In this document: positions 1-64,000 of the stretch, in pieces
Layout: every line of letters begins with the position of its first letter
Position numbering within the stretch: the stretch's first letter is position 1
NCBI GenBank assembly: GCA_958296045.1
Contig: CATQHT010000003.1
Span: forward strand, 259,246 to 323,245
Direction: 5' to 3'
DNA from: Rhodothermales bacterium
GTDB lineage: Bacteria; Bacteroidota; Rhodothermia; Rhodothermales; Bin80
Length of the DNA stretch: 64,000 nucleotides
The notes under the pieces: model-generated
Told to the model about the DNA's origin: nothing
Database searches by the model: none
Seen by the model: the letters and a program-made list of their open reading frames with translations, nothing else
Translations under genes and position numbers: made by a program

Positions 1-439
1 CATTGCTCTCCAGGTTAAGACCTCTCAGTTTGGAAAGGTTGCCCAGGCTGGCGGGCACCGTACCCGATATAGCATTCCGTGATAAGTCAAGGAATTCCAG
101 TTTGGAAAGGTTGCCCAACTCGCTGGGAATCGGACCTACAAGGTTATTATTACGTAAAAGAACCCGTTGCAGAGCCTCGGTCCCTCCGTCGTAGTCGATT
201 CCATACCATGTATCCAATTCTGCAGCAGTTGGTACCCTGGTTATATCCCAACCCGTGTTGTCCGTCCAATTGTCGCCGTCAGTAGACTCGTACAAGGCCT
301 TCAGTATGTCGAATACGGTTGATACCGGCTGTGCCGTGGCAGTCTGCACGGACAGTGTGCAGGCCAACCCAGCTAGAATCAGGCACCAACCATGCCTGTG
401 CCAAAGTTGCGATACGACCAAGGTTAGCTTGTCAGTCAT
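1..439 (-). CDS. Secreted leucine-rich-repeat protein (5' part, runs off the window)
   Basis: Reading leftward from ATG at 439, an open frame of 146 codons continues past the window edge. Residues 1-39 form a signal peptide: a basic start, a hydrophobic stretch (CLILAGLACTLSV) and an ATAQP cleavage region. Next comes the cap typical of bacterial LRR proteins (ALYESTDGDNW, then NTGWD), followed by repeats of the form LxxLxLxxNxLxGxIPxxLGNLSKL at about residues 97-146. The protein is therefore exported and probably binds another protein or a polysaccharide on the cell surface. LRR count and C-terminus are not visible, so a sorting signal cannot be judged. The upstream side is occupied by a transposase remnant. 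The fold call is firm; the ligand is unknown. Confidence 0.8.
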   Translation of the reverse strand, partial: MTDKLTLVVSQLWHRHGWCLILAGLACTLSVQTATAQPVSTVFDILKALYESTDGDNWTDNTGWDITRVPTAAELDTWYGIDYDGGTEALQRVLLRNNNLVGPIPSELGNLSKLEFLDLSRNAISGTVPASLGNLSKLRGLNLESN

Positions 440-478
440 GGTAATCACCGTTCAGGTTAGAGCTGGCCAAGGAGCCGA

Positions 479-877
479 TCACCATACGCCAATGAACACC
501 GACAACGCAACATCTGCAGACAGTCCGACGGCGCAGGTGAACAGAAACACAAGGTAGTACAAAAAGCGATAAGAAACAACTACATCGAGCTGAAATGAAT
601 CTGGCACCAAGCGGTCCAGCAGGTTGCGGATCTGCCCGTCAGAGGGAATGCCTTGCATGCCAAACAGCGTCTGGCAGTTGGAACGGCCCACGTCGTCCTG
701 CATCCTCCGCTGAAAAGCAAGAAAGGAGGGCGATTGCAGAAAGAAGCAGGCAAATGCGCTCAACACGGCATCGGCCAGCGTGTAGCGCAGATTGGGCCCC
801 TGACGGTTATCTTCAAATGTACCGGCGGCCGATCGGATGCGTTTCAGCACATCGCGCAGCAGCTTGTTTGGTTTCAT
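479..877 (-). pseudogene. N-terminal fragment of a DDE transposase
   Basis: The first ~100 residues (start MKPNKLLRDVLKRI; motifs LADAVLSAFACFFLQSPSFL, GRSNCQTLFGM and GIPSDGQIRNLLD) match the N-terminal region of DDE transposases of the ISNCY-like group that begin this way. Similarity stops after about residue 98 (SDGQIRNLLDRLVPDSFQ); the rest is an unrelated hydrophobic tail read from flanking DNA, and no catalytic DDE region follows. It is a truncated remnant, probably inactive, sitting just upstream of the LRR gene. I recognise the family by motif memory only, so the exact IS family is uncertain. Confidence 0.65.
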
Positions 878-1235
878 GGGTGCACCTCAGAGTGAAAGAT
901 AAAAGCACCCTATAGCAGAGCATCGCAGGACCGGTATTGCCAGTCCATACACCCATCATACACATATCGTCTGCTGAACAGGCATTCCCGTAAACCCTAC
1001 ATGCACCCAAATTTAGAATCGCTGGAGCAGGCGGCCAGTTACGCGGAAGTGTCACCGTCTCCGAGCTTACCCCGACTTCGTCACTTTTCCAGGCCTCGCG
1101 GCGGTAGGCTGCCCTGACCTGTGCCCCACAAGGCCGGAATCCGGCACGATGTGACCGTTCTGCTGAGTCGGTAAGGCATCTTCACTTTCCACCAGACTCC
1201 ACCCCCTTAGCAATACGGCACCTTCTGCTACGAAC
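878..1235. other. Intergenic stretch with a dispersed repeat
   Basis: No convincing gene lies here between the transposase fragment and the end of coxB. Positions 1071-1113 hold a sequence (core CCTCGCGGCGGTAGG) that recurs at 55527-55570. No clear hairpin terminator for the cox operon was seen below 1236. Confidence 0.5.
1071..1113 (+). repeat. Dispersed ~44-bp intergenic repeat, copy A
   Basis: It shares TTCGTCACT, then TCCAG and CCTCGCGGCGGTAGG in the same order and nearly the same spacing with 55527-55570, in another intergenic region. A weaker match (GAGTCGG) follows in both copies. Origin unknown. Confidence 0.5.
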
Positions 1236-2171
1236 CTAGAAGTCGTAGCGCGCCAAAGCCGCGTCAAACTCCTCCTGCGTGTCATGGACAATCACCGTCC
1301 CGCGCATGCTGAAGTGGCTGCCACCACAGAGCTGCGCGCAGTTGATTTCCATGTCCGGCGCGGCTAATACCTCCGTGATGCCCGCTTCGTACATGCGGTC
1401 CAGAATTCGCGTGGAAAGTCTGCGCCCCTTCTCTGCCAACACACTCCCATCGGCTGCCACGTAGTCCTCCATCGCTATCCAACGATAAGGAGGATACTGA
1501 CGCCGACGACGCTCATCACCAGAAATCGGCATCGTCTTGGTCATCGCCGCGTGAAACTCGCTGGTGGACATCTCGGGCACAAACCACACCGGGATGGTCA
1601 ACCCCGGAATAGCATCCTGCTTTACACGCATGTTGGGCAAACCCAAGCTGTGAATCACGTCCCTCGAGCTTAGCTGAATGATGACCGGCTTGCCCTTGAG
1701 CAGATGCAACTCGTCGGGCACAATGATGTCATCCTCTCCCCGCGGATCGCCCGGGTCCAAAGCGAGTGGCTTGTCCAACGTGGTCCGGCCGAATTCACCG
1801 TCCGCACCCGGATACACGATGTTCCAGGCAAACTGCTCGGCTATCACGTTGATGACCGTGGACTCGCTCTCGGCAGGAAAATCGTTCTTGATCTCGGCCC
1901 AGATCGGAAAGGCGAAACCCACCAGAAGCACCCCTTCCGCCACCACGACACCGCCCTCAATCCAAGAAGACCACTTGCTCTTGATGCCATGGTAGTTGGC
2001 CACTTTCTGGCGCTTCGCGCTGTAGCGCCAGATCGTGTATAGGAAGAACGGGGCCCAAAACAACAAGAGCAACAGCATGAGCCAATGCACCCAGCTCATC
2101 ATCGCATCGATGGGTGCACCATGGCCCGATGCATCCAGCGGCATACCCATCAGCTTGCTTAAATCAAACAT
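1236..2171 (-). CDS. coxB: Cytochrome c oxidase subunit II
   Basis: CuA-bearing subunit that accepts electrons from cytochrome c and passes them to subunit I; about 311 residues. Two N-terminal membrane helices (about 25-50 and 70-95) precede a periplasmic cupredoxin domain. CuA ligands are visible: His in VIHSLGLP, then CAQLCGGSHFSM (Cys278, Cys282, His286, Met289). The usual CAEL Glu is Gln, tolerable because that ligand is a backbone carbonyl. Unusually, about 50 residues (about 222-273, RRRRQYPPYR to EVLAAP) are inserted between the two halves of the CuA site. There is no C-terminal cytochrome c domain, unlike caa3-type subunit II. ATG at 2171 is preceded by AAGGA; an in-frame TTG lies one codon upstream. 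Last gene of the cox operon. Confidence 0.93.
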   Translation of the reverse strand: MFDLSKLMGMPLDASGHGAPIDAMMSWVHWLMLLLLLFWAPFFLYTIWRYSAKRQKVANYHGIKSKWSSWIEGGVVVAEGVLLVGFAFPIWAEIKNDFPAESESTVINVIAEQFAWNIVYPGADGEFGRTTLDKPLALDPGDPRGEDDIIVPDELHLLKGKPVIIQLSSRDVIHSLGLPNMRVKQDAIPGLTIPVWFVPEMSTSEFHAAMTKTMPISGDERRRRQYPPYRWIAMEDYVAADGSVLAEKGRRLSTRILDRMYEAGITEVLAAPDMEINCAQLCGGSHFSMRGTVIVHDTQEEFDAALARYDF

Positions 2172-2210
2172 CAATCATTCCTTCTAGACCGAATTTCGCG
2201 GCAATTCGTG

Positions 2211-2468
2211 TCACCGCGCCTTGACCTCCATGTCTCCCGCTGCCAGCTCCTTGCTGCGCCGCGCTGCGCGAACAAAGAATGCCCCAACGCCAACGCCGAC
2301 GAAGCAGATCATAGAAAAGAGCGCCGCCATCGACAAGACCAGCGCTCTCACTGTAGGACCATTCGCTCCACCAGTGCCCAAGCAATGCTCACAAGCCCAA
2401 GCCGCTGGCGTCGGCGCCACCACCAGCACAAGCAGCACCAGCCCAGTCGTTACGAGTAATGTCTTCAT
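2211..2468 (-). CDS. Small membrane protein of the cox operon with CEHC motif
   Basis: 85 residues. A hydrophobic N-terminus ends at AWACEHC, so it is a signal peptide or first helix followed by a CxxC-type motif with an intervening His (CEHCLG, about residues 26-31). A second helix lies at about 43-67, followed by a basic, charged tail. It sits between a 70-residue membrane protein and coxB, all in one direction with short gaps, so it is very likely co-transcribed. The CEHC motif just outside the membrane could bind copper or heme or be redox active, which would suit a role in CuA or oxidase assembly, but this is inference. I do not recognise the family. Confidence 0.7.
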   Translation of the reverse strand: MKTLLVTTGLVLLVLVVAPTPAAWACEHCLGTGGANGPTVRALVLSMAALFSMICFVGVGVGAFFVRAARRSKELAAGDMEVKAR

Positions 2469-2487
2469 ACGTGCGTCTCCCTGTCTG

Positions 2488-2700
2488 TTAGTAAATGCCT
2501 GCAGCCTTCATCTTCCGTACAAACCTCACGCCATACCAGACCAGCCCGATACCAGCGCACAACCCAAGAAGCCCGAACGCCACCATGAATGCTCCACCAT
2601 CCACTATGCCGCGAATTATGGCCCAGATGCCGAAGTACAAGACAGCCAGCGTCGCAGCGCTAATGAATACGATATGGACCGTCTTAAGCGACACCGGCAC
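2488..2700 (-). CDS. Small two-helix membrane protein of the cox operon
   Basis: 70 residues with two predicted membrane helices (about 8-30 and 37-60) and a basic C-terminal tail (RFVRKMKAAG). Its start overlaps the end of the subunit IV gene by 17 bases, suggesting translational coupling. Size and location resemble the small accessory subunits or assembly factors found in bacterial oxidase operons. No motif identifies it. Confidence 0.7.
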   Translation of the reverse strand: MPVSLKTVHIVFISAATLAVLYFGIWAIIRGIVDGGAFMVAFGLLGLCAGIGLVWYGVRFVRKMKAAGIY

Positions 2701-3019
2701 CCATAAGCATTACGGCGACCTCCGCCTGGTCCAACAGCGACGAAATGAACAGCGCAAACATGCCGACAAGAAAGGCCGCCGCCAACACCAGCACCCAGTA
2801 TATGACCTGTCGTTCGCTGATCAGATGCATGAAGTACAACGCCACAAGCGAGGCCTTGATGATGGCGATAAAGAGCGCCACAGCAAGGGCAGGCGCAAGC
2901 GACATATCCAAATAAGACACCAGGACGGTCACCAAGGTCAGGACGAGCAGCGCTCCAAACACCATCAGGTAAACCCTGACGTGCCTCTTGACCTCCTGCA
3001 CGGTCATCTCTGCGGCCAT
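2684..3019 (-). CDS. Cytochrome c oxidase subunit IV (prokaryotic type)
   Basis: 111 residues with three membrane helices, the last two joined by a short loop, and the family pattern KASLVALYFMHL. This matches the small fourth subunit of bacterial caa3/aa3 oxidases (COX4_pro family), which stabilises the complex. The gene starts one base after the end of coxC and overlaps the next gene by 17 bases, consistent with one transcript. Confidence 0.88.
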   Translation of the reverse strand: MAAEMTVQEVKRHVRVYLMVFGALLVLTLVTVLVSYLDMSLAPALAVALFIAIIKASLVALYFMHLISERQVIYWVLVLAAAFLVGMFALFISSLLDQAEVAVMLMGAGVA

Positions 3020-3020
3020 A

Positions 3021-3659
3021 TCAAATAAGATAAATCATCGGAAACAGGAATATCCAGACCAGGTCCACGAAATGCCAATATAGGCCAGCTACCTCAATCC
3101 GGTTGGTAAAGTGGGCCTTGGCGCGCACGCTGCCCTGGGTCCACATCTTGGCCCCTGGACCCCAGAAATACGCGTTCACTAGAATACCCCCTGTCACATG
3201 CACGGCGTGAAGACCCGTTAGGACGAAATAAATCCCGAGAAAGTTACTCGTCTCTGGAGCCACGCCGTGGCTGAACTTGTCGCCGTACTCAAAGGCTTTA
3301 ACAACCAGAAAGCCCAGAGCTAACAGGATGGTCAGGCCCATCTGCAGCCGGAACTGCTTGAAGTTGTTCATCTTGAGCGCCGCCCAAGAGAGCACCATCG
3401 TCACACTGGACGCAATAAGGATTACCGTGTTCAGCGTGGCAAGCGGGACACTGAGTATTTGGTCCGCGCGCGTGGCCATCACATGCGTGTCGAACGTTTC
3501 CATCCCCGGCCATGCGTCAGCACCCATGCGCAAGAACACGTAAGCCGCGAAGAGCCCGCCGAACAGCATGACCTCCGACGCCAGAAACAGCCAGATACCC
3601 AGCTTAGCGTTGTTGACGCCCGTGTCTGGCCGCGGTGTTACCTCGTAAGGAATCTGCAT
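3021..3659 (-). CDS. coxC: Cytochrome c oxidase subunit III
   Basis: 212 residues, the short bacterial form with five membrane helices rather than seven. Family features include KLGIWLFLASEVMLFGGLFAAY near the N-terminus (read in two parts: KLGIWLFLASEVM and LFGGLFAAY), TGLHAVHVTGG in the middle and YWHFVDLVWIFLFP at the C-terminus. It binds subunit I and supports proton uptake and stability of the complex. The gene begins 10 bases after coxA ends. Confidence 0.95.
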   Translation of the reverse strand: MQIPYEVTPRPDTGVNNAKLGIWLFLASEVMLFGGLFAAYVFLRMGADAWPGMETFDTHVMATRADQILSVPLATLNTVILIASSVTMVLSWAALKMNNFKQFRLQMGLTILLALGFLVVKAFEYGDKFSHGVAPETSNFLGIYFVLTGLHAVHVTGGILVNAYFWGPGAKMWTQGSVRAKAHFTNRIEVAGLYWHFVDLVWIFLFPMIYLI

Positions 3660-3669
3660 CTCTTTGGCG

Positions 3670-5436
3670 CTACGCTACTACCTCTATGGTGGCTTCTGAC
3701 GGGCCATCATCTTGCGGCGCCATATCCTGCGAGAGGAACGGCACACCACTGCCCGGCACACTGTACTCATACGGGTCGCGATACACGTGCGGCACCGTCT
3801 CAAAATTGCCGTGCGCCACAGGCGTCAGTGGGGTCGCAGACCAGTCCAGCGTCGTGGCATCCCAGTAATTCGCCTTCTTGACGTTGCGATCCTTCCGCAA
3901 GGACATGATCAGGTTAACGATGAACGGAACCTGGAACACGAATAGCGCAGCCGCAGCTATGGACATAAACATGTTGTACTCCAACACCGGCTCCGAGAAG
4001 CTGTACGCGAGGCCACCGTCGAAGAGACGCCTGGAAACGCCCGCCAATCCCTGAATCAGCATCGGGAAAAAGATGCAGTTCATCGAGATGATCGTACCCC
4101 AGAAGTGCACCTTACCCAGCGTATCATTCAGCGTGCGCCCCGTCATCTTGGGGAACCAGTAGTAGATTCCCGCGAACAGGGCCAAGATGGTGCCGGGCGC
4201 AACAACATAGTGGAAATGCCCGATCACGTAATACGTGTCGTGGAGCGGAATATCCGTCGGGGCAAGACCCAGGGGCAGCCCGGTGAGCCCACCAATGCCA
4301 AACATGGGCAAAAAGCCCAACGCAAACAACATCGGCACCGTAAACCGAATCGATCCGCCCCGAAGTGTGATGATCAGGGCCGACAGGATGATTACCGACG
4401 GGATGGAAATAATCATCGTCGTTACCTGGAAAAAGGCACTGATGGCAGTTCCCATCCCGGTGATGAACATGTGGTGCGCCCACACGATAAAGGACATGAT
4501 GCCCAGGAATATCAGCGAGTAAACCATCAGCCGAAAGCCCCAGAGCGGCTTGCGCGTGTTGTTGGCCAACACCTCCGCCACGATCCCCATGGCCGGAAGA
4601 ATCAGCACATACACCTCAGGGTGCGCTAAGAACCAGAACAAGTGCTGCCATAGCAGCGGACTTCCCCCTCCAGACACATCCAGCGGCCCATCCGCCGTGA
4701 CCAGACCACTGGGTAAGAAAAAGCTGGTATCCAACAGCCGGTCGGCGAGCTGCAGAAAGCCCGCAGCCTCCAATGGCGGAAAAGCCAACAGCAGCAGAAA
4801 TGCCGTCACGAACTGCGCCCAAACAAAGAACGGCATCCGAAAATAGGTCATACCCTCGGTGCGCAGCTGAACGATCGTGGTGATGAAGTTGATGGCACCA
4901 AGCAAAGACGAAGTGATGAGCAGCACCATACCCCACAGCCACATGGTCTGCCCCATCGTTTCAATGTCCGCCAGCGGCGGATACGATGTCCATCCCGCCT
5001 TGGCCGCCCCCTGGGGTACAAAGAAGCTGGCCAACATCACCACGCCACCCCAGAAAAAGAAGTGGTAGCTCGCCATATTCAGGCGCGGAAACGCCATATC
5101 TATCGCGCCTATCTGCAGCGGCACCACATAGTTACCAAAGGCACCGACCGCAAGCGGCACAATGCCCAGAAACACCATGATGGTGCCGTGCATCGCGCCA
5201 AATTGGTTGTACATCTCCGGCGTAAGCGCACCCAAAAATGGAATCTCCACGCCCGGCGATGCAAGCTGCCAGCGCATCAGCAGCATGAGGATGAAGCCAA
5301 AAAGCAAAAATGCCAGCGCGGTTATCCCGTACTGAATTCCAATGACCTTGTGGTCGGTGGAAAACCAATACGTGCGCCAGAATCCTGCCTTGTGCTCCGC
5401 GTGCGCCTCATGCGGCGCTGCGTGATGGTCTGCCAT
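3670..5436 (-). CDS. coxA: Cytochrome c oxidase subunit I
   Basis: 588 residues, about 12 membrane helices. It is the catalytic heme-copper subunit that reduces oxygen to water and pumps protons. Ligands are in place: His83 (AMHGTIM) for the low-spin heme, HPEVY at 272-276 (CuB His, the proton-channel Glu and the Tyr that cross-links to the His), AHHMFITGMG for the two other CuB His, and HDTYYVIGHFHYV for the heme ligands. Glu in HPEVY marks an A-type, D-channel-containing oxidase. The N-terminus is His-rich (MADHHAAPHEAHAEHK), which could bind metal. Follows the lipoprotein gene by 73 bases. Confidence 0.97.
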   Translation of the reverse strand: MADHHAAPHEAHAEHKAGFWRTYWFSTDHKVIGIQYGITALAFLLFGFILMLLMRWQLASPGVEIPFLGALTPEMYNQFGAMHGTIMVFLGIVPLAVGAFGNYVVPLQIGAIDMAFPRLNMASYHFFFWGGVVMLASFFVPQGAAKAGWTSYPPLADIETMGQTMWLWGMVLLITSSLLGAINFITTIVQLRTEGMTYFRMPFFVWAQFVTAFLLLLAFPPLEAAGFLQLADRLLDTSFFLPSGLVTADGPLDVSGGGSPLLWQHLFWFLAHPEVYVLILPAMGIVAEVLANNTRKPLWGFRLMVYSLIFLGIMSFIVWAHHMFITGMGTAISAFFQVTTMIISIPSVIILSALIITLRGGSIRFTVPMLFALGFLPMFGIGGLTGLPLGLAPTDIPLHDTYYVIGHFHYVVAPGTILALFAGIYYWFPKMTGRTLNDTLGKVHFWGTIISMNCIFFPMLIQGLAGVSRRLFDGGLAYSFSEPVLEYNMFMSIAAAALFVFQVPFIVNLIMSLRKDRNVKKANYWDATTLDWSATPLTPVAHGNFETVPHVYRDPYEYSVPGSGVPFLSQDMAPQDDGPSEATIEVVA

Positions 5437-5509
5437 CGCTACTTCTTGTCTGAATCAATTCTTGGCACAAGGCGCATCCAGTGCCATATGCCCCAGGCGG
5501 CGCCCAACG

Positions 5510-6283
5510 TCAGCTAGATTCGGCTGAATAGCCAAAATCTGTCGCCGCAGTCTGTCCATCCTCGACGGTCACTTCCGCCTCCTGCGTGCCAAACTGCTCA
5601 TGCCAAACGCCCACCGTGTATGTGCCTGCGGGGAGCCCACTGATGGTGAAAGATCCGTCCGAGGCGCTAGCGGCAAAATACGGATGATCCATCACACCTA
5701 CATAGGCCTGCATCCAGACATGCACGTCGCACTTGACAGAAATCATCACCTCAGGCACCCGGAAGGTTTTCTCGAGAAAATCCCCCTGGCCAGGCGTAGA
5801 TTCATTGAAGGACCTGTTGGCTTCCGGGAACGGGTGGACGTTGTGCTGGAAAGGATCGCTGTTGGTGATCCGCAACGTTTGACCGGCCTGCATCCCGAAC
5901 ACGCGCGGGGTATACATGCAGCCGACCTGATCTAGGACCACCGCGTCAGACGGCGTGGCGTATGAATAGCCGTCGGGCAGCCCAGCCACAACGTAGACAA
6001 AGGCATTCTGTACCGCACCTTCGTTGACGAGTGCATCTTCCGACATTGGGGTATCATCGTGCTGGTCCATGCATTCGGGCTTCATCCGTACCGGTGTACG
6101 CGCCGGAGCTTCACCACTGTATGAAATTATCCCTGAGATGGACGCTGTTCCCATGGGGGTGGAGGCCGTTTCCGCTGCCGATTCCGCCGGACTGGCGTCT
6201 TCCGTGGTTCCTGCGCTGTCGCCACCGCCACCACAGGCGGTAAGGAACAGCGTTGCGACAAAAGCCAATGCAAAAAAACGCAT
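5510..6283 (-). CDS. Lipoprotein with cupredoxin-like and carboxypeptidase-regulatory-like domains
   Basis: 257 residues from ATG at 6283, chosen because it places a lipoprotein signal at the N-terminus (MRFFALAFVATLFLTAC, lipobox LTAC); an upstream in-frame start at 6346 would bury it. After a low-complexity Ala/Ser/Glu linker comes a domain with MKPECMDQH, a cupredoxin-like stretch (NSDPFQHNVHPF, then VKCDVHVWMQAYVGVMDHPYF: His, Cys, His, Met in the right order for a type 1 copper or CuA-like site), and a C-terminal beta-sandwich (FTISGLPAGTYTVGVWHEQ) of the regulatory type. It is first in the cox operon, so it may carry electrons or copper to the oxidase from the outer face of the membrane. 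Function is inferred. Confidence 0.8.
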   Translation of the reverse strand: MRFFALAFVATLFLTACGGGGDSAGTTEDASPAESAAETASTPMGTASISGIISYSGEAPARTPVRMKPECMDQHDDTPMSEDALVNEGAVQNAFVYVVAGLPDGYSYATPSDAVVLDQVGCMYTPRVFGMQAGQTLRITNSDPFQHNVHPFPEANRSFNESTPGQGDFLEKTFRVPEVMISVKCDVHVWMQAYVGVMDHPYFAASASDGSFTISGLPAGTYTVGVWHEQFGTQEAEVTVEDGQTAATDFGYSAESS

Positions 6284-6346
6284 AGTTTTCGGGGTCTGGG
6301 TGAAGTGCGATTCAACGCGCTCACATGGCGCAATGGTGCACCGCAA

Positions 6347-6374
6347 ATTATTGGGGATGCCGCCAAACAGTCAA
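6347..6374 (-). promoter_or_regulatory. Sigma70-like promoter for the cox operon
   Basis: On the minus strand TTGACT, 16 bases, AATAAT. It lies about 65 bases upstream of the lipoprotein ATG at 6283 in the gap between divergent genes. Five of six consensus bases match in each box. Inferred from sequence only. Confidence 0.5.
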
Positions 6375-6419
6375 TAGCTGCGTGCGCCATTCTCACAGTC
6401 TTTATAAACGCCCTTAGCC

Positions 6420-6779
6420 ATGACGTGGGTCTGGAAGCTCTACGAAGGACATATCCGCAAGACCCTTCTGGCCAAGGGCAACGCTGAGCCCTCGGAAGCG
6501 GAGCTGGAGCGCGCCTTTGTGCGCTCCATGGGCCGATCGTTTGTCACCATCCTGGTGCAGGTACCAATTCCGAACTCCGTCCGATTCAAGGGGCTGGCGC
6601 GCGGCAGCGTGCTGGAGATGACCGACCTGCTCAATGACCCCATGGGCTATCTGCTCGAACACTACGGCGGGGGCAAATTTAAGCTTAATTTCCATGAGGG
6701 GTGGCACTTCGTATCCACGAAGAATTTCAAGCCAGAGGGCTCGCCCCTGTGGAAAGACCTGCCGGAAATTCCCTTCTAG
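6420..6779 (+). CDS. Conserved hypothetical protein, 119 residues
   Basis: Transcribed divergently from the cox operon. The protein is soluble, without a signal peptide. It has an amphipathic helical N-terminal half (KLYEGHIRKTLLAKG, then SEAELERAFVRSMGRSF), a beta-rich middle (VTILVQVPIPNSVRF) and a conserved-looking tail (GGGKFKLNFHEGWHFVSTKN, PLWKDLPEIPF). No family was recognised. The reading frame has no internal rare features and its coding bias looks like that of neighbouring genes. No strong ribosome-binding site precedes the ATG. Confidence 0.6.
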   Translation: MTWVWKLYEGHIRKTLLAKGNAEPSEAELERAFVRSMGRSFVTILVQVPIPNSVRFKGLARGSVLEMTDLLNDPMGYLLEHYGGGKFKLNFHEGWHFVSTKNFKPEGSPLWKDLPEIPF

Positions 6780-7033
6780 TATTGTCACCCGGGCTACCCA
6801 ACAGCATCCGACGCGAGCCATGGGAAGCTGCATGGCGTAGTCTTCACGATGCTTGGACAGGTCAGGTAGCGGGAGCTGGCCTGCGTGGCGGCATACTTTC
6901 TGGTGCATTTACCGGCTCCCAGGCTGGCACAGCCTCCAAGCGCGCTGCTGGAGCTGTTCGCCTCCAGCCTTCTGGCCGCGACGAAGCGTCCCCAGGAGCG
7001 ACTACGAAGCGTGAACCGATCCATAAAGCCGTA
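6780..7033. other. Intergenic stretch left of the IS256-like insertion
   Basis: No gene is supported. With the element and one target copy removed, this joins 9706-9801 to give an intergenic region of about 350 bases between the 119- and 201-residue genes. Confidence 0.4.
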
Positions 7034-7041
7034 GCGCAGGA
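7034..7041 (+). repeat. Target duplication of the IS256-like element, left
   Basis: GCGCAGGA, identical to 9706-9713 on the far side. Confidence 0.9.
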
Positions 7042-7120
7042 GGCATTGCGCCATGTGTAGTTGGGTTTCGGTGATTGCTGTGGGGGTGGCCGATATTCTC
7101 CACCCTTACTTTTCGTTCAT

Positions 7121-8092
7121 ATGAACCCGTCCCAGCCTGTCTTGGGGAGCATTGAGGCTCCTGTAGATGCCCAGATCACTCCCGTGGATGACTCGCGTAG
7201 GCTTCTGATGAAGCTCTGCACCAACATGCTGCAACAACTGACGGCCGACTGGCCGATAGCCCCAGTGCAGCAGCCCCCTGTACCACCGCCCGTAGAAGCC
7301 CGAGCTAATGAGACGGCCGAGGACGCAGAGCCAGATGCTGCACCGTTGAAGGAAGCATGGCAGCTGTTGGATTCTCGCAGTCTGGACGGCGACCCGATCG
7401 TGGCGTTTTGGCTACATGGGCTGTGCCCTCGCGGTGTGAACATCGTGCTTGGTGTAGGTCTGACCCTAACGGGCTACCGGCGCATGCTCGGCCTCATAGA
7501 GTGCTACCCTGAAAACGTTTCAGCGCTTGTATCCTTCGTGCGGTCGCTGTCGGACCGTGGTTTATCAGCCGCTAACGGACTGCTCTGTGTACTGCCCAGC
7601 GGTACCGGGCTTCAATCGGCAGTGCAGGAGGTGTTTGGCCCCAAGGTCGTGATACAGCGCTGTCTCAATACGCTGTTGGATCACGTCACCTGTGGTCTTC
7701 CAGAAGATCTTATTCCCGTGTATCGCCATCGTCTCCGGCAGGCATGGAATGCGTATGATGCCTTGGAAGCTGAACGCGTTCTCACTCATATTCACCAGGA
7801 TTTGGTGCGCGTCAATCGTTCCGCAGCGAAGGCGTTAGCGGAGGGTCTGGAGCAATCGCTGACGGTTCAACGCACCGGTATGCTGCTTAGACTCGACCGG
7901 GGACTGCGTGTGATGCACTTTATGAATGCCATTGGTCGTCGCTTGCAGGCCCCTGCCAGCGCGGTCTTTCAGCGACGCGAACGGATGGCTTTGGCCCTGT
8001 TGGAGCACGAAGCGCAGCTGCGCCGTGTGGCCCATGCGGCCTATCTCCCTCAACTCCGTAAGACGTTGTTCAACCTTACCCCTGTCCGATGA
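7121..8092 (+). CDS. Catalytically dead transposase paralogue carried by the IS256-like element
   Basis: 323 residues from ATG at 7121; a TTG at 7061 lies inside the terminal repeat and is unlikely. From about residue 90 it aligns colinearly with the downstream transposase (FWLHGL with LLLDGK; GLQSAVQEVFGPKVVIQRC with GLRSGVRKVFGDAAAYQRC; RSAAKALAEGLEQSLTVQR with PKAARSLEEGLDDTLTLHR). All three catalytic acids are replaced: Asp178 by His99, Asp238 by Pro159, Glu350 by Asn269. The first ~90 residues are Pro/Ala/Glu-rich and unlike the transposase N-terminus. The frame is intact, and its stop overlaps the transposase start (ATGA), so the two are probably translated together. It may regulate or scaffold transposition; that is inference. 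Confidence 0.8.
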   Translation: MNPSQPVLGSIEAPVDAQITPVDDSRRLLMKLCTNMLQQLTADWPIAPVQQPPVPPPVEARANETAEDAEPDAAPLKEAWQLLDSRSLDGDPIVAFWLHGLCPRGVNIVLGVGLTLTGYRRMLGLIECYPENVSALVSFVRSLSDRGLSAANGLLCVLPSGTGLQSAVQEVFGPKVVIQRCLNTLLDHVTCGLPEDLIPVYRHRLRQAWNAYDALEAERVLTHIHQDLVRVNRSAAKALAEGLEQSLTVQRTGMLLRLDRGLRVMHFMNAIGRRLQAPASAVFQRRERMALALLEHEAQLRRVAHAAYLPQLRKTLFNLTPVR

Positions 8093-9390
8093 CTGATCCT
8101 TGTATGCCGACCCCATCCCTGTTCGATAGCTTTTGGGAACTTGCGCAAAGGGCCTATGTCAATTTGGCCCGTTGCCTTGTATCCTTCGATCGTTTTCTTC
8201 TCAAGCTCGCCACAATGGCCATGGAGGCCGAGGTTGATGCCATATGCGGCGCTCGTGGGAAGCATAACAAGACTGGTTTTCAGCGCTGGGGTACGAATCC
8301 CGGTTCCATCCGCATCGGTTTGGAGCGGCTGCCGATTCGCGTTCCGCGAGTACGGAATGTGCGTACCAAAAAGGAGCGGCCCCTGGAAACGTACCGTCTT
8401 TTGAGCAGGCATGGGATTATTAATAAGGCACAGGTAACCGTTGGGTTGCTCAGTGGCTTGTCGCGGCGCAACTACAGACAGGCGGCGCAGGTCTTTGCAG
8501 AAAGCACGGGATTGAGCGCCAGCAGCGTAGGCCGTGCGTTTGTTGCGCGCACGGCCGAGCTGTTGAAGGAATTTGAGGATCGCCGATTCGACGATCATAC
8601 CTTTGCGGTGCTCCTACTTGACGGCAAGTACCTTGCCGGTATGCAGATGATAATCGCCATGGGCATCACGACTGAGGGCGAGAAGGTCGTGCTGGGGTTC
8701 ACCGAAAGCCGTACCGAGAACGGTGCGCAGGTGGAGTCGCTGTTGCAGGACCTGGTGCGTCGGGGCTTCACTCATACCGATACTCTGTTAGTACAAGTGG
8801 ACGGCAGTCGGGGGCTTCGAAGTGGCGTTCGTAAGGTGTTTGGGGATGCAGCCGCATACCAGCGGTGCCAATGGCACAAGAGAACGAACATAACACGACA
8901 TATCAAGAACAAGCAAGAGGCGATGCGCATTAAGCAGCGGCTTCAGGAGGCCTGGGAATTGCCCACATACGCGGAAGCGCGGGCGGCTCTTGAGTCGGTG
9001 CAGGAGGAGCTTAAGGCATCGTATCCAAAAGCCGCACGCAGTTTGGAGGAGGGCCTGGACGATACGCTGACGCTTCACCGATTGGGGGTGCAGACGCAGG
9101 CTGTCAGAGACCATCTGAAGACCACGAACATTATCGAGAACCTCAACAGCGTTATTGCAGCCCGCTCCCGGAACGTGAAGCGGTGGGGCTCATCGGATAT
9201 GCGACAGCGCTGGCTCGGAGCGATCTTCATGCAGTACGAGTCCAATCTGACACCCATACAACGGGAAGACATGAAGGAACTGACCGAGCTGCTGGGCACT
9301 CCCAGGCGCCCGAGTATTAGTAGGGTTTCGGCTCAGCCTCTGCACTCTAAGCAGCCAAGGCAGCTCCCACTGGCGTTGCCAGTGCAGTAG
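8089..9390 (+). CDS. IS256-family (mutator-type) transposase
   Basis: 433 residues with the mutator-type layout: N-terminal DNA-binding part, then an RNase H-like DDE core. Likely catalytic residues are Asp178 (LLLDGKYL), Asp238 (QVDGSRGL) and Glu350 (TNIIENLNSVI). Also present are YQRCQWHKRTNI and the C-terminal signature RSRNVKRW. The gene starts by ATGA overlap with its upstream paralogue and appears intact. It catalyses cut-and-paste or copy-out movement of the element. Confidence 0.92.
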   Translation: MTDPCMPTPSLFDSFWELAQRAYVNLARCLVSFDRFLLKLATMAMEAEVDAICGARGKHNKTGFQRWGTNPGSIRIGLERLPIRVPRVRNVRTKKERPLETYRLLSRHGIINKAQVTVGLLSGLSRRNYRQAAQVFAESTGLSASSVGRAFVARTAELLKEFEDRRFDDHTFAVLLLDGKYLAGMQMIIAMGITTEGEKVVLGFTESRTENGAQVESLLQDLVRRGFTHTDTLLVQVDGSRGLRSGVRKVFGDAAAYQRCQWHKRTNITRHIKNKQEAMRIKQRLQEAWELPTYAEARAALESVQEELKASYPKAARSLEEGLDDTLTLHRLGVQTQAVRDHLKTTNIIENLNSVIAARSRNVKRWGSSDMRQRWLGAIFMQYESNLTPIQREDMKELTELLGTPRRPSISRVSAQPLHSKQPRQLPLALPVQ

Positions 9391-9657
9391 AGCACTGCTG
9401 AGGTTGACTTAGCGCAAATCCGGCAGCTGCCTGGGCATTCTCGGACGGTGCACCCGGCCAGGATCGCCGCTTCACAGAGCGGTAAGCGGATACCCGCGCC
9501 TAATTGTGCTCAAAACGGCGCTCCACGGGGCTTCATAACTCCAGAAACACGCGCGTCAGCACGCTACTGACCCAATCTGGGCTGGCACCACCCTCTTTGA
9601 GTACCCAGACTCGATAAGCAGCATTTCCTATTGCTAAACGTCACTTATATTGCGGTC

Positions 9658-9705
9658 CCATCTCGGCAGCAATCGCCGATAGCCAACTACGAATGGTGCA
9701 ATCCC
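9658..9705 (-). repeat. Right terminal inverted repeat of the IS256-like element
   Basis: Reverse complement begins GGGATTGCACCATTCGTAG and matches 7042-7089 at 37 of 48 positions. The same end sequence occurs at 31994 and 35075. Confidence 0.85.
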
Positions 9706-9713
9706 GCGCAGGA
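9706..9713 (+). repeat. Target duplication of the IS256-like element, right
   Basis: GCGCAGGA, identical to 7034-7041. Confidence 0.9.
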
Positions 9714-9801
9714 ATATGGGCGTGTGGATCAATAACTTTCGTAGATGAGATCTTCATCAACAGAGGAAGGTCCCCTACCCCACGCCAAGAGCTGACCATC
9801 G

Positions 9802-10407
9802 ATGTCAGAGCTGCACAACGCAAACTCCGCTGCCAGCGTGACGACGTATGGCTCACCCGAGAGGCCACGGCGCTGGGAGCGGCGTAGCTCCGAAGCCCAA
9901 GAGGATGCAGACGCGCCGGTCGACTGGCGCAACCGTGTGGTTGCCTTTCTCGCTTTTCTGACATCTGCCGAATGCCATGAGGCCTGCCACCAGCATGCGC
10001 AGCCAGATGAATTGGCTGCAGCACTGACCCGGATATGGTTTGATGATCTCTACATCCCAGGGGATTCCTACGTAGACGGGCTAAAAGGCGCACTCTGTGA
10101 AGCACAGATCGTCGAGTTCGAGTCCTGCTTCAGTGACGGCGAGCTTGAGAGCTTGGCGCGCTTCCACGGATTCTTTGAGCTGCGTCTGAACTTTGTCACG
10201 AACTCCGCGCGCGGGCGCGGCTTCTTCCCGGAAAACGACTCCTGGCAGAGCATCCTCAAGCACGCGTCGTACGTGCTCGCGGAGCTTGACCCAGACCCCG
10301 ACCAGATTCGGGCAACCCTGGCCCGCCTAGCCCGCCAACCCGAACGGCAGCTGCTACGCGCGCTTCGACACCCTGCGGCTACCAAGAAGAACGCAGGTGC
10401 TCACTGA
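9802..10407 (+). CDS. Hypothetical protein, 201 residues
   Basis: A soluble, acidic, mostly alpha-helical protein without signal peptide or membrane segment. The first ~35 residues look disordered. The core (VVAFLAFLTSAECHEACHQH, IWFDDLYIPGDSYVDG, SCFSDGELESLARFHGFFEL, FFPENDSWQSILKHA) has well-formed amphipathic helices and a composition typical of a real protein. The C-terminus is basic. It converges with the operon end at 10429. No family was recognised, and no clear ribosome-binding site is visible. Confidence 0.6.
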   Translation: MSELHNANSAASVTTYGSPERPRRWERRSSEAQEDADAPVDWRNRVVAFLAFLTSAECHEACHQHAQPDELAAALTRIWFDDLYIPGDSYVDGLKGALCEAQIVEFESCFSDGELESLARFHGFFELRLNFVTNSARGRGFFPENDSWQSILKHASYVLAELDPDPDQIRATLARLARQPERQLLRALRHPAATKKNAGAH

Positions 10408-10428
10408 GCCGCGCTACGCAAGACACGA

Positions 10429-10911
10429 CTACATGCCGAGGTTACCCTTGACCGCATCCATCACGGAGGTATTGATCTCCGTCAGTCCGTTTCGCCTAGC
10501 GTAATCTTCCACGCTCCTCTGCACCGAAGGCCGCACAAAGGCCGGGATCCTATTCAGTCGTGCAGTAGCGCCTTCTGACCACTGCATGCCCTGGCCACCA
10601 CCCGCAAACGCCTGCGCTACCACCCCGGTAAACGGGCACTTGGATCCCATCCGTGCCGACTCGGCAATAGGCGTCTCGCGCCTGCCCTGAAGGCGGGATC
10701 GTAACATCTCCATCGGAGCAGCCTCCTTGGTCCGTCCGCCAATAGCCACGCCAAGCGACCGCACCATCTGCGTCTCCGCCTTGTTGGTGAGCATCGCGGT
10801 GGAATGGCCGCACGAAGTGCAGGCGAACACTATGGACATGGTCCCCTCAAACGGCCCTCGAGCCTCCCTTAAGGACATCGGCTCATCACATGGAACGCAA
10901 AGAAACTTCAT
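10429..10911 (-). CDS. Zinc-ribbon protein with C-terminal PCP_red domain
   Basis: 160 residues. N-terminal CxxC pairs (CVPCDEPM and CTSCGHST, about residues 5-8 and 31-34) form a zinc ribbon. The last ~50 residues (WSEGATARLNRIPAFVRP, then VEDYARRNGLTEINTSVM) match the PCP_red domain known from the C-terminus of light-independent protochlorophyllide reductase subunit B: Trp, Ala-x-x-RL, IPxFVR, a helix, then an ITxxxM end. It is the last gene of the ten-gene operon and starts 3 bases after the Mrp gene ends. The same domain occurs in the universal stress protein and the radical SAM protein of this operon. Role unknown. Confidence 0.78.
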   Translation of the reverse strand: MKFLCVPCDEPMSLREARGPFEGTMSIVFACTSCGHSTAMLTNKAETQMVRSLGVAIGGRTKEAAPMEMLRSRLQGRRETPIAESARMGSKCPFTGVVAQAFAGGGQGMQWSEGATARLNRIPAFVRPSVQRSVEDYARRNGLTEINTSVMDAVKGNLGM

Positions 10912-10914
10912 AGC

Positions 10915-11805
10915 TCAACGGGTTAAGAACCGTGCTACCTTCCGGGAAATATCGATGATGGCACGTCCGGCCATTGAGCCGGCATACCGCTCGAGAAAGG
11001 GCTCGCCCGTGTCGGCGGCCAACGCCAGGTTTCTGTCAAAGGGCACATGTCCCAGAAACGGGACGCCATGCCGGGTGGCTAATGCTTCCGCATCGCCGAC
11101 ATTCGAATCCAGCAGCTCTGCGGCGCCGCATGCTGGACAAATGTAGGCCGACATATTCTCCACTAGACCAATCACGGGAACACGGGCCACACGACTCGCC
11201 ATGCCGATGGAACGCTCCACCGCCACCTGCGACACGGATGTGGGTCCGGTGACCACCACCACTCCCGATAAGCGCGGCAGCAGGCTTGCCAGGTTGGGCA
11301 GACGGTCCGCACCCGGCGGCAGATCCACCAACAGCACATCTAGCGGACCCCACTCGGTATCGGCAATAAGCTCCCGTAATGCTCCCATCTCTACCATGGG
11401 TCGCCATGTGTACGCCTCGTCCTGCGTGGACGCCTCCCACAAGACAGGCGCCGCCTCCTGGGCCAGAAACAGGTCCATAGACATGACGCGAATGCCTTCC
11501 CGATTCTCCGGTGGCATGACGCCGCCCGGTGTGAGCACCGGCACATGGGTCCGTACACCGGTCATCTGTGCAATAGAGGGGCCGTTGATGTCCGCATCCA
11601 CGATGCCGACGCACCAGGCACGCTCGGCCAGTGCCTCGGCCAATACGAAGGTTATGGTGCTCTTACCCACGCCTCCCTTGCCACTCATGACGGCCACCAC
11701 ATGGTCGACAAGGCTCAGCCGATCCTCCAAACGCGCCCGCTGGGCAGTCACCTGGCCAATCACATCGGATCCGCCATCAGAAGCAATGTCGTGGTAGGTC
11801 TTCAA
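10915..11805 (-). CDS. mrp: Mrp/NBP35-family P-loop ATPase (iron-sulfur carrier)
   Basis: 296 residues. The deviant Walker A GKGGVGKST is at about residues 42-50, the second nucleotide motif is LLVDLPPGA, and CPAC near residue 235 is the CxxC at which Mrp/ApbC proteins bind a bridging 4Fe-4S cluster. Family members deliver iron-sulfur clusters to target proteins, here perhaps the operon's ferredoxin or radical SAM enzyme. It starts with TTG inside the stop of the preceding gene (TTGA overlap), so translation is coupled. The first ~35 residues are variable; the MIP18-like domain found in many Mrp proteins is absent. Confidence 0.88.
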   Translation of the reverse strand: MKTYHDIASDGGSDVIGQVTAQRARLEDRLSLVDHVVAVMSGKGGVGKSTITFVLAEALAERAWCVGIVDADINGPSIAQMTGVRTHVPVLTPGGVMPPENREGIRVMSMDLFLAQEAAPVLWEASTQDEAYTWRPMVEMGALRELIADTEWGPLDVLLVDLPPGADRLPNLASLLPRLSGVVVVTGPTSVSQVAVERSIGMASRVARVPVIGLVENMSAYICPACGAAELLDSNVGDAEALATRHGVPFLGHVPFDRNLALAADTGEPFLERYAGSMAGRAIIDISRKVARFLTR

Positions 11806-13736
11806 TGACCACTCGCGGCCTGCTCCCGAATCATCTCCTCCATAATCTTGAGGCTCTCCTTGATGCCTTCCTCTACCACGTGCAGCGTAATCAACTTCGT
11901 GCTGTGGCTGTCAGCTACAGCCTCGATGCGCTCCCGGGTGCGCGTGCGCATAAACCCCTCCGGGACGCGGCGCAGACGGGCCCGGGCATCGTTCGTCCAG
12001 AGATACTCTCCCTCCCGGTGCAACGCCTCAGCCGCCGGCCTCGTGGCAACCATCCGGTCCCCTGCCGCTCCTGGACCGGCGCCCTCTGCTGACTTGAGGT
12101 TGCCACGCGGCGTTAAGAATTGCGTGTCGTCCACCTGGTCGTCGGTCACCTGCCTGACCATGTCGAGCGTGATCATAGGTACGCGCAGCACGCGCGCGCG
12201 CTTTTCGATCTGCGCCTTGGCACGGCGCATCTGGTATCCGTCAGAAATCAGCCGCAATGCCGCGCGAGCCTCCTTCGTCCACCGCAGCTTCACGTCATCA
12301 AACGTGCTCACCTCCTCCGCATCCCCTTCAAGCCGAGCTAAGCGCGTAATCGCAGCTTTGTCCAGCTTCTGAAACGTCTCTGATCCGGCTCTGCATACGC
12401 CGCACTTAACCGGCTCAAAACCCCGAGCGACATACCCGCACTCGCCGCACACATACACCGCGCCGTCGGTGGCAACGACCTCTTTGGCCGCAGTCTCCTC
12501 AGCGATGATACCCATCTTGATCATGGACGAGCGAGGCAAAATGTTGCCCATTGCCCGCTCCACAATGCTGCGCGTAATCACCGAGTGCCCGCGCTCCATA
12601 GCAAAACGGTGAATTGTCGTGCGCGCGATGCCACGAGCAAAGTCGGGAGCCGTGTTAAGTAGGCGCGTAGCGGGCTCCGTCCAAAGCATCGTCTCCTCGG
12701 CGCTGACATCGACAGGCGGCACAAAGCGCTGACTCGACAGCAAAATGTTGCACGGCGCCTGTCGCAGCAGGTTTTCCGTGTTGCTGCCGATATCCATGTC
12801 TTCATCGCTGTGCACGCCGATGCGGCCGAGCACCATCAGCCACGGCTTTTCGCGCCGCGCATACTGGATCAGCTTCTCAAAGGCTTTGCCATCTAGCAGC
12901 GTGGCCTTCAGGCGGACGCCCTCTTCTTCGGCAATGCGCCGCGCCACCTCAAGGTGGGACTGGTAGATCTTGGCCAACCCCGTATCGATCACCTCTTCGT
13001 GGAGCTGCTCCTGCTCCTTGAAACGAAATACTTTGGACGCCTTCTCGGTCAGCACATTCACGATGCTGTTAAACATCGCATAATGCAGGTACGGGTCGTA
13101 CACCGATACGGCCTCTACCTGGCGACCGGTCACTTTGCCCAGCTTCAGCGCGGTCTTGAGCCCGGCGAATGACTCCGGGCTGCCGTCAATTCCCACCATA
13201 ATGCTTCCGCCATCGGAAGCGCCTTCGCCCACCTCTTTGCTACGCTTGACGTCCTTGATTACGAGCGTATCCGTACGCACACGCCGCGTTACGCGCTCAC
13301 AGACACTTCCTAGCTGACTGTCTTTGACGGCCCCCAGTCCCAAGGCCCCCATCACCACCAGCTCATAATCGCTGTCCTCAACATCCTTTACAATCACTTT
13401 CCAGTTTTTACCGTCGTACATCTTGGGCTCAAACGGGACACCTGCCGCCTTGCAGCGCTGGTCCGCCACCACCAGGTAGGAGTCAGAAATCAGCTCCAGT
13501 CCCATCGTGATGAGGGTGTCATGGATTTTGCGCTGCTTCTCCATCGCTTCCTCGATGAGATACTCCTCGGGAAGCGTGAATTCCATCTGCTTGAAGCGGT
13601 AATCATGCATACGTGCCGCATAGGCATGGCTGGCCACCACCTTGGCATCAAAAGCCTGGGCCAGCTCCACCGCCATATCGATAGCGCAGACGGAATGCTC
13701 GGAATTGTCTACTGGGACGAAAATCTTCTTATACAT
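11802..13736 (-). CDS. Universal stress protein with two UspA domains, a zinc ribbon and three PCP_red domains
   Basis: 644 residues. UspA domain 1 spans about 1-162 (KKIFVPVDNSEHS; MGALGLGAVKDSQLGSV) and domain 2 about 178-336 (IMVGIDGSPES; LGRIGVHSDEDMDIGSNTEN), each with an ATP-binding-like GxxG/GS pattern. Then come PCP_red 1 (351-400, LWTEPATRLLNTAPDFARG), a rubredoxin-like ribbon (Cys430, 433, 445, 448), PCP_red 2 (486-532) and PCP_red 3 (580-628, LWTNDARARLRRVPEGFMR). Tandem Usp proteins sense nucleotides or stress; the added modules suggest docking to a partner in this redox operon. Far longer than an ordinary Usp protein. ATG at 13736 follows the 109-residue gene by 11 bases. Confidence 0.88.
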   Translation of the reverse strand: MYKKIFVPVDNSEHSVCAIDMAVELAQAFDAKVVASHAYAARMHDYRFKQMEFTLPEEYLIEEAMEKQRKIHDTLITMGLELISDSYLVVADQRCKAAGVPFEPKMYDGKNWKVIVKDVEDSDYELVVMGALGLGAVKDSQLGSVCERVTRRVRTDTLVIKDVKRSKEVGEGASDGGSIMVGIDGSPESFAGLKTALKLGKVTGRQVEAVSVYDPYLHYAMFNSIVNVLTEKASKVFRFKEQEQLHEEVIDTGLAKIYQSHLEVARRIAEEEGVRLKATLLDGKAFEKLIQYARREKPWLMVLGRIGVHSDEDMDIGSNTENLLRQAPCNILLSSQRFVPPVDVSAEETMLWTEPATRLLNTAPDFARGIARTTIHRFAMERGHSVITRSIVERAMGNILPRSSMIKMGIIAEETAAKEVVATDGAVYVCGECGYVARGFEPVKCGVCRAGSETFQKLDKAAITRLARLEGDAEEVSTFDDVKLRWTKEARAALRLISDGYQMRRAKAQIEKRARVLRVPMITLDMVRQVTDDQVDDTQFLTPRGNLKSAEGAGPGAAGDRMVATRPAAEALHREGEYLWTNDARARLRRVPEGFMRTRTRERIEAVADSHSTKLITLHVVEEGIKESLKIMEEMIREQAASGH

Positions 13737-13747
13737 GAGACAGGGCG

Positions 13748-14077
13748 CTAATAGATGAACGGCATGCGATTGCGCACATACTGCAGGCGATCCATGACGT
13801 AAGTGAGCACGGGATGCTTCGGCAGAAGCGCGGCATTAAGCAGTGCGGAGGCAAGATGCCGCGCGCACCCGCGCGCTTCGTCCACAGTTGTGGTTCCGAT
13901 GCACTGTACAAATAGCCTGATGTCGTAGCGCACCTTCACAATGATGTTGCGCTCGTTCACCGATGGTGATTCCGCCACCAAGTAGCGCGTAAGCCGCCGC
14001 ACTTCAAGGCGCAGGATCGAGGGCACCATCTGCTGAAACTGGCGCCATGGCACGTACTGGATCTCGTTCTCAACCAT
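13748..14077 (-). CDS. Hypothetical protein, 109 residues, cytochrome operon
   Basis: A soluble alpha/beta protein with a basic middle (RLEVRRLTRYL) and a C-terminal helix (HPVLTYVMDRLQYVRNRMPF). Its ATG overlaps the end of the ferredoxin gene by 8 bases, and the gene is followed closely by the universal stress protein, so co-translation is likely. No family recognised. The tight coupling to the ferredoxin makes it a candidate partner for that protein. Confidence 0.7.
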   Translation of the reverse strand: MVENEIQYVPWRQFQQMVPSILRLEVRRLTRYLVAESPSVNERNIIVKVRYDIRLFVQCIGTTTVDEARGCARHLASALLNAALLPKHPVLTYVMDRLQYVRNRMPFIY

Positions 14078-14258
14078 GCTCCGCCGACTCTTCTATCGGC
14101 ACAATGGCATCATCGTCACACATCACTAGGCACTCTTCGAAGTCGCAGCAGGTGTCATCTATCACGTAGATGGGATCGCCCTCACTGATAGCCTGGATCG
14201 GGCATACGTCGATGCACTGATCGCAGGCGGTACACGCGTCCGTGATCCGGTATGGCAT
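14070..14258 (-). CDS. Small 4Fe-4S ferredoxin
   Basis: 62 residues with a first cluster motif CTACDQCIDVCP (residues 9-20) and a second, altered set, CCDFEECLVMC (about 37-47), as in YfhL-type dicluster ferredoxins. Acidic throughout. It probably supplies low-potential electrons inside the cell; the adjacent radical SAM enzyme, which needs one-electron reduction, is the obvious client. It lies 10 bases after the radical SAM gene. Confidence 0.88.
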   Translation of the reverse strand: MPYRITDACTACDQCIDVCPIQAISEGDPIYVIDDTCCDFEECLVMCDDDAIVPIEESAEHG

Positions 14259-14268
14259 CCGGCGGACG

Positions 14269-15498
14269 CTAGTCGGAGTGAACTGGACGACGGAGCGCCG
14301 AGCGGGTGAATGCTCGGGCCCGCTTCATGCCACTGAGCGCCTGCGTGACCACATCGGTAGTGATTTGTGCTACACCCATACGCTGCGCGTAAGCTTCCAC
14401 CCCTTTACACGTCTTATCACGAATGAAGCGTATCGGGATGCGCTCCAGGCGTGCGCGCGCAGCCCGATCCCATAACAAGCCATTTGACCTAAGCGGTACC
14501 CCTGTCGGCTGGTATACACACGCTGGATCCTCAGCCAGGAAGTCTCCCGTAGCAGCGTAGGCGCGGCACCGGCAGCCGCCGCACATGGCTTTGAATTCGC
14601 AAGCTCCGCAGCGTCCCTTCAGCAGGCTCAGGTCTCTGAGCTGACCGAAGGTGTCTGAGTGGTGCCAAATGTCCGAGAACGACTGTTCCAGCACGTTCCC
14701 CGCCACCACATCCATGTAGGGGCACGGCGTGACATCGCCTTCGGGCGTTATCCGACAGTATTCGGTGGCTGCCATGCAGCCCCCGCTCTCTAAGCCCGCA
14801 CGCCCGCGGGCGAAAGCGATCTGCTTGAACTGGGGCGCACACTTGCTGCGTACCAGCATCGGCCGGTAAGCATCCTGTAGGTCGATGAGCCGGTTCAGCA
14901 TGGCATCCGTAGCCGACGCGGACAGGTCCGTCATACCCTTGCCGCGCCCGGTCTGCACCAGGAAGTACAGGTTGAACGACCAGGCACCCTGGGCTTTAGC
15001 AAAATCGAGCAACGCCGGGATCTCCTCGTAATTCTCTTCCATCACCGTTGTTTGCACTAGCACCTCCAGGCCGCGGGACCGACAGATCTGCAGCGCTCGG
15101 ACAGAATGCTGCCATGCGTTGCGCCCGCCGCGAAACGCGTTGTGGCGCTCTGGATCCGCGGAATCAATGCTGATGCCTACGCCCCGCACGCCGCACTCGA
15201 CCATCTTATCTGCTACGCGCTCGGTGATAAGTACGCCATTGGTGCCCATCACAACCCAGATGCCCATGCGCGACGCTGCCTGCGCGATCTGGTAGATGTC
15301 TTTGCGCAAGAGCGGCTCGCCGCCCGTCAGGATCAGCATCTCCGTGCCCAGGAGATGCATCTGACGAAGAAGCGCCAGACACTCGTCGGTGGTCAGCTCA
15401 ACGGTGGCAGCCCGGCCCGCTGACAGATAGCAGTGCGGGCATTGCAGGTTGCACTTCTTGGTCAGGTTCCAGGAAATCAGAGACGGCCGGTATTCCAT
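14269..15498 (-). CDS. Radical SAM/SPASM protein, NirJ/AhbD-like, with C-terminal PCP_red domain
   Basis: 409 residues from ATG at 15498, chosen because it begins right before the catalytic motif and avoids most overlap with the upstream cytochrome gene. The SAM cluster motif is Cys16-Cys20-Cys23 (CNLQCPHC), followed by GGEPLLRKD. A SPASM domain carries CRITPEGDVTPCPYMD and CGACEFKAMCGGCRCRAYA. The layout resembles heme-modifying enzymes NirJ, AhbC and AhbD and also peptide-modifying SPASM enzymes. The last ~50 residues (LWDRAARARLERIPIRF) form a PCP_red domain. Set among multiheme cytochromes, it could modify a heme or mature a partner protein; this is inference. Confidence 0.87.
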   Translation of the reverse strand: MEYRPSLISWNLTKKCNLQCPHCYLSAGRAATVELTTDECLALLRQMHLLGTEMLILTGGEPLLRKDIYQIAQAASRMGIWVVMGTNGVLITERVADKMVECGVRGVGISIDSADPERHNAFRGGRNAWQHSVRALQICRSRGLEVLVQTTVMEENYEEIPALLDFAKAQGAWSFNLYFLVQTGRGKGMTDLSASATDAMLNRLIDLQDAYRPMLVRSKCAPQFKQIAFARGRAGLESGGCMAATEYCRITPEGDVTPCPYMDVVAGNVLEQSFSDIWHHSDTFGQLRDLSLLKGRCGACEFKAMCGGCRCRAYAATGDFLAEDPACVYQPTGVPLRSNGLLWDRAARARLERIPIRFIRDKTCKGVEAYAQRMGVAQITTDVVTQALSGMKRARAFTRSALRRPVHSD

Positions 15499-15503
15499 AT
15501 GAG

Positions 15504-17027
15504 CTATGCGGCGAGCCGGTGATGACGCCATCTGACCAGGCCGATAACCGCCAGCTCTATCAGCAAAACGATCAGTGCCCACTTGGCCATGGGCAGTGCT
15601 GCCGACTCGGTTTCCATGGGCTCGAGGTAGACATGATACCATGCAGCGATCCCGCGCCTGTTGCCGTGCTCGGCGTTCAGCCCGTCCCACACGGAGAACG
15701 TTACCGGCGTAAACGTCGCCTCCGCAAAATGCAGGCCGCTCTCGAGCTGCCGTCTGCCCTTAAGGATGGCGCTCCATGCACCATCCTCGTAGGTGGCAGT
15801 GCTTTCGATCAGATCGTCTGCGGGCAGGACGCTCGCAGAGCCTCTTCCTATGAGCACCGCAGCGGTATCCGTCGCCAGGTCGGCAAACCAGATGCTCATA
15901 GCACGCTTTGCATCGCCAAACATGAAGTAGGGTTTCTCTTGCCCTTCACTCGCATCGGCGGGCACCATGAGTGCCACGGCGTCGGAGAATTCACCGACCT
16001 CGCTGCTGTCTGGATACTCTGGCTCGAACCGCGGCACCGGCATGGAGGGATGATTGGAGCCGGACATCTCCGCGGTCATGTCGTGCCAGGACAGATGAAA
16101 GGCTATCTCATCCTGCGTGTACACGGCCTGCACGGTTATGCCGTTCACTCCCGGATAGAAGGATCGGCCCGGCTCTATCAGCTGCCCGACTATCGGCAGA
16201 TAGCTGGCGGGTGCGCCGTCAAACAGCGCGGCACCCGCGGAGAGGTCGATGGGCGTTGCCCTCCCGATGGCCGTGACCATGGTCCCGTAGTCTGGCAAAT
16301 CTTCCGAAAGCGACCAGACGTAGTCCACTAGCGCCCAGCGGTCTTCCTCATCTATAGACTGCTCATAGGAGGGCATGGGGGTCCCGTTCAGGCCCGTGGT
16401 GAACGTCCGGTAGATGTCCTCGCGGGTGGCACTGGCGCGAAAAGTCCACCTCTTTGTCATGTCCGCTGGGCGAATGGGGAAGCCCCATTCATCTTCCAGG
16501 TCGAGAGCCGAAGGACCGTTGCCGCGACCGTTTTCTCCGTGACAGTCGGCGCACTGGTTGGCTTCGAAGACCTCCCGTCCCCGTGCTAAGTTGTCTTCGC
16601 GATAGGGCGGCGCTGAAGGTACTGGGATCACCTCTGGGTTGCCGTAAGGCCCGGCGAAGTCATTGCTGAATGTCTTGAGGTAGTAAGCCAGCGCCTCGAT
16701 TTCCGACTCGGACAGGATGCCTTCCCAAGGCGGCATACTGGTGTAGGGCATCCCCTCACGGATGCTGCGCTTGATGTCTTCCGTGGTGGGAAGCTCGCCA
16801 CTCCCGGTAGTTCTGAATTTGTACTGCCCGGACGTGAAGTCACGCGGCGCTGGCCGGAGGTATGCGGTAGCTACGCTCACCGCATCTCCTGCCATGCCGT
16901 GGCAGTGCGAACATTTGGCATCATAGATCTCTTTGCCCCTCTGTCGCTGCTCCTCGGTCCCCAGATCCTGACCGAACCCAGGGGATGCCGCGACCAAATA
17001 AGCGAGAATCAATACGAGTCTAGTCAT
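15504..17027 (-). CDS. Diheme cytochrome c with ethylbenzene-dehydrogenase-type heme domain and membrane anchor
   Basis: 507 residues. A signal peptide (cleavage near SPGFGQ) is followed by two cytochrome c domains with CSHCH (39-43) and CADCH (159-163). About residues 240-470 resemble the EB_dh domain, which binds a b-type heme in the gamma subunits of DMSO-reductase-family enzymes; WHDMTAEMSGSNHPSMPVP and the YFMFGDAKRAMSIWFAD stretch fit. A single C-terminal helix (about 480-500) and basic tail anchor it with the hemes outside. It could link three hemes in one chain. No molybdenum catalytic subunit is nearby. Starts 3 bases after the preceding gene. Confidence 0.85.
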   Translation of the reverse strand: MTRLVLILAYLVAASPGFGQDLGTEEQRQRGKEIYDAKCSHCHGMAGDAVSVATAYLRPAPRDFTSGQYKFRTTGSGELPTTEDIKRSIREGMPYTSMPPWEGILSESEIEALAYYLKTFSNDFAGPYGNPEVIPVPSAPPYREDNLARGREVFEANQCADCHGENGRGNGPSALDLEDEWGFPIRPADMTKRWTFRASATREDIYRTFTTGLNGTPMPSYEQSIDEEDRWALVDYVWSLSEDLPDYGTMVTAIGRATPIDLSAGAALFDGAPASYLPIVGQLIEPGRSFYPGVNGITVQAVYTQDEIAFHLSWHDMTAEMSGSNHPSMPVPRFEPEYPDSSEVGEFSDAVALMVPADASEGQEKPYFMFGDAKRAMSIWFADLATDTAAVLIGRGSASVLPADDLIESTATYEDGAWSAILKGRRQLESGLHFAEATFTPVTFSVWDGLNAEHGNRRGIAAWYHVYLEPMETESAALPMAKWALIVLLIELAVIGLVRWRHHRLAA

Positions 17028-17029
17028 GG

Positions 17030-17857
17030 CTAATGGGGCATGCCCTGCGCACGGGGCTCATATCCGGTGAACTCATACAGGAAGATGATAACGTCCCACA
17101 TCTCTTCGTCGGTCAGAAATTCTTCCCATGCTGGCATGGCACTCGACCACGGGGTAGATTCTGACGGCAGGCCCGGTGCTCCCTTCGCGATACGCCAGAA
17201 CAAGTAAGATTCCTGAAGCATCGCGATAGTGGTCGGATCATTGAAGTTGGCAGGTATCGGGTCATAGCCGTGCGCGAACATGCCAGCGCCCTGCATATTG
17301 TCGCCGTGGCAATAGAAGCAGTTTTCGAAATAGATCCGCCGCCCGTTGGCCACATGTTCGGCAAATGCCGCTTGGTCTGAATGCTCCAGCTCACGGTAAG
17401 GATTCGTGGCCGTGGCAAGGTTCACGGTTTGCCCTGACACGTTTATTGAGGCTGGAGGCGGCGGATGGATGGTGCGTCCGCTCGACGGAGGCTGCGGCGG
17501 GCTGGACAGGTCAGAGTAAACCTTGAATGCGGTCAGGGCAGGAACAGCTACCGCCACAATGATGAGGCCTATCCTGAACCGCGGTTCCACAATAAAGGTG
17601 TTAACCGCCTTTATGGCCGAAGTGAGCTCGTCCGAATCCGCTGACAGGTAGGCCACCAATGCCAGCGACACGATCGCCATAAACAGCACGATGATAGAGC
17701 TCGGCAAAGGCGGGTCGATGCCGGTTGCCAGGCCAGCATAGATGGCGACCCACCAGATGGCCAGCCAAGCCAGCCTGTTCAGTGGCAGCCATCGCACGGT
17801 TGCGAAGCGTATCGCAACCAAGAGCGCGACGATGAGGAGGAGTGGAAGAAGATTCAT
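17030..17857 (-). CDS. Membrane-bound monoheme cytochrome c
   Basis: 275 residues. Four predicted helices in the first ~115 residues are followed by a Pro-rich linker (SSPPQPPSSGRTIHPPPP) and a cytochrome c domain with CFYCH (about residue 181) and a likely distal Met in SSAMPAWEEFLTDEE. The heme domain should face the periplasm. It sits between two other c-type cytochromes in the operon, 7 bases after the diheme cytochrome gene. Confidence 0.87.
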   Translation of the reverse strand: MNLLPLLLIVALLVAIRFATVRWLPLNRLAWLAIWWVAIYAGLATGIDPPLPSSIIVLFMAIVSLALVAYLSADSDELTSAIKAVNTFIVEPRFRIGLIIVAVAVPALTAFKVYSDLSSPPQPPSSGRTIHPPPPASINVSGQTVNLATATNPYRELEHSDQAAFAEHVANGRRIYFENCFYCHGDNMQGAGMFAHGYDPIPANFNDPTTIAMLQESYLFWRIAKGAPGLPSESTPWSSAMPAWEEFLTDEEMWDVIIFLYEFTGYEPRAQGMPH

Positions 17858-17863
17858 CGGCCC

Positions 17864-18658
17864 TTAGAGTCCGCTCAGATACTCAATCAGCGACTGCAGC
17901 TCCTGGGCAGACACCTGTTCGTGAAACCCGGTCGCCGTAAGCAGCGCCCCCATAACCCCTGGCGCAAACCCTTCAGTCACGGTTGCATCCGGGTTGAGGA
18001 CAGACTCATACAGCTCGGCTTGGGAGAGGCGCTCGCCCACGCCCTGCAGCGAGGGGCCTGCCAGCGGAGTGCCGTCCAGGGTATGGCAGGTGTTGCACAG
18101 GTAGGCAGTGAACAGGGTTTCGCCATCGCGATTGGCGCCTGCCGCCACCGTAGCAGCAGCCTGGGCGGTCCCCTCGTTCTGGCCCTGCCATTGTAGCTCT
18201 GTCGCCATTGTCACCGTTGGCGTGCCGCCCAGAGACTGGAGATACGCGATCACGGTAAGGATTTCGTCGTCCGTGAGGGCTATCGGCGGCCGCGCCACCG
18301 CCGGCATGCCAGCCACAAAGCCGGGGACCACATATTCGTTGGGGTCATACATGGATGCGGCAAGGTAGTACACATCGGTCTGGCCCTCGACGCGCGAACC
18401 TGCAAGTGCTCCAATGTTGCCCAAGTCGGGAAAACGCAACCCGGTCCCGCTTTCACCCATAGTATGGCATGTTAGGCAGGTACCTTTGCCTGCCACGATC
18501 TCTTCGCCGATGGCCACCATCTCCTCGGTGGAGAGGTTTTGGCCGATGGCGATGTCTTCGGGCGGCTCCGTACGCTTTTGCGGCACCCAGAGGCTCACAT
18601 ACCAATAGAAGGCCGATACCAGAATGGTGAAGGCGAAGATGGAGAGTGCGTGTTTCAC
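17864..18658 (-). CDS. Membrane-anchored diheme cytochrome c
   Basis: 264 residues with one N-terminal helix (ALSIFAFTILVSAFYWYVSL) and two cytochrome c domains, with CLTCH (about 60-64) and CNTCH (about 188-192) and Met-containing distal segments (FVAGMPAVARPP; FAPGVMGALL). The GTG start overlaps the stop of the CydA-like gene (GTGA), a strong sign of coupled synthesis and of a stable complex between the two products. It is a likely electron donor to, or acceptor from, the CydA-like subunit. Confidence 0.88.
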   Translation of the reverse strand: MKHALSIFAFTILVSAFYWYVSLWVPQKRTEPPEDIAIGQNLSTEEMVAIGEEIVAGKGTCLTCHTMGESGTGLRFPDLGNIGALAGSRVEGQTDVYYLAASMYDPNEYVVPGFVAGMPAVARPPIALTDDEILTVIAYLQSLGGTPTVTMATELQWQGQNEGTAQAAATVAAGANRDGETLFTAYLCNTCHTLDGTPLAGPSLQGVGERLSQAELYESVLNPDATVTEGFAPGVMGALLTATGFHEQVSAQELQSLIEYLSGL

Positions 18659-20472
18659 GATGCGTCGGGTGCTGCGGAGCCGGCCGGCACCTGGGTATTG
18701 GCCTTCTTGGCCCGTCTGAACCGGCGTCTGCCGCTCTTTTCGGGAGCCTCGTAGTTCTTCTTGCCAGCCAGGCCCGTCAGGTAAAACACTACGGCAATGA
18801 ACAGGAAAAATATGATCACCGTGATGGACACGATCATCCCCGCAAAGCCCAGTGTAGGTGTGAACGCATCCACCGATGTGTCACGGATGACGCCGTAGAC
18901 GTGCCAGTGCTGGCGCATCCCTGCACGCACGTACCCCATCAGGCCCATCAGCCATGCAAACGTGATAGCCAGAAAGAACAGCGCATATTGGGCTCTGGCC
19001 GGAATCTTGCCCCACTCGATGCTGCCGCGCGTGTTGGCTCCTCTGAACAGAAATATGTCGATCACCGTCACCGACACCATAGCAAACAGAACAGAGTAGA
19101 CCTGCGGCTGGGAAAGCCCGATGCGGGTCTGCGCATCAACGAAATAGCCCAGAACGCCCAAGAACACCACGAAGATGACCACAACGGCAAAGATGCCGAA
19201 CTGCACTAGGTTACCTGTCTTGGCCCAGCTGACCGTGGCTTCCTTGTTGGCCCGCCGATACAGCAGAAAGCTCACGTACGTCGTCAGGATAAGCAGGTTG
19301 ACCGCGGTATTCTTGGCGCTCATCACGCCCAGCACATTAAGGATCGGATGGTGGGAGCCACCCATGGCGCGCGCCTCTTCCACCGTAGCCACCAGTGAGT
19401 GCGGCGTAGCCCACACGATGAAGCACAGCGTGATGACTGCCAGCAGGTACTTAATCAGGTGCCGGTATCGTTCAGCCCCGGCGATGCGTCCCATACTTAG
19501 CCACAGGTAGTAGTTAGCAGCAAGGAACAGGTTGCCGATCAGCACCGCCTGGACGATAAACAGCCATGAGAAGGTGCCGCCCATCAGTGTGATGCCCAGG
19601 CTCTGGTCATACGCATAGATCTCCACGCCGAGCCAGTACCCCGCGAACGGGAGCGGCAGGAGCGCGCAGATTGCAATAAAGATGCCGATGTAGCCCATCC
19701 AGTCGTAATGAGCTTTCTCTTTGAGCGTTTTTGCACCCAGGAATTTGTAAGCGCCGTACGCGGCACCGATAGCCCCTCCGAATGCCATGTTGGCGATCAG
19801 GCGGTGGATGTTGATCGGCATCCAGATATAGTTGTTGATAGCATCCCACAGGCTGGTGAGGTTGCCCATCTCGTCGATGCCGCTCGGCGTGTTCATGAAC
19901 GTGAGCCACGCATTAGCGATGAACATGATGGCGGTACCCACCAAGTTCAGCATAATTCCTAGAAACAGGTGGACGCGGGGCGAGAATTTGCCCCACCCGT
20001 AGTAATAGGCATACAGGAATACCGCTTCGAAGAAGAACAGCAGCACGTACGGCAGGAACGTCCAGCTGAAGATTTTTACCAGGTACTTAGTCAGTGCTGG
20101 ATAGAGCACGATGAGCGCAAAGGTCAGCAGGGCGCCCAGCGTGGCCGTAAACGAGAACGATACCGAGAGCAGCTTCGTAAAGTCGTACGCGAGCTGATCG
20201 AATCGTTTGTCGCCGGTCTTATAGCCGATGTACTCGATGATTACCGCAAACATCGGCACCGCGAGCACGAACGCGGCGAACATGAGGTGCAATTCGGCGA
20301 TGATCCACATCACCACACGGCTGCTGACAAAGGGAAGCGTGCGGTATTCCGGGTCCGCTTCCTGGGGCGAAGCCATGGCTGGCTCGCCGAACAGGGCCAT
20401 TGCCACGACCACCAGAAGCCCAACCGTAAAGGCGCGCCAGGCTGTAGCGCGACGAGGTCGTGTCATAGACAT
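18655..20472 (-). CDS. CydA-like membrane subunit (cytochrome bd superfamily), no CydB partner
   Basis: 605 residues from ATG at 20472; an upstream in-frame start would add 21 residues. After a signal-like N-terminus (LVVVAMALFGEPAMA) come about 13 helices. CydA landmarks are recognisable: a His in the first core helix (IAELHLMFAAFVLAVPMF), FFFEAVFLYAYYYGW, NAWLTFMNTPSG, and NIHRLIANMAFGG. The canonical GRQPW motif is altered to MRQHW (then HVYGVIRD), and no long quinol-binding Q-loop is evident. It is followed directly by a coupled diheme cytochrome c, and no cydB lies in the window. This fits the cytochrome c-linked branches of the bd superfamily. Whether it reduces oxygen is uncertain. Confidence 0.82.
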   Translation of the reverse strand: MSMTRPRRATAWRAFTVGLLVVVAMALFGEPAMASPQEADPEYRTLPFVSSRVVMWIIAELHLMFAAFVLAVPMFAVIIEYIGYKTGDKRFDQLAYDFTKLLSVSFSFTATLGALLTFALIVLYPALTKYLVKIFSWTFLPYVLLFFFEAVFLYAYYYGWGKFSPRVHLFLGIMLNLVGTAIMFIANAWLTFMNTPSGIDEMGNLTSLWDAINNYIWMPINIHRLIANMAFGGAIGAAYGAYKFLGAKTLKEKAHYDWMGYIGIFIAICALLPLPFAGYWLGVEIYAYDQSLGITLMGGTFSWLFIVQAVLIGNLFLAANYYLWLSMGRIAGAERYRHLIKYLLAVITLCFIVWATPHSLVATVEEARAMGGSHHPILNVLGVMSAKNTAVNLLILTTYVSFLLYRRANKEATVSWAKTGNLVQFGIFAVVVIFVVFLGVLGYFVDAQTRIGLSQPQVYSVLFAMVSVTVIDIFLFRGANTRGSIEWGKIPARAQYALFFLAITFAWLMGLMGYVRAGMRQHWHVYGVIRDTSVDAFTPTLGFAGMIVSITVIIFFLFIAVVFYLTGLAGKKNYEAPEKSGRRRFRRAKKANTQVPAGSAAPDAS

Positions 20473-20708
20473 ATCGTCTTCAGATACAATTTCATCATAA
20501 TGCCGCGTCCAGCGTACAGCCACACAATACATCAAGTGAGGCGAACTACCTGCCCCTCCAATGTCAATTTCACGGGAAAAATACGCAATGGGCCGAGTTT
20601 CAATGCGGCACGCCCCAGTCTAAAAGGCGGGCGCACGCGTCCTGGTACAATAGGAACAAGCTAATTCTCCGTGCATAGCAGACGGGTTAGCCTCTCTTTC
20701 TTACCGCT

Positions 20709-20972
20709 TTGAACATCTTCACGATACTTGGCCTTGCGCTTCTGGTAGCATCTTTGGCGTCTGCCGCGTGGATGGCGAGGTTGCTCTTGCGTCAAAGGCG
20801 GCGACCACGCGCTATGCGCGGACCAACAGTGGTGGTGCTGCGAAGGCCCCCAGTCATTGTGTTGAACGATCCGACGGTAGAGGAGCCCGACGAGGGCTGC
20901 GAATGGGTAGCCAGAGAGTCAGACGGCATCCCTCCTGCCTGGAAAGAAGATCTCGAGAACCGGCGCAACTGA
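20709..20972 (+). CDS. Possible small membrane protein, 87 residues
   Basis: One N-terminal helix (FTILGLALLVASLASAAWMA), an Arg-rich stretch (RLLLRQRRRPRAMRG) and an acidic soluble tail. The only start is TTG and no ribosome-binding site is visible. The topology looks biological and the upstream gap is large enough for a promoter, but a chance frame is possible. Confidence 0.35.
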   Translation: MNIFTILGLALLVASLASAAWMARLLLRQRRRPRAMRGPTVVVLRRPPVIVLNDPTVEEPDEGCEWVARESDGIPPAWKEDLENRRN

Positions 20973-21335
20973 TTGCGTGCTGCGGCTTGCCCCCTGCGGC
21001 AGTGCCCGACGCGCCCGCCGCCTTGATGCATCGCGCGGCTTATACCCAACAAGGCTGCCAGCGGCACGACCAACCTCAAGGACCAGTAACACGAAGCAGG
21101 CATGCACCCAAAGGTGCTACATGGGGTATGCGCAAGAAGAGGATGCTCCAGGGCAAATGTGCTGGATTGTACGGTCGCTGGAACCCGCATTGCAGTCTGC
21201 GCTGCACTTACCGGTGACCTGGTATGCGGCAACGCCCCGTGCAGTTACCCTCTGGTGATACGCCCAGGGTCGGGTCCGCAAAGCCCGTAAGGGCCCGCTG
21301 TCGAGGAGTGGTGAGGCACTCTGCGCGGCCGTAAC
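20973..21335. other. Intergenic stretch upstream of the DoxX gene
   Basis: No supported gene. It contains the short palindrome GCCCGTAAGGGC near 21286 and ends at the promoter of the DoxX gene. Confidence 0.4.
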
Positions 21336-21364
21336 TTGACTATTCGTCACAATTCAGGTATAAT
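21336..21364 (+). promoter_or_regulatory. Near-consensus sigma70 promoter of the DoxX-metF unit
   Basis: TTGACT at 21336-21341, a 17-base spacer and a perfect TATAAT at 21359-21364. The expected start site is about 20 bases before the ATG at 21390. Confidence 0.7.
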
Positions 21365-21389
21365 CGGCCTTCACCCGCTCGATCAGCCA

Positions 21390-22541
21390 ATGCTACAGAA
21401 GGTAGAAGCCTGGCTTGACCAGTACCGCGAGGTCGCTTTCGACCTGATTCGCATCTATCTGGGCATAGGCCTGGCAGTGCGGGGCATCCTCTTTATCTAC
21501 CGGCGAGAGCTGTTTCTGGGTCTCCTTCCGCCAGAGGCCCCGGCGTGGCTTACGGACCCGGCCATCCTGACCGTCGTAGCGCTGATTCACGTCTTGGGCG
21601 GCATCGCTATCGCCATCGGATTCTGGACGCGTCTGGCGGCGCTGGTGCAGATCCCGGTGCTTTTTGGCGCGGTGTTCCTTAGCATCTCGGGCATGTTTTC
21701 GGCGGACCAGTCGTTTCAGTTGGCGACGCTGGTGCTTTTTCTATTGGTGCTAGTCCTTATCTGTGGTTCTGGGCGCTGGTCGGTAGACCATCGTATTCAG
21801 CGCAAGGCACTGTGGCGCCAGCTGTACATGTTTCGCGCGCCTGCCTTCGATCTGCTGCGCATGTTCTTGGGTATCGCGTTCTTCATTCGCGGCACGCAGT
21901 TCATTGCGGATGCGACCACCTTTTTCGCCTTGTTGTCGGACGACTCCGCCGCGCGTCTGCAGTCCACCGTGCTGTTGCACTATGTGGCGCTGACGCACAT
22001 CTTCGGTGGTTTCATGTTGACCGCAGGCCTGTTGACACGCTTGGCCGCGCTGATTCAGCTGCCTGTCCTGGTCGGTGCTGTGATGATCACGGAGGTGCAC
22101 ACACTGCTCAACGAAGGCTCACAGGGCTTTGAGCTGGCGGCGCTGACTCTATTCCTCTTGATACTCGTCTTCCTGTACGGTCCGGGCACCTGGGCGTCGG
22201 ACCACTACCTATTCCGGCGCAAGAGGCCCGGCGCCATGACGGGGCGGTCGAATCGTGCCAAAGAGATCCTTACCCAAAGCGTCCCGGAAGAGAAGACGTT
22301 CGCCGATCCGAGGGAGACGCTGGCGGTTCCAGAGTATCAGAGTTCTCAGGAGGTGGTCAAAGCACTGGACGAGGACCCCAGTGTCGTTGCGCTGGCCCGC
22401 TACAGTATCTGGGGCTGGGCGCTGTTTCTAGCCGACGTGACGCCTCGTCCGAAGGAGATCGTGTTTCGCGATGTACATTCGGGCAACATCTTGAAGCGCA
22501 GCAAGGACCCTGATGTGCTGGAGCAGTTCCGTTACCGTTAG
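21390..22541 (+). CDS. Tandem DoxX-family membrane protein
   Basis: 383 residues from ATG at 21390; the frame is open further upstream but that part overlaps the promoter. Two repeats of a four-helix DoxX unit (about 10-125 and 145-275) align with each other: FDLIRIYLGIGLAVRGILF with FDLLRMFLGIAFFIRGTQF, and IHVLGGIAIAIGFWTRLAAL with THIFGGFMLTAGLLTRLAAL. A soluble C-terminal region (about 290-383) of unknown fold follows. DoxX proteins are linked to membrane redox reactions. The 24-base gap to metF suggests co-transcription. Confidence 0.82.
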   Translation: MLQKVEAWLDQYREVAFDLIRIYLGIGLAVRGILFIYRRELFLGLLPPEAPAWLTDPAILTVVALIHVLGGIAIAIGFWTRLAALVQIPVLFGAVFLSISGMFSADQSFQLATLVLFLLVLVLICGSGRWSVDHRIQRKALWRQLYMFRAPAFDLLRMFLGIAFFIRGTQFIADATTFFALLSDDSAARLQSTVLLHYVALTHIFGGFMLTAGLLTRLAALIQLPVLVGAVMITEVHTLLNEGSQGFELAALTLFLLILVFLYGPGTWASDHYLFRRKRPGAMTGRSNRAKEILTQSVPEEKTFADPRETLAVPEYQSSQEVVKALDEDPSVVALARYSIWGWALFLADVTPRPKEIVFRDVHSGNILKRSKDPDVLEQFRYR

Positions 22542-22565
22542 GAATCCGTGCCGCGAGAAGCTGAC

Positions 22566-23513
22566 ATGACGATTCCAGAACTCCTGGACGCCGCGCGCAC
22601 TCCTTTGATCTCCTATGAGATTATCCCTCCCAAGCGTGGCAGCTCTGCTGCGCAGCTGATGGCCGTGGTGGAGCAGCTAATACCGTTTGCTCCGCCGTTC
22701 ATTGATGTGACGAGCCATTCTGCGGAGGCCCAGTACGAGGAGTTACCCGATGGCACATGGCGCCGAATCATCAAACGTAAGCGGCCGGGCACCGTTGGCA
22801 TCTGCGCGGCGATCAAGAGCCGGTTTGGCGTGGAGACCGTGCCGCATCTGTTATGTCATGGCTTTACCAGAAGCGAAACAGAGGACGCGCTGATCGAGCT
22901 CAACTACTTGGGCATCAACAACGTGATGGCGCTTCACGGGGACGATACCGGCTTTCAGAAGTCGGTGCCGCCGGGGACGCCGGTTAACCGTAGCGCTATT
23001 GAGCTGGTGCACCAGATCTCGTCGATGAACCGCGGACGCTACCTGGAAGATCTGATGAATGCGGTACCCACCGCATTTTGTATTGGGGTGGCTGGCTATC
23101 CAGAAAAGCATTATCGGGCTCCCAACCTGACATGGGATATTCAGTATTTGAGGCGCAAGGTGGAGGCTGGGGCCGCGTACATCACTACGCAGATGTTTTT
23201 TGACAATGCCCACTATTTTCATTTCGAGAAGCGTTGTCGTGAGGCGGGCATCGATGTTCCTATTGTACCGGGGCTGAAGATTTTCACTTCTGCGCGACAG
23301 CTTCAGGTATTACCTTCCCGGTTTCATATTGAGGTTCCTGAGGAGCTTGCTGGTGAGGTAACCGAGGCCCAGCCGAAGCATGTGAGGGAGGTAGGTATTC
23401 GATGGGCGGTTCGCCAGTGCGAGGAGCTGTTCAATGCTGGTGTGCCGTGCGTGCATTTCTACATTATGCAAAGCGCGACAATAGTTAAGCGAGTCGTTGT
23501 GCAACTGCTATAG
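22566..23513 (+). CDS. metF: Methylenetetrahydrofolate reductase
   Basis: 315 residues from ATG at 22566; a GTG six codons upstream is also possible. It reduces 5,10-methylenetetrahydrofolate to 5-methyltetrahydrofolate for methionine synthesis, using FAD. Family motifs are SYEIIPPKRG near the N-terminus (catalytic Glu), DVTSHSAEAQYE, NVMALHGDD, FCIGVAGYPEKHYRAPN, and YITTQMFFDNAHYFHF. The barrel appears complete. Confidence 0.93.
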   Translation: MTIPELLDAARTPLISYEIIPPKRGSSAAQLMAVVEQLIPFAPPFIDVTSHSAEAQYEELPDGTWRRIIKRKRPGTVGICAAIKSRFGVETVPHLLCHGFTRSETEDALIELNYLGINNVMALHGDDTGFQKSVPPGTPVNRSAIELVHQISSMNRGRYLEDLMNAVPTAFCIGVAGYPEKHYRAPNLTWDIQYLRRKVEAGAAYITTQMFFDNAHYFHFEKRCREAGIDVPIVPGLKIFTSARQLQVLPSRFHIEVPEELAGEVTEAQPKHVREVGIRWAVRQCEELFNAGVPCVHFYIMQSATIVKRVVVQLL

Positions 23514-23869
23514 CCACGCCTACTCACCCGGCAATACTGGCCATCCTGCACAGACTCTGCTGCATGCCGAACGTTGCGTGGGTCATCCAGCATTATTCGC
23601 CAGGGATTCTGGATGAGCCGATGACAGGGCTATTGGTTGGAGGCTGGCGGCGCGTCGTCTGGTGCGAGCAAACCGGGGCAGAAGCCGCTTAGCAGGATTC
23701 TGCGCAATGCTCAACGTAGCATCAGCCGTATCCGTCCGAATGTCTGGATCTTGAACAGGTAGTATTACTGCCCGGCCCTGTGGGAGGTACTATGGACCAA
23801 TCCGTGAGATCGAGGGGCAGGAAGTAAGCCATTCTTAGGGCGAAATACGGGTTCACAGGAGGGGGAGAG
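23514..23869. other. Intergenic stretch after metF
   Basis: No supported gene, RNA or clear terminator seen. It marks the left edge of the GC-rich island. Confidence 0.4.
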
Positions 23870-24145
23870 ATGTCTAATATCCCTTACCATCTGGACTATA
23901 CGCATGCTCTATTTCGGGACTGGTACCACTTCGGTGCCGGCTATCGAGGCGACATAGGTAATTACAGCCTTTGGCGCACCTATCGCATGCTTGACCCCGG
24001 CCCGGTCGTGCGCGTGGGCGCGACGCCTGCGACCGGATGCGTTATTGTGGGTAACCAGTGTCGGTGGTGGGCCTCCGATGTGGCATTTCCCAGCCCACAG
24101 CCAAGCTCGCCGCTGTGCGCCTCGTACTCAACGACTTCGGCCTGA
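23870..24145 (+). CDS. Short open frame at the island edge, doubtful
   Basis: 91 codons after a good purine-rich site (GGAGGGGGAGAG) spaced 2 bases from the ATG. The N-terminal part ([20 protein letters not shown]) looks protein-like, but the C-terminal third overlaps the cysNC remnant in another frame, so this is probably the start of a gene truncated by rearrangement. Confidence 0.3.
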
Positions 24146-24800
24146 TTAACCTCGTGACCAACCGCGCCGTGTCCTTCGCGCCCTTCGGCGAGTCGTATCG
24201 GCTGGGCGCCTTCATCCTGATCGACAGAGCCACGAATGCCTCCGTCGGCGTAGGCACGATCGTGTCTTCCCTCATGCGCTCAGCGAATGTCGAGCTGCGC
24301 GATTTCGACGTCGGTAGAGAAGTTCGCTCCGAATTGAAGCAGCAGCGCGCCCGGTGCCTTTGGCTGACAGGTCTCTCGGCGTCGGGGGAGTCAACGGTGG
24401 CCAATCTCTTGGAAAAGCGCCTCGCCGCCGAGGGCCGCCACACCTACCTGTTGGCTGGCGACAACGTTCGGCACGGGCTCAACCGGGATCTGGGATTCAC
24501 CGAGGCGGACCGCGTGGAGAACATCCGCTAGGCGGCCGAGGTGTCGCGTTTCATGGTTGATGCGAGACTGATCGTGATCGTGTCCTTTATCAGCCCGTTC
24601 TGGTTCGAGCGTGAGCTCGCCCGCGGTCTCTTCAAACCCGGCGAGTCAGGGAGACCTTTGTGGATGCGTCGCTGGAAGCTTGCGTGGCGCGTGAGCCGAA
24701 GGGCCTCTATGCCGAGGTGATGAGCGGCGGGATCAGGAACTTCACGGGCTTGGACAGCCCCTACGAGAAGCCCGAGCAGCCGGATCTGCTCCTCACGAGG
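24090..24800 (+). pseudogene. Dead cysNC remnant (sulfate adenylyltransferase large subunit / APS kinase)
   Basis: The start matches the C-terminal end of CysN ([36 protein letters not shown]), followed by an APS kinase domain ([10 protein letters not shown]...; [20 protein letters not shown]). It is broken in several ways: the P-loop Lys is Glu (SASGEST), LDGDN reads LAGDN, an in-frame TAG replaces an Arg codon at 24530, and a base is missing near 24640, after which [20 protein letters not shown] and NFTGLDSPYE continue in another frame. It ends abruptly near 24800 against the sulfotransferase remnant. A working copy would have made PAPS, the sulfate donor for the neighbouring sulfotransferases. 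Confidence 0.85.
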
Positions 24801-25770
24801 ATGGCGAACCCAACTGGGCGACTTGCGTCGCGGCAAGGCCGAGAGCCCCTCGAGCCACCGCGCATCGGCCAACTCCAGCCCGATGAAGTCGACAAGGCGG
24901 GTCATCTCCTTCCGGGGCAAATCGAGCAGCGACTCGAACCGCATGGAGAGAACCCGGTCGGCGGACAGCGTGTTCAGAAACGCGGTGCCCTTCTCGATCA
25001 TCCCGCTCCAGACCCAGCCAAACGACTCCACCGGAACATCGCGGGCGAGGAATCGCTTTGGGGACATCAGGCGCGCCTGTATCTGGGCGGCGACATGCAC
25101 CCACAGGCTGCTTCCCCGCCAGTTGACGTGCGAAAACGGGTCAAGCCGCAGCTTCCCCAGCATGAGCGAACTTATCGCCATCGCGCGGAAGCCGGGATGA
25201 TTGTACATGGAAATCGCGGTGTTCCGTCCGTCCCGGAAGATGTGGACGAAACGGGCATCCGGGAAGTGGCGCGCCAGGACGGGCGTCATCGGCAGTATCC
25301 CTCCGGTGCGCTCCACCCACACCTGCCTGCCGAACCGTGCCTGGAGCCATACGAACACAAAGCGGTAGTGGTCGATCAACCGATGCTTACCCCTGGCTCT
25401 CAGCGCGGGACCCAACTCGCCCCACAGCTCCTCGTGCGCGTCCGTGAGGTGGGGGAGCGTCGTGCACAGAATAGGAGGGAGTGCGTGAGCGCCGTATCGG
25501 CCCCCAGAGCCGAGGGGAAAGAGGAACTCGCCGATGGATGCGCTTTCGAGAAACGCCCGCAGCGCCCGGGTCGGCGTGTTTAACCTGCGGAATGCGGCCT
25601 CGCCGCTGCTCCTTGTCGCGCGCACGCTGCCGGGCCCCAGGTAGGCGTAACTCCGACACGCTCGGGATCTGCGGGTGCAGCCGCAACATCGCCGAAAGAA
25701 GGGTGGACCCGCATCGGCCGGTACTAACAACGAAGACCGATACCAGCGGCTTCTCGTCGTGGTCAGTCAT
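24800..25770 (-). pseudogene. Frameshifted and 3'-truncated sulfotransferase
   Basis: The ATG at 25770 starts MTDHDEKPLVSVFVVSTGRCGSTLL, holding the PAPS 5'-phosphate loop (STGRCGST), but after PSVSEL (about 25650) the matching sequence moves to another frame (YAYLGPGSV onward), which carries the 3'-phosphate motif (FRDGRNTAISMY) and the rest of the fold. The C-terminus runs into DNA antisense to the cysNC remnant, so the original 3' end is lost near 24800. The start overlaps the stop of the upstream sulfotransferase by 8 bases, so the two were once coupled. A sequencing error could explain the frameshift but not the truncation. Confidence 0.75.
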
Positions 25771-26878
25771 TCGAGTTCGGTGGTTCGTAGCCCCATTCAC
25801 GCACGGCGAATCCCCACTTCCGGTCCACCTTGTCGATCAGCGACGAATCGAACCTGTAGCGGTTCTTGCGGTAGCCGGACAAGGTCCCGAGGTATTCTGC
25901 GACGGGCTTCCGCGCCCGTTCCCAACCCGGCAATCCCAACGCCAAATAAATGCGTTCCAGGACGCCCAGCGCATCCGCCTCGATGTCCTCGAATTGCACT
26001 TCGATCAAGTTCCCCCTCGGAATCGATGCCCGGTCGCGCATGTACCGGCGGGTCATGTCAACGTAGTTGGAAAACACCGAGGCCTCGATCACGTCCCAGT
26101 CCACGTCCTGCAGCCGGTACATGGGAATCACGGTGCGGTAGAGCTTCATCGTAGAAGAGAACACGACATACGGATTGCGCACGACGAAGACGAACTTCGC
26201 GCTGGGAAATAGTCGGAGCAGATGGTCGGTCCGGCCAAGGTTGGCCGGTGTCTTGAGCACCAGCCGACGACCGTCCGAAGCCAGCGTGGCCTTGCGCAGC
26301 ACATGCAGGTAGCTGTCCGTCCACTCCCGCATCTCCGCCTCGGTCAGCCGCATGGCTCCCATCTTCGCCACGATTTCCCTCGCCCGGCCCGGAAACGAGA
26401 TATGATGCACGGACGACAGCCGGGATGCAGCCGCAAGGGCCAGCTCCTCCTCTTGGGGGAGGTCCAGAGAAACCGCAACATTGTCCATCGGGCGCTTCGC
26501 CGGAAGCCGTCCGGCGATCAGCCGATCCAGCCATCCGCGCGAGATCAGGAAGAAGGGGGCCGCGGTCGCATGAAAGGTTGACACGTACCCCAGACAGGGA
26601 TCGTGCGCCAGCAAGTTGTGAAGGTGGGTGGTGCCTGAGCGGGCAAAGCCCTGAATGAAGATCGGCGGTTCGCGGATCTCCGTCCGCGCCACTTGGCGGC
26701 CGTAGCGAAGCCTCTCTGCGAGGCGCAACGGGGCCGTAACGGCGCTCACCGCCAGTATTCCCGCCAATCGTCCCCAGTACCGCGGCTGCACGCCGCCGTA
26801 TTTGTGCACTAGACTCCACCACAGCGGGAGCGGCGCGGTCGCGAACAGATGCGGTGGTGACCTCCTGGAGCCGGCCAT
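25763..26878 (-). CDS. Sulfotransferase, intact
   Basis: 371 residues. PAPS-binding motifs are IFIQGFARSGTTHLHNLL (5'-phosphosulfate loop, about 73-90) and FVFVVRNPYVVFSSTMKLY (3'-phosphate). This arrangement is that of Sulfotransfer_3-type enzymes that sulfate hydroxyl groups of lipids, glycans or small molecules. A hydrophobic stretch near 38-55 may associate with membrane. It follows the GPP34-P450 gene by 15 bases in the same direction, so the P450 may create the hydroxyl that is sulfated; this is inference. Confidence 0.85.
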   Translation of the reverse strand: MAGSRRSPPHLFATAPLPLWWSLVHKYGGVQPRYWGRLAGILAVSAVTAPLRLAERLRYGRQVARTEIREPPIFIQGFARSGTTHLHNLLAHDPCLGYVSTFHATAAPFFLISRGWLDRLIAGRLPAKRPMDNVAVSLDLPQEEELALAAASRLSSVHHISFPGRAREIVAKMGAMRLTEAEMREWTDSYLHVLRKATLASDGRRLVLKTPANLGRTDHLLRLFPSAKFVFVVRNPYVVFSSTMKLYRTVIPMYRLQDVDWDVIEASVFSNYVDMTRRYMRDRASIPRGNLIEVQFEDIEADALGVLERIYLALGLPGWERARKPVAEYLGTLSGYRKNRYRFDSSLIDKVDRKWGFAVREWGYEPPNSND

Positions 26879-26893
26879 GGCCCGAGTCCTCCT

Positions 26894-28972
26894 TTATTGG
26901 CGGGGAGTAACCATGATCTTGAAGCTGGACTTCGGGGCTGCCAGGTGGGAATAGCCCATCTTCAGCCGGTAGCTCCGTGGATGCATGGTGATGTCCGCCC
27001 GGTGCAACATGGTCGCGAGCGTCAGCGCTAAGCTGACCTCCATGAAGCCGCTTCCGAGGCAACGGTGCGTGCCCAAGCCGAAGGGCGCGTAAACCCCCGG
27101 CTGCCTGTGTTCGGCGCGTTCCGGCCCGTAGCGCTCAATGTCGAACCGGTGCGGCTCAGGAAAGTACTCTGGCAGGACATGCGGGACCGTGTTGGCAAAC
27201 ATGACCGTCGTGCCAGCCGGAATCGCATACCCCTCGAACTCGAAGGCGTTGACCACCGTGCGCACCAGTGCCGGCGCAACCTGATAAAGCCGCAAGGTCT
27301 CCATCCCCACGCGGTGGGTGACGTCCATCCCGCGAAGTTTCCCAGCCGTGGGACCACCGTCGGCAAATAGTGCGTCTGCTTCGCGGATCACGCGCGTCAT
27401 CGTGCCCGGGTGCTTGAGCAGCTCGTACAGCATGCACGTAGCGACGCTCGCCGCGGTGTGCAGACCCGCGGCAAAGGGTCCGATACAGGCAGACATCAGT
27501 TCCGTTTCGGGCATGAACTGCGGATCGGCCTGGTGGAGTGCCAGGACATCGTCGATTAGATCCGGCGCATTGGCCTCGCGGTGTTCGGCCTCGCGTGCCT
27601 TCAGAAGCTGCTCGCACAGGGCTTCCAGCCCAGCGCGCGCGCGGCGCATGCGCGGCGTGCGCATCACGAACCGTGGACGGCGCATCATCATGACAGCGAT
27701 CGCCCCGTCGAGGTAGGTGACGAGGTCTTCCATGTATTCGTCCGCACGGACACTGGTACAAAGCACTCCGATCTGTTTGCCAATGACTCGTTGCAGGATC
27801 GGCATGGCCGCCATCGGTGTTCGCACGGGCAGATCGTCGATCTCGCGAACCACGGTCCCGACGGCGTCATCGATGCGGTCGAGGAAATAGCTCTTCGAAT
27901 AGCCGTTTCTCAGGACCTTTCGCAGGCGGAAATGCTCCGCGCCGTCCATCCCCAGGATGAACCGGTGGGCAGCTAGCGCCCGTGTCATGCTGGCGTAGAA
28001 ATCGACGTTGCGGAGGTGCTGTCTGCCGTGGCGCTGGATGAATGTGTTGGCTTCCGGCCCCGCGAGGACCGTGAAGGCATGCGAAAACGCACGGACACGG
28101 AAGACGGGGCCCTTCTCCCGGTATTGCCGGGCGAGGTAGGGTATCGGGTCTCCCAACATGCGGAACGCGTTTCCGACGATCGGCAGTCCACCCCCGTCGG
28201 CGAGGGGTATGGCGTCCAGCGCCCGAGCCCGAGCCGCCCGGGACCTTAGCGTCGGCCGCCGCCCATGAACGGACTCGACACGGGGAACGCCCGCCTGGCG
28301 TATCGCTGCCAAGACCGTCCGACCGATCAGTTCCATCTTGCAGATGAGTTCGATTCGGTCCCGGACCTCCGTCATTTCCCCAGGTGAGAGCAGCCGTCCG
28401 AAGATCCCACAGGCGTTCACGAGCGCGATCAACATAACATCCCGGGGGTCTGGAATCTCCTCCGAGAAGAGAACGGTCATAACGCGCAGTTCGACTTCAC
28501 GACCGGCCTCGCCGCCCACCTGTGGATACCGGCGCGAGCGGACGACCCTGTGCGCAACCGAAAGCAGGCCCCCGGTCTCCCGCTCCAGTATGCCCTTCTC
28601 GACCAGACGGTCGAGAGCATCCCTCCGCACTTGGCGCGCATGCGCGGGCTCGGCCAAGCGTTCAATCCAGTAGGCCGTGTCCCGGGTCTCGGCGGCCCGA
28701 GCGATCAATCGTAGGCCGGGATCAAGTAAATCGTCACTGATCGGGGTCGAATCGACCAGGAAGAGGCGCTCAAGATCGGTGTCGATGCGATTCTCCAGCG
28801 CTAGGTCCAGAAGCACGGCTCCAGCGAGGGCGCACCGCAGGGATCGCTCTGGAACCGGGGCGAGTGCGCCGGTGTCCTTGTCAAGCAGAAGGAGAAGCAG
28901 TTCTTCGGCGAATCTGAGCCCCGGACGCATCTGCTCCGCATTCTTGGGCAACGGCATCCAAGCGGCACTCAT
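26894..28972 (-). CDS. GPP34 domain-cytochrome P450 fusion
   Basis: 692 residues. About residues 18-235 match the GPP34 (GOLPH3-like) domain: LRFAEELLLLLLDKDTGAL, then the helical repeats with LDRLVEKGILERE. In eukaryotes this domain binds phosphoinositides and peripheral membranes. About 260-692 form a cytochrome P450: I-helix FAAGLHTAASV (the usual acid before Thr is His), ExxR in GMETLRLYQ, and the heme loop FGLGTHRCLG with Cys638. The fusion would place the oxygenase at a membrane and suggests a lipid substrate. No redox partner gene is adjacent. Codon use is GC-rich compared with neighbours, consistent with transfer. Confidence 0.88.
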   Translation of the reverse strand: MSAAWMPLPKNAEQMRPGLRFAEELLLLLLDKDTGALAPVPERSLRCALAGAVLLDLALENRIDTDLERLFLVDSTPISDDLLDPGLRLIARAAETRDTAYWIERLAEPAHARQVRRDALDRLVEKGILERETGGLLSVAHRVVRSRRYPQVGGEAGREVELRVMTVLFSEEIPDPRDVMLIALVNACGIFGRLLSPGEMTEVRDRIELICKMELIGRTVLAAIRQAGVPRVESVHGRRPTLRSRAARARALDAIPLADGGGLPIVGNAFRMLGDPIPYLARQYREKGPVFRVRAFSHAFTVLAGPEANTFIQRHGRQHLRNVDFYASMTRALAAHRFILGMDGAEHFRLRKVLRNGYSKSYFLDRIDDAVGTVVREIDDLPVRTPMAAMPILQRVIGKQIGVLCTSVRADEYMEDLVTYLDGAIAVMMMRRPRFVMRTPRMRRARAGLEALCEQLLKAREAEHREANAPDLIDDVLALHQADPQFMPETELMSACIGPFAAGLHTAASVATCMLYELLKHPGTMTRVIREADALFADGGPTAGKLRGMDVTHRVGMETLRLYQVAPALVRTVVNAFEFEGYAIPAGTTVMFANTVPHVLPEYFPEPHRFDIERYGPERAEHRQPGVYAPFGLGTHRCLGSGFMEVSLALTLATMLHRADITMHPRSYRLKMGYSHLAAPKSSFKIMVTPRQ

Positions 28973-29035
28973 CGCCTCCGCCGATCGTCAGGGAGTGAAG
29001 ACGCGGACGCGAGAGTGCCCGTGCGGACATCAAGT

Positions 29036-29055
29036 GGGGGGGGGGGGGAGGGGGG
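29036..29055 (+). repeat. Poly-G tract
   Basis: Thirteen G, one A, six G, about 64 bases upstream of the P450 start codon (poly-C on the coding strand). Such tracts are prone to slippage and also to sequencing error. Confidence 0.8.
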
Positions 29056-29401
29056 ACACGAACTGTGCGCGCTGGATCTCCGCCAGATACACGTCAACCG
29101 CCCAGCTTACTAACGAGCGTACTTCAGTCAAGATCTTCATCCTATCCCCACACTATTCACTAGTTGGAATTCGTGGGCGGCCGTTGAGGGGTAAATGCCT
29201 TGGAGGCAGGGGTATGACCCGTTGATGGGGCCTAGTCGTGGAGCGAGAGAGCGATTTCGCGGGTTTGCGGCGCGCTCAGGGTGTCTTTTTGCCGCTCAGC
29301 GGGGCGAATTAATGTCGTGCGGGCGTAGCTTCGCGCTGGGCTCTGGTTGGTCGCCCTTGGGGAGGTGCGTTAACGTGGTCAGGAAGCCGGGTGGTGGCCT
29401 C

Positions 29402-31138
29402 TTAGCACCGTTTAGGCAGACTCGGCCAGCACAGGGTCTGCCAGCGCAGCTTCCATGTGTTTTCCCAGAAGGTCTCCCACAGCTTCTTTGCGGACTCGGC
29501 GAGATAGAAGTGCAGCCGCCGTGCATGTCTGGTCAGGCGTCCCCCTACCTTGAGCACGTTCTCCCTGAATCTGCGCACATGCATGAGCGGCGCGTGTACG
29601 GGCTCAGGCTTCATCTGCTTGTCGTGCTTCTCGGTGTTTGCTTCGGCGGTGCCGTTGCTACTTGGCTCTGCCGGCGGACCAACGTCTGTTGGTGGGGGTT
29701 CTGTGGCGGTCGGTAGTCCCAGGGGCCAGTTTCTGGGAGCCAAGTAGTCGGGGGCGATCATTTGGCAGCGCCCGATGTGGATCAGTTGATAGGCCATCAC
29801 ATTCAGTAGCAAGCGTACCGCATTCTGAGGGCGCACCGTCTTGGTAGCCTTCTCGTCTTGGGTCTTGCTGTCGCTCTCGTCTTGGGTCTTGTTATCGCTC
29901 TCGTCTTGGGTCTTGTTATCGCTCTCGTCTTGGGTCTTGTTACCGCTCTCGTCTTGGGTCTTGTTATCGCTCTCGTCTTGGGTCTTGTTATCGCTCTCGT
30001 CTCCGAGTGATTGCTTGACCACTTTCTCGAACATGTTGGGGCGCGCCGCCGAGGACAGCATACAGGAAGCGTATTTGATCTCTGCATGGTGTGCTTCCGC
30101 TTTGCCTCGCATCCGGTAGAAGTCAGCCAAGCTCTGGGCATTGCACTCTTTCTTTGACAAGGACGTGAGCAGAAAGTAGTATTCCGGCTCGGCCTTGGAG
30201 TACGTCTTGGGCACCATCACCACGCGCCGGGCCTCGTTCCAAGACTCCGCTTTATAGGTCAGCTCTATGCAGTGCGTAGGTGATCCGCCGTATTTGGCCA
30301 CGGTCTTCTCCATCAACGTTTTCAGTTTCTTGTTTTTTTTCAGGCGCATGACGTAGTCGATGCCATCGTCTTCGAGGCGCTCGTACGTGATGGGGCTGTT
30401 GAAGCCCGCGTCGGCACGCACGATAATCCGTTCGGCGACGTGCTTTTGCCCTGCTTTCGCAATCCGGTGGATGAATTGATGGCTATCTCTTGCGTCATTC
30501 ATAGCGCCAGGACGCAGTTCAGCTCCCAGCACATCCCCCGTGGGCCCGCATGTGGCCACCATAGGCAAATATATCCTGTGCCTATAGTGCGCATTATATT
30601 CGCTGCCTTCCTGCTTCCCGTACACTTCTACGGGATAGCTATCCACGTCGATGACCAGCTCCGGCACGCGCTTGCCTCCGTTGCGGGTGTATATCGTCTC
30701 CATTCCCAGCCGGGTGACCGTGTCGGACAGATGCTGGAGCTTGGGCTCTTCGCTGAGCTGGTCAATAGTGCGTGACAGCGTCGGCTGCGAAGCTAAGCGG
30801 TGTTTGGCCTCTAGCACCTTTGCACCTCGCTGGTTACGGCAGGCCACGCGGAAGGCGGGGTCGTTCTTTAAGGCTTCCGCTGAGCGCAGACGATCCCATC
30901 CCTGCATGAACGACAGCAGCACCTGCTGCAGCAGCTCAGGCAGCGAGTGCCGGACACGGCGCTTGTCGCGGGAGTCCTTCAAGCCCTCCATCAGCATCGC
31001 AATCAAGCCCGTCAAGTCCAGCAGGCGACGACCAATAAAGGCGCCCGCATCGGACGTCAACTGATCGGGCTTATCAAAACTCACCTTAACCGAGCGGTTG
31101 TGCGACGCGAACGTTTTCAACGTGTTGGATGCGGACAT
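29402..31138 (-). CDS. IS1380-family transposase, copy 1
   Basis: 578 residues. DDE landmarks are ELVIDVDSYPVEVYGKQEG (first Asp), the IIVRADAGFNSP segment (second Asp) and the C-terminal MRGKAEAHHAEIKYA (Glu). About residues 381-428 consist of six copies of an eight-residue unit (DESDNKTQ and variants) absent from ordinary family members, in a hydrophilic loop. A long Pro/Thr/Glu-rich segment follows before a basic C-terminus. The frame is intact, so the enzyme is probably active. Confidence 0.92.
   Translation of the reverse strand: MSASNTLKTFASHNRSVKVSFDKPDQLTSDAGAFIGRRLLDLTGLIAMLMEGLKDSRDKRRVRHSLPELLQQVLLSFMQGWDRLRSAEALKNDPAFRVACRNQRGAKVLEAKHRLASQPTLSRTIDQLSEEPKLQHLSDTVTRLGMETIYTRNGGKRVPELVIDVDSYPVEVYGKQEGSEYNAHYRHRIYLPMVATCGPTGDVLGAELRPGAMNDARDSHQFIHRIAKAGQKHVAERIIVRADAGFNSPITYERLEDDGIDYVMRLKKNKKLKTLMEKTVAKYGGSPTHCIELTYKAESWNEARRVVMVPKTYSKAEPEYYFLLTSLSKKECNAQSLADFYRMRGKAEAHHAEIKYASCMLSSAARPNMFEKVVKQSLGDESDNKTQDESDNKTQDESGNKTQDESDNKTQDESDNKTQDESDSKTQDEKATKTVRPQNAVRLLLNVMAYQLIHIGRCQMIAPDYLAPRNWPLGLPTATEPPPTDVGPPAEPSSNGTAEANTEKHDKQMKPEPVHAPLMHVRRFRENVLKVGGRLTRHARRLHFYLAESAKKLWETFWENTWKLRWQTLCWPSLPKRC
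29852..29995 (-). repeat. 24-bp tandem repeat inside the IS1380 transposase, six units
   Basis: Unit CTCGTCTTGGGTCTTGTTAT plus CGCT, six copies with few changes, in frame, each coding DESDNKTQ or a variant. Copy 2 of the element has five units at 49994-50113. Confidence 0.92.
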
Positions 31139-31993
31139 GGGCTCACTGGATCATGGATGGTACGTGTAGCGGTCCTTCTGGCACCGTGACGCGCTCGTGC
31201 TGGTGTGCGCAAGCCCGCCCAGCGGTAAGGGGACCCCCTGCCTCATGGCTGCTGTACCGTCCTATACGCTGCAACAATGAGGCAGTCCAAAGGTAACCAT
31301 AAGTTTTGTCAAAGTCAAGTATGAGAGTCACATCGTGCGTAATGCCGCTTCGCGTGCCACGGTCCGCAGCCCTTCGGCCATCGTCGCCAGGACCCATAAC
31401 CCTGGCACGGTGCTCCCGGCTCGCCGCAAACAGCCCATAACCATCCTGCACCCAGTGCCGTGCATGCGACCGATGCAGGCCGCACTCGCAATGCCGAATC
31501 GGCCATGACCATGTCCGCCGTCTAGCAGACCGATCCGCCTGCCTCTTGGTGCCCCTCTCAAGCTCGCCCAGGCGCAGAAATCCCGGGCTCTGCCCGGAAG
31601 GTGGATGCCTGCTAGGACGGGCAAAAGGGCCCAAAATGGGCCACGTCTCGTTCACCCACCGGGTGAATCCGTACTATCCCTCCAACTGCCCCAAAACACG
31701 TATAAACTATGTTTATACTATGGCCTAAATGCAATTAAGTGGGCGAGCAGAAGCACGCCAAACTCTTGTTTTGGGACCACCCGCTGCAAATCAATAGGCA
31801 AAAGCCTCTTTATTCGCTGAAATGGACCGTATAAACGCCCTTCTAGTTGAAATTTGACGCACTCAGGGTTATATGTATTGTAACAAAGTATCCATGCAAT
31901 GCTTTGCTGCTGTTTTATGCAAATTTCAGACGTGAATTATGCGGGCTATCAATCCCCATTCGGGGCGGTCTGGTAAATTCGGAGGAAAACGGC

Positions 31994-32346
31994 GGGATTG
32001 CACCATTCTTAGTTGGCTGTAGGCGATTACTGCCGAGATGGAACGGCAATATAAGTAACTCTTAGCATTAGGAAACGCTGTTTGTCGAGTCTGAGTATTC
32101 AAAGAGGGCGGTGCGAGCCCACATTGGGTCAATAGCGTGCTTACGCGCGTGTTTCTGGACTTATGGAGACCGTGGAGCGCTGTCTTGGGCACAATATTCC
32201 GCGCGGGTATCCGCTTACGGCTCCGTGAATCGGTGATCCTAGCCCAGTGCATCGCCCGAGCATGCCCACATAACTGCCGGTTTTGCGCAAAGTCAACCTC
32301 AGCAGCGCTTTATTGTACTGATAACGCCAGCAAGAGTTGCCTAGGC
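31994..32346 (-). mobile_element. Remnant of an IS256-like element, right-end part
   Basis: Inverted relative to 9350-9705: it begins with the outer terminal sequence GGGATTGCACCATTC at 31994 and matches the non-coding tail and the last ~30 codon-ending bases of the transposase gene. Divergence is scattered, so this is an older copy. It is cut at 32346 by the IS4-type element, and its continuation is at 35023. Confidence 0.85.
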
Positions 32347-35022
32347 CTACCCGGTAATCACTCAAGCAGCTTGACAACGAGCCCTCAAGGTGCATAGGGC
32401 GGGCAGATCTTGGCCCTTAGCCACGCGGTTACCCGACAAGAAAAGCATAGCCCTCGTAGCGGGAGGCCTGCGCTTCGCGCTGGAGGTGAATGTTACGCTG
32501 TTCTAAGTGGTAGATGCGAAGGGTCAAGGCCATTCGCGTAGCGAGCGTGAGTTAAGGGTGTATGCGCCGACTGCGACGGGCACGTATATCCCCCTCGCTT
32601 TGCGGGCATGCACCTTGCGGAGCGTGCGGTGAGCGAAACCGTTGAGATTGCCGAGCCTACGCCATGCGCTATGGTGGCTGGCGCTCCACAAGGTCGTAAA
32701 TCGCTCCGAGTTCTTCGTAGGCTATGGCGCGCATCTGCAGACTTGCGTACCCACGCCACATGATTTCGTGCCCAGGCGGCGGGTCGTGCTTTCGGTTCAT
32801 GTAGCCGCCCATCATCGCCATCAACAAAATTCCCGAGGTGAGGTCCTTGAGTTCGGGAAGGTCGTAATTGCGGGCATAGACCCGCAACATATGCATCTCC
32901 GCGTCCGTGAAAATCACTTCCGCGTCCATGCTGGCAGTTACACGCCCCAACAGCGTCATGAGCATGAGCCGCCAGGACGTAACGATATACAGCGTTATTA
33001 CCCGGTGCAGGTTCTCTGCCTGCTGCATGCGCAGCTTTTCGACGCGGCAACCCGTCTTGAGTACCCGAAAGGTGTCCTCCACGCGCCAGCGCAGGGTGTA
33101 GTATTCCAGTATCTGCTCTGCCTCCTGTAGTGAGGTAACCTCCACGGTGGTTAGCAGAAACCACTCAATCCGATCTGCACCTTTGGGCGGTGCTATCTCA
33201 CGAACGTGGACCGCGGAGACCTTCACGGGATCTTCGGCAAACCCGCCTGTTGCTGGCAGCCTCACTTGGCGAAAACGCACCTCCATGCGTGCATTACGCT
33301 TCGGACGGCCCTTGTGCGTGATCCGACCAGACTTCGCCCGAAGACTCAGACGCTCTACCAAGAGCTCCAGCACACCGGCAGCAGGTCCACGGCGCATGGC
33401 TTTAAACAGGCGATCATGGTTCTTACCCAGATTCCGATCGTGTTTGGCCCGAATCAGCACATCGGTCCGCTTCAAACTGCGCTGCGCCGCAAAGATCTCG
33501 AATGCATCCGCTTCCCGGTCCATCACGCTAAGCACGCGCGTCTTGCGCGGCAGCGTCTGTGCAGCCTCATCTATGTCGCGAAGCCCGTCAATCCATTGAT
33601 GCGTCGTGGTTTGCCCTTCCTTTTTTCTGTACGAACACCGTAATACTCCCAAGGGCAATCCCTCGTCGTTCAACGCCAGGGTCGCGTGCAGATGTACGCC
33701 GCGCGCCTGTGCCGTGGTCTGGTTACTACCGATTACTTCCAATCCGTCGCACTGCGGACGTGTGCTGTAACTAATGTCTGTACCATCCTGCACGCACAGC
33801 ACCGTTTTCTGGGTGCGCATCCGCTCAATGGTCCGCTGCCGGTGCGGCGCCAGTATCTTCGCAGGTGTGATGCCGAACCTATCGGCCTTCTCGATGAATC
33901 GCCAATATCCCCTTACAGCAGCTAAGTCTCGGTTAGGAACCGTGGTTACGGGCTTTCCCATCGTTTTTGCTACTAGTGCCGCGCTCTTTACCAGACGGGC
34001 GGTGCGCCGAATATGGCCCAACGCTGCACCGCCGAATTCCTGTTCCGCCCAAGAGTCGCTCGCCAGCCCAGCGCCCACCTCCAGCCGGGGTCGCAATTCC
34101 ACATGCGGTACGCCCAGCCGATCGCGCCACGCAGGATCCAGTTCATAGGCGAATACCTTCTTCCGTGAACGCTTTCCCACGCCGCTCGGTGCATGCCGAC
34201 CGCGCCCCTGGGTGAGACCTAAGTATTGGAAGCCTGCTGCCTTGAAACACGTACCCTCGTAACGTGGACACACGAAGGTCTCTACCACGTAAGGTACATA
34301 CTTATACCGGGCCATGAAGTCGGAGGACAATCGCCGAAACACGCGACCCAGCACGAAGCTCGCCAGATTCTTGCACCGAACACTTGGACGAATCAGAAAA
34401 CGACTCAGGTTCACTACGCGCTTAAGATGGCCGCTGCGCTGCTCATGACTCCAGGCCATCCACCGGTCCCGCGCCCTGAGATAAAGCGCAGCGGCAGAGA
34501 AACCGACCGCCCCCAGATAACCGTGGGCGCTCTTAATTAGGTAGCGCATTTGTGCTCCCGCAAAGGTGGTCACCCCCCGCGGATGCTCTTCGTCCATAAG
34601 CGTATTCCAGATGGCGCGATCTTGTGCGCTGTCTACTCGGACGATCTCGAAATCCTCGATCTCGCGCACATCAGCCGGAACGTCCACCGCCTCTGGTACC
34701 GGTTTACCCAATAGCCGTGGCTTGGTGATTTGAAGCTTCACCTGTGGAGGGGGTAAAGCAATCTGCTCTTCAGAATGCAGCACCCTAAGGGCCTTCATGC
34801 AGCCCGCCAGCCGCTTCTCGCCACGTGCATCGACCAAGCGGAATTGCTCGCACACCATACCCGCGAGCGCACGCCGACTCTTATCACGGTGCGCCGCTAC
34901 CGTAGCCGACACCTCCGGCACGGCTCTGCGAAGCGTTTCCAAGATCCCGAGTGGCCCCTGCATGCCCGTAAGGTAACGGACACAAACGTAGTTGTTAAGT
35001 CGATTACTAGACGAAGGGGGAG
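32347..35022 (-). mobile_element. IS4-type element with DruA-domain transposase (2676 bp)
   Basis: Inserted in the IS256-like remnant; GCCTAGGC occurs at 32339-32346 and 35023-35030 and is the likely 8-bp target duplication. The ends (CTACCCGG and inverted CTCCCCCT, with an inner CTTgACAAC match) are only weakly inverted-repeated. The boundaries come from where similarity to the interrupted element stops and resumes. It carries one gene and about 320 bases downstream of it without a supported gene. Confidence 0.75.
32669..34963 (-). CDS. IS4-type transposase fused to an N-terminal DruA (DUF4338) domain
   Basis: 764 residues. About 118-285 match DUF4338, the family of Druantia protein DruA: MRYLIKSAHGYLGAVGFSAA, RARDRWMAWSHEQR, VNLSRFLIRPSVRCKNLAS, VETFVCPRYEGTCFKAAG and TQGRGRH. 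About 300-410 is a Tn5-type DNA-binding domain (WAEQEFGGAALGHIRRTARL), and about 410-720 a DDE domain with VQDGTDISY, MDREADAFEIF and the exact Y-2-R-3-E-6-K signature of IS4 (YTLRWRVEDTFRVLK). Such fusions occur in known IS4-like transposases. The gene is intact. Confidence 0.9.
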   Translation of the reverse strand: MQGPLGILETLRRAVPEVSATVAAHRDKSRRALAGMVCEQFRLVDARGEKRLAGCMKALRVLHSEEQIALPPPQVKLQITKPRLLGKPVPEAVDVPADVREIEDFEIVRVDSAQDRAIWNTLMDEEHPRGVTTFAGAQMRYLIKSAHGYLGAVGFSAAALYLRARDRWMAWSHEQRSGHLKRVVNLSRFLIRPSVRCKNLASFVLGRVFRRLSSDFMARYKYVPYVVETFVCPRYEGTCFKAAGFQYLGLTQGRGRHAPSGVGKRSRKKVFAYELDPAWRDRLGVPHVELRPRLEVGAGLASDSWAEQEFGGAALGHIRRTARLVKSAALVAKTMGKPVTTVPNRDLAAVRGYWRFIEKADRFGITPAKILAPHRQRTIERMRTQKTVLCVQDGTDISYSTRPQCDGLEVIGSNQTTAQARGVHLHATLALNDEGLPLGVLRCSYRKKEGQTTTHQWIDGLRDIDEAAQTLPRKTRVLSVMDREADAFEIFAAQRSLKRTDVLIRAKHDRNLGKNHDRLFKAMRRGPAAGVLELLVERLSLRAKSGRITHKGRPKRNARMEVRFRQVRLPATGGFAEDPVKVSAVHVREIAPPKGADRIEWFLLTTVEVTSLQEAEQILEYYTLRWRVEDTFRVLKTGCRVEKLRMQQAENLHRVITLYIVTSWRLMLMTLLGRVTASMDAEVIFTDAEMHMLRVYARNYDLPELKDLTSGILLMAMMGGYMNRKHDPPPGHEIMWRGYASLQMRAIAYEELGAIYDLVERQPP

Positions 35023-35074
35023 GCCTAGGCTGCTTCGAGTGCGGAGGCTGAGCCGAGACCCTACCATTGCCTGG
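35023..35074 (-). mobile_element. Remnant of the IS256-like element, transposase 3' part
   Basis: Inverted match to about 9300-9360 of the intact element (GAGGCTGAGCCGA and CCCTAC shared). It continues the remnant at 31994-32346 across the IS4-type insertion. The rest of that copy is missing. Confidence 0.75.
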
Positions 35075-35115
35075 GGGACTGCACCATTCGTAGTTGGCTG
35101 TTGGCGATTGCTGCT
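35075..35115 (+). repeat. Solo IS256-like terminal repeat
   Basis: GGGACTGCACCATTCGTAG and about 20 more bases match the element ends at 7042 and 9705. Its outward side faces the remnant at 35074, so it is not the missing end of that remnant. The sequence to its right does not match the element interior. Confidence 0.65.
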
Positions 35116-35424
35116 AGGCGGGCCCAGGAAGCGCACGACCACTTACGACGCGCCCTTTGGCCATATGGACCGCGAAAAAGACTACGCGGAGGCCTGGGAG
35201 CACTTTGACTGCTTCAAGGCATCAGAACATCGGTAATTCCACCATCGATTCAAATCAGCGGCGCCCGCTGGCATTCGGATTCCTGCTGACGTGCTTCGGT
35301 GGGGTGAGCCAGACAAATGGAACGCGGCGCGCTTAAGCAACCGAACACTTTCGAGCGCCCTACGCAGCGTGATGCGTTTCAAGCGATCGCCCGGGCCAAA
35401 CGCCCAGCCGCGGCACGCAGCTGA
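35116..35424. other. Intergenic stretch before ybeY
   Basis: No supported gene. It may contain the inner part of an unidentified mobile element whose end is at 35075. Confidence 0.35.
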
Positions 35425-35832
35425 TCATACCAGGAAACGATCCTCCTCGCGGCGCATCCGGGCGCGACCGGCCTCGTCGCTATCGTCAAAGCCGCACAAG
35501 TGGAGTACCCCGTGAATCACGTAGCGCTGTACCTCCTGCTCAAATCTCGCACCATGCGCCGCACAATGCTCAGCAGCAAAGTCCATGTTGACGTACACCT
35601 CTGCATCGATGACTTCGGTGCCGCCCAGCGGAAAGGCCAAAACATCGGTTTCGTAGTCCCCACCGCGAAATTGCCTGTTGAGCGCCTGCATCACCTCCCG
35701 ATCCGTAAGGACAATTCCCAAGGAAGCGACAGACCGACCATGCTCATTGAGCACGCACCTCAGTATACGGAGCAGTGAGGCTTCGCACACCCGGAGCGAC
35801 GCGTGCTGCTGCGCGATAAACACCGCCTCCAA
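35425..35832 (-). CDS. ybeY: Endoribonuclease YbeY
   Basis: 135 residues. Zn-dependent RNase acting in 16S rRNA maturation and ribosome quality control. The signature HGVLHLCGFDD is near residue 112; the third metal ligand, His in most bacteria, is Asp, as is usual in Bacteroidota. VASLGIVLTDREVMQALN and DVLAFPLGG also match the family. The start is uncertain: TTG at 35832 or GTG three codons on; the preceding gene ends 3 bases upstream. Confidence 0.88.
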   Translation of the reverse strand: MEAVFIAQQHASLRVCEASLLRILRCVLNEHGRSVASLGIVLTDREVMQALNRQFRGGDYETDVLAFPLGGTEVIDAEVYVNMDFAAEHCAAHGARFEQEVQRYVIHGVLHLCGFDDSDEAGRARMRREEDRFLV

Positions 35833-35835
35833 TGG

Positions 35836-36291
35836 TTAGCCTATATCCCTGAATATGTCTTCAGCCATCGAAAGCGCTACCGAACTCATGATCAGCGCGG
35901 GATCCAGCTTCGTGAAATCTGTGGACAACAGGCGATTATCAAAGTTGGAATAAAGGGAGCATCCAGCGGTGCGCTCGACCACCAAGCCATTAGTGATGCC
36001 ACTTTGGTGCGCATAAAAGATCACCTCGCCCAACTCCTGGCTCTCTATATAGCCGGTGCAACCCTGAAGCTGCAACATCGAGCTTAGCGTTGTGACTTCC
36101 ACCAGGCTGGCCAAACCCTCGTTACGCATAGGTGCGGGCACAATCAGGTCCCACGTGATCGTCAGCGTGATGGCACGACCGGACTCCTTGTCCACCAGAT
36201 CGTATCGGACGGACGATTTGTCATGGCGCGCCGTAACTCCGAGCGCCTGGCCAATGCGCGCAAAATCCTGATTAGTAAAGCGAAACTCCAT
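35836..36291 (-). CDS. Conserved hypothetical protein, 151 residues
   Basis: A soluble alpha/beta protein (FRFTNQDFARIGQALGV; VRYDLVDKESGRAITLTITW; GYIESQELGEVIFYAHQ). It lies immediately before ybeY and after the DUF2723 gene in one direction. No family recognised. Confidence 0.7.
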   Translation of the reverse strand: MEFRFTNQDFARIGQALGVTARHDKSSVRYDLVDKESGRAITLTITWDLIVPAPMRNEGLASLVEVTTLSSMLQLQGCTGYIESQELGEVIFYAHQSGITNGLVVERTAGCSLYSNFDNRLLSTDFTKLDPALIMSSVALSMAEDIFRDIG

Positions 36292-36395
36292 CTGGCTGAG
36301 GCAATGCTTGGCGGGCGCGCTGGCGCCCTATTCATGATGGCGTACTATCCACGTCCGATGACAACTGCAAAGGCGGTGTCCACCTGGGTACAACT

Positions 36396-39305
36396 CTATT
36401 CAAGAGCTTCCTGAACAGTGTCGGGCACAGAATCTGGGGCGCCTGAGGACGTATCCGACTGGGTCGTATCTCCCTCAAGAGCTCCCTCGACCGTAGCACG
36501 TACAGAAGCTGGGGTAACATCAGCGTCAATCCCCAACAGCTCATTGATCCTGTTGCGGAATGAGGCATAGGCCTCATAGTCCTCCACAGTGATGTAGGTG
36601 TCTAGAATCTGCGTAGCCATGGAAAACAGCATCTGCTGCGACTGAGCGGCAGTGGCGTCGATGCGCAGATTTCGCAGCACAAAGGGCTCAGCTCGCTTGA
36701 AAATCTCCACCGCGGTATCCAGTCGGCCCGCCATCTCGTAGGCCCGTGCCGGAAACACGAATGAAGCCAGGTCGCCCGGAATAGTTTCATAAGGAATCTC
36801 CTCCATGATCCAGTCCATCAGTTCGACCGCTTCTGTCGCATAGCCGGCCTCAATCATTCCCAAAGCCGTCTGAGCGAAGACATTGCGGTAGTTGTCCACC
36901 ATGTTCCGGATGTTATCGTCATAGTAAACGCCTGGGTCGTCAAGGTTGGTGAACCGAAACCTGCGCAGCACCTGCGGCGAATAGATGGGATCCACCCGGC
37001 CGAGCTCCTCCCCACTGCTTATCGGAACGACACGATTTGCCTGACCCTCCAGCTGAAAATACTTGTCAAGGCCTACCCTGCCGTCCGGTGCCACCGTTAC
37101 AGCGAAATATACCGGGCGCTGCCAGCCCTGCACCGCATTGGTATGAAGGATGTCCACCACGGCCTGATCTGCCGCATAGAGCGCGCGGAGCGTGTTACCG
37201 TCCGCATCCTGCCCAAGCGACCTGCCTTCGAGCCTCCATATCATGGGACTCTCAACATGATCCAGGTTGTGAGACGCCGCAAAGACCTCTGAGCTGGTAC
37301 GAAGCGCTGCTGTGTCAACAGGCAGCGACAAATCAGTAGGCTGCCAGCGCGCCACCTCAATATCGTCAATTCGACTGTCTGGCAACGAGATCGGCAAGGG
37401 TGCGGAATCCCGTGACGGCTGATTCTTTAGCTGCTTGATATACCATGGCGTATTCAATAGCGAGAGATTCGCCACGCGCACATCACGCCTAACACCTTCC
37501 ACCTCCTGTGCATACCAGAGCGGAAACGTATCATTGTCTCCGTTGGTGAACAGTATCGCGTTCTCGTCCAGACTGTTTAGCATGTTGTAGGCATAATCTG
37601 GAGCGGCATATCGACCGGAACGGTCGTGATCATCATAATTCTCCAATGCCATCTGGCCAGGTACCGCCAGGAACATCAGTGGCGGCAACACCCAACAGGC
37701 CAGCCTGCGGACCTTCTCACCTGACGCCTCCAGCACCATCTGCATGACGCCCGTCGCTCCAATCCCTATCCAAAGACTGAAGGCGAAAAAGCTGGCCACA
37801 TACGAGTAGTCGCGCTCGCGCGGCTGCATTGGCGTCTGGTTCAGATACAGGATGATGCCTATACCGGTCACCAGAAACAGCACCAGAACGCTAAAGGCCC
37901 GCCGCCAGTCCTTCGTAAAGTGATACATCATGCCCAGCATCCCCAACAGCAGCGGAATAGCAAAATACTTGTTGCGGCTAGCTCTCTCGCTGGGCGTCTG
38001 GAAAAAGGTCTCATACTCTCCGTCCAAAAACGGCAACCCCGTGATGGCACGCGCATCCTGGACATCGCTCTCGCGCCCTGCAAACTGCCACAGAAAGTAT
38101 CGCACATACATGTGCCCGACCTGGTAACGCCAGAAAAACTCCGTATCAGAATCATACTGAGCATAAAAACGCGCATGATTCGGAGCGAGCGAGTAGCGCC
38201 TGGGAAATGTCTTTTCCCGCCTGGAAACCTGACCCGTACTATTGTTAAACGAAGGACCGCGCAATAACGGGGTTTCTCCGTACTGTTCCCGAGCGAGATA
38301 AGAGACGATGGCGGCCGGATTTTCAGGGTCGTTTTCGTCAATTGGAGGGTCTGCCGCACTCCGGATGAAGATGACCGCGTACGTCGAATACCCGACAAGC
38401 ACCATCAGGAGGCAGATGCTGGCGAGGTTTAGCACTGGACGGCGGCGAACATGGGAATAGTACACCAGACCAATCACCATTGCGGCTACCGCAAACATCG
38501 CAAAGAGGGGGTTCCCGGTGCTACCAGCAAAAACCGGCAGCTTCTGCACTATGCCTGGATAGATGATGAGGAAGATGCCGGACGCCACAATCAGGGCCAT
38601 CAGTACCCCGGCCCAGCGGCGCATGGAGCTCCACTCCGGCTTGCCGGGGACGCTCCACTCCTCACGATCAAAGCGGACAAAGAAGATGATCAGTGCAATA
38701 AAGAACAACGCCAACAAGCTCAGGAGGTGCGCCCCTATAGCCAGCCCGAACAAGTAGGCCACCAGAACCAGTATCCTGTTGCTGCGCATCCCATCCGATC
38801 CGCCTTCCCGCGCCATATCGCACCAGCGCAGGATCAGCCATACCACCAGCGCCGTAAACAGCATGGACATGGCATAGACTTCGGCCTCTACGGCGTTATA
38901 CCAGAACGAGTCGGTAACAGCGAAGGTACACGCTCCAATGAGCCCGCCCACCATGGCCGCGATGCGGGAACCCGTCCCTGCATCCGCATGCGAACCCTGA
39001 AACTCCCGCACGAGGCGGACGACGATCCAGTAGGTGAGCAGGATGGTGAAGGCACTGCAGAGGACCGACACCAGGTTCACCGCTAGCGACACCGACGAAG
39101 CCGGCACGAACATGGCAAACAGCCTCCCTATCAGCATGTAGAAAGGAGCGCCGGGCGGATGTGACACCTGAAGCCCGTTGGAGATGGCAATAAACTCTCC
39201 AGCATCCCAGAAGCTAGCCGTCGGTGACACAGTAAAGCTGTACAACACAAGCGCGAACAGAAAGACACACGCTGCGATGATGCGATCAATTCGCGTCCAG
39301 TTCAT
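36396..39305 (-). CDS. DUF2723 polytopic membrane protein
   Basis: 969 residues from ATG at 39305 (an upstream TTG is in frame). The first ~130 residues carry the DUF2723 signature: FTVSPTASFWDAGEFIA (Asp-Ala-Gly-Glu motif) and QVSHPPGAPFYMLIGRLFA, typical of GT-C-fold glycosyltransferases and of eukaryotic TMEM260, an O-mannosyltransferase. About twelve helices fill residues 1-590, then a soluble C-terminal region with helical repeats extends to 969 and ends in a Ser/Thr/Asp-rich tail. The first loop Asp/Glu is the likely catalytic base. Substrate in bacteria is unknown; glycosylation of exported proteins is the likely role. The family is widespread in Bacteroidota and relatives. Confidence 0.88.
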   Translation of the reverse strand: MNWTRIDRIIAACVFLFALVLYSFTVSPTASFWDAGEFIAISNGLQVSHPPGAPFYMLIGRLFAMFVPASSVSLAVNLVSVLCSAFTILLTYWIVVRLVREFQGSHADAGTGSRIAAMVGGLIGACTFAVTDSFWYNAVEAEVYAMSMLFTALVVWLILRWCDMAREGGSDGMRSNRILVLVAYLFGLAIGAHLLSLLALFFIALIIFFVRFDREEWSVPGKPEWSSMRRWAGVLMALIVASGIFLIIYPGIVQKLPVFAGSTGNPLFAMFAVAAMVIGLVYYSHVRRRPVLNLASICLLMVLVGYSTYAVIFIRSAADPPIDENDPENPAAIVSYLAREQYGETPLLRGPSFNNSTGQVSRREKTFPRRYSLAPNHARFYAQYDSDTEFFWRYQVGHMYVRYFLWQFAGRESDVQDARAITGLPFLDGEYETFFQTPSERASRNKYFAIPLLLGMLGMMYHFTKDWRRAFSVLVLFLVTGIGIILYLNQTPMQPRERDYSYVASFFAFSLWIGIGATGVMQMVLEASGEKVRRLACWVLPPLMFLAVPGQMALENYDDHDRSGRYAAPDYAYNMLNSLDENAILFTNGDNDTFPLWYAQEVEGVRRDVRVANLSLLNTPWYIKQLKNQPSRDSAPLPISLPDSRIDDIEVARWQPTDLSLPVDTAALRTSSEVFAASHNLDHVESPMIWRLEGRSLGQDADGNTLRALYAADQAVVDILHTNAVQGWQRPVYFAVTVAPDGRVGLDKYFQLEGQANRVVPISSGEELGRVDPIYSPQVLRRFRFTNLDDPGVYYDDNIRNMVDNYRNVFAQTALGMIEAGYATEAVELMDWIMEEIPYETIPGDLASFVFPARAYEMAGRLDTAVEIFKRAEPFVLRNLRIDATAAQSQQMLFSMATQILDTYITVEDYEAYASFRNRINELLGIDADVTPASVRATVEGALEGDTTQSDTSSGAPDSVPDTVQEALE

Positions 39306-39425
39306 TACGGGCCTGGTTTGCCACTTGGGGACAGTCCATTGCAACGATTATTCGAGAGCCATGTTGCCTGGCGGAGCATGCCAGGCGGTGGTGTGCAGCG
39401 CGTTGCCACGGCAGCTTGGAGCTCT

Positions 39426-40775
39426 GTGAGGCATTTTCATCGGATAGCGCTGCGCGGACTTCTGGGGCCGTTTTTTGGCTGGCTGGGCCTCCTCCTGTTT
39501 TTGATCCTGCTGCAGTTCCTTATCAAATACCTGCCAGACCTTGCAGGTCGCGACCTTCCGCCGCTCTTGATCTGTGAGCTTGTTGCCTACAACCTCGCGT
39601 ACATGGTGGTGTTGGCCGTGCCGATGTCTGCAATGTTGGCCTCTCTGATGGCATTCGGCACGCTGGCCGAGTCGCGCGCGTATGTCGTGATCAAGACCAG
39701 CGGCGTCTCAGCCTTCTCGGTGATCTGGCCAGCGCTGGTGGCCGGAGGCATCCTGGCTTTGGGGATGAGTTACTTCAACAACGTGCTGCTTCCCGAAGCC
39801 AATTTCCGGGCGCACTCGATCTGGCAGGATGTGCATGCGAAGCGTCCAGGATTCGATCTGCAGCCAGGCGTCTTCTACGACGGGCTGGACGAATATGCAA
39901 TCCTTGTCCGGCATCGCACAGGCAACAGGCTTGAGGACATACTCATCTATGATCAGACCAACGGTCGAGGTCGAGGTGCCACCATCAGGGCCACCTCCGG
40001 CCGACTCGCGTCGCGCGGTGCGGCGGCTGTGCTGGACCTGGAAAAAGGCGAGATCCATCGTTTTCTGCCCAACACCACCGCCGACATGCGTGAACGCTAT
40101 GAGCGATCGACCTTCAATCGGCTGCGCCTGACGCTCGACCTATCGGAATTCAACTTCGCGCGCGCATCGCTAAGCGGACGTCCCCGCTCTGACCGCTCTA
40201 CGCGCACCTCCGTGATGGTTCGCGTGGTGGATTCACTGCGCACCCTCGTCAAAGCTTCGCGTGCGAGTCTGAGAAGTACCGTACCGGTTGTGGCCCCATC
40301 GGGTACATCGACAGCCAGCCGGCCGGAGGACCTTCGGCGTGTGCACGCGATGGCTGGCAATGCAGCGCGCATGGCGTCGGACGAGGTCGCACGCACACAC
40401 CGTGGCATAGAGCGCCAGATGCGGTACATAAATCGTTACAGCGTGGAGATTCACAAGAAATACTCGATCGCCGCGGCGTGCCTCATCTTTATCCTTCTGG
40501 GGGCACCGCTGGGGCTCAGCATCCGGCGTGGCGGACTTGGAGTATCCGCTCTGATACCAATTGGCGTATTCCTGTTGTACTGGACCACGCTGGTGCAAGG
40601 CGAAAAGCTGGCAGACCGGGGATTAATGAGTCCTTGGATCAGTATGTGGACGGCCAACATCCTGGTCGGCTTGGTTGCACTGGGGATGTTTCTGTATGTG
40701 TCGCTCGAACTTCGTGCTGTGCCCCCGCTGCTGATGCGGCATAAGCGCAAGGCCGGACATATCAAGCAGCCGTAG
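39426..40775 (+). CDS. LptF/LptG-family permease
   Basis: 449 residues from GTG at 39426, preceded by GGAG at 4 bases. Pattern: three N-terminal helices (GWLGLLLFLILLQFLIKYLP; AYNLAYMVVLAVPMSAMLAS), a periplasmic beta-jellyroll of about 200 residues (QPGVFYDGLDEYAILVRH), and three C-terminal helices (KYSIAAACLIFILLGAPLGL). Permease of the LPS transport ABC complex that extracts lipopolysaccharide from the inner membrane. I cannot say whether it is LptF or LptG. Diverges from the DUF2723 gene and is followed 2 bases later by rsmI. Confidence 0.9.
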   Translation: MRHFHRIALRGLLGPFFGWLGLLLFLILLQFLIKYLPDLAGRDLPPLLICELVAYNLAYMVVLAVPMSAMLASLMAFGTLAESRAYVVIKTSGVSAFSVIWPALVAGGILALGMSYFNNVLLPEANFRAHSIWQDVHAKRPGFDLQPGVFYDGLDEYAILVRHRTGNRLEDILIYDQTNGRGRGATIRATSGRLASRGAAAVLDLEKGEIHRFLPNTTADMRERYERSTFNRLRLTLDLSEFNFARASLSGRPRSDRSTRTSVMVRVVDSLRTLVKASRASLRSTVPVVAPSGTSTASRPEDLRRVHAMAGNAARMASDEVARTHRGIERQMRYINRYSVEIHKKYSIAAACLIFILLGAPLGLSIRRGGLGVSALIPIGVFLLYWTTLVQGEKLADRGLMSPWISMWTANILVGLVALGMFLYVSLELRAVPPLLMRHKRKAGHIKQP

Positions 40776-40777
40776 GC

Positions 40778-41455
40778 ATGCTTTATCTGGTACCCACCCC
40801 GATCGGCAATTTGGAGGACATCACGCTGCGAGCGTTACGTGTGCTCAAGGAGGCGGACCTAATAGCTTGCGAAGACACCCGACGTACGTTGATACTGCTC
40901 ACGCACTACGGCATTCGTACACCGATGACCAGCTACCACGACCACAATGAGCACCGCGTAGCGCCACGGCTCGTCGCGAGGATGCAGAGCGGAGAGCAAG
41001 TAGCCCTGGTATGCGATGCAGGTTCACCTGGCATCTCCGATCCAGGATTCTATCTGGTGCGCGCATGCGTCGCTCAGGACCTTCAAGTGGTGCCCCTACC
41101 TGGGCCGACCGCGCTGATTCCCGCACTGACCGCCAGCGGGCTCCCTTGCGAACGATTCGTGTTCGAGGGCTTTCTGCCACCGAAAAAGGGGCGTCGTAGC
41201 CGCTTGGAGCGCCTCGCGCACGAACACCGAACGGTGATGCTGTTTGAAGGCCCTCACCGCCTTGTGCGGACGTTGGCGGACCTGACCGCCGTGTGTGGTC
41301 CTGCGCGTCCGGCTGCTGTTGCGCGTGAGCTGTCCAAGGTTCACGAAGATGTCCAGCGCGGGCCGCTTGCGATGCTGCATGCTCATTACCAGGCGCAGCC
41401 ACGTGTGAGAGGAGAAATCGTTATCGTAATCGGCCCTGGGGCCAAGAAGCCATGA
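40778..41455 (+). CDS. rsmI: 16S rRNA (cytidine-1402-2'-O)-methyltransferase
   Basis: 225 residues. Tetrapyrrole-methylase fold with LYLVPTPIGNLEDITLRALR at the N-terminus, ACEDTRRTLILLTHYGI, VCDAGSPGISDPG (SAM-binding loop) and PLPGPTALIPALTASGLP. It methylates C1402 in the decoding centre using S-adenosylmethionine. It lacks the C-terminal ~50 residues of the E. coli protein, as many homologues do. Stop overlaps the next start (ATGA). Confidence 0.94.
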   Translation: MLYLVPTPIGNLEDITLRALRVLKEADLIACEDTRRTLILLTHYGIRTPMTSYHDHNEHRVAPRLVARMQSGEQVALVCDAGSPGISDPGFYLVRACVAQDLQVVPLPGPTALIPALTASGLPCERFVFEGFLPPKKGRRSRLERLAHEHRTVMLFEGPHRLVRTLADLTAVCGPARPAAVARELSKVHEDVQRGPLAMLHAHYQAQPRVRGEIVIVIGPGAKKP

Positions 41456-42090
41456 CCCGCGTACAGACATTCACATTCAGCCCGTACCAAACCAACAGCT
41501 ACGTCTGCTACAATGCCGGCGAAGCAGTGCTGATCGATGCCAGCGCATCGAATGCCGCGGAGCAGAGCACCGTAGTCCGCTTCATTCAGAGCCAGGGGCT
41601 GGTCCTGCGCCACCTGCTGCTCACGCATGCGCATATTGACCATATCCTAGGTTGCGCCTTTTTCGCCCGCCACTATTGCCTAAGCTGGCAGGCACACCGG
41701 GACTGCAAGACGCAGCTACGTTTCGCGAAAGCGCAGGCGGCCATGTTCGGCACAACCGTTAAGCAGCCACCCCCGCTAAATGCCTATCTGCAAGAGGGAG
41801 ACCGTGTCAGTTTCGGCAATGCGACCTGGGAGGTGCTGGACACACCGGGCCATGCGCCCGGATCGATCAGCTTCTATGACCGTGATGCCGGCTTCGTAAT
41901 GGTCGGGGATGTGCTGTTTCACGACTCTATCGGCCGTTATGATCTTCCTGGCGGCAGATTGCCTATTCTGATGCGGTCGATCTTCGAGAAGCTCCTTACG
42001 CTTCCCGACTCCACCACGGTCTACGCGGGCCACGGGCAGGCCACCACTATTGGCCGTGAGCGCTCGTGCAATCCGTTTCTGATTCAGTAG
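41452..42090 (+). CDS. Metallo-beta-lactamase-fold hydrolase (glyoxalase II-like)
   Basis: 212 residues. Metal-binding motif THAHIDHILG (HxHxDH; residues about 62-69), then His in TPGHAPGSISFY, Asp in MVGDVLFHDSIGR, and His in VYAGHGQATTIG. This is the YcbL/glyoxalase II-like branch that hydrolyses thioesters such as S-lactoylglutathione; the real substrate is unknown. Coupled to rsmI by ATGA overlap. Confidence 0.9.
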   Translation: MTRVQTFTFSPYQTNSYVCYNAGEAVLIDASASNAAEQSTVVRFIQSQGLVLRHLLLTHAHIDHILGCAFFARHYCLSWQAHRDCKTQLRFAKAQAAMFGTTVKQPPPLNAYLQEGDRVSFGNATWEVLDTPGHAPGSISFYDRDAGFVMVGDVLFHDSIGRYDLPGGRLPILMRSIFEKLLTLPDSTTVYAGHGQATTIGRERSCNPFLIQ

Positions 42091-42158
42091 TCGGGCTGAC
42101 ATACCGAATCCGTCGGAATATGCAGGCTTGTTCGGACGGAACTGCGGGTTCGAGAACG

Positions 42159-42179
42159 CGGTGGGTGTGCCACCCACCG
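42159..42179 (+). terminator. Strong hairpin after the LptF/G-rsmI-hydrolase operon
   Basis: A 9-bp perfect stem (CGGTGGGTG / CACCCACCG) with a 3-base loop, 69 bases after the last stop. No T-run follows, so it may be a non-canonical terminator or an RNA-stabilising element. Confidence 0.4.
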
Positions 42180-42262
42180 AGCGAGAATTCGACCGTACCA
42201 CCGAGTTGGATTAGCACCGGCTTATCTTCGTGAGGAATGCCTAAGAGGGCTGGCATCCGAAG

Positions 42263-42924
42263 ATGCACACACTCATCGGCTGGGCCCAGGCCGGTCTGGA
42301 AAGAAGGCGGTTCGCCACGGCCGCAGAGCTGGTTGCGGGGCTTTACGCCGCCCCTGTGCAGTATCTCGAAACAAAGGAACTGTTACGATACAGGCCGATT
42401 GACGCGGCACAGTGTTCGGGAGCCACGCTCGCCAACCTAGATGTCGAGGGCATGTACCGCTTCATCCGTATACCGCGCAGGGCTCGCAAATTCTCGCTAC
42501 CGGAAGAGACTCCTCCGGCGGATTTGCTCACGCATCTGAACTTATTGAACAGGGGACGGCCGACCAATGCTGCAGTGTTGTTATTCGGGAGAGCGCCGTA
42601 ACGCTTTCTGATCTCCTATGAGGTGAATTGCGGACACTTTCTGGAACCGAGATCGCAAAGCCAATTTCCACCTACCAAGTCTACAAGGGAAAGGTCTTTC
42701 AGCTGGTGGATTTGGCGGTAGACTTTGTTTTGAGCAAGATTGCACTGTCGGCGGGCACGAGTTAGGCAACGAGTGTTCTTAGGCAACGAGTGTTCAGGCG
42801 CCTGTAGCGTACGAAATACCAAGGGAGGTAGTGACGGCGGTCATCGTCAATTCGGTGGCGCATCGGGACCACACGGATAACAGCAGCGTTCAGGTTGTGC
42901 TCTTTGCGGACCGGCTGGAGATCA
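42263..42924 (+). pseudogene. AlbA_2/RecG-like ATP-binding protein, 5' half (interrupted)
   Basis: Segments of this family are visible in changing frames: FSLPEETPPADLLTHLNLL and GRPTNAAVLLFG, then GTEIAKPISTYQVYKGKVF, LVDLAVDFVLSKI, and VAYEIPREVVTAVIVNSVA, HRDHTDNSSVQVVLFADRLE. At least two frameshifts and a stop near 42600 show that it was decaying. The AlbA_2 N-terminus is missing. At 42924 it is cut by the IS66 element and continues at 46298. Related proteins are DNA-binding ATPases or transcription regulators. Confidence 0.8.
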
Positions 42925-43052
42925 GTATCCGTCCGAAAATCCGGTTTTTCGGGGGTATTTCAGCTGACTGGTAGCGTGCCGAGGACTATTTTTCGCCGTC
43001 GTGTTTGCCTTCAGGCCATGGAATGCACGGTGGCGCGTGCTTTTGAGCGGCA

Positions 43053-43540
43053 CATCTTGCTGGGGTTACTGTGCTAGGGCCGCTGCTGGAGCGGACCGAT
43101 GGGCGCTGCGGGGATGGTAGCGATAGGCATGCACAGGGTGCTTGGGCGCCTGCGCAGTGCGGTGCATGTCTCGCGCTTGGGAGTGGCACAGCGGGTCTTA
43201 TGCGCAGGCACGCCCTGGTGGGAGCGGTGTCTGTGGGGTCGCGGAAGTTTCAAGGTAGGTCCGCCGCTGGGGGAGCGGCTCGCGTAGTGCTGTGGTAGGT
43301 GTGGGCACGCGCGCTACCACATCTTCGAGCCCGTCTTGGGCATCTAAGTGTTGGAGGTTTCTAGCAGCGCGTAGATGCCAGTTGCGCGTTGGTGTGTTCT
43401 TGAAGCGATGCCTTCAGGTCTTCCAGGGATGGGGACCGCTTCTCTTTGACGCGCCTTGTAGCGGTCGGTCGGCGTGCAGCCCGCCTCGCGTAGTCTGCGT
43501 TCGATCCCGTACCGTAGTCGACTCGTCGTCGGCACATGCT
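43053..43540 (-). repeat. Degenerate duplicate of the IS66 tnpC 3' region
   Basis: Similar in the same orientation to parts of 43568-44250: TGCTGGGGTTACTG, the CGCTGCTGGAGCGG block, and on the minus strand IERRLREAGCTP and KARQREAVPI, which echo IERRLREAGCTPEERYQARQ in TnpC. Internal segments are missing and frames are broken. Confidence 0.7.
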
Positions 43541-43704
43541 GGGCGCATCCGGTTGGCGGCGCCCCTTGCTGGGGTTACTGGGCTCAAGCCGCTGCTGGAG
43601 CGGGCCGACGGGGGCTGCGGGAATGCTAGCGGTCGGCAGGCGCAAGCGCTTGGATGCCTGCGCGCGGCAGTGCAGAAGTGGCGCTCAGCAGTGGCGCAGA
43701 GGGC

Positions 43705-45492
43705 TTATGCGCAGGCCCGCATCGCTGGGCGCAATGCCTGTGAGGTCGCGGAGCTTGGACGCTCGGTCCACTGTTGGGGTAGCAGCTCACGAATATCTGC
43801 GGTGTGCGTAGGCATGCGCGTTAGCACATCCTCGAGCCAATCTTGGGGGTCGGCTATGCCTTGCAGGTTGCAGGTTGCCAGCAACGAGTAGATGACGGCT
43901 GCGCGTTGGGCTGCATCGTGTGATCCGGCGTGCATGTAGTTTTTGCGGCCCAGAGCCAACGGCCGGATGGAGTTTTCCACGAGGTTGTTGTCTATCTCAA
44001 CGCGCCCGAAGCGGGTGTATCGAAACAGCTTGTCCCACTGATTCAGGGTATAGCCCACGGCTTTGCCCCAAACGCTGCGTGGCGTGCCGAAGTGCGCTTG
44101 AAGCCATGCCTTCAGGTCATTCAGGATGGGGACCGCCTCTTTTTGGCGCGCCTGGTAGCGTTCCTCTGGCGTGCAGCCCGCCTCGCGCAGCCTGCGCTCA
44201 ATCATGTACAACTGCTGAATCCTCGTCAGCACATGCTCGGCCCGCTCCGAATAGCTCTGCTGCGCCCGGACGAAATAGCGTCGGGCATGGGCCCAGCATC
44301 CGTGTAAAACGATGTTCGGATTGCGGCCAAGAGCGTTGTAGGCTGCGAGGCCATCGCACTGAATGTGACCCCCGAAGGTCTGCAAAGAGTGGATCAGCCC
44401 TTGCTGGTCACGGCCCTTACGATACTCCATCCACACGAGTCCGAGCTCCGGTGCACGGTGCACCCAGAAATACCCACGGTGATGTGCCCCGACCTTGCTA
44501 CGATCTTGCACCGCAATGGTGGTCTCGTCCACGCATAGGTAGCCGCTCTGAAGGGCCTCTTTCTTGAGCGCATCATAGAGGGCCCCCAAGTGGAATGCTA
44601 CCAGGCCGATCCAGTCACCCAGGGTCGAGCTGGAAATCGGGAGTTGTTGCCGTAAGAACTGTTTTCGCTGGCGGTAGAGAGGAAGGTGATCCAGGTACTT
44701 AGCGGCGGTTACATGAGCGAGCAGGCTTGGCTCAGCCATACATTTCTCGCTCAGGCGGGGCGGTAACGGCGCGATGACGATGGGGCTCGGACCGTCATCC
44801 TCGTCCGAACGCTCGCCATTACCATCCGTCGTCTCACTACGAGCGTACTTGTACCGCCTGAGCACTTTGACGATCACCTTAAGATGCACTACATGTAGCG
44901 TCTCTTTATCTACAAAGCCTATGCGCTTCATGCCCGAGACATCTTCCTCGGGCTCGAGGACGGCCATGTCGCGCTCAAGGTGGGGCGGAAAACCGGCTTG
45001 AAGGCGGCGGCGGCGTGTCCGCTTCGGTTTCTGCGAAACCGCTTTGCGCTTCGAGGCCTCAGGGCGCGCCTTGTCCGTATCTGGCGACGGCTCGACCTCT
45101 GGCGACGGCTCGACCTCTGGCGACGGCTCGTCGTCATCGGAAAACAAGGAGTTCTCCTCGGGGCCCGCCCCATCGTTGGGCACAAAGCGCTCATTCTTCG
45201 CACCGTGGACCAAGTTCAGAAGGGCATCGCGTTCAGCCTTGACGAACTTCAGACGGTCACGGTAGCCGTCTCTCTCCTTGCAAACGCTGCTGTTTTCGTG
45301 ACGCAACCGTGCAACCTCCGCCTCTGCCTTCAACCTCCCGCGGCGCTCCTCCATTTCCCTCGCCTCTGCCTTCAACCTCCCGCAGCGCTCCTCCATTAGC
45401 CTCGCCTCCAGGGAAGCGATGATCGACGCCGAGTCCCCAGCCGGGGCCGAAGAAAGCACGATAGGAGGCTTGTGTGCGGCCATAGGGTTCAT
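43705..45492 (-). CDS. tnpC: IS66 transposase TnpC
   Basis: 595 residues from ATG at 45492, which has GAGGG just upstream; an earlier in-frame GTG at 45510 is possible. A coiled-coil N-terminus (about 20-100) leads to an acidic linker with three copies of an EPSPEV unit, then a zinc-finger-like region and the DDE core: VDETTIAV (Asp), IQCDGLAAYN (Asp) and IDNNLVENSIRPLALGRKN (Glu), all typical of IS66. The last ~50 residues follow family (GSHDAAQRAAVIYSLLATC). Intact. Confidence 0.93.
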   Translation of the reverse strand: MNPMAAHKPPIVLSSAPAGDSASIIASLEARLMEERCGRLKAEAREMEERRGRLKAEAEVARLRHENSSVCKERDGYRDRLKFVKAERDALLNLVHGAKNERFVPNDGAGPEENSLFSDDDEPSPEVEPSPEVEPSPDTDKARPEASKRKAVSQKPKRTRRRRLQAGFPPHLERDMAVLEPEEDVSGMKRIGFVDKETLHVVHLKVIVKVLRRYKYARSETTDGNGERSDEDDGPSPIVIAPLPPRLSEKCMAEPSLLAHVTAAKYLDHLPLYRQRKQFLRQQLPISSSTLGDWIGLVAFHLGALYDALKKEALQSGYLCVDETTIAVQDRSKVGAHHRGYFWVHRAPELGLVWMEYRKGRDQQGLIHSLQTFGGHIQCDGLAAYNALGRNPNIVLHGCWAHARRYFVRAQQSYSERAEHVLTRIQQLYMIERRLREAGCTPEERYQARQKEAVPILNDLKAWLQAHFGTPRSVWGKAVGYTLNQWDKLFRYTRFGRVEIDNNLVENSIRPLALGRKNYMHAGSHDAAQRAAVIYSLLATCNLQGIADPQDWLEDVLTRMPTHTADIRELLPQQWTERPSSATSQALRPAMRACA

Positions 45493-45546
45493 ACCACCCT
45501 CTAAGCACACAATTCCCCAAAATAAGATACCACACGAAAATAAATC

Positions 45547-45894
45547 TCATCCCTGCGACACTGCCAGCCGTGAGTAACGCCGACGATAACGAACAGAATT
45601 CAGCGCCACACCCTCCAGAAGGCAAACGATCTGCGCCCAATCTGGAGTGCCACTGCAAGGAAGCTCGAACGTACCCGACTCGAGACGCTTGTAGTACACG
45701 ACCCAACCGCTCCGATCCCACACCAAGAATTTTGCATGTGTCCGACGGCGGTTGATGAAAACGAACACATCGCCCGAGAGAGGATCACGCTTCATGCCCG
45801 AGCGCACCAGACCGCACAACCCGTCAAAACCCTTGCGCATGTCCGTAGGCTCCCGGTAATAATGAAACCGGTGCGACGGCCCCAGCGCTAACAT
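45547..45894 (-). CDS. tnpB: IS66 accessory protein TnpB
   Basis: 115 residues, IS66 Orf2 family: YREPTDMRKGFDGLCGLV, GDVFVFINRRRTHAKFLVWD, GWVVYYKRLESGTFELP. Required with TnpA for IS66 transposition. Its start overlaps the end of tnpA by 7 bases. Confidence 0.95.
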   Translation of the reverse strand: MLALGPSHRFHYYREPTDMRKGFDGLCGLVRSGMKRDPLSGDVFVFINRRRTHAKFLVWDRSGWVVYYKRLESGTFELPCSGTPDWAQIVCLLEGVALNSVRYRRRYSRLAVSQG

Positions 45895-46208
45895 GATGGG
45901 CTCCGCACACGTTGCAGCACAGACCCGAGAAAATCCGCCGATACCGGCGTGAACAGCCGTAGACGTGTGCCGCCTGGAAACTCGACCTCCATTAAAACCC
46001 GCTCACGCGCCTGCGGCGACGGTACCTCCACAAACGCGCCGACCTCCGACCCAGACGAAGATGCCGCATACTTCCGGCGCCAGTAGGTCAGCTGATTACG
46101 CGATAGGCCATGCTCCTGGCAAAATGCGTCCGGACCCTTACTACCACGCAAATAGCAGGCGACCAACGGAAACATCACCTCCGAGGTGCCCCTGACTCTC
46201 GTTGCCAT
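45888..46208 (-). CDS. tnpA: IS66 accessory protein TnpA
   Basis: 106 residues from ATG at 46208 (a TTG-type start at 46247 would extend it into the terminal region). Helix-turn-helix pattern GPDAFCQEHGLSRNQLTYWR followed by a C-terminal beta region ending near LRLFTPVSADFLGSVL. It is the first gene of the IS66 set. Confidence 0.88.
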   Translation of the reverse strand: MATRVRGTSEVMFPLVACYLRGSKGPDAFCQEHGLSRNQLTYWRRKYAASSSGSEVGAFVEVPSPQARERVLMEVEFPGGTRLRLFTPVSADFLGSVLQRVRSPSC

Positions 46209-46297
46209 AAAACGACCTCCCAGATTGGTGGAAAGAAACTCCGACAAGGTCGGGCAACAAAATCACCCAGTCAAGATGCAGACTTTCGGACGGATAC

Positions 46298-46911
46298 GGA
46301 GATCATGCACTACGGCCGGCTGCTACCACCTCTCAACGCCACCACTCACCGTAGAGAAGTTGCGCGGAGCGCACCAGTTGCTGCCCAGCAAGCCATTGCT
46401 CGCCGAGTCCATGTACCTGCTCCGTTACGTTGAGAGGATTGGAACCGGAACTGTGGACATGACCCAGCGTTGTGCCCAAGTGGGCTCTTCAAAGCCGAAT
46501 TCGGTGCAGGTTTCGTGACGAGGAATTGATAGCCGAGCCAGACCCACAAGAAGCACGATTCTGTTTGGGACACCTCCCGGCAACGGAATGACTTCGCCCG
46601 ACAGACTATTCAGAAAGCCGGGAAAACGACCCCGATTACCAAAAGGAAACAGCCAGAAACCGGATGCATCTGCTGGAATACCACTAGACCCCGACCTGAT
46701 CCCCGAGAGAACCCTGTCGCTCCTCTGCCGGAAACCCTCTGCCAGTCGCCGCGAAATAGCTGCCACGCTCGCCGCTTCCGAGTCCACCGTCCGATACCAC
46801 GTGGACAAGCTGCGCGCAGCCGAGAAGATCGAGCGAGTCGGCCCCAGCAAGGGCAGCCACTGCAATGTGCTGGACCACCCTGCTACCAACCCTCTGAGCT
46901 ACCAACAATGA
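46298..46911 (+). pseudogene. AlbA_2/RecG-like ATP-binding protein, 3' half (interrupted)
   Basis: Continues the reading of 42263-42924 after removal of the IS66 element and one GGAGATCA: DRLEI then MHYGRLLPPL. A frameshift leads to LTVEKLRGAHQLLPSKPLLA and MYLLRYVERIGTGTVDM, motifs of the family's ATPase domain. A stop at 46518 interrupts, then a winged-helix C-terminus follows (ASRREIAATLAASESTVRYH). Decayed in several places. Confidence 0.78.
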
Positions 46912-47039
46912 CCTCTGTCGGCGATCTGCAAGCATCCGGTGAACTACATACGGCAGGACGCCATGGGCCAAAGCCGGGCATCCAGATACCTGGGACGTCG
47001 GCCCCTCTCGCGCAACCTTCTAACCGAAAGAGCGACCAT

Positions 47040-48049
47040 ATGTCCCACCTAGATGACTTCCCCAAGCGCCATTCGAGCCACGAGATCGACGCTCAGTCCG
47101 CGCACGCCTTCCGTGCAGCGATATGCGAGTATAATGAGTTTACCATTCAATTCGACAAGAATGACTACGGAACTGACTTTATTATTGAAGCCGTGGACGC
47201 TGGAGAAATGACAAACGTCAGGGTACATGTGCAGCTCAAAGGGACTAGGAGTGAGGCGCGCGCGGATGGTTCGGTAGCCGTGACAGTCGCCAAAACCAAT
47301 GTCAACTACCTGGCTACACCGCGTGGCTCTATATACGTCTGTTACCATATTCCGACGGAGCGCTTGTTGGTGCGCAGGGTTGATGACGTTGTACGTGAAT
47401 ACGAACATCGAGGCAATGATTGGCACGCACAAAAAACCGTTACGGTGAGATTCAAGGAGACATTCGATCTCAGCTTTCAGCAATCCTTGAAGAAGTATGT
47501 TGTTACTTCCGCAAAGGGGGAAAGAGATCGCCGACTGAACTTGGCGGTCCAGCCTCCCGAAACTCTAAGCATTCTTAAAGAGGAAGGAATAATCGATCTG
47601 CCGGTGCCCGCTGATCCAGAGCAAGCAATTAGGGTGTTGGACGAGCTTTACAAGTGCGGTCGCGACCAGACCATTAGCCGATCCTTCGACAAGTTTCACG
47701 CGGTCCTGAGCTCCTCGGATGAGGCGTTCCTGCTGGTGTACATGGCAGAAATCAACTTGGGAATCAATGGGATGAACCACGACGAGACTCGCATCCGCAA
47801 GGGAATCGATGCCTTACGTAACGCCGTCCGTAGCGGACAACCTTCTCCAGGCTCACTCCTTTTCTGCGTTGGTAATGGCTGGTTTGCGCTCAAGCGATAT
47901 AAGAAGGCAATTGACGCCTACAATTCTGCCCTGTGTTCTCTAGATACGTCCACAGATACTGCCGCCCAATGCTGCAAAAATCTTGGGACGGCTTTTGAGA
48001 AGCTCAACGATCCAAGTGCAGCCCGATCCTTTTATGAGCGGGCGCTAGA
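47040..48049 (+). pseudogene. DUF4365-TPR protein, 5' part (split by IS1380)
   Basis: From ATG at 47040 (the frame extends up to 46908). Residues 1-~150 match DUF4365, a PD-(D/E)XK nuclease-like domain: NDYGTDFIIEAVDAG and VHVQLKGTRS hold the acidic and Lys residues. TPR-like helices start near 190 (FDKFHAVLSSSDEAFLLVYM; AIDAYNSALCSLD; AARSFYERAL). At 48049 it is cut by IS1380 copy 2; the ten codons that follow up to 48080 are IS sequence. Joined to 50829-51762 it would make one uninterrupted protein of about 647 residues. Similar nuclease-TPR proteins are often found among accessory and defence genes. Confidence 0.88.
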
Positions 48050-48276
48050 CCCGCATAATTCACGTCTGAAATTTGCATAAAACAGCAGCAAAGCATTGCA
48101 TGGATACTTTGTTACAATACATATAACCCTGAGTGCGTCAAATTTCAATTAGAAGGGCGTTTATACGGTCCATTTCAACGAATAAAGAGGCTTTTGCCTA
48201 TTGATTTGCAGCGGATGGCCCCAAAACAAGAGTTTGGCGTCCTTCTGCTCGCCCACTTAATTGCATTTAGGCCATA

Positions 48277-48295
48277 GTATAAACATAGTTTATAC
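48277..48295 (+). promoter_or_regulatory. Perfect palindrome in the IS1380 leader
   Basis: GTATAAAC-ATA-GTTTATAC. Copy 1 carries the same palindrome in its leader (near 31690-31710). It is about 560 bases upstream of the transposase gene and could be an operator or replication/transposition site. Confidence 0.4.
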
Positions 48296-48856
48296 GTGAT
48301 TTGGGGCAGTTGGAGGGATAGTACGCATTCACCCGCTGGGTGAACGATCTGTGGCCCATTTTGGGCCCTTTTGCCCGTCCTAGCAGGTATCCACTTTCCG
48401 GGCAGAGCCGGGGATTTCTGCGCCTGGGCGAGCTTGAGAGGGGCACCAAGAGGCAGGCGGATCGGTCTGCTAGACGGCGGACATTGTCATGGCCGATTCG
48501 GCATTGCGAGTGCGGCCTGCATCGGTCGCATGCACGGCACTGGGTGCAGGATGGTGATGGGCTGTTTGCGGCGAGCCGGGAGCACCGTGCCAGGGTTATG
48601 GGCCCTGGCGGCGATGGCCGAAGGGCTGCGGACCGTGGCACGCGAAGCGGCATTACGCACGATGTGATTCTCATACTTGACTTTGACAAAACCTCTGTAT
48701 ACCTTTGGATTGCCTCATTGTTGCAGCGTGTAGTACGTTGCAGCAGCCATGAGGCAGGGGGTCCCCTTACCGCTGGGCGGGCTTGCGCACACCAGCACGA
48801 GCGCGTCACGGTGCCAGAAGGACCGCTACACGTACCATCCATGATCCAGTGAGCCC

Positions 48857-50569
48857 ATGTCCGCATCCAACACGTTGAAAACGTTCGCGTCGCACAACCG
48901 CTCGGTTAAGGTGAGTTTTGATAAGCCCGATCAGGTGACGTCCGATGCGGGCGCCTTTGTTGGTCGTCGCCTGCTGGACTTGACGGGCTTGATTGCGATG
49001 CTGATGGAGGGCTTGAAGGACTCCCGCGACAAGCGCCGTGTCCGGCACTCGTTGCCTGAGCTGCTGCAGCAGGTGCTGCTGTCGTTCATGCAGGGATGGG
49101 ATCGTCTGCGCTCAGCGGAAGACTTAAAGAACGACCCCGCCTTCCGCGTGGCCTGCCGTAACCAGCGAGGTGCAAAGGTGCTAGAGGCCAAACACCGCTT
49201 AGCTTCGCAGCCGACGCTGTCACGCACTATTGACCAGCTCAGCGAAGAGCCCAACCTCCAGCATCTGGCCGACACGGTCACCCGGCTGGGAATGGAGACG
49301 ATATACACCCGCAACGGAGGCAAGCGCGTGCCGGAGCTGGTCATCGACGTGGATAGCTATCCCGTAGAAGTGTACGGGAAGCAGGAAGGCAGCGAATATA
49401 ATGCGCACCATAGGCACAGGATATATTTGCCTATGGTGGCCACATGCGGGCCCACGGGGGATGTGCTGGGAGCAGAACTGCGTCCTGGCGCTATGAATGA
49501 CGCAAGAGATAGCCATAAATTCATCCACCGGATTGCGATAGCAGCGCAAAAGCACGTCGCCGAACGGATTATCGTGCGTGCCGACGCGGGCTTCAACAGC
49601 CCCATCACGTACGAGCGCCTCGAAGACGATGGCATCGACTACGTCATGCACCTGAAAAAGAACAAGAAACTGAAAACGTTGATGGAGAAGACCGTGGCCA
49701 AATACGGCGGATCACCTAAGCACTGCATAGAGCTGACCTATAAAGCGGAGTCTTGGAACGAGGCCCGGCGCGTGGTGATGGTGCCCAAGACGTACTCCAA
49801 GGCCGAGCCGGAATACTACTTTCTGCTCACGTCCTTGTCAAAGAAAGAGTGCAATGCCCAGAGCTTGGCTGACTTCTACCGGATGCGAGGCAAAGCGGAA
49901 GCACACCACGCAGAGATCAAATACGCTTCCTGTATGCTGTCCTCGGCGGCGCGCCCCAACATGTTCGAGAAAGTGGTCAAGCAATCACTCGGAGACGAGA
50001 GCGATAGCAAGACCCAAGACGAGAGCGATAGCAAGACCCAAGACAAGAGCGATAGCAAGACCCAAGACAAGAGCGATAGCAAGACCCAAGACGAGAGCGA
50101 CAACAAGATCCAAGACGAGAAGGCTACCAAGACGGTGCGCCCTCAGAATGCGGTACGCTTGCTACTGAATGTGATGGCCTATCAACTGATCCACATCGGG
50201 CGCTGCCAAATGATCGACCCCGACTACTTGGCTCCCAGAAACTGGCCCCTGGGACTACCGACCGCCACAGAAGCCCCACCAACAGACGTTGGTCCGCCGG
50301 CAGAGCCAAGTAGCAACGGCACCGCCGAAGCAAACACCGAGAAGCACGATAAGCAGATGAAGCCTGAGCCCGTACACGCGCCGCTCATGCATGTGCGCAG
50401 ATTCAGGGAGAACGTGCTCAAGGTAGGGGGACGCCTGACCAGACATGCACGGCGGCTGCACTTCTATCTCGCCGAGTCCGCAAAGAAGCTGTGGGAGACC
50501 TTCTGGGGCAACACCTGGAAGCTGCGCTGGCAGACCCTGTGCTGGCCGAGTCTGCCTAAACGGTGCTAA
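48857..50569 (+). CDS. IS1380-family transposase, copy 2
   Basis: 570 residues, same as copy 1 except for scattered substitutions and one fewer eight-residue repeat (five units, DESDSKTQ and variants, about 380-419). DDE residues are unchanged (VIDVDSYPVE; VRADAGFNSP; KAEAHHAEIK). Intact, so the cell has two apparently functional transposases of this family. Confidence 0.93.
   Translation: MSASNTLKTFASHNRSVKVSFDKPDQVTSDAGAFVGRRLLDLTGLIAMLMEGLKDSRDKRRVRHSLPELLQQVLLSFMQGWDRLRSAEDLKNDPAFRVACRNQRGAKVLEAKHRLASQPTLSRTIDQLSEEPNLQHLADTVTRLGMETIYTRNGGKRVPELVIDVDSYPVEVYGKQEGSEYNAHHRHRIYLPMVATCGPTGDVLGAELRPGAMNDARDSHKFIHRIAIAAQKHVAERIIVRADAGFNSPITYERLEDDGIDYVMHLKKNKKLKTLMEKTVAKYGGSPKHCIELTYKAESWNEARRVVMVPKTYSKAEPEYYFLLTSLSKKECNAQSLADFYRMRGKAEAHHAEIKYASCMLSSAARPNMFEKVVKQSLGDESDSKTQDESDSKTQDKSDSKTQDKSDSKTQDESDNKIQDEKATKTVRPQNAVRLLLNVMAYQLIHIGRCQMIDPDYLAPRNWPLGLPTATEAPPTDVGPPAEPSSNGTAEANTEKHDKQMKPEPVHAPLMHVRRFRENVLKVGGRLTRHARRLHFYLAESAKKLWETFWGNTWKLRWQTLCWPSLPKRC
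49994..50113 (+). repeat. 24-bp tandem repeat inside the IS1380 transposase, five units
   Basis: Same register as the six-unit array at 29852-29995. Units differ in base changes (DESDSKTQ, DKSDSKTQ, DESDNKIQ), so the arrays have evolved since the copies separated. Confidence 0.92.
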
Positions 50570-50828
50570 GAGGCCACTACCCGGCTTCCTGACCACGTTA
50601 ACGCACCTCCCCAAGGGCGACCAACCAGAGCCCAGCGCTAAGCTACGCCCGCACGACATTAATTCGCCCCGCTGAGCGGCAAAAGGACACCCTGAGCGCG
50701 CCGCAAACCCGCGAAATCGCTCTCTCGCTCCACGACTAGGCCCCATCAACGGGTCATACCCCTGCCTCCAAGGCATTACCCCTCAACGGCCGCTCACGAC
50801 CTCCCGGTGGTGAATAAGGTGGGCTAGA

Positions 50829-51762
50829 GCAAGACCCAAACCTCGCAGAAGCACAATTCGCGCTAGGCCTTTGGCACTACAAGCGTGGAGATGCCGATCT
50901 CGATCTCGCCTTGGAGCACTTGGACGCAATTGTTTGGCCTAAGGACTCGGCTGGAACCATGTCGCCGGTGCAGGGTTGGCGCGCCGAGATCTTGTTCAAG
51001 CAACGGAGAATTAGGGAGGCGTTTCGGGAGATTCACGCCCTACTCGACGCGGCACCTAAGTTGGCATGGGTGTGGCCGTGGTGCGCAAGATTGGTTGCGA
51101 AACACGGGAGATTATCTGTGGAGGCCGCGCAGCGTTCGGTCTCCTTCTGGAACATTTACCTAAAGGAATTCACGGACGATCTTCCAGCGACGAAGAGCAT
51201 GCTCCTTTGTGTCTACTTTCTTCACGTTAGCAGCGGCGAGTACACCGAATGGACCTACGATCAGTTCAGACAAATGGTTGAGACGGCAATTCCTGATGGA
51301 GACCCCGACGCGGCATTTCTTTGGGATCGCGTTGGGCACTGGGCACAGGCAGCGGGAGATTGGATTGAGGCCGAGACATGCTATCGCAAAGCTGTTGAGC
51401 TGTCGCCGAACGAATACGGCTATTGCCTGGGCACCGCATTGAATTTTCTGCAAAGGTATAATGAGGCGGAGGCAGTATTGCTGCCGCAAGCGACGGAACA
51501 TCAACCAGACGCAATGAGCTGGTTTCAGCTAGCTGTCGCCCGAGAGGGAATCGGTGACATCCGCGGATGCATTGACGCCTACAAACGTGTTTTGGCGCTG
51601 GATGATGGGTACGCTCGCGCATGGTTCAACCTCGGCGGTGTATACTGGAATTCTCGAAACGAAGCAGCTGCCGGGTCGACTTGGAGAGAAGCGATTCGAC
51701 GGTTTCCCGCCCATTCGCTGTCGTTCAAACTCAGAAAAGACTTGCCACATCTAATGGATTGA
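50829..51762 (+). pseudogene. DUF4365-TPR protein, 3' part (split by IS1380)
   Basis: Continues the reading frame of 47040-48049: after excision the junction reads YERALEQDPNLAEAQFALG. It holds further TPR units (IEAETCYRKAVELSPNEYGY; NEAEAVLLPQA; CIDAYKRVLALDDGYARAWF; FNLGGVYWNSRNEAAAGSTW). An ATG at 50911 could allow a separate C-terminal fragment of 283 residues to be made, but without the nuclease domain. Confidence 0.88.
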
Positions 51763-52167
51763 ATTTGGTTGTTGGACTCGTCGGCGTGGACCCCGGCCTA
51801 TGGACGGCGGGAATGACTTAGCGTCCTCGATACGTAAGGTCCTGCAACCCTGAGAAGGCTCCCGCCTGCACATCGAAAGCATTGGGCCGGTTTCACCCCC
51901 ACAGGAGCGGTGACGGGATCGATCTGGTGATGTGACTACGAGCCACTCGGCTGATCCCAAACGAAGCAAAGCCCCCTAGCAGGCAAGACCAGGCGACGCG
52001 CACCGCACTCGAATAGGCGAAGTGCTGTCGACGGGACGGGCGCCGTGAGATTGAGACCGACGAATCCGCTTCGGCGAGGCAGAAGACCGAGCGGTTCGTC
52101 CTTGTCCCTTTTCTTCTATGGCCGAAACGTCGTCTGCGGCCATCCCATTAAGTCCGACTAAATCCGT
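51763..52167. other. Stretch left of the IS21 element
   Basis: No plus-strand gene. Positions 51976-52167 may be the minus-strand continuation of a frame cut by IS21 (see 54812-55127). Confidence 0.35.
51976..52167 (-). pseudogene. Possible 3' part of a frame interrupted by IS21
   Basis: After removal of IS21 and one CTCATT, the minus-strand frame of 54812-55127 continues here (TDLVGLNGMAADDVSAIEE) to TAG at 51976. No family recognised, so a chance frame is possible. Confidence 0.3.
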
Positions 52168-52275
52168 CTCATTTGCCTATTCCGATCCACTGCGCCACCA
52201 ATTCCGGCTTCAAGCGCGCCACCCTACGTCTTGCGTCAGGGGCACGAAATCGGCCTTTGCACACATGTGTATGTG

Positions 52276-53034
52276 TCATGCCTGGTCGTAGGGTTTGATG
52301 CTTCGCAGGGCGTGTGTTTTGCGCATGGATTCACCCTTGAGTGAGATGTGGTGTGCATTGTGAACCAGTCGGTCAAGGATGGCATCGGCCAAGGTAGGAT
52401 CTTCCATGGTGTCGTGCCATTGTTCCACGGGGACTTGGCTGGTCGCGATGGTGGACCGACTCTGGTATCGGTCGTCGAACAGCTCCAAGAGGTAGCGTTG
52501 TTGCGTGACGTTCACTTCGCTGGTACCCCAGTCGTCGGTGATCAATACATCGATCTTTGACATCTTACGCAGGAGTTTCCGATCGGTATCATCGGCGCGC
52601 CCGAGGTGCATATCCTGTAAGAGTCGCGAAAGGCGGTGGTATTGTGCCCGGTAGTTTTCCAGGCATGCCTTATGAGCCAGCGCACAGGCCAAGTAGGTCT
52701 TGCCCGTGCCTGTCGCGCCGGTAATGATGACATTTTCATGCCGCTGAATCCACTGACAGCTGGCCAGATGCAGCATGAGTCGTTTGCTGAGGCCACGCCC
52801 CTTTCCGTAGTCGACGTCGGCCATACTTGCTTGACACTTTAGCTTAGCGCGCCCGAGTCTCAGATTCAAGCGACGTGATTCGCGCCGTGCCATCTCGGCA
52901 TCGACCATCAGTCCCAGGCGTTCCTCAAAGCCGAACTCGGCCATATCTGGGGTCACGAGCTGATCTCGCAAAGCGCTGGCCATGCCCACCAGGCGCATGT
53001 GTTCAAGCTTAGCTACGATGGGATGGATTAACAT
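52276..53034 (-). CDS. istB: IS21 helper ATPase IstB
   Basis: 252 residues, AAA+ ATPase of the DnaC family. Walker A GATGTGKTYLACALAHKACL (read GATGTGKT), Walker B VLITDDWG. N-terminal helical domain LEHMRLVGMASALRDQL. It binds DNA and recruits IstA to targets. Start overlaps istA stop by 7 bases. Confidence 0.95.
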   Translation of the reverse strand: MLIHPIVAKLEHMRLVGMASALRDQLVTPDMAEFGFEERLGLMVDAEMARRESRRLNLRLGRAKLKCQASMADVDYGKGRGLSKRLMLHLASCQWIQRHENVIITGATGTGKTYLACALAHKACLENYRAQYHRLSRLLQDMHLGRADDTDRKLLRKMSKIDVLITDDWGTSEVNVTQQRYLLELFDDRYQSRSTIATSQVPVEQWHDTMEDPTLADAILDRLVHNAHHISLKGESMRKTHALRSIKPYDQA

Positions 53035-54608
53035 GGGTCTCCTCCTTGGGTTGATGCGGAGCCGTAATAGGTGGCGCCGCGAATGTTGTCGTGATCCACG
53101 GTGCGGTGCTGCTTGGTGCCGCGTTTGCGAACAATCTGGTTAATGATTTCTTTGACCGCGGGATAGCTGAGCCTTCCGCGCTCGAGCGCCTCCTCAGCGG
53201 CCTGCTCCATGACTGGTGCGCCATGCTTCTTAGCTAGGTTCAGCAGGCTTCTGCAACGCACGTAGCACTGCTCGGGGATGCGGAAACGGCCGAAGTTCGC
53301 TTCAATAAGCGTCTGCATGTTGGGCCCGAATGTGGCGGCCCAGCGTATGAATCGCTCCGGTGTCCAAGAGCTGTACGCGCGGTGATGAGAGGCCATGTGG
53401 TCCTCTATCGTCACGTAATCCCCTTTCCAGGGGGAGCGGGGATGCGAGGCAATACCCATATCATCCTCCTTATCAAGGAAGATCTGTACCGTATTCTCGC
53501 CCACCAGCGCGTACACCGTGCGTCCAGCGTACTTATAGGGCACGCTGTAGTAGGCGTTTTGGATCGCCACATGATAATTGGTCTGCACCTTCCGCTTGCT
53601 AGTCCATTCCGAATAACGATAGGGCGTTGGCGGTAACGGACGCAGGGCCGGCTTGTCCACCTCTTCAAACCAGCTCTGACGGCTGCCCTTCTTCTTCTGG
53701 AAGGGCCGGGCATTGAGGTCCACCAACAAGCGTTGTATGGCGGTGTTAAGATCGGCAAGACTCAGAAAGCGCTCATGCCGAAGCCGTGCTAAGATCTGCC
53801 TCTGAACAAGCTGAATCGACTTCTCGGCGATAGCTTTGTCCTTTGGATGTCGTGGACGAGCAGGCACCACAGCACAGTCGTAATGATCGGCCAGCTCCTG
53901 AAATTTGGCGTTGATCTTCGGTACGTCACCCCGGTTCACGCGGGCTACGGCCGTCTTCATGTTGTCGGGCACCACCATGCGGGGAACGCCCCCTAACGCC
54001 TCCAGGCAGCGGCGAAGCGACATACACACGTCCTTCTGCTTCTGCGTCAGCGTGGCCTCCGCATAGACGTAATGCGAAGCGCCCAGCGCTGCTACGAACA
54101 GCTCCACCTCGCGCGCCTTGCCCGTTGACGGGTCAATAAGCGACGGCCGCTTGCCCGAGTAGTCTATGAAAAGCTTGTCGCCCGCCCGATGCTCCAGGCG
54201 CATGTCCACGCTCGGATCGCTCCTGCGCCAGTCACCATACCGCTTGCAGAACTGACTGTACTCCAAGCCATTCGGATGCTCCTCCTTGTACTCGAGCCAT
54301 AGCATTCGCAGCGTCAAATACGAGAACTCCAGCCGCTGCCGGTGAACCTTATCCCAGTCCGGTAATGGACGATCCGTGGCGCGCTGCGGCGCATACGAGC
54401 CGTGAAGCTTGTTCTCCAGATCGATATCGCTCAACTCCTTGCACTGCGCCCAGGTCAATCCCGACAGCTTCAACCGCGAAAGCGTGCGAGATACCGTACG
54501 ACGACCAACTCCTACATGCTGAGGGATGCGGCGCTCAGAGTAGGATCGCTCAAAGTAAAGCACCAAAATGCGCCTAACTCTCTTCATGGGAATACGATGG
54601 GTTGCCAT
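53028..54608 (-). CDS. istA: IS21 transposase IstA
   Basis: 526 residues. N-terminal helix-turn-helix (SYSERRIPQHVGVGRRTVSR), then an rve integrase core with DDE: GDKLFIDYSGKRP (Asp), VPDNMKTAV (Asp) and HPKDKAIAEKSIQLVQRQIL (Glu). A C-terminal beta-barrel follows. ATG at 54608, with a second ATG eight codons on. Intact. Confidence 0.95.
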   Translation of the reverse strand: MATHRIPMKRVRRILVLYFERSYSERRIPQHVGVGRRTVSRTLSRLKLSGLTWAQCKELSDIDLENKLHGSYAPQRATDRPLPDWDKVHRQRLEFSYLTLRMLWLEYKEEHPNGLEYSQFCKRYGDWRRSDPSVDMRLEHRAGDKLFIDYSGKRPSLIDPSTGKAREVELFVAALGASHYVYAEATLTQKQKDVCMSLRRCLEALGGVPRMVVPDNMKTAVARVNRGDVPKINAKFQELADHYDCAVVPARPRHPKDKAIAEKSIQLVQRQILARLRHERFLSLADLNTAIQRLLVDLNARPFQKKKGSRQSWFEEVDKPALRPLPPTPYRYSEWTSKRKVQTNYHVAIQNAYYSVPYKYAGRTVYALVGENTVQIFLDKEDDMGIASHPRSPWKGDYVTIEDHMASHHRAYSSWTPERFIRWAATFGPNMQTLIEANFGRFRIPEQCYVRCRSLLNLAKKHGAPVMEQAAEEALERGRLSYPAVKEIINQIVRKRGTKQHRTVDHDNIRGATYYGSASTQGGDPC

Positions 54609-54811
54609 GGCGCTGGGCCTCTTGTCTGATTAAACAAAGACCCAGAATAACGATGACAAGGGGACCTTCTACACGACATTATACCCCCGATCAAACCAGC
54701 TCCAACAACTACCATGCACACATGTGCATGTACGTGGCGCACTTGCTCTGGAATCGGTGGCGCGCATGCTCCGGAATCGGTGGCGCACTTCCATCGGAAT
54801 ATGCACTCATT

Positions 54812-55127
54812 CTTACGTATTCGACATTGATACACGAATCGCTGTGCTAATTCGCCCAATTTAAGCCAAGCGTTGACCTGCACCGCGAGCACGGCCCCGG
54901 ATAGATCCATGCGAGCCTGCATGCGGAGATTCTTTAGCTTGGCCGAAGCCGCTGCATCGATGGCCGCCAGAAGGTGGTTGGCTACAATGGCTATCGTCAC
55001 ACGGAATGTACGCCGAAGCAGGGCGTTCGCCCAGGCATGCTCCAAGGTAAAGGCATAGAAACGCGCAGAAACCTTGGGTTTGGTGCCGCCAGGACCGGTG
55101 GCCTCGGTGTCAATTGATGCGATTAAG
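54812..55127 (-). pseudogene. Unidentified frame interrupted by IS21, 5' part
   Basis: A minus-strand frame with no stop between 55127 and the IS21 target (KVSARFYAFTLEHAWANALL; FRVTIAIVANHLLAAIDAAA; MDLSGAVLAVQVNAWLKLG) has helical, membrane-like character and continues beyond the element at 52167. No start codon with a ribosome-binding site is evident. Possibly a decayed membrane-protein gene. Confidence 0.4.
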
Positions 55128-55695
55128 TTACCTTAGGGATACTGAAATCCTGTCCAAGGGGGTTGAGGGGGGTACGGTGGGAGGATTGTCCTTCGATGCG
55201 TAGGGATTGAAGAAGTCCGAATGCGGTTCGCACCTAGCCGTTATTGATGCGGTATTTAAAGGCTCGTACGAAGATGGCTCTGCGCGTCTATCCTGCGGTG
55301 GTGTAACGGCAGCACTGGCGGCGAGTTCCCGCGTCACTACTCATTTTACTACAATGTGATTGACGTAATAATCGTCCAAATTCTGTGCAAAACGGGCGAC
55401 AAAGGCGTTGAAATCAGCCCTCAAAGGGGAATATGAAGACGAATGTGACCCCGGAAACAGGAGACTGTCAGCCTGAGTGACAAAGATGGGCGTAGAATAG
55501 ATTCCCAAATGAGCATGTTAACCCAACCCGAGTTCGTCACTATGTCCAGCCTCGCGGCGGTAGGTCAGCCTTCTATACGCTCAGCAGAGTCGGAAATGAC
55601 TGGAATAGGCAGATTTACAAGAGCTATAGCATGACGCGTTCGCGACAGCCTAGGTGGCTCGGACACATCTGTCCAAGGCGGCACGGCGAGCTACG
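55128..55695. other. Intergenic stretch with dispersed repeat copy B
   Basis: No supported gene. Contains the repeat at 55527-55570 and otherwise appears featureless. Confidence 0.45.
55527..55570 (+). repeat. Dispersed ~44-bp intergenic repeat, copy B
   Basis: Pairs with 1071-1113 (TTCGTCACT, TCCAG, CCTCGCGGCGGTAGG in order). Confidence 0.5.
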
Positions 55696-56115
55696 TCACT
55701 TGGGCGTCAGAAATACCATCCTGACCCGACGCCCTCCTTCTTCGTAGAAAAGCTTGTCGGCCAACTTGCGCATCAGGAAGCGGCCTCGCCCGCCATCCTT
55801 GAGCATGTTGTGCTCAGCAAACGGGTCTGGGTGCGCCGAGGCATCAAAGCCTGGCCCTTCATCCTGCGCCGACACCTCGATGTGATTGGCATGCACGCTG
55901 ATCGTGACAGCCACCTTCAGCCTCGCATCCCAGCCATTGCCATGCTCCATAGCGTTGGTCACAGCCTCACTGAGCAGCAGAACAACGTTGTATGCCAGAT
56001 CGGCCTCGACCTTCCTGGTCGCCAGAAAGGCCTGCGCTTCCTCTACAACCTGATCCAGCGCCTCATACGTGCTTGCAACCTCCAGCGTCAATGCATTCTC
56101 CAGACGAAGACTCAT
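55696..56115 (-). CDS. RsbW-like anti-sigma factor / serine kinase
   Basis: 139 residues of the GHKL ATPase fold: N-box LLLSEAVTNAMEHGN (about 47-61), G1-box DEGPGFD (about 85-91), and GRGRFLMRKLAD. This is the HATPase_c_2 family of RsbW/SpoIIAB-type kinases, which phosphorylate anti-sigma-antagonist (STAS) proteins and can hold sigma factors. No STAS or sigma gene is adjacent, so the partner is elsewhere. Directly downstream of the glycosyltransferase gene with a 48-base gap. Confidence 0.87.
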   Translation of the reverse strand: MSLRLENALTLEVASTYEALDQVVEEAQAFLATRKVEADLAYNVVLLLSEAVTNAMEHGNGWDARLKVAVTISVHANHIEVSAQDEGPGFDASAHPDPFAEHNMLKDGGRGRFLMRKLADKLFYEEGGRRVRMVFLTPK

Positions 56116-56163
56116 GGATCGAAAACGTTGTGCTCCAGATGTGTACGCGCATTCAGCACGGCA

Positions 56164-57513
56164 TCAAGGCCGCCGCGGGGCATGTACCGACTCATGGGCA
56201 GTAGAGACGCTAAGTCCTGCATCAAGATACTTCGCAAGCACGCCCGTGATGCGCTCCCGGGTGCGTGAGCGGACAAACGCCTCATCGGGTACAGGCAACG
56301 CGCTACGCCGCCAGCTGCGATACAGGCCGAGGATCGCACGCTCGATACCTTCCACATCTCTGGGATCCACGATGCGGCCAGCCCGGTAATGCGCCAACGT
56401 ATCTTTGGCCGCGCCCTCTGGAATCAGCGCCAGAATCGGCTTGCGACAGCCCATATATTCCGAAAGCTTGCTAGTGGTGATGCCATGCGCGCCTGGCCGC
56501 GCCCCTATAGTGAGCCACAACACATCCGCATCCAGCTGCGCACGAATCGCCGCTTGGTGCGATACATATCCTTCGTACCGCACCATGTCACCCAACCCAA
56601 GTCTGTCCACCAGCACCTGCGATTCCGTTGGCATAAGTCCGTAGAATCTGGCCTGCACGTTGTCAGCTAACGCAGGTCGGGCTGCTTTGAGCGCTGCAAG
56701 TGCGCGAAGGAAACTGTCCGGTGTCTGCGCATCGTAAAATACACCCGTATACACCAGCACCATCTTGGGTCCAGCAGGCTCGGCTTCGGGCAGGGGACCC
56801 ACATCATGTCCGTGCGGCAGCTCCACGATCGCGCGCGCATGCGGACTGCGTGCTGCCAGCGAATCACAGATCACACGGTTTATGGCCGTCACGGTCCAAG
56901 CCTGCCTCAGCACGCGATGCTCCATGTGCTCATTAACCCGCTGATGCCACCGCGTAGGATACCTGTGCACGGGGTGTCCGACCCAGTCGTCTCTGAAGTC
57001 TACCACAAGCGGCAAGCCGTGCCTGCGCGCCAGGCAACTGGCGACCAGAAGCCCTGAATAGGGCGGCGCGGAAGCGAACACGGCATCGAATGGCTGAATC
57101 CGATGCAGGCGCGACCCCGCGCGCACCGCGAATGGCAGCCAGCCGACCTTGTTGTCGGGCGCAAAGATCAGGCGGCTCACATACGTCAGAGAACGACGAA
57201 CAGAATCAGATGGCAGCGGCACAACCCTGCCACGACCAAACAGGCGCGTAGGATCCAGACTGCGCGTCTCAATAACCGTTGCACCCGCCGCCTCCACCTC
57301 GTCCCGAAGGCTCTGGTCATATGCAAAATATCCCGCTGGACGCGCAGTCAGCACCGTCGGATGCCACCCGTAGCGCGGCAGATACTTGGCGAATCCCGCG
57401 ACCCGCTGCACCCCACTCAAGCCGAGCGGCGGAAAGTAATACGCAATCACCAGGACTCTGTGGCCACCCGATGCGTGTGCGGGTGCCGACTTTTCCGGCT
57501 GCGCCGCAGTCAT
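56164..57513 (-). CDS. Glycosyltransferase, GT4-like
   Basis: 449 residues from ATG at 57513, which overlaps the stop of the peptidase gene (ATGA). N-terminal domain: YYFPPLGLSGVQRVAGFAKY and GWHPTVLTA. C-terminal Rossmann domain: VLVYTGVFYDAQTPDSFLRA, RYEGYVSHQAAIRAQ, and the donor-binding region GITTSKLSEYMGCRKPILAL. The last step is transfer of a sugar from an NDP-sugar to an envelope polysaccharide or lipid; specificity not readable. An upstream in-frame start at 57573 would overlap the peptidase more. Confidence 0.88.
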   Translation of the reverse strand: MTAAQPEKSAPAHASGGHRVLVIAYYFPPLGLSGVQRVAGFAKYLPRYGWHPTVLTARPAGYFAYDQSLRDEVEAAGATVIETRSLDPTRLFGRGRVVPLPSDSVRRSLTYVSRLIFAPDNKVGWLPFAVRAGSRLHRIQPFDAVFASAPPYSGLLVASCLARRHGLPLVVDFRDDWVGHPVHRYPTRWHQRVNEHMEHRVLRQAWTVTAINRVICDSLAARSPHARAIVELPHGHDVGPLPEAEPAGPKMVLVYTGVFYDAQTPDSFLRALAALKAARPALADNVQARFYGLMPTESQVLVDRLGLGDMVRYEGYVSHQAAIRAQLDADVLWLTIGARPGAHGITTSKLSEYMGCRKPILALIPEGAAKDTLAHYRAGRIVDPRDVEGIERAILGLYRSWRRSALPVPDEAFVRSRTRERITGVLAKYLDAGLSVSTAHESVHAPRRP

Positions 57514-58592
57514 GAGGTCTCGCGCCAGTTCACGCGGAATAGCTTGCGCTGCGTAGTGCCCAACCGCTCGCACCCATGGTCTGTTACCATCACGGTATCC
57601 TCAATGCGCACGCCAAACGCGTCTGGCAGATAGACGCCAGGCTCAAGGGTGATGGTGACGCCGGCAGGCACTATATCGTTGGATATCTTTGAGATCCGTG
57701 GCCACTCGTGCACCTGGAGTCCGACACCATGCCCCAGCCCGTGAACGAAGTATTCACCCAGCCCCGCATTAGCAATAGCGCTCCGCGCAACAGCATCAAG
57801 CGTACGCGCCGCAATCCCGGCCTGAACTGCGTCCATGGCTTGGCTTTGCGCCCGATGCACCACTTCATGGACGTTACGCACCCTATCGGACGGCTCACCC
57901 AGCGCCACCACTCGCGTCATGTCTGACGCATACCCCCGCCAGACGCACCCAAAATCCAATAAAACAACCTCTCCGTGTTTCAGACGCCGATCCGTGGGCC
58001 TAGCATGCGGTAATGCGGAATTCGGTCCCGACGCTACGATTGGATCAAACGACAAGCGCTCCGCGCCGTGGCGCAGCAGCGCACAGGCGATCGCGGCGGC
58101 CAGCTCCCGCTCACGCATGCCAGGCCGCATCTGCCGCAATGCCTGCTTAAAAGCCTCATCCGCAATCCGCTGTGCCCTTCGCATCGCCTTGAATGCATCT
58201 TGGTCCTTGCGCGCCAGCGCTGGACCCAACAGATTCGTTCCTGCGATCCATCGGTAATCTGGTAACGCCTGTTTCCATGCAGCTAAGACGCTAACAGTCA
58301 GGTGGTCACCTTCGAATAGCACCCCATCTGCACCTTCGAGCAACTCGTGGCGCCGCACGATATCAGTGAAAGAACCGTTCTCGGTCACCACGGCAGCGTA
58401 ACGCACCTCCCTGGCTGCCTGAACCTGGTAGCGACGATCCGTGAGTAGAACCCGCTGATCCGGGCGCAGCACCAGGAGCGCCCGGGATCCTGTGAACCCG
58501 CAAAGCTGCCGGACTTTAGGCAGTTGGCTGATTAAAAGCGCTGCCGCGTTATGCTCTTGCAGCAGCTCAGCGATCTCGTCTTGCATCAGCAT
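57510..58592 (-). CDS. Xaa-Pro aminopeptidase, M24 family
   Basis: 360 residues. The N-terminal creatinase-type domain (LISQLPKVRQLCGFTGSRAL) precedes a pita-bread domain with all five metal ligands: LLDFGCV (Asp), YASDMTR (Asp), GHGVGLQVHE (His), TLEPGVYLP (Glu), and GVRIEDTVMV (Glu). It removes N-terminal residues ahead of proline from cytoplasmic peptides using two Mn or Co ions. Confidence 0.93.
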   Translation of the reverse strand: MLMQDEIAELLQEHNAAALLISQLPKVRQLCGFTGSRALLVLRPDQRVLLTDRRYQVQAAREVRYAAVVTENGSFTDIVRRHELLEGADGVLFEGDHLTVSVLAAWKQALPDYRWIAGTNLLGPALARKDQDAFKAMRRAQRIADEAFKQALRQMRPGMRERELAAAIACALLRHGAERLSFDPIVASGPNSALPHARPTDRRLKHGEVVLLDFGCVWRGYASDMTRVVALGEPSDRVRNVHEVVHRAQSQAMDAVQAGIAARTLDAVARSAIANAGLGEYFVHGLGHGVGLQVHEWPRISKISNDIVPAGVTITLEPGVYLPDAFGVRIEDTVMVTDHGCERLGTTQRKLFRVNWRETS

Positions 58593-58735
58593 CTCTCACG
58601 TCCGAAAGAACAATTCCCTTGCCCCTGCACGCGCATGCCATCAGCAGAATCATGGCACACGACAGCCTTTCGCGCTGCTCTGCCTCTGCTGCACTGCACT
58701 ACGCGGTGCCGCGCAATCGACTTCGGCTTTAACAT

Positions 58736-59362
58736 TTACAACGGCTCCATACAATCGCGGCCCCCATACCGGTAGTTGCCGACCTTCTTTGTGACGGGAA
58801 ACGCGTACAGCGGCAATAGTTCGGCTGCAGTAAACGCCGATTCGCCGTCGTCGGTACCGTCAGCATAGTGCAGCACCATCGACCTGGGCAATAGTACCGG
58901 CATCCTGTCATGAATATGTGCCAGATCGTCACGCGCATCGCGCGTCAGAATGGCACAGGTACCAGCTTCATATATCCCAGCCATAAAGAGCAACTCAGAG
59001 TCCTCCGCCCGAATGCAGTATGGCTGCTTGCCATGTGCCGTGGGTAACCACTCATAGTACGCTGTGACTACCACAACGCAGCGGCGACGGCGCATGGCAT
59101 GGCGGAACATGGGTTTGACGGCCACCGTCTCACAGCGAGCGTTGATAGCACCGCGTCCTTTGCGCATCCATGGCGGCTTGAAGCCCCACTTCAGCGCGGA
59201 CCAGCACAGGTGACCCTGCTCACTGACCAGAGTAGGTAGCACTGAAGTAGGCGGCACGTTGTACCCTACCCGAAGCCGTTCCATATTGTCGGCACCCGCC
59301 GAGACACCCAACAGCTCCTGCAGTTCTTCGGCGGTATGCGCCTGGGCTATTCGTCCACACAT
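58736..59362 (-). CDS. SRAP-domain protein (YedK/HMCES-like abasic-site sensor)
   Basis: 208 residues. Catalytic Cys2 (MCGRIAQ), the active-site Asn in VGYNVPPTS, Glu in AYYEWLP and His in HDRMPVLLP are all present. SRAP proteins cross-link through Cys2 to abasic sites in single-stranded DNA and protect them from breakage. Same direction as the peptidase gene but with a 143-base gap. Confidence 0.93.
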   Translation of the reverse strand: MCGRIAQAHTAEELQELLGVSAGADNMERLRVGYNVPPTSVLPTLVSEQGHLCWSALKWGFKPPWMRKGRGAINARCETVAVKPMFRHAMRRRRCVVVVTAYYEWLPTAHGKQPYCIRAEDSELLFMAGIYEAGTCAILTRDARDDLAHIHDRMPVLLPRSMVLHYADGTDDGESAFTAAELLPLYAFPVTKKVGNYRYGGRDCMEPL

Positions 59363-59524
59363 AGTCGACCTTTACGTAAGTGGCGACGCAAAATAAGCCC
59401 TCCTTCCCATTACGTTACACCCCATAGGCCAACCATGCTGCCCAGCGATGCGTATACGACCGCTGGCGAAGGAGCTGACATTCTCGGCTGCCCCGTACTT
59501 CCATGACCTGATACGTATCGCACT

Positions 59525-60586
59525 ATGAGCACGCTTAACGTCCTTATCGCAGGCTGCGGACACATGGGGACTTCCCATGCCCGGGCTTACCACAGCATGG
59601 AGGACTTCAACATCGTGGGGCTCGTGAGCCGTACGCCCGCCTCTCGCAAGCGCCTGTCGCACGAGCTGGGAGGCTACCCGACCTTTGCAGAGTTTGAAGA
59701 GGCACTTGCAACCACGCAGCCGGATGTGGTTTCCATTAACACGTACCCCGACACCCATGCGGAGTATGTGGCCATGAGTCTTCGCCAGGGCGCTCATGTG
59801 TTTGTCGAGAAGCCACTGGCAACAACGGTGGATGAGGCCCAGTCGCTGGCGGACCTTGCTGCTAAGGTGAACCGGAAGATGGTGATAGGATACATCTTGC
59901 GCGTGCACCCCACGTGGCAGAAGTTCATTGCGGTAGCACAAACGCTTGGTAAGCCACTCGTGATGCGCATGAACCTCAACCAGCAGAGCAGCGGTGATCA
60001 GTGGGGCACCCACAAGGCGCTCATGAAATCCATGTCACCCATCGTTGACTGCGGGGTCCACTATGTGGACGTCATGTGCCAGATGACACGGTCATCACCC
60101 GTGCGGGTCAGCGCCATCGGCGCCCGACTCACCGACGAGATTCATCTGGACCAGTACAACTACGGAAACCTCTTGGTCACGTTCGAGGATGGCTCCGTCG
60201 GATGGTACGAAGCTGGCTGGGGACCCATGATGAGTGAGACCGCCTCCTTTGTCAAGGATGTGGTTGGCCCATTAGGATGCGTGAGTATTGCAGATGAGGC
60301 CAAAGAGCAGTCCGACGACATTGAAGGCCACACACAGACGGGAGGCCTACGTGTGCACTATAGCGACACCGATGCCTCGGGCGCCTTTTTCAGGTCGGAT
60401 GAGTTCATCGATGCCTCAGGCGAGCCTGATCACGATGCCCTTTGCGCCCTGGAGCAAGAGTACCTGCTACGAGCCGTAAAAGAGGATCTCGACCTGAGTG
60501 ATCACATCCAGGACGCAGTAAACAGCCTGCGCATCGTGCTCGCTGCAGACCAGTCGGCGCGCGAAGGCCGCACGATAGACCTCTAA
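59525..60586 (+). CDS. Gfo/Idh/MocA-family oxidoreductase
   Basis: 353 residues. The N-terminal Rossmann domain carries VLIAGCGHMGTSHARAY (NAD(P)-binding Gly motif) and HVFVEKPLATTVDEAQSLAD (the conserved EKP). The C-terminal domain includes SPIVDCGVHYVDVMCQM, in which Asp and His fit the usual catalytic pair. Such enzymes oxidise or reduce sugars and cyclitols; substrate unknown. Converges with guaB. Confidence 0.9.
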   Translation: MSTLNVLIAGCGHMGTSHARAYHSMEDFNIVGLVSRTPASRKRLSHELGGYPTFAEFEEALATTQPDVVSINTYPDTHAEYVAMSLRQGAHVFVEKPLATTVDEAQSLADLAAKVNRKMVIGYILRVHPTWQKFIAVAQTLGKPLVMRMNLNQQSSGDQWGTHKALMKSMSPIVDCGVHYVDVMCQMTRSSPVRVSAIGARLTDEIHLDQYNYGNLLVTFEDGSVGWYEAGWGPMMSETASFVKDVVGPLGCVSIADEAKEQSDDIEGHTQTGGLRVHYSDTDASGAFFRSDEFIDASGEPDHDALCALEQEYLLRAVKEDLDLSDHIQDAVNSLRIVLAADQSAREGRTIDL

Positions 60587-60664
60587 CAACCGGTCGCGGC
60601 GGCAGCCTTTGCCTCCCGGGGCACATGCACCGCGCCGTCCTCCGTGTCCACAGGTGCTCCCCTC

Positions 60665-62152
<1,488 letters not shown>

Positions 62153-62950
62153 TTACTTGTGCGCTAAGGAGGATGAGCGCATGCCTGTTATCCGCTTCAG
62201 GCGCGCGATTTCTTGGGGCTGGAGTCGCCGCCACCTTCCGCGACGCACCCCTTTGGTAGTGAGGTGGGCGTATCCTACCCGTTCTAGGCGCGTCACCTGG
62301 TGCCCAAGGGCTGCTATCATTCGCCGAATCTGACGGTTGCGTCCCTGGTGCAGCTCGATCCCCAAAAGGCGGGGATCTTCTGGACGTACATGCGCTGCCT
62401 GGTCCGCCAGCGCGAGTCCATCCTCTAGCGTGATGCCGCTCTGCAGCCGCCTGACGGCTGCCACGGAAACCGGCTCTACCGTTTGCACGAGGTAGCGCTT
62501 GGGGACACAATACCGGGGATGCATCAGCCGGTGACCGAGTTCGCCATCGGAAGTTAACAGCAGCACGCCGATCGTGTCCCGGTCCAGACGCCCTACCGAA
62601 AACAAACCGGAGCGCAGCGGTTCCGGTATGAGGTCCATCACTGTATTACGCGCATGCTCATCACGCGCCGTGGAGATGGTATCCTTCGGCTTGTTCAAGA
62701 GCAGATACTCAAACCTGCGCGGCGACACCTGACGGCCGTTGACTTCCACGGTGTCTTCACGACATACCTGATGCCAATAGGTGCGCACCACCTTCCCGTT
62801 GACTTTGACCAGGCCACGGTCAATGAGTCCGTCTGCTGCGCGGCGCGAACATACGCCAGCCCGCGCCACATAACGATTCAGCCGACCCTCGAGGAGCCTC
62901 TCCGGTGGGGGGTCACGGCGCCCGCGCGATGTTCTTCTGCGTTTCCGCAT
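62153..62950 (-). CDS. RluB/RsuA-family 23S rRNA pseudouridine synthase
   Basis: 265 residues. A basic N-terminal tail (RKRRRTSRGRRDPPPERL) is followed by an S4 RNA-binding domain (RLNRYVARAGVCSRRAADGL) and the synthase domain with LFSVGRLDRDTIGVLLLTSD, containing the catalytic Asp of the GRLD motif. It converts a uridine in rRNA to pseudouridine; RluB is the best match but target is not provable. Its ATG is 10 bases after a hairpin terminator, with no clear ribosome-binding site, so the real start could be downstream. Confidence 0.9.
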   Translation of the reverse strand: MRKRRRTSRGRRDPPPERLLEGRLNRYVARAGVCSRRAADGLIDRGLVKVNGKVVRTYWHQVCREDTVEVNGRQVSPRRFEYLLLNKPKDTISTARDEHARNTVMDLIPEPLRSGLFSVGRLDRDTIGVLLLTSDGELGHRLMHPRYCVPKRYLVQTVEPVSVAAVRRLQSGITLEDGLALADQAAHVRPEDPRLLGIELHQGRNRQIRRMIAALGHQVTRLERVGYAHLTTKGVRRGRWRRLQPQEIARLKRITGMRSSSLAHK

Positions 62951-62956
62951 CCAGAA

Positions 62957-62986
62957 TACAATAAAGGCACAGCGAATGGCTGTGCC
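62957..62986 (-). terminator. Rho-independent terminator after scpB
   Basis: On the minus strand a perfect 8-bp stem (GGCACAGC / GCTGTGCC), a 5-base loop (CATTC), then TTTATTGTATT. It lies directly after the scpB stop and just before the pseudouridine synthase ATG. Confidence 0.75.
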
Positions 62987-62991
62987 CGGCG

Positions 62992-63639
62992 TTACGGCTG
63001 CTCGGCTTCGGTCGCGCCGCTAAGGCCTTGCAGCATGAACAGGCGTGCCTTTTCCTGGCTGAACGAAGGATCCGATAACAACTCCTCAATCCCACGAAGG
63101 TTCGGCAACGCGTCGAGATCCGGCAGGCCGAACTCTTCCAGAAAACGTTGCGTCGTGCCGTAAAGCAATGGCCGGCCCACGGCCTCTGAACGCCCCACCA
63201 CATCAACTAGGCCGATGTCGAGAAGTTTGCGCAGCGCGTAGTCAGCATCTACGCCGCGGACATGACTGACGTCCGGCCGTGAGGCGGGCTGGCGGTAGCA
63301 GAGGATGGCCAGCGTTTCCATCAGCGGTAAGGTCAGCTTTCGGCGCCGTTCTCGTCGCAAAAACACCTCCAGAAGAGGAGCCATCTCCGCGGTGGTAGTC
63401 ATCCGGTATCCCCCTGCCCAGTGACGGATGCGCAGCACATGTCCCTGCGCATCATACCGAGCATTTAGGCTTTCAACGGCTTGCGTGATCGCATCGGCAT
63501 CCGGCGCAGGTTCCGCCATCACCTCGCCGATGACCGCGACTATGCGGCTGGCCGCCACGGGTACGTCTGAAGCAAAGATCAGCGCTTCAACGGCAGCCTC
63601 TAGTCTGCCTTGTGTCGACTTATCCACCGGACGCTCCAA
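62992..63639 (-). CDS. scpB: Segregation and condensation protein B
   Basis: 215 residues. Two winged-helix domains: LEAAVEALIFASDVPVAASR at the N-terminus and KLTLPLMETLAILCYRQPAS, then SHVRGVDADYALRKLLDIGL, GRPLLYGTTQRFLEEFGL, the family's most conserved stretch. It dimerises and with ScpA regulates SMC condensin. Start is uncertain: TTG at 63639 or GTG at 63627, both overlapping the scpA end, which indicates coupling. Confidence 0.93.
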   Translation of the reverse strand: MERPVDKSTQGRLEAAVEALIFASDVPVAASRIVAVIGEVMAEPAPDADAITQAVESLNARYDAQGHVLRIRHWAGGYRMTTTAEMAPLLEVFLRRERRRKLTLPLMETLAILCYRQPASRPDVSHVRGVDADYALRKLLDIGLVDVVGRSEAVGRPLLYGTTQRFLEEFGLPDLDALPNLRGIEELLSDPSFSQEKARLFMLQGLSGATEAEQP

Positions 63640-64000
63640 GTGCTAGCACGAAATCGTCATCGAATGCAGTAGATACCAGCACCACAAGGCCCCGCTGTAT
63701 CAGCTCCAGGATCGCCAAAAACGTCGTAATGACAAAGATCCTGTTCCTGCCTCGGATAAGGCGTGAGAATTCAAGATCCCTGCCCACCGTCAATGCCTTT
63801 ATCACGAATTGCTGCTGCTGCTCCACGGTGCAGTCTCGCGCACGGATTACGAGCGCAGGCGCCTCTGGCGCTTCGGTTAGCACGCGCCGCAGAGCGCGGA
63901 TCAGGTGATAGACCGAAGCATTGATCAGCACCTCTTGGGGTTCGGCGCGCGCAGGCGCTGAAGCGCTGCCACGCGTATAGAGCGCTGCACGCAGCTCCTG
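63620..64000 (-). CDS. scpA: Segregation and condensation protein A (3' part)
   Basis: 126 codons of the C-terminal end, open to the window edge. It contains VYHLIRALRRVLTEAP and the C-terminal winged helix that binds the SMC head (RNRIFVITTFLAILELIQRG, then LVVLVSTAFDDDFVL). Order scpA-scpB with overlap is the usual arrangement. The N-terminus lies outside the window. Confidence 0.85.
   Translation of the reverse strand, partial: QELRAALYTRGSASAPARAEPQEVLINASVYHLIRALRRVLTEAPEAPALVIRARDCTVEQQQQFVIKALTVGRDLEFSRLIRGRNRIFVITTFLAILELIQRGLVVLVSTAFDDDFVLALGASGG

Follow-up and report, generated by a model that had tools for sequence, protein, structure and literature searches.

The locus described here raises the question of why a bacterium would carry a GOLPH3-like (GPP34) domain in front of a cytochrome P450 and which reaction such a protein would serve. 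Within the window, i.e., the whole analysed stretch of 64,000 nucleotides from a Rhodothermales bacterium, the protein is encoded on the minus strand by a single unbroken open reading frame of 692 amino acids (26894-28972; ATG at 28972, stop at 26894). Pfam profile searches placed both of its domains far above their cut-offs, with GPP34 (PF05719, residues 22-226, 28295-28909) reaching 125.4 bits versus a curated cut-off of 29.1 (E=3.9e-36) and p450 (PF00067, residues 262-670, 26963-28189) reaching 178 bits versus 23 (E=4.6e-52). The linker in between (residues 227-261, 28190-28294) is predicted with low confidence (pLDDT <50 at residues 230-243) and is gap-rich in the family, and the AlphaFold model of the entire fusion protein has a mean pLDDT of 81.6 and a pTM of 0.66. 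The P450 domain possesses the heme-ligand Cys638 (27059-27061) and an ExxR motif (residues 558-561, 27290-27301), whereby Cys638, E558 and R561 were found to be invariant in 91/91 non-redundant relatives. Amongst 62 divergent representatives, p450 was identified in all 62 and GPP34 in 61, a few of the GPP34 domains having lost the RIDTD motif; as 61 of these 62 share both domains, chance, an assembly error or a gene-calling error is excluded as the origin of the fusion. An earlier note, made from the DNA letters, had called a GOLPH3-like domain ahead of a complete P450 with Cys638 and had proposed an architecture search for PF05719 with PF00067 and structure prediction as checks, naming a GPP34 call that fails a profile search, or homologues that are always separate genes, as findings that would speak against it. 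Profiles, fold and invariant residues confirm this call, the GPP34 domain passes profile and fold searches alike, and its homologues are nearly always fused. Two Chloroflexota P450s with 48-49% identity to the window P450 (L133 10016-11437 and L134 3486-4907) have no GPP34 in their locus, and two further loci carry two fusion genes each, adjacent in L141 and with one gene between them in L162. Each half of the protein belongs to a known family. What is undescribed, as far as the open literature was searched, is that the two are joined, that the joined form is conserved across phyla and apparently restricted to sponges, and that it stands in a lipid-tailoring context. No description of GPP34 together with a P450 was found in the open papers searched.

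When modelled by itself from an alignment of 89 rows, the N-terminal part reached a pLDDT of 90, and its predicted fold matches GOLPH3 (Z 20.4, 2.6 Å over 196 residues) and Vps74 (Z 18.8), with the best unrelated chain at a Z of only 3.6. For GOLPH3, residues W81, R90, R171 and R174 were reported to contact PI4P, and mutation of R90 largely abolishes its Golgi localisation (PMC13408441). The alignment indicates that W81 is not kept in the fusion family and that R90 aligns with Ala50 of the window protein, Ala being present in 77 of the 89 family rows, while R171 and R174 align with R113 and R116, which are not conserved across the family. The window protein hence does not hold the full set of four contacts, as W81 and R90 are missing, and considering this loss of two out of four, docking probably does not proceed via PI4P. 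A hydrophobic hairpin locates to positions 136-139, where the family has mostly F/L, W/L, S/G and L and the window protein L-L-S-V. The peak 19-residue hydropathy of the window protein amounts to only 1.7, and therefore no obvious transmembrane helix competes as anchor. The best reading of these sequence features is that docking of GPP34 would be PI4P-independent and led by the hairpin. The suggestion of the earlier note that the oxygenase is held at a membrane or fed a lipid endures in part: the neighbouring genes described below agree with a function on lipids or at a membrane, but two of the four GOLPH3 PI4P contacts are lost. Next to the P450 fusions, a second kind of GPP34-redox-enzyme fusion was observed in genome G093 (L178 1-2865, minus strand), where GPP34 lies N-terminal to a formate-dehydrogenase-like molybdopterin oxidoreductase. 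The function of bacterial GPP34 is apparently unreported in the open literature searched, and its conserved joining to an enzyme class opens a direct way to study it.

Structural comparison of the P450 domain revealed CYP46A1 (Z 37.2, 417 residues), CYP51 (Z 37.0) and BM3 (Z 36.1) as matches, and the closest PDB sequences are those of CYP51 (E=2.5e-31, about 23% identity), with terpene oxygenases also amongst the sequence neighbours. In the I-helix (AAGLHTA), His505 occupies the acid position and Thr506 the alcohol position (27455-27460), and the I-helix His of bacterial CYP51 aligns with His505. The His noticed by the earlier note is hence real, and it is unusual; the argument for a change in oxygen chemistry is weaker than the note put it, as His-Thr is the normal CYP51 pair and Asp or Glu takes this position in related subclades. 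As a consequence of this CYP51 pattern, His505 is considered unusual but not new chemistry, and the idea of a chemically unprecedented His was rejected. A tree of 91 rows, built by a quick method whose branch support is indicative only, divides the family into clade A (42 rows, including the window protein) and clade B (49 rows). Clade A shows D-T in 21 rows, H-T in 15, E-T in five and H-N in one, and all 49 rows of clade B have a Tyr together with a one-residue deletion at this position, the Cys and ExxR residues still being invariant. The clade B I-helix, devoid of acid and alcohol, is stranger than that of the window protein. Together the two clades offer two natural I-helix experiments, namely His, Asp and Glu variants in clade A and the absence of both residues in clade B. 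It is possible, though we would put it below even chances, that clade B enzymes (the window protein not included) are isomerases, hydroperoxide-using or non-catalytic P450s rather than monooxygenases; the absence of acid and alcohol in 49/49 rows with Cys and ExxR invariant points that way, but loss of the acid-alcohol pair in P450s does not always abolish oxygen chemistry.

The gene neighbourhood gives the context in which a substrate may be sought. Fifteen bp downstream of the fusion and on the same strand, a sulfotransferase of 371 amino acids is encoded (25763-26878, minus strand; PF13469, E=1.3e-35), followed by a second sulfotransferase with a broken frame (24528-25800, minus strand), PF13469 pieces of which lie in two frames: ORF 25387-25800 contains the start with the P-loop, ORF 24528-25730 the rest. 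The break reflects either decay or an assembly error. The family of the 371-residue protein adjoins 9 of the 42 clade A fusions, and within five genes of these fusions two sulfotransferase families are found in 12/42 and an acyltransferase in 6/42. Sulfotransferase neighbours accompany 11 of 16 clade A fusions with a His-type I-helix versus one of the 26 others, a difference that looks strong in raw counts; as the tree offers just two independent pairs, however, the link between His and sulfotransferase is not significant after allowing for kinship. Clade B fusions adjoin an RND pump (31/49), a KshA-like Rieske oxygenase (27/49), a membrane-fusion protein (26/49), an outer-membrane channel (18/49), a sterol methyltransferase (17/49) and a flavin oxidoreductase (13/49). 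The solved structure nearest to the Rieske neighbour in the PDB is 3-ketosteroid 9alpha-hydroxylase (E=6e-27), with a weak SdmA match only in NCBIfam; the methyltransferase carries a sterol-methyltransferase C-terminal domain (E=6.7e-19), its nearest PDB chains being other methyltransferases. In loci such as L142, L166, L176 and L177, the fusion recurs with an RND tripartite pump, the KshA-like Rieske protein and the sterol methyltransferase, often joined by the flavin oxidoreductase. No gene for a redox partner was identified near the fusion. Elsewhere in the window (32669-34963, minus strand), a DruA domain (Druantia defence family) and a DDE transposase of the Tn5 type share one ORF.

The genome from which the window derives (4.78 Mb) yields exactly two P450 and two GPP34 matches, which are the same two fused genes. 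The second of them locates to another contig and is 51% identical; it occupies L051 8402-12241 (G000:C2) and is followed by an ecdysteroid-kinase-like (EcKL/APH) gene on the opposite strand. Amongst 59 related genomes, 18 have GPP34 above the cut-off and 17 of these carry a long frame aligning over both domains, the exception being G040 with GPP34 pieces at contig ends and no P450. In 395 genomes sampled evenly over the phylum, the full-length fusion was confined to two families of a single order, one of them that of the window; elsewhere in the phylum, GPP34 mostly occurs as a stand-alone protein of 220-340 amino acids, with no P450 found in the short loci examined. Neither did 72,556 plasmid records contain a full-length fusion. 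Searches of the window genome gave no squalene/oxidosqualene cyclase match, and with it no sign of the sterol synthesis pathway expected around a CYP51; neither a KshA-like Rieske protein nor Sterol_MT_C was matched, the latter search giving no match in any control either; as a consequence, a sterol substrate would have to be imported from the host or another symbiont. Six related genomes (G008, G010, G012, G013, G014 and G029), all of which carry the fusion, have a strong cyclase match, and in G012 and G029 the cyclase has a separate P450 nearby that is much more distant in sequence. Since this separate P450 adjoins the cyclase there, the idea that the fusion represents the CYP51 reported from sponge sterol clusters was rejected. 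The oxidosqualene/hopene-type cyclase matches of these six genomes (L069-L074) mostly fall in frames of about 1160-1180 amino acids, perhaps an epoxidase-cyclase fusion as described for a sponge symbiont (PMC7074536).

A scan of 84,980 species, one genome per species, returned no match with the single window protein as query and 355 relatives with the family alignment, the best 80 of which were retained. Judged by record titles, 66 of these best 80 out of 355 bear the names of sponge-symbiont MAG sets, i.e., 23 of jk18, three of p16, 22 with RHO/COS/CAR/APA prefixes and 18 of SB0; the other 14 comprise eight OX/OY chromosome-level MAGs and six further records. The jk18 set stems from Caribbean Ircinia (PMC9531527), the p16 set probably consists of sponge MAGs, the RHO/COS/CAR/APA prefixes would, going by the names, denote sponge species of PMC8163846, and SB0 is taken to be a set of Ircinia ramosa MAGs. 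Many unrelated fusion bearers appear to live inside marine sponges, and a sponge is the presumed host of the window bacterium. The record titles span at least seven phyla (Gemmatimonadota, Pseudomonadota, Acidobacteriota, Rhodothermota/Bacteroidota, Chloroflexota, Nitrospirota and Latescibacterota). A Gemmatimonadaceae protein shares 77% identity with the window protein, whose own genome belongs to the Rhodothermales, and on the starred branches of the tree at least 11 label changes for Pseudomonadota and at least seven for Gemmatimonadota are required. Nine rows on contigs >2.6 Mb from three phyla need four label changes versus two as the least possible. Transfer of the fusion across phyla is likely, and some cases, on short contigs such as L100, may be binning errors.

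Taking together the fusion, folds, catalytic residues, neighbourhood and conservation, a model can be suggested of how the enzyme docks, what kind of substrate it takes, which reaction it performs and in what order the steps run. It assumes that the GOLPH3-like domain attaches the protein to the bacterial inner membrane at its inner face, mainly by its hydrophobic beta-hairpin and not by PI4P, and would replace the N-terminal membrane anchor which eukaryotic sterol P450s carry. The P450 would then hydroxylate a sterol- or terpenoid-like lipid taken out of the bilayer, using ordinary O2 activation, whereby His505 and Thr506 may relay protons as in CYP51. Subsequently, the adjacent sulfotransferase would sulfate the hydroxyl thus formed. 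The clade B enzyme, in altered form, would work with the Rieske oxygenase and the sterol methyltransferase, the RND pump exporting the product. That the window fusion is a membrane-docked monooxygenase acting on a sterol/terpenoid-type lipid, with sulfation following, is put at even chances.

Two rival explanations bear on this model, one concerning the substrate and the other the docking domain. The same docked P450 may act on a different membrane lipid, i.e., a fatty acid, acyl-amino acid, carotenoid or quinone, with the sulfotransferase and acyltransferase making an envelope sulfo- or acyl-lipid. This somewhat unlikely alternative would account for a window genome devoid of cyclase, KshA and sterol-methyltransferase matches, for the structural proximity of the fatty-acid hydroxylase P450 BM3 (Z 36, almost as near) and for the absence of any tie of clade A to sterol genes, but it has to be reconciled with CYP51 ranking first amongst the sequence neighbours, with the terpene oxygenases found there as well, and with the sterol-methyltransferase and KshA-like genes that adjoin clade B. 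Alternatively, GPP34 would be no membrane anchor at all but a protein adaptor tying the P450 to a redox partner, the sulfotransferase or the pump, much as GOLPH3 does for glycosyltransferase tails. In GOLPH3, client tails bind in the groove that faces the membrane (PMC13408441), some of the contacts to PI4P are missing here, and the molybdoenzyme that carries GPP34 in a relative has no obvious lipid substrate; the hydrophobic hairpin, still present in most of the family, speaks against an adaptor, which is considered unlikely. A bilayer-docked lipid monooxygenase is the preferred reading of the window protein. Extended to the family, it leads to a tentative and rather improbable proposition, namely a multi-phylum, sponge-specific family in which a GOLPH3-type module makes the P450 a bilayer-docked oxidase tailoring host sterols, with one clade having abandoned the O2-activating pair for other chemistry. 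If this holds true, some of the oxidised, alkylated and sulfated sterols that are attributed to sponges would be products of these enzymes.

Gene clusters for sterols and functional sterol methyltransferases are known from sponge symbionts (PMC9531527, PMC10070321). The question of which organisms make the unusual sponge sterols, some of which serve as fossil biomarkers, is raised in PMC10070321; the fusion family provides testable genes for their origin in many symbiont phyla. The Ircinia and Melophlus symbiont clusters resemble the fusion in habitat and in patchy spread over phyla but, according to PMC9531527 and PMC7074536, contain a separate CYP51-type gene with a cyclase and a reductase, and the passages searched in these two papers do not mention a GPP34 fusion. 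With GOLPH3 and Vps74 the window protein shares the fold, a hydrophobic beta-hairpin at the aligned place and R113/R116 as equivalents of R171/R174, whereas its GPP34 domain is fused to an enzyme, lacks W81 and R90 and stands outside a COPI or Golgi context. CYP46A1, a cholesterol 24-hydroxylase, is the top structural match, yet it is a eukaryotic P450 of about 18-19% identity, and the fold alone does not transfer function. Sterol 14alpha-demethylase CYP51 is alike in nearest PDB sequences, a Z of 37 and the I-helix His-Thr pair, and differs by an identity of about 23% and by the window genome having no sterol cyclase match. The CYP51-ferredoxin of M. capsulatus, finally, is a bacterial P450 fusion too, in which the partner is a ferredoxin, whereas here it is an N-terminal GPP34 domain.
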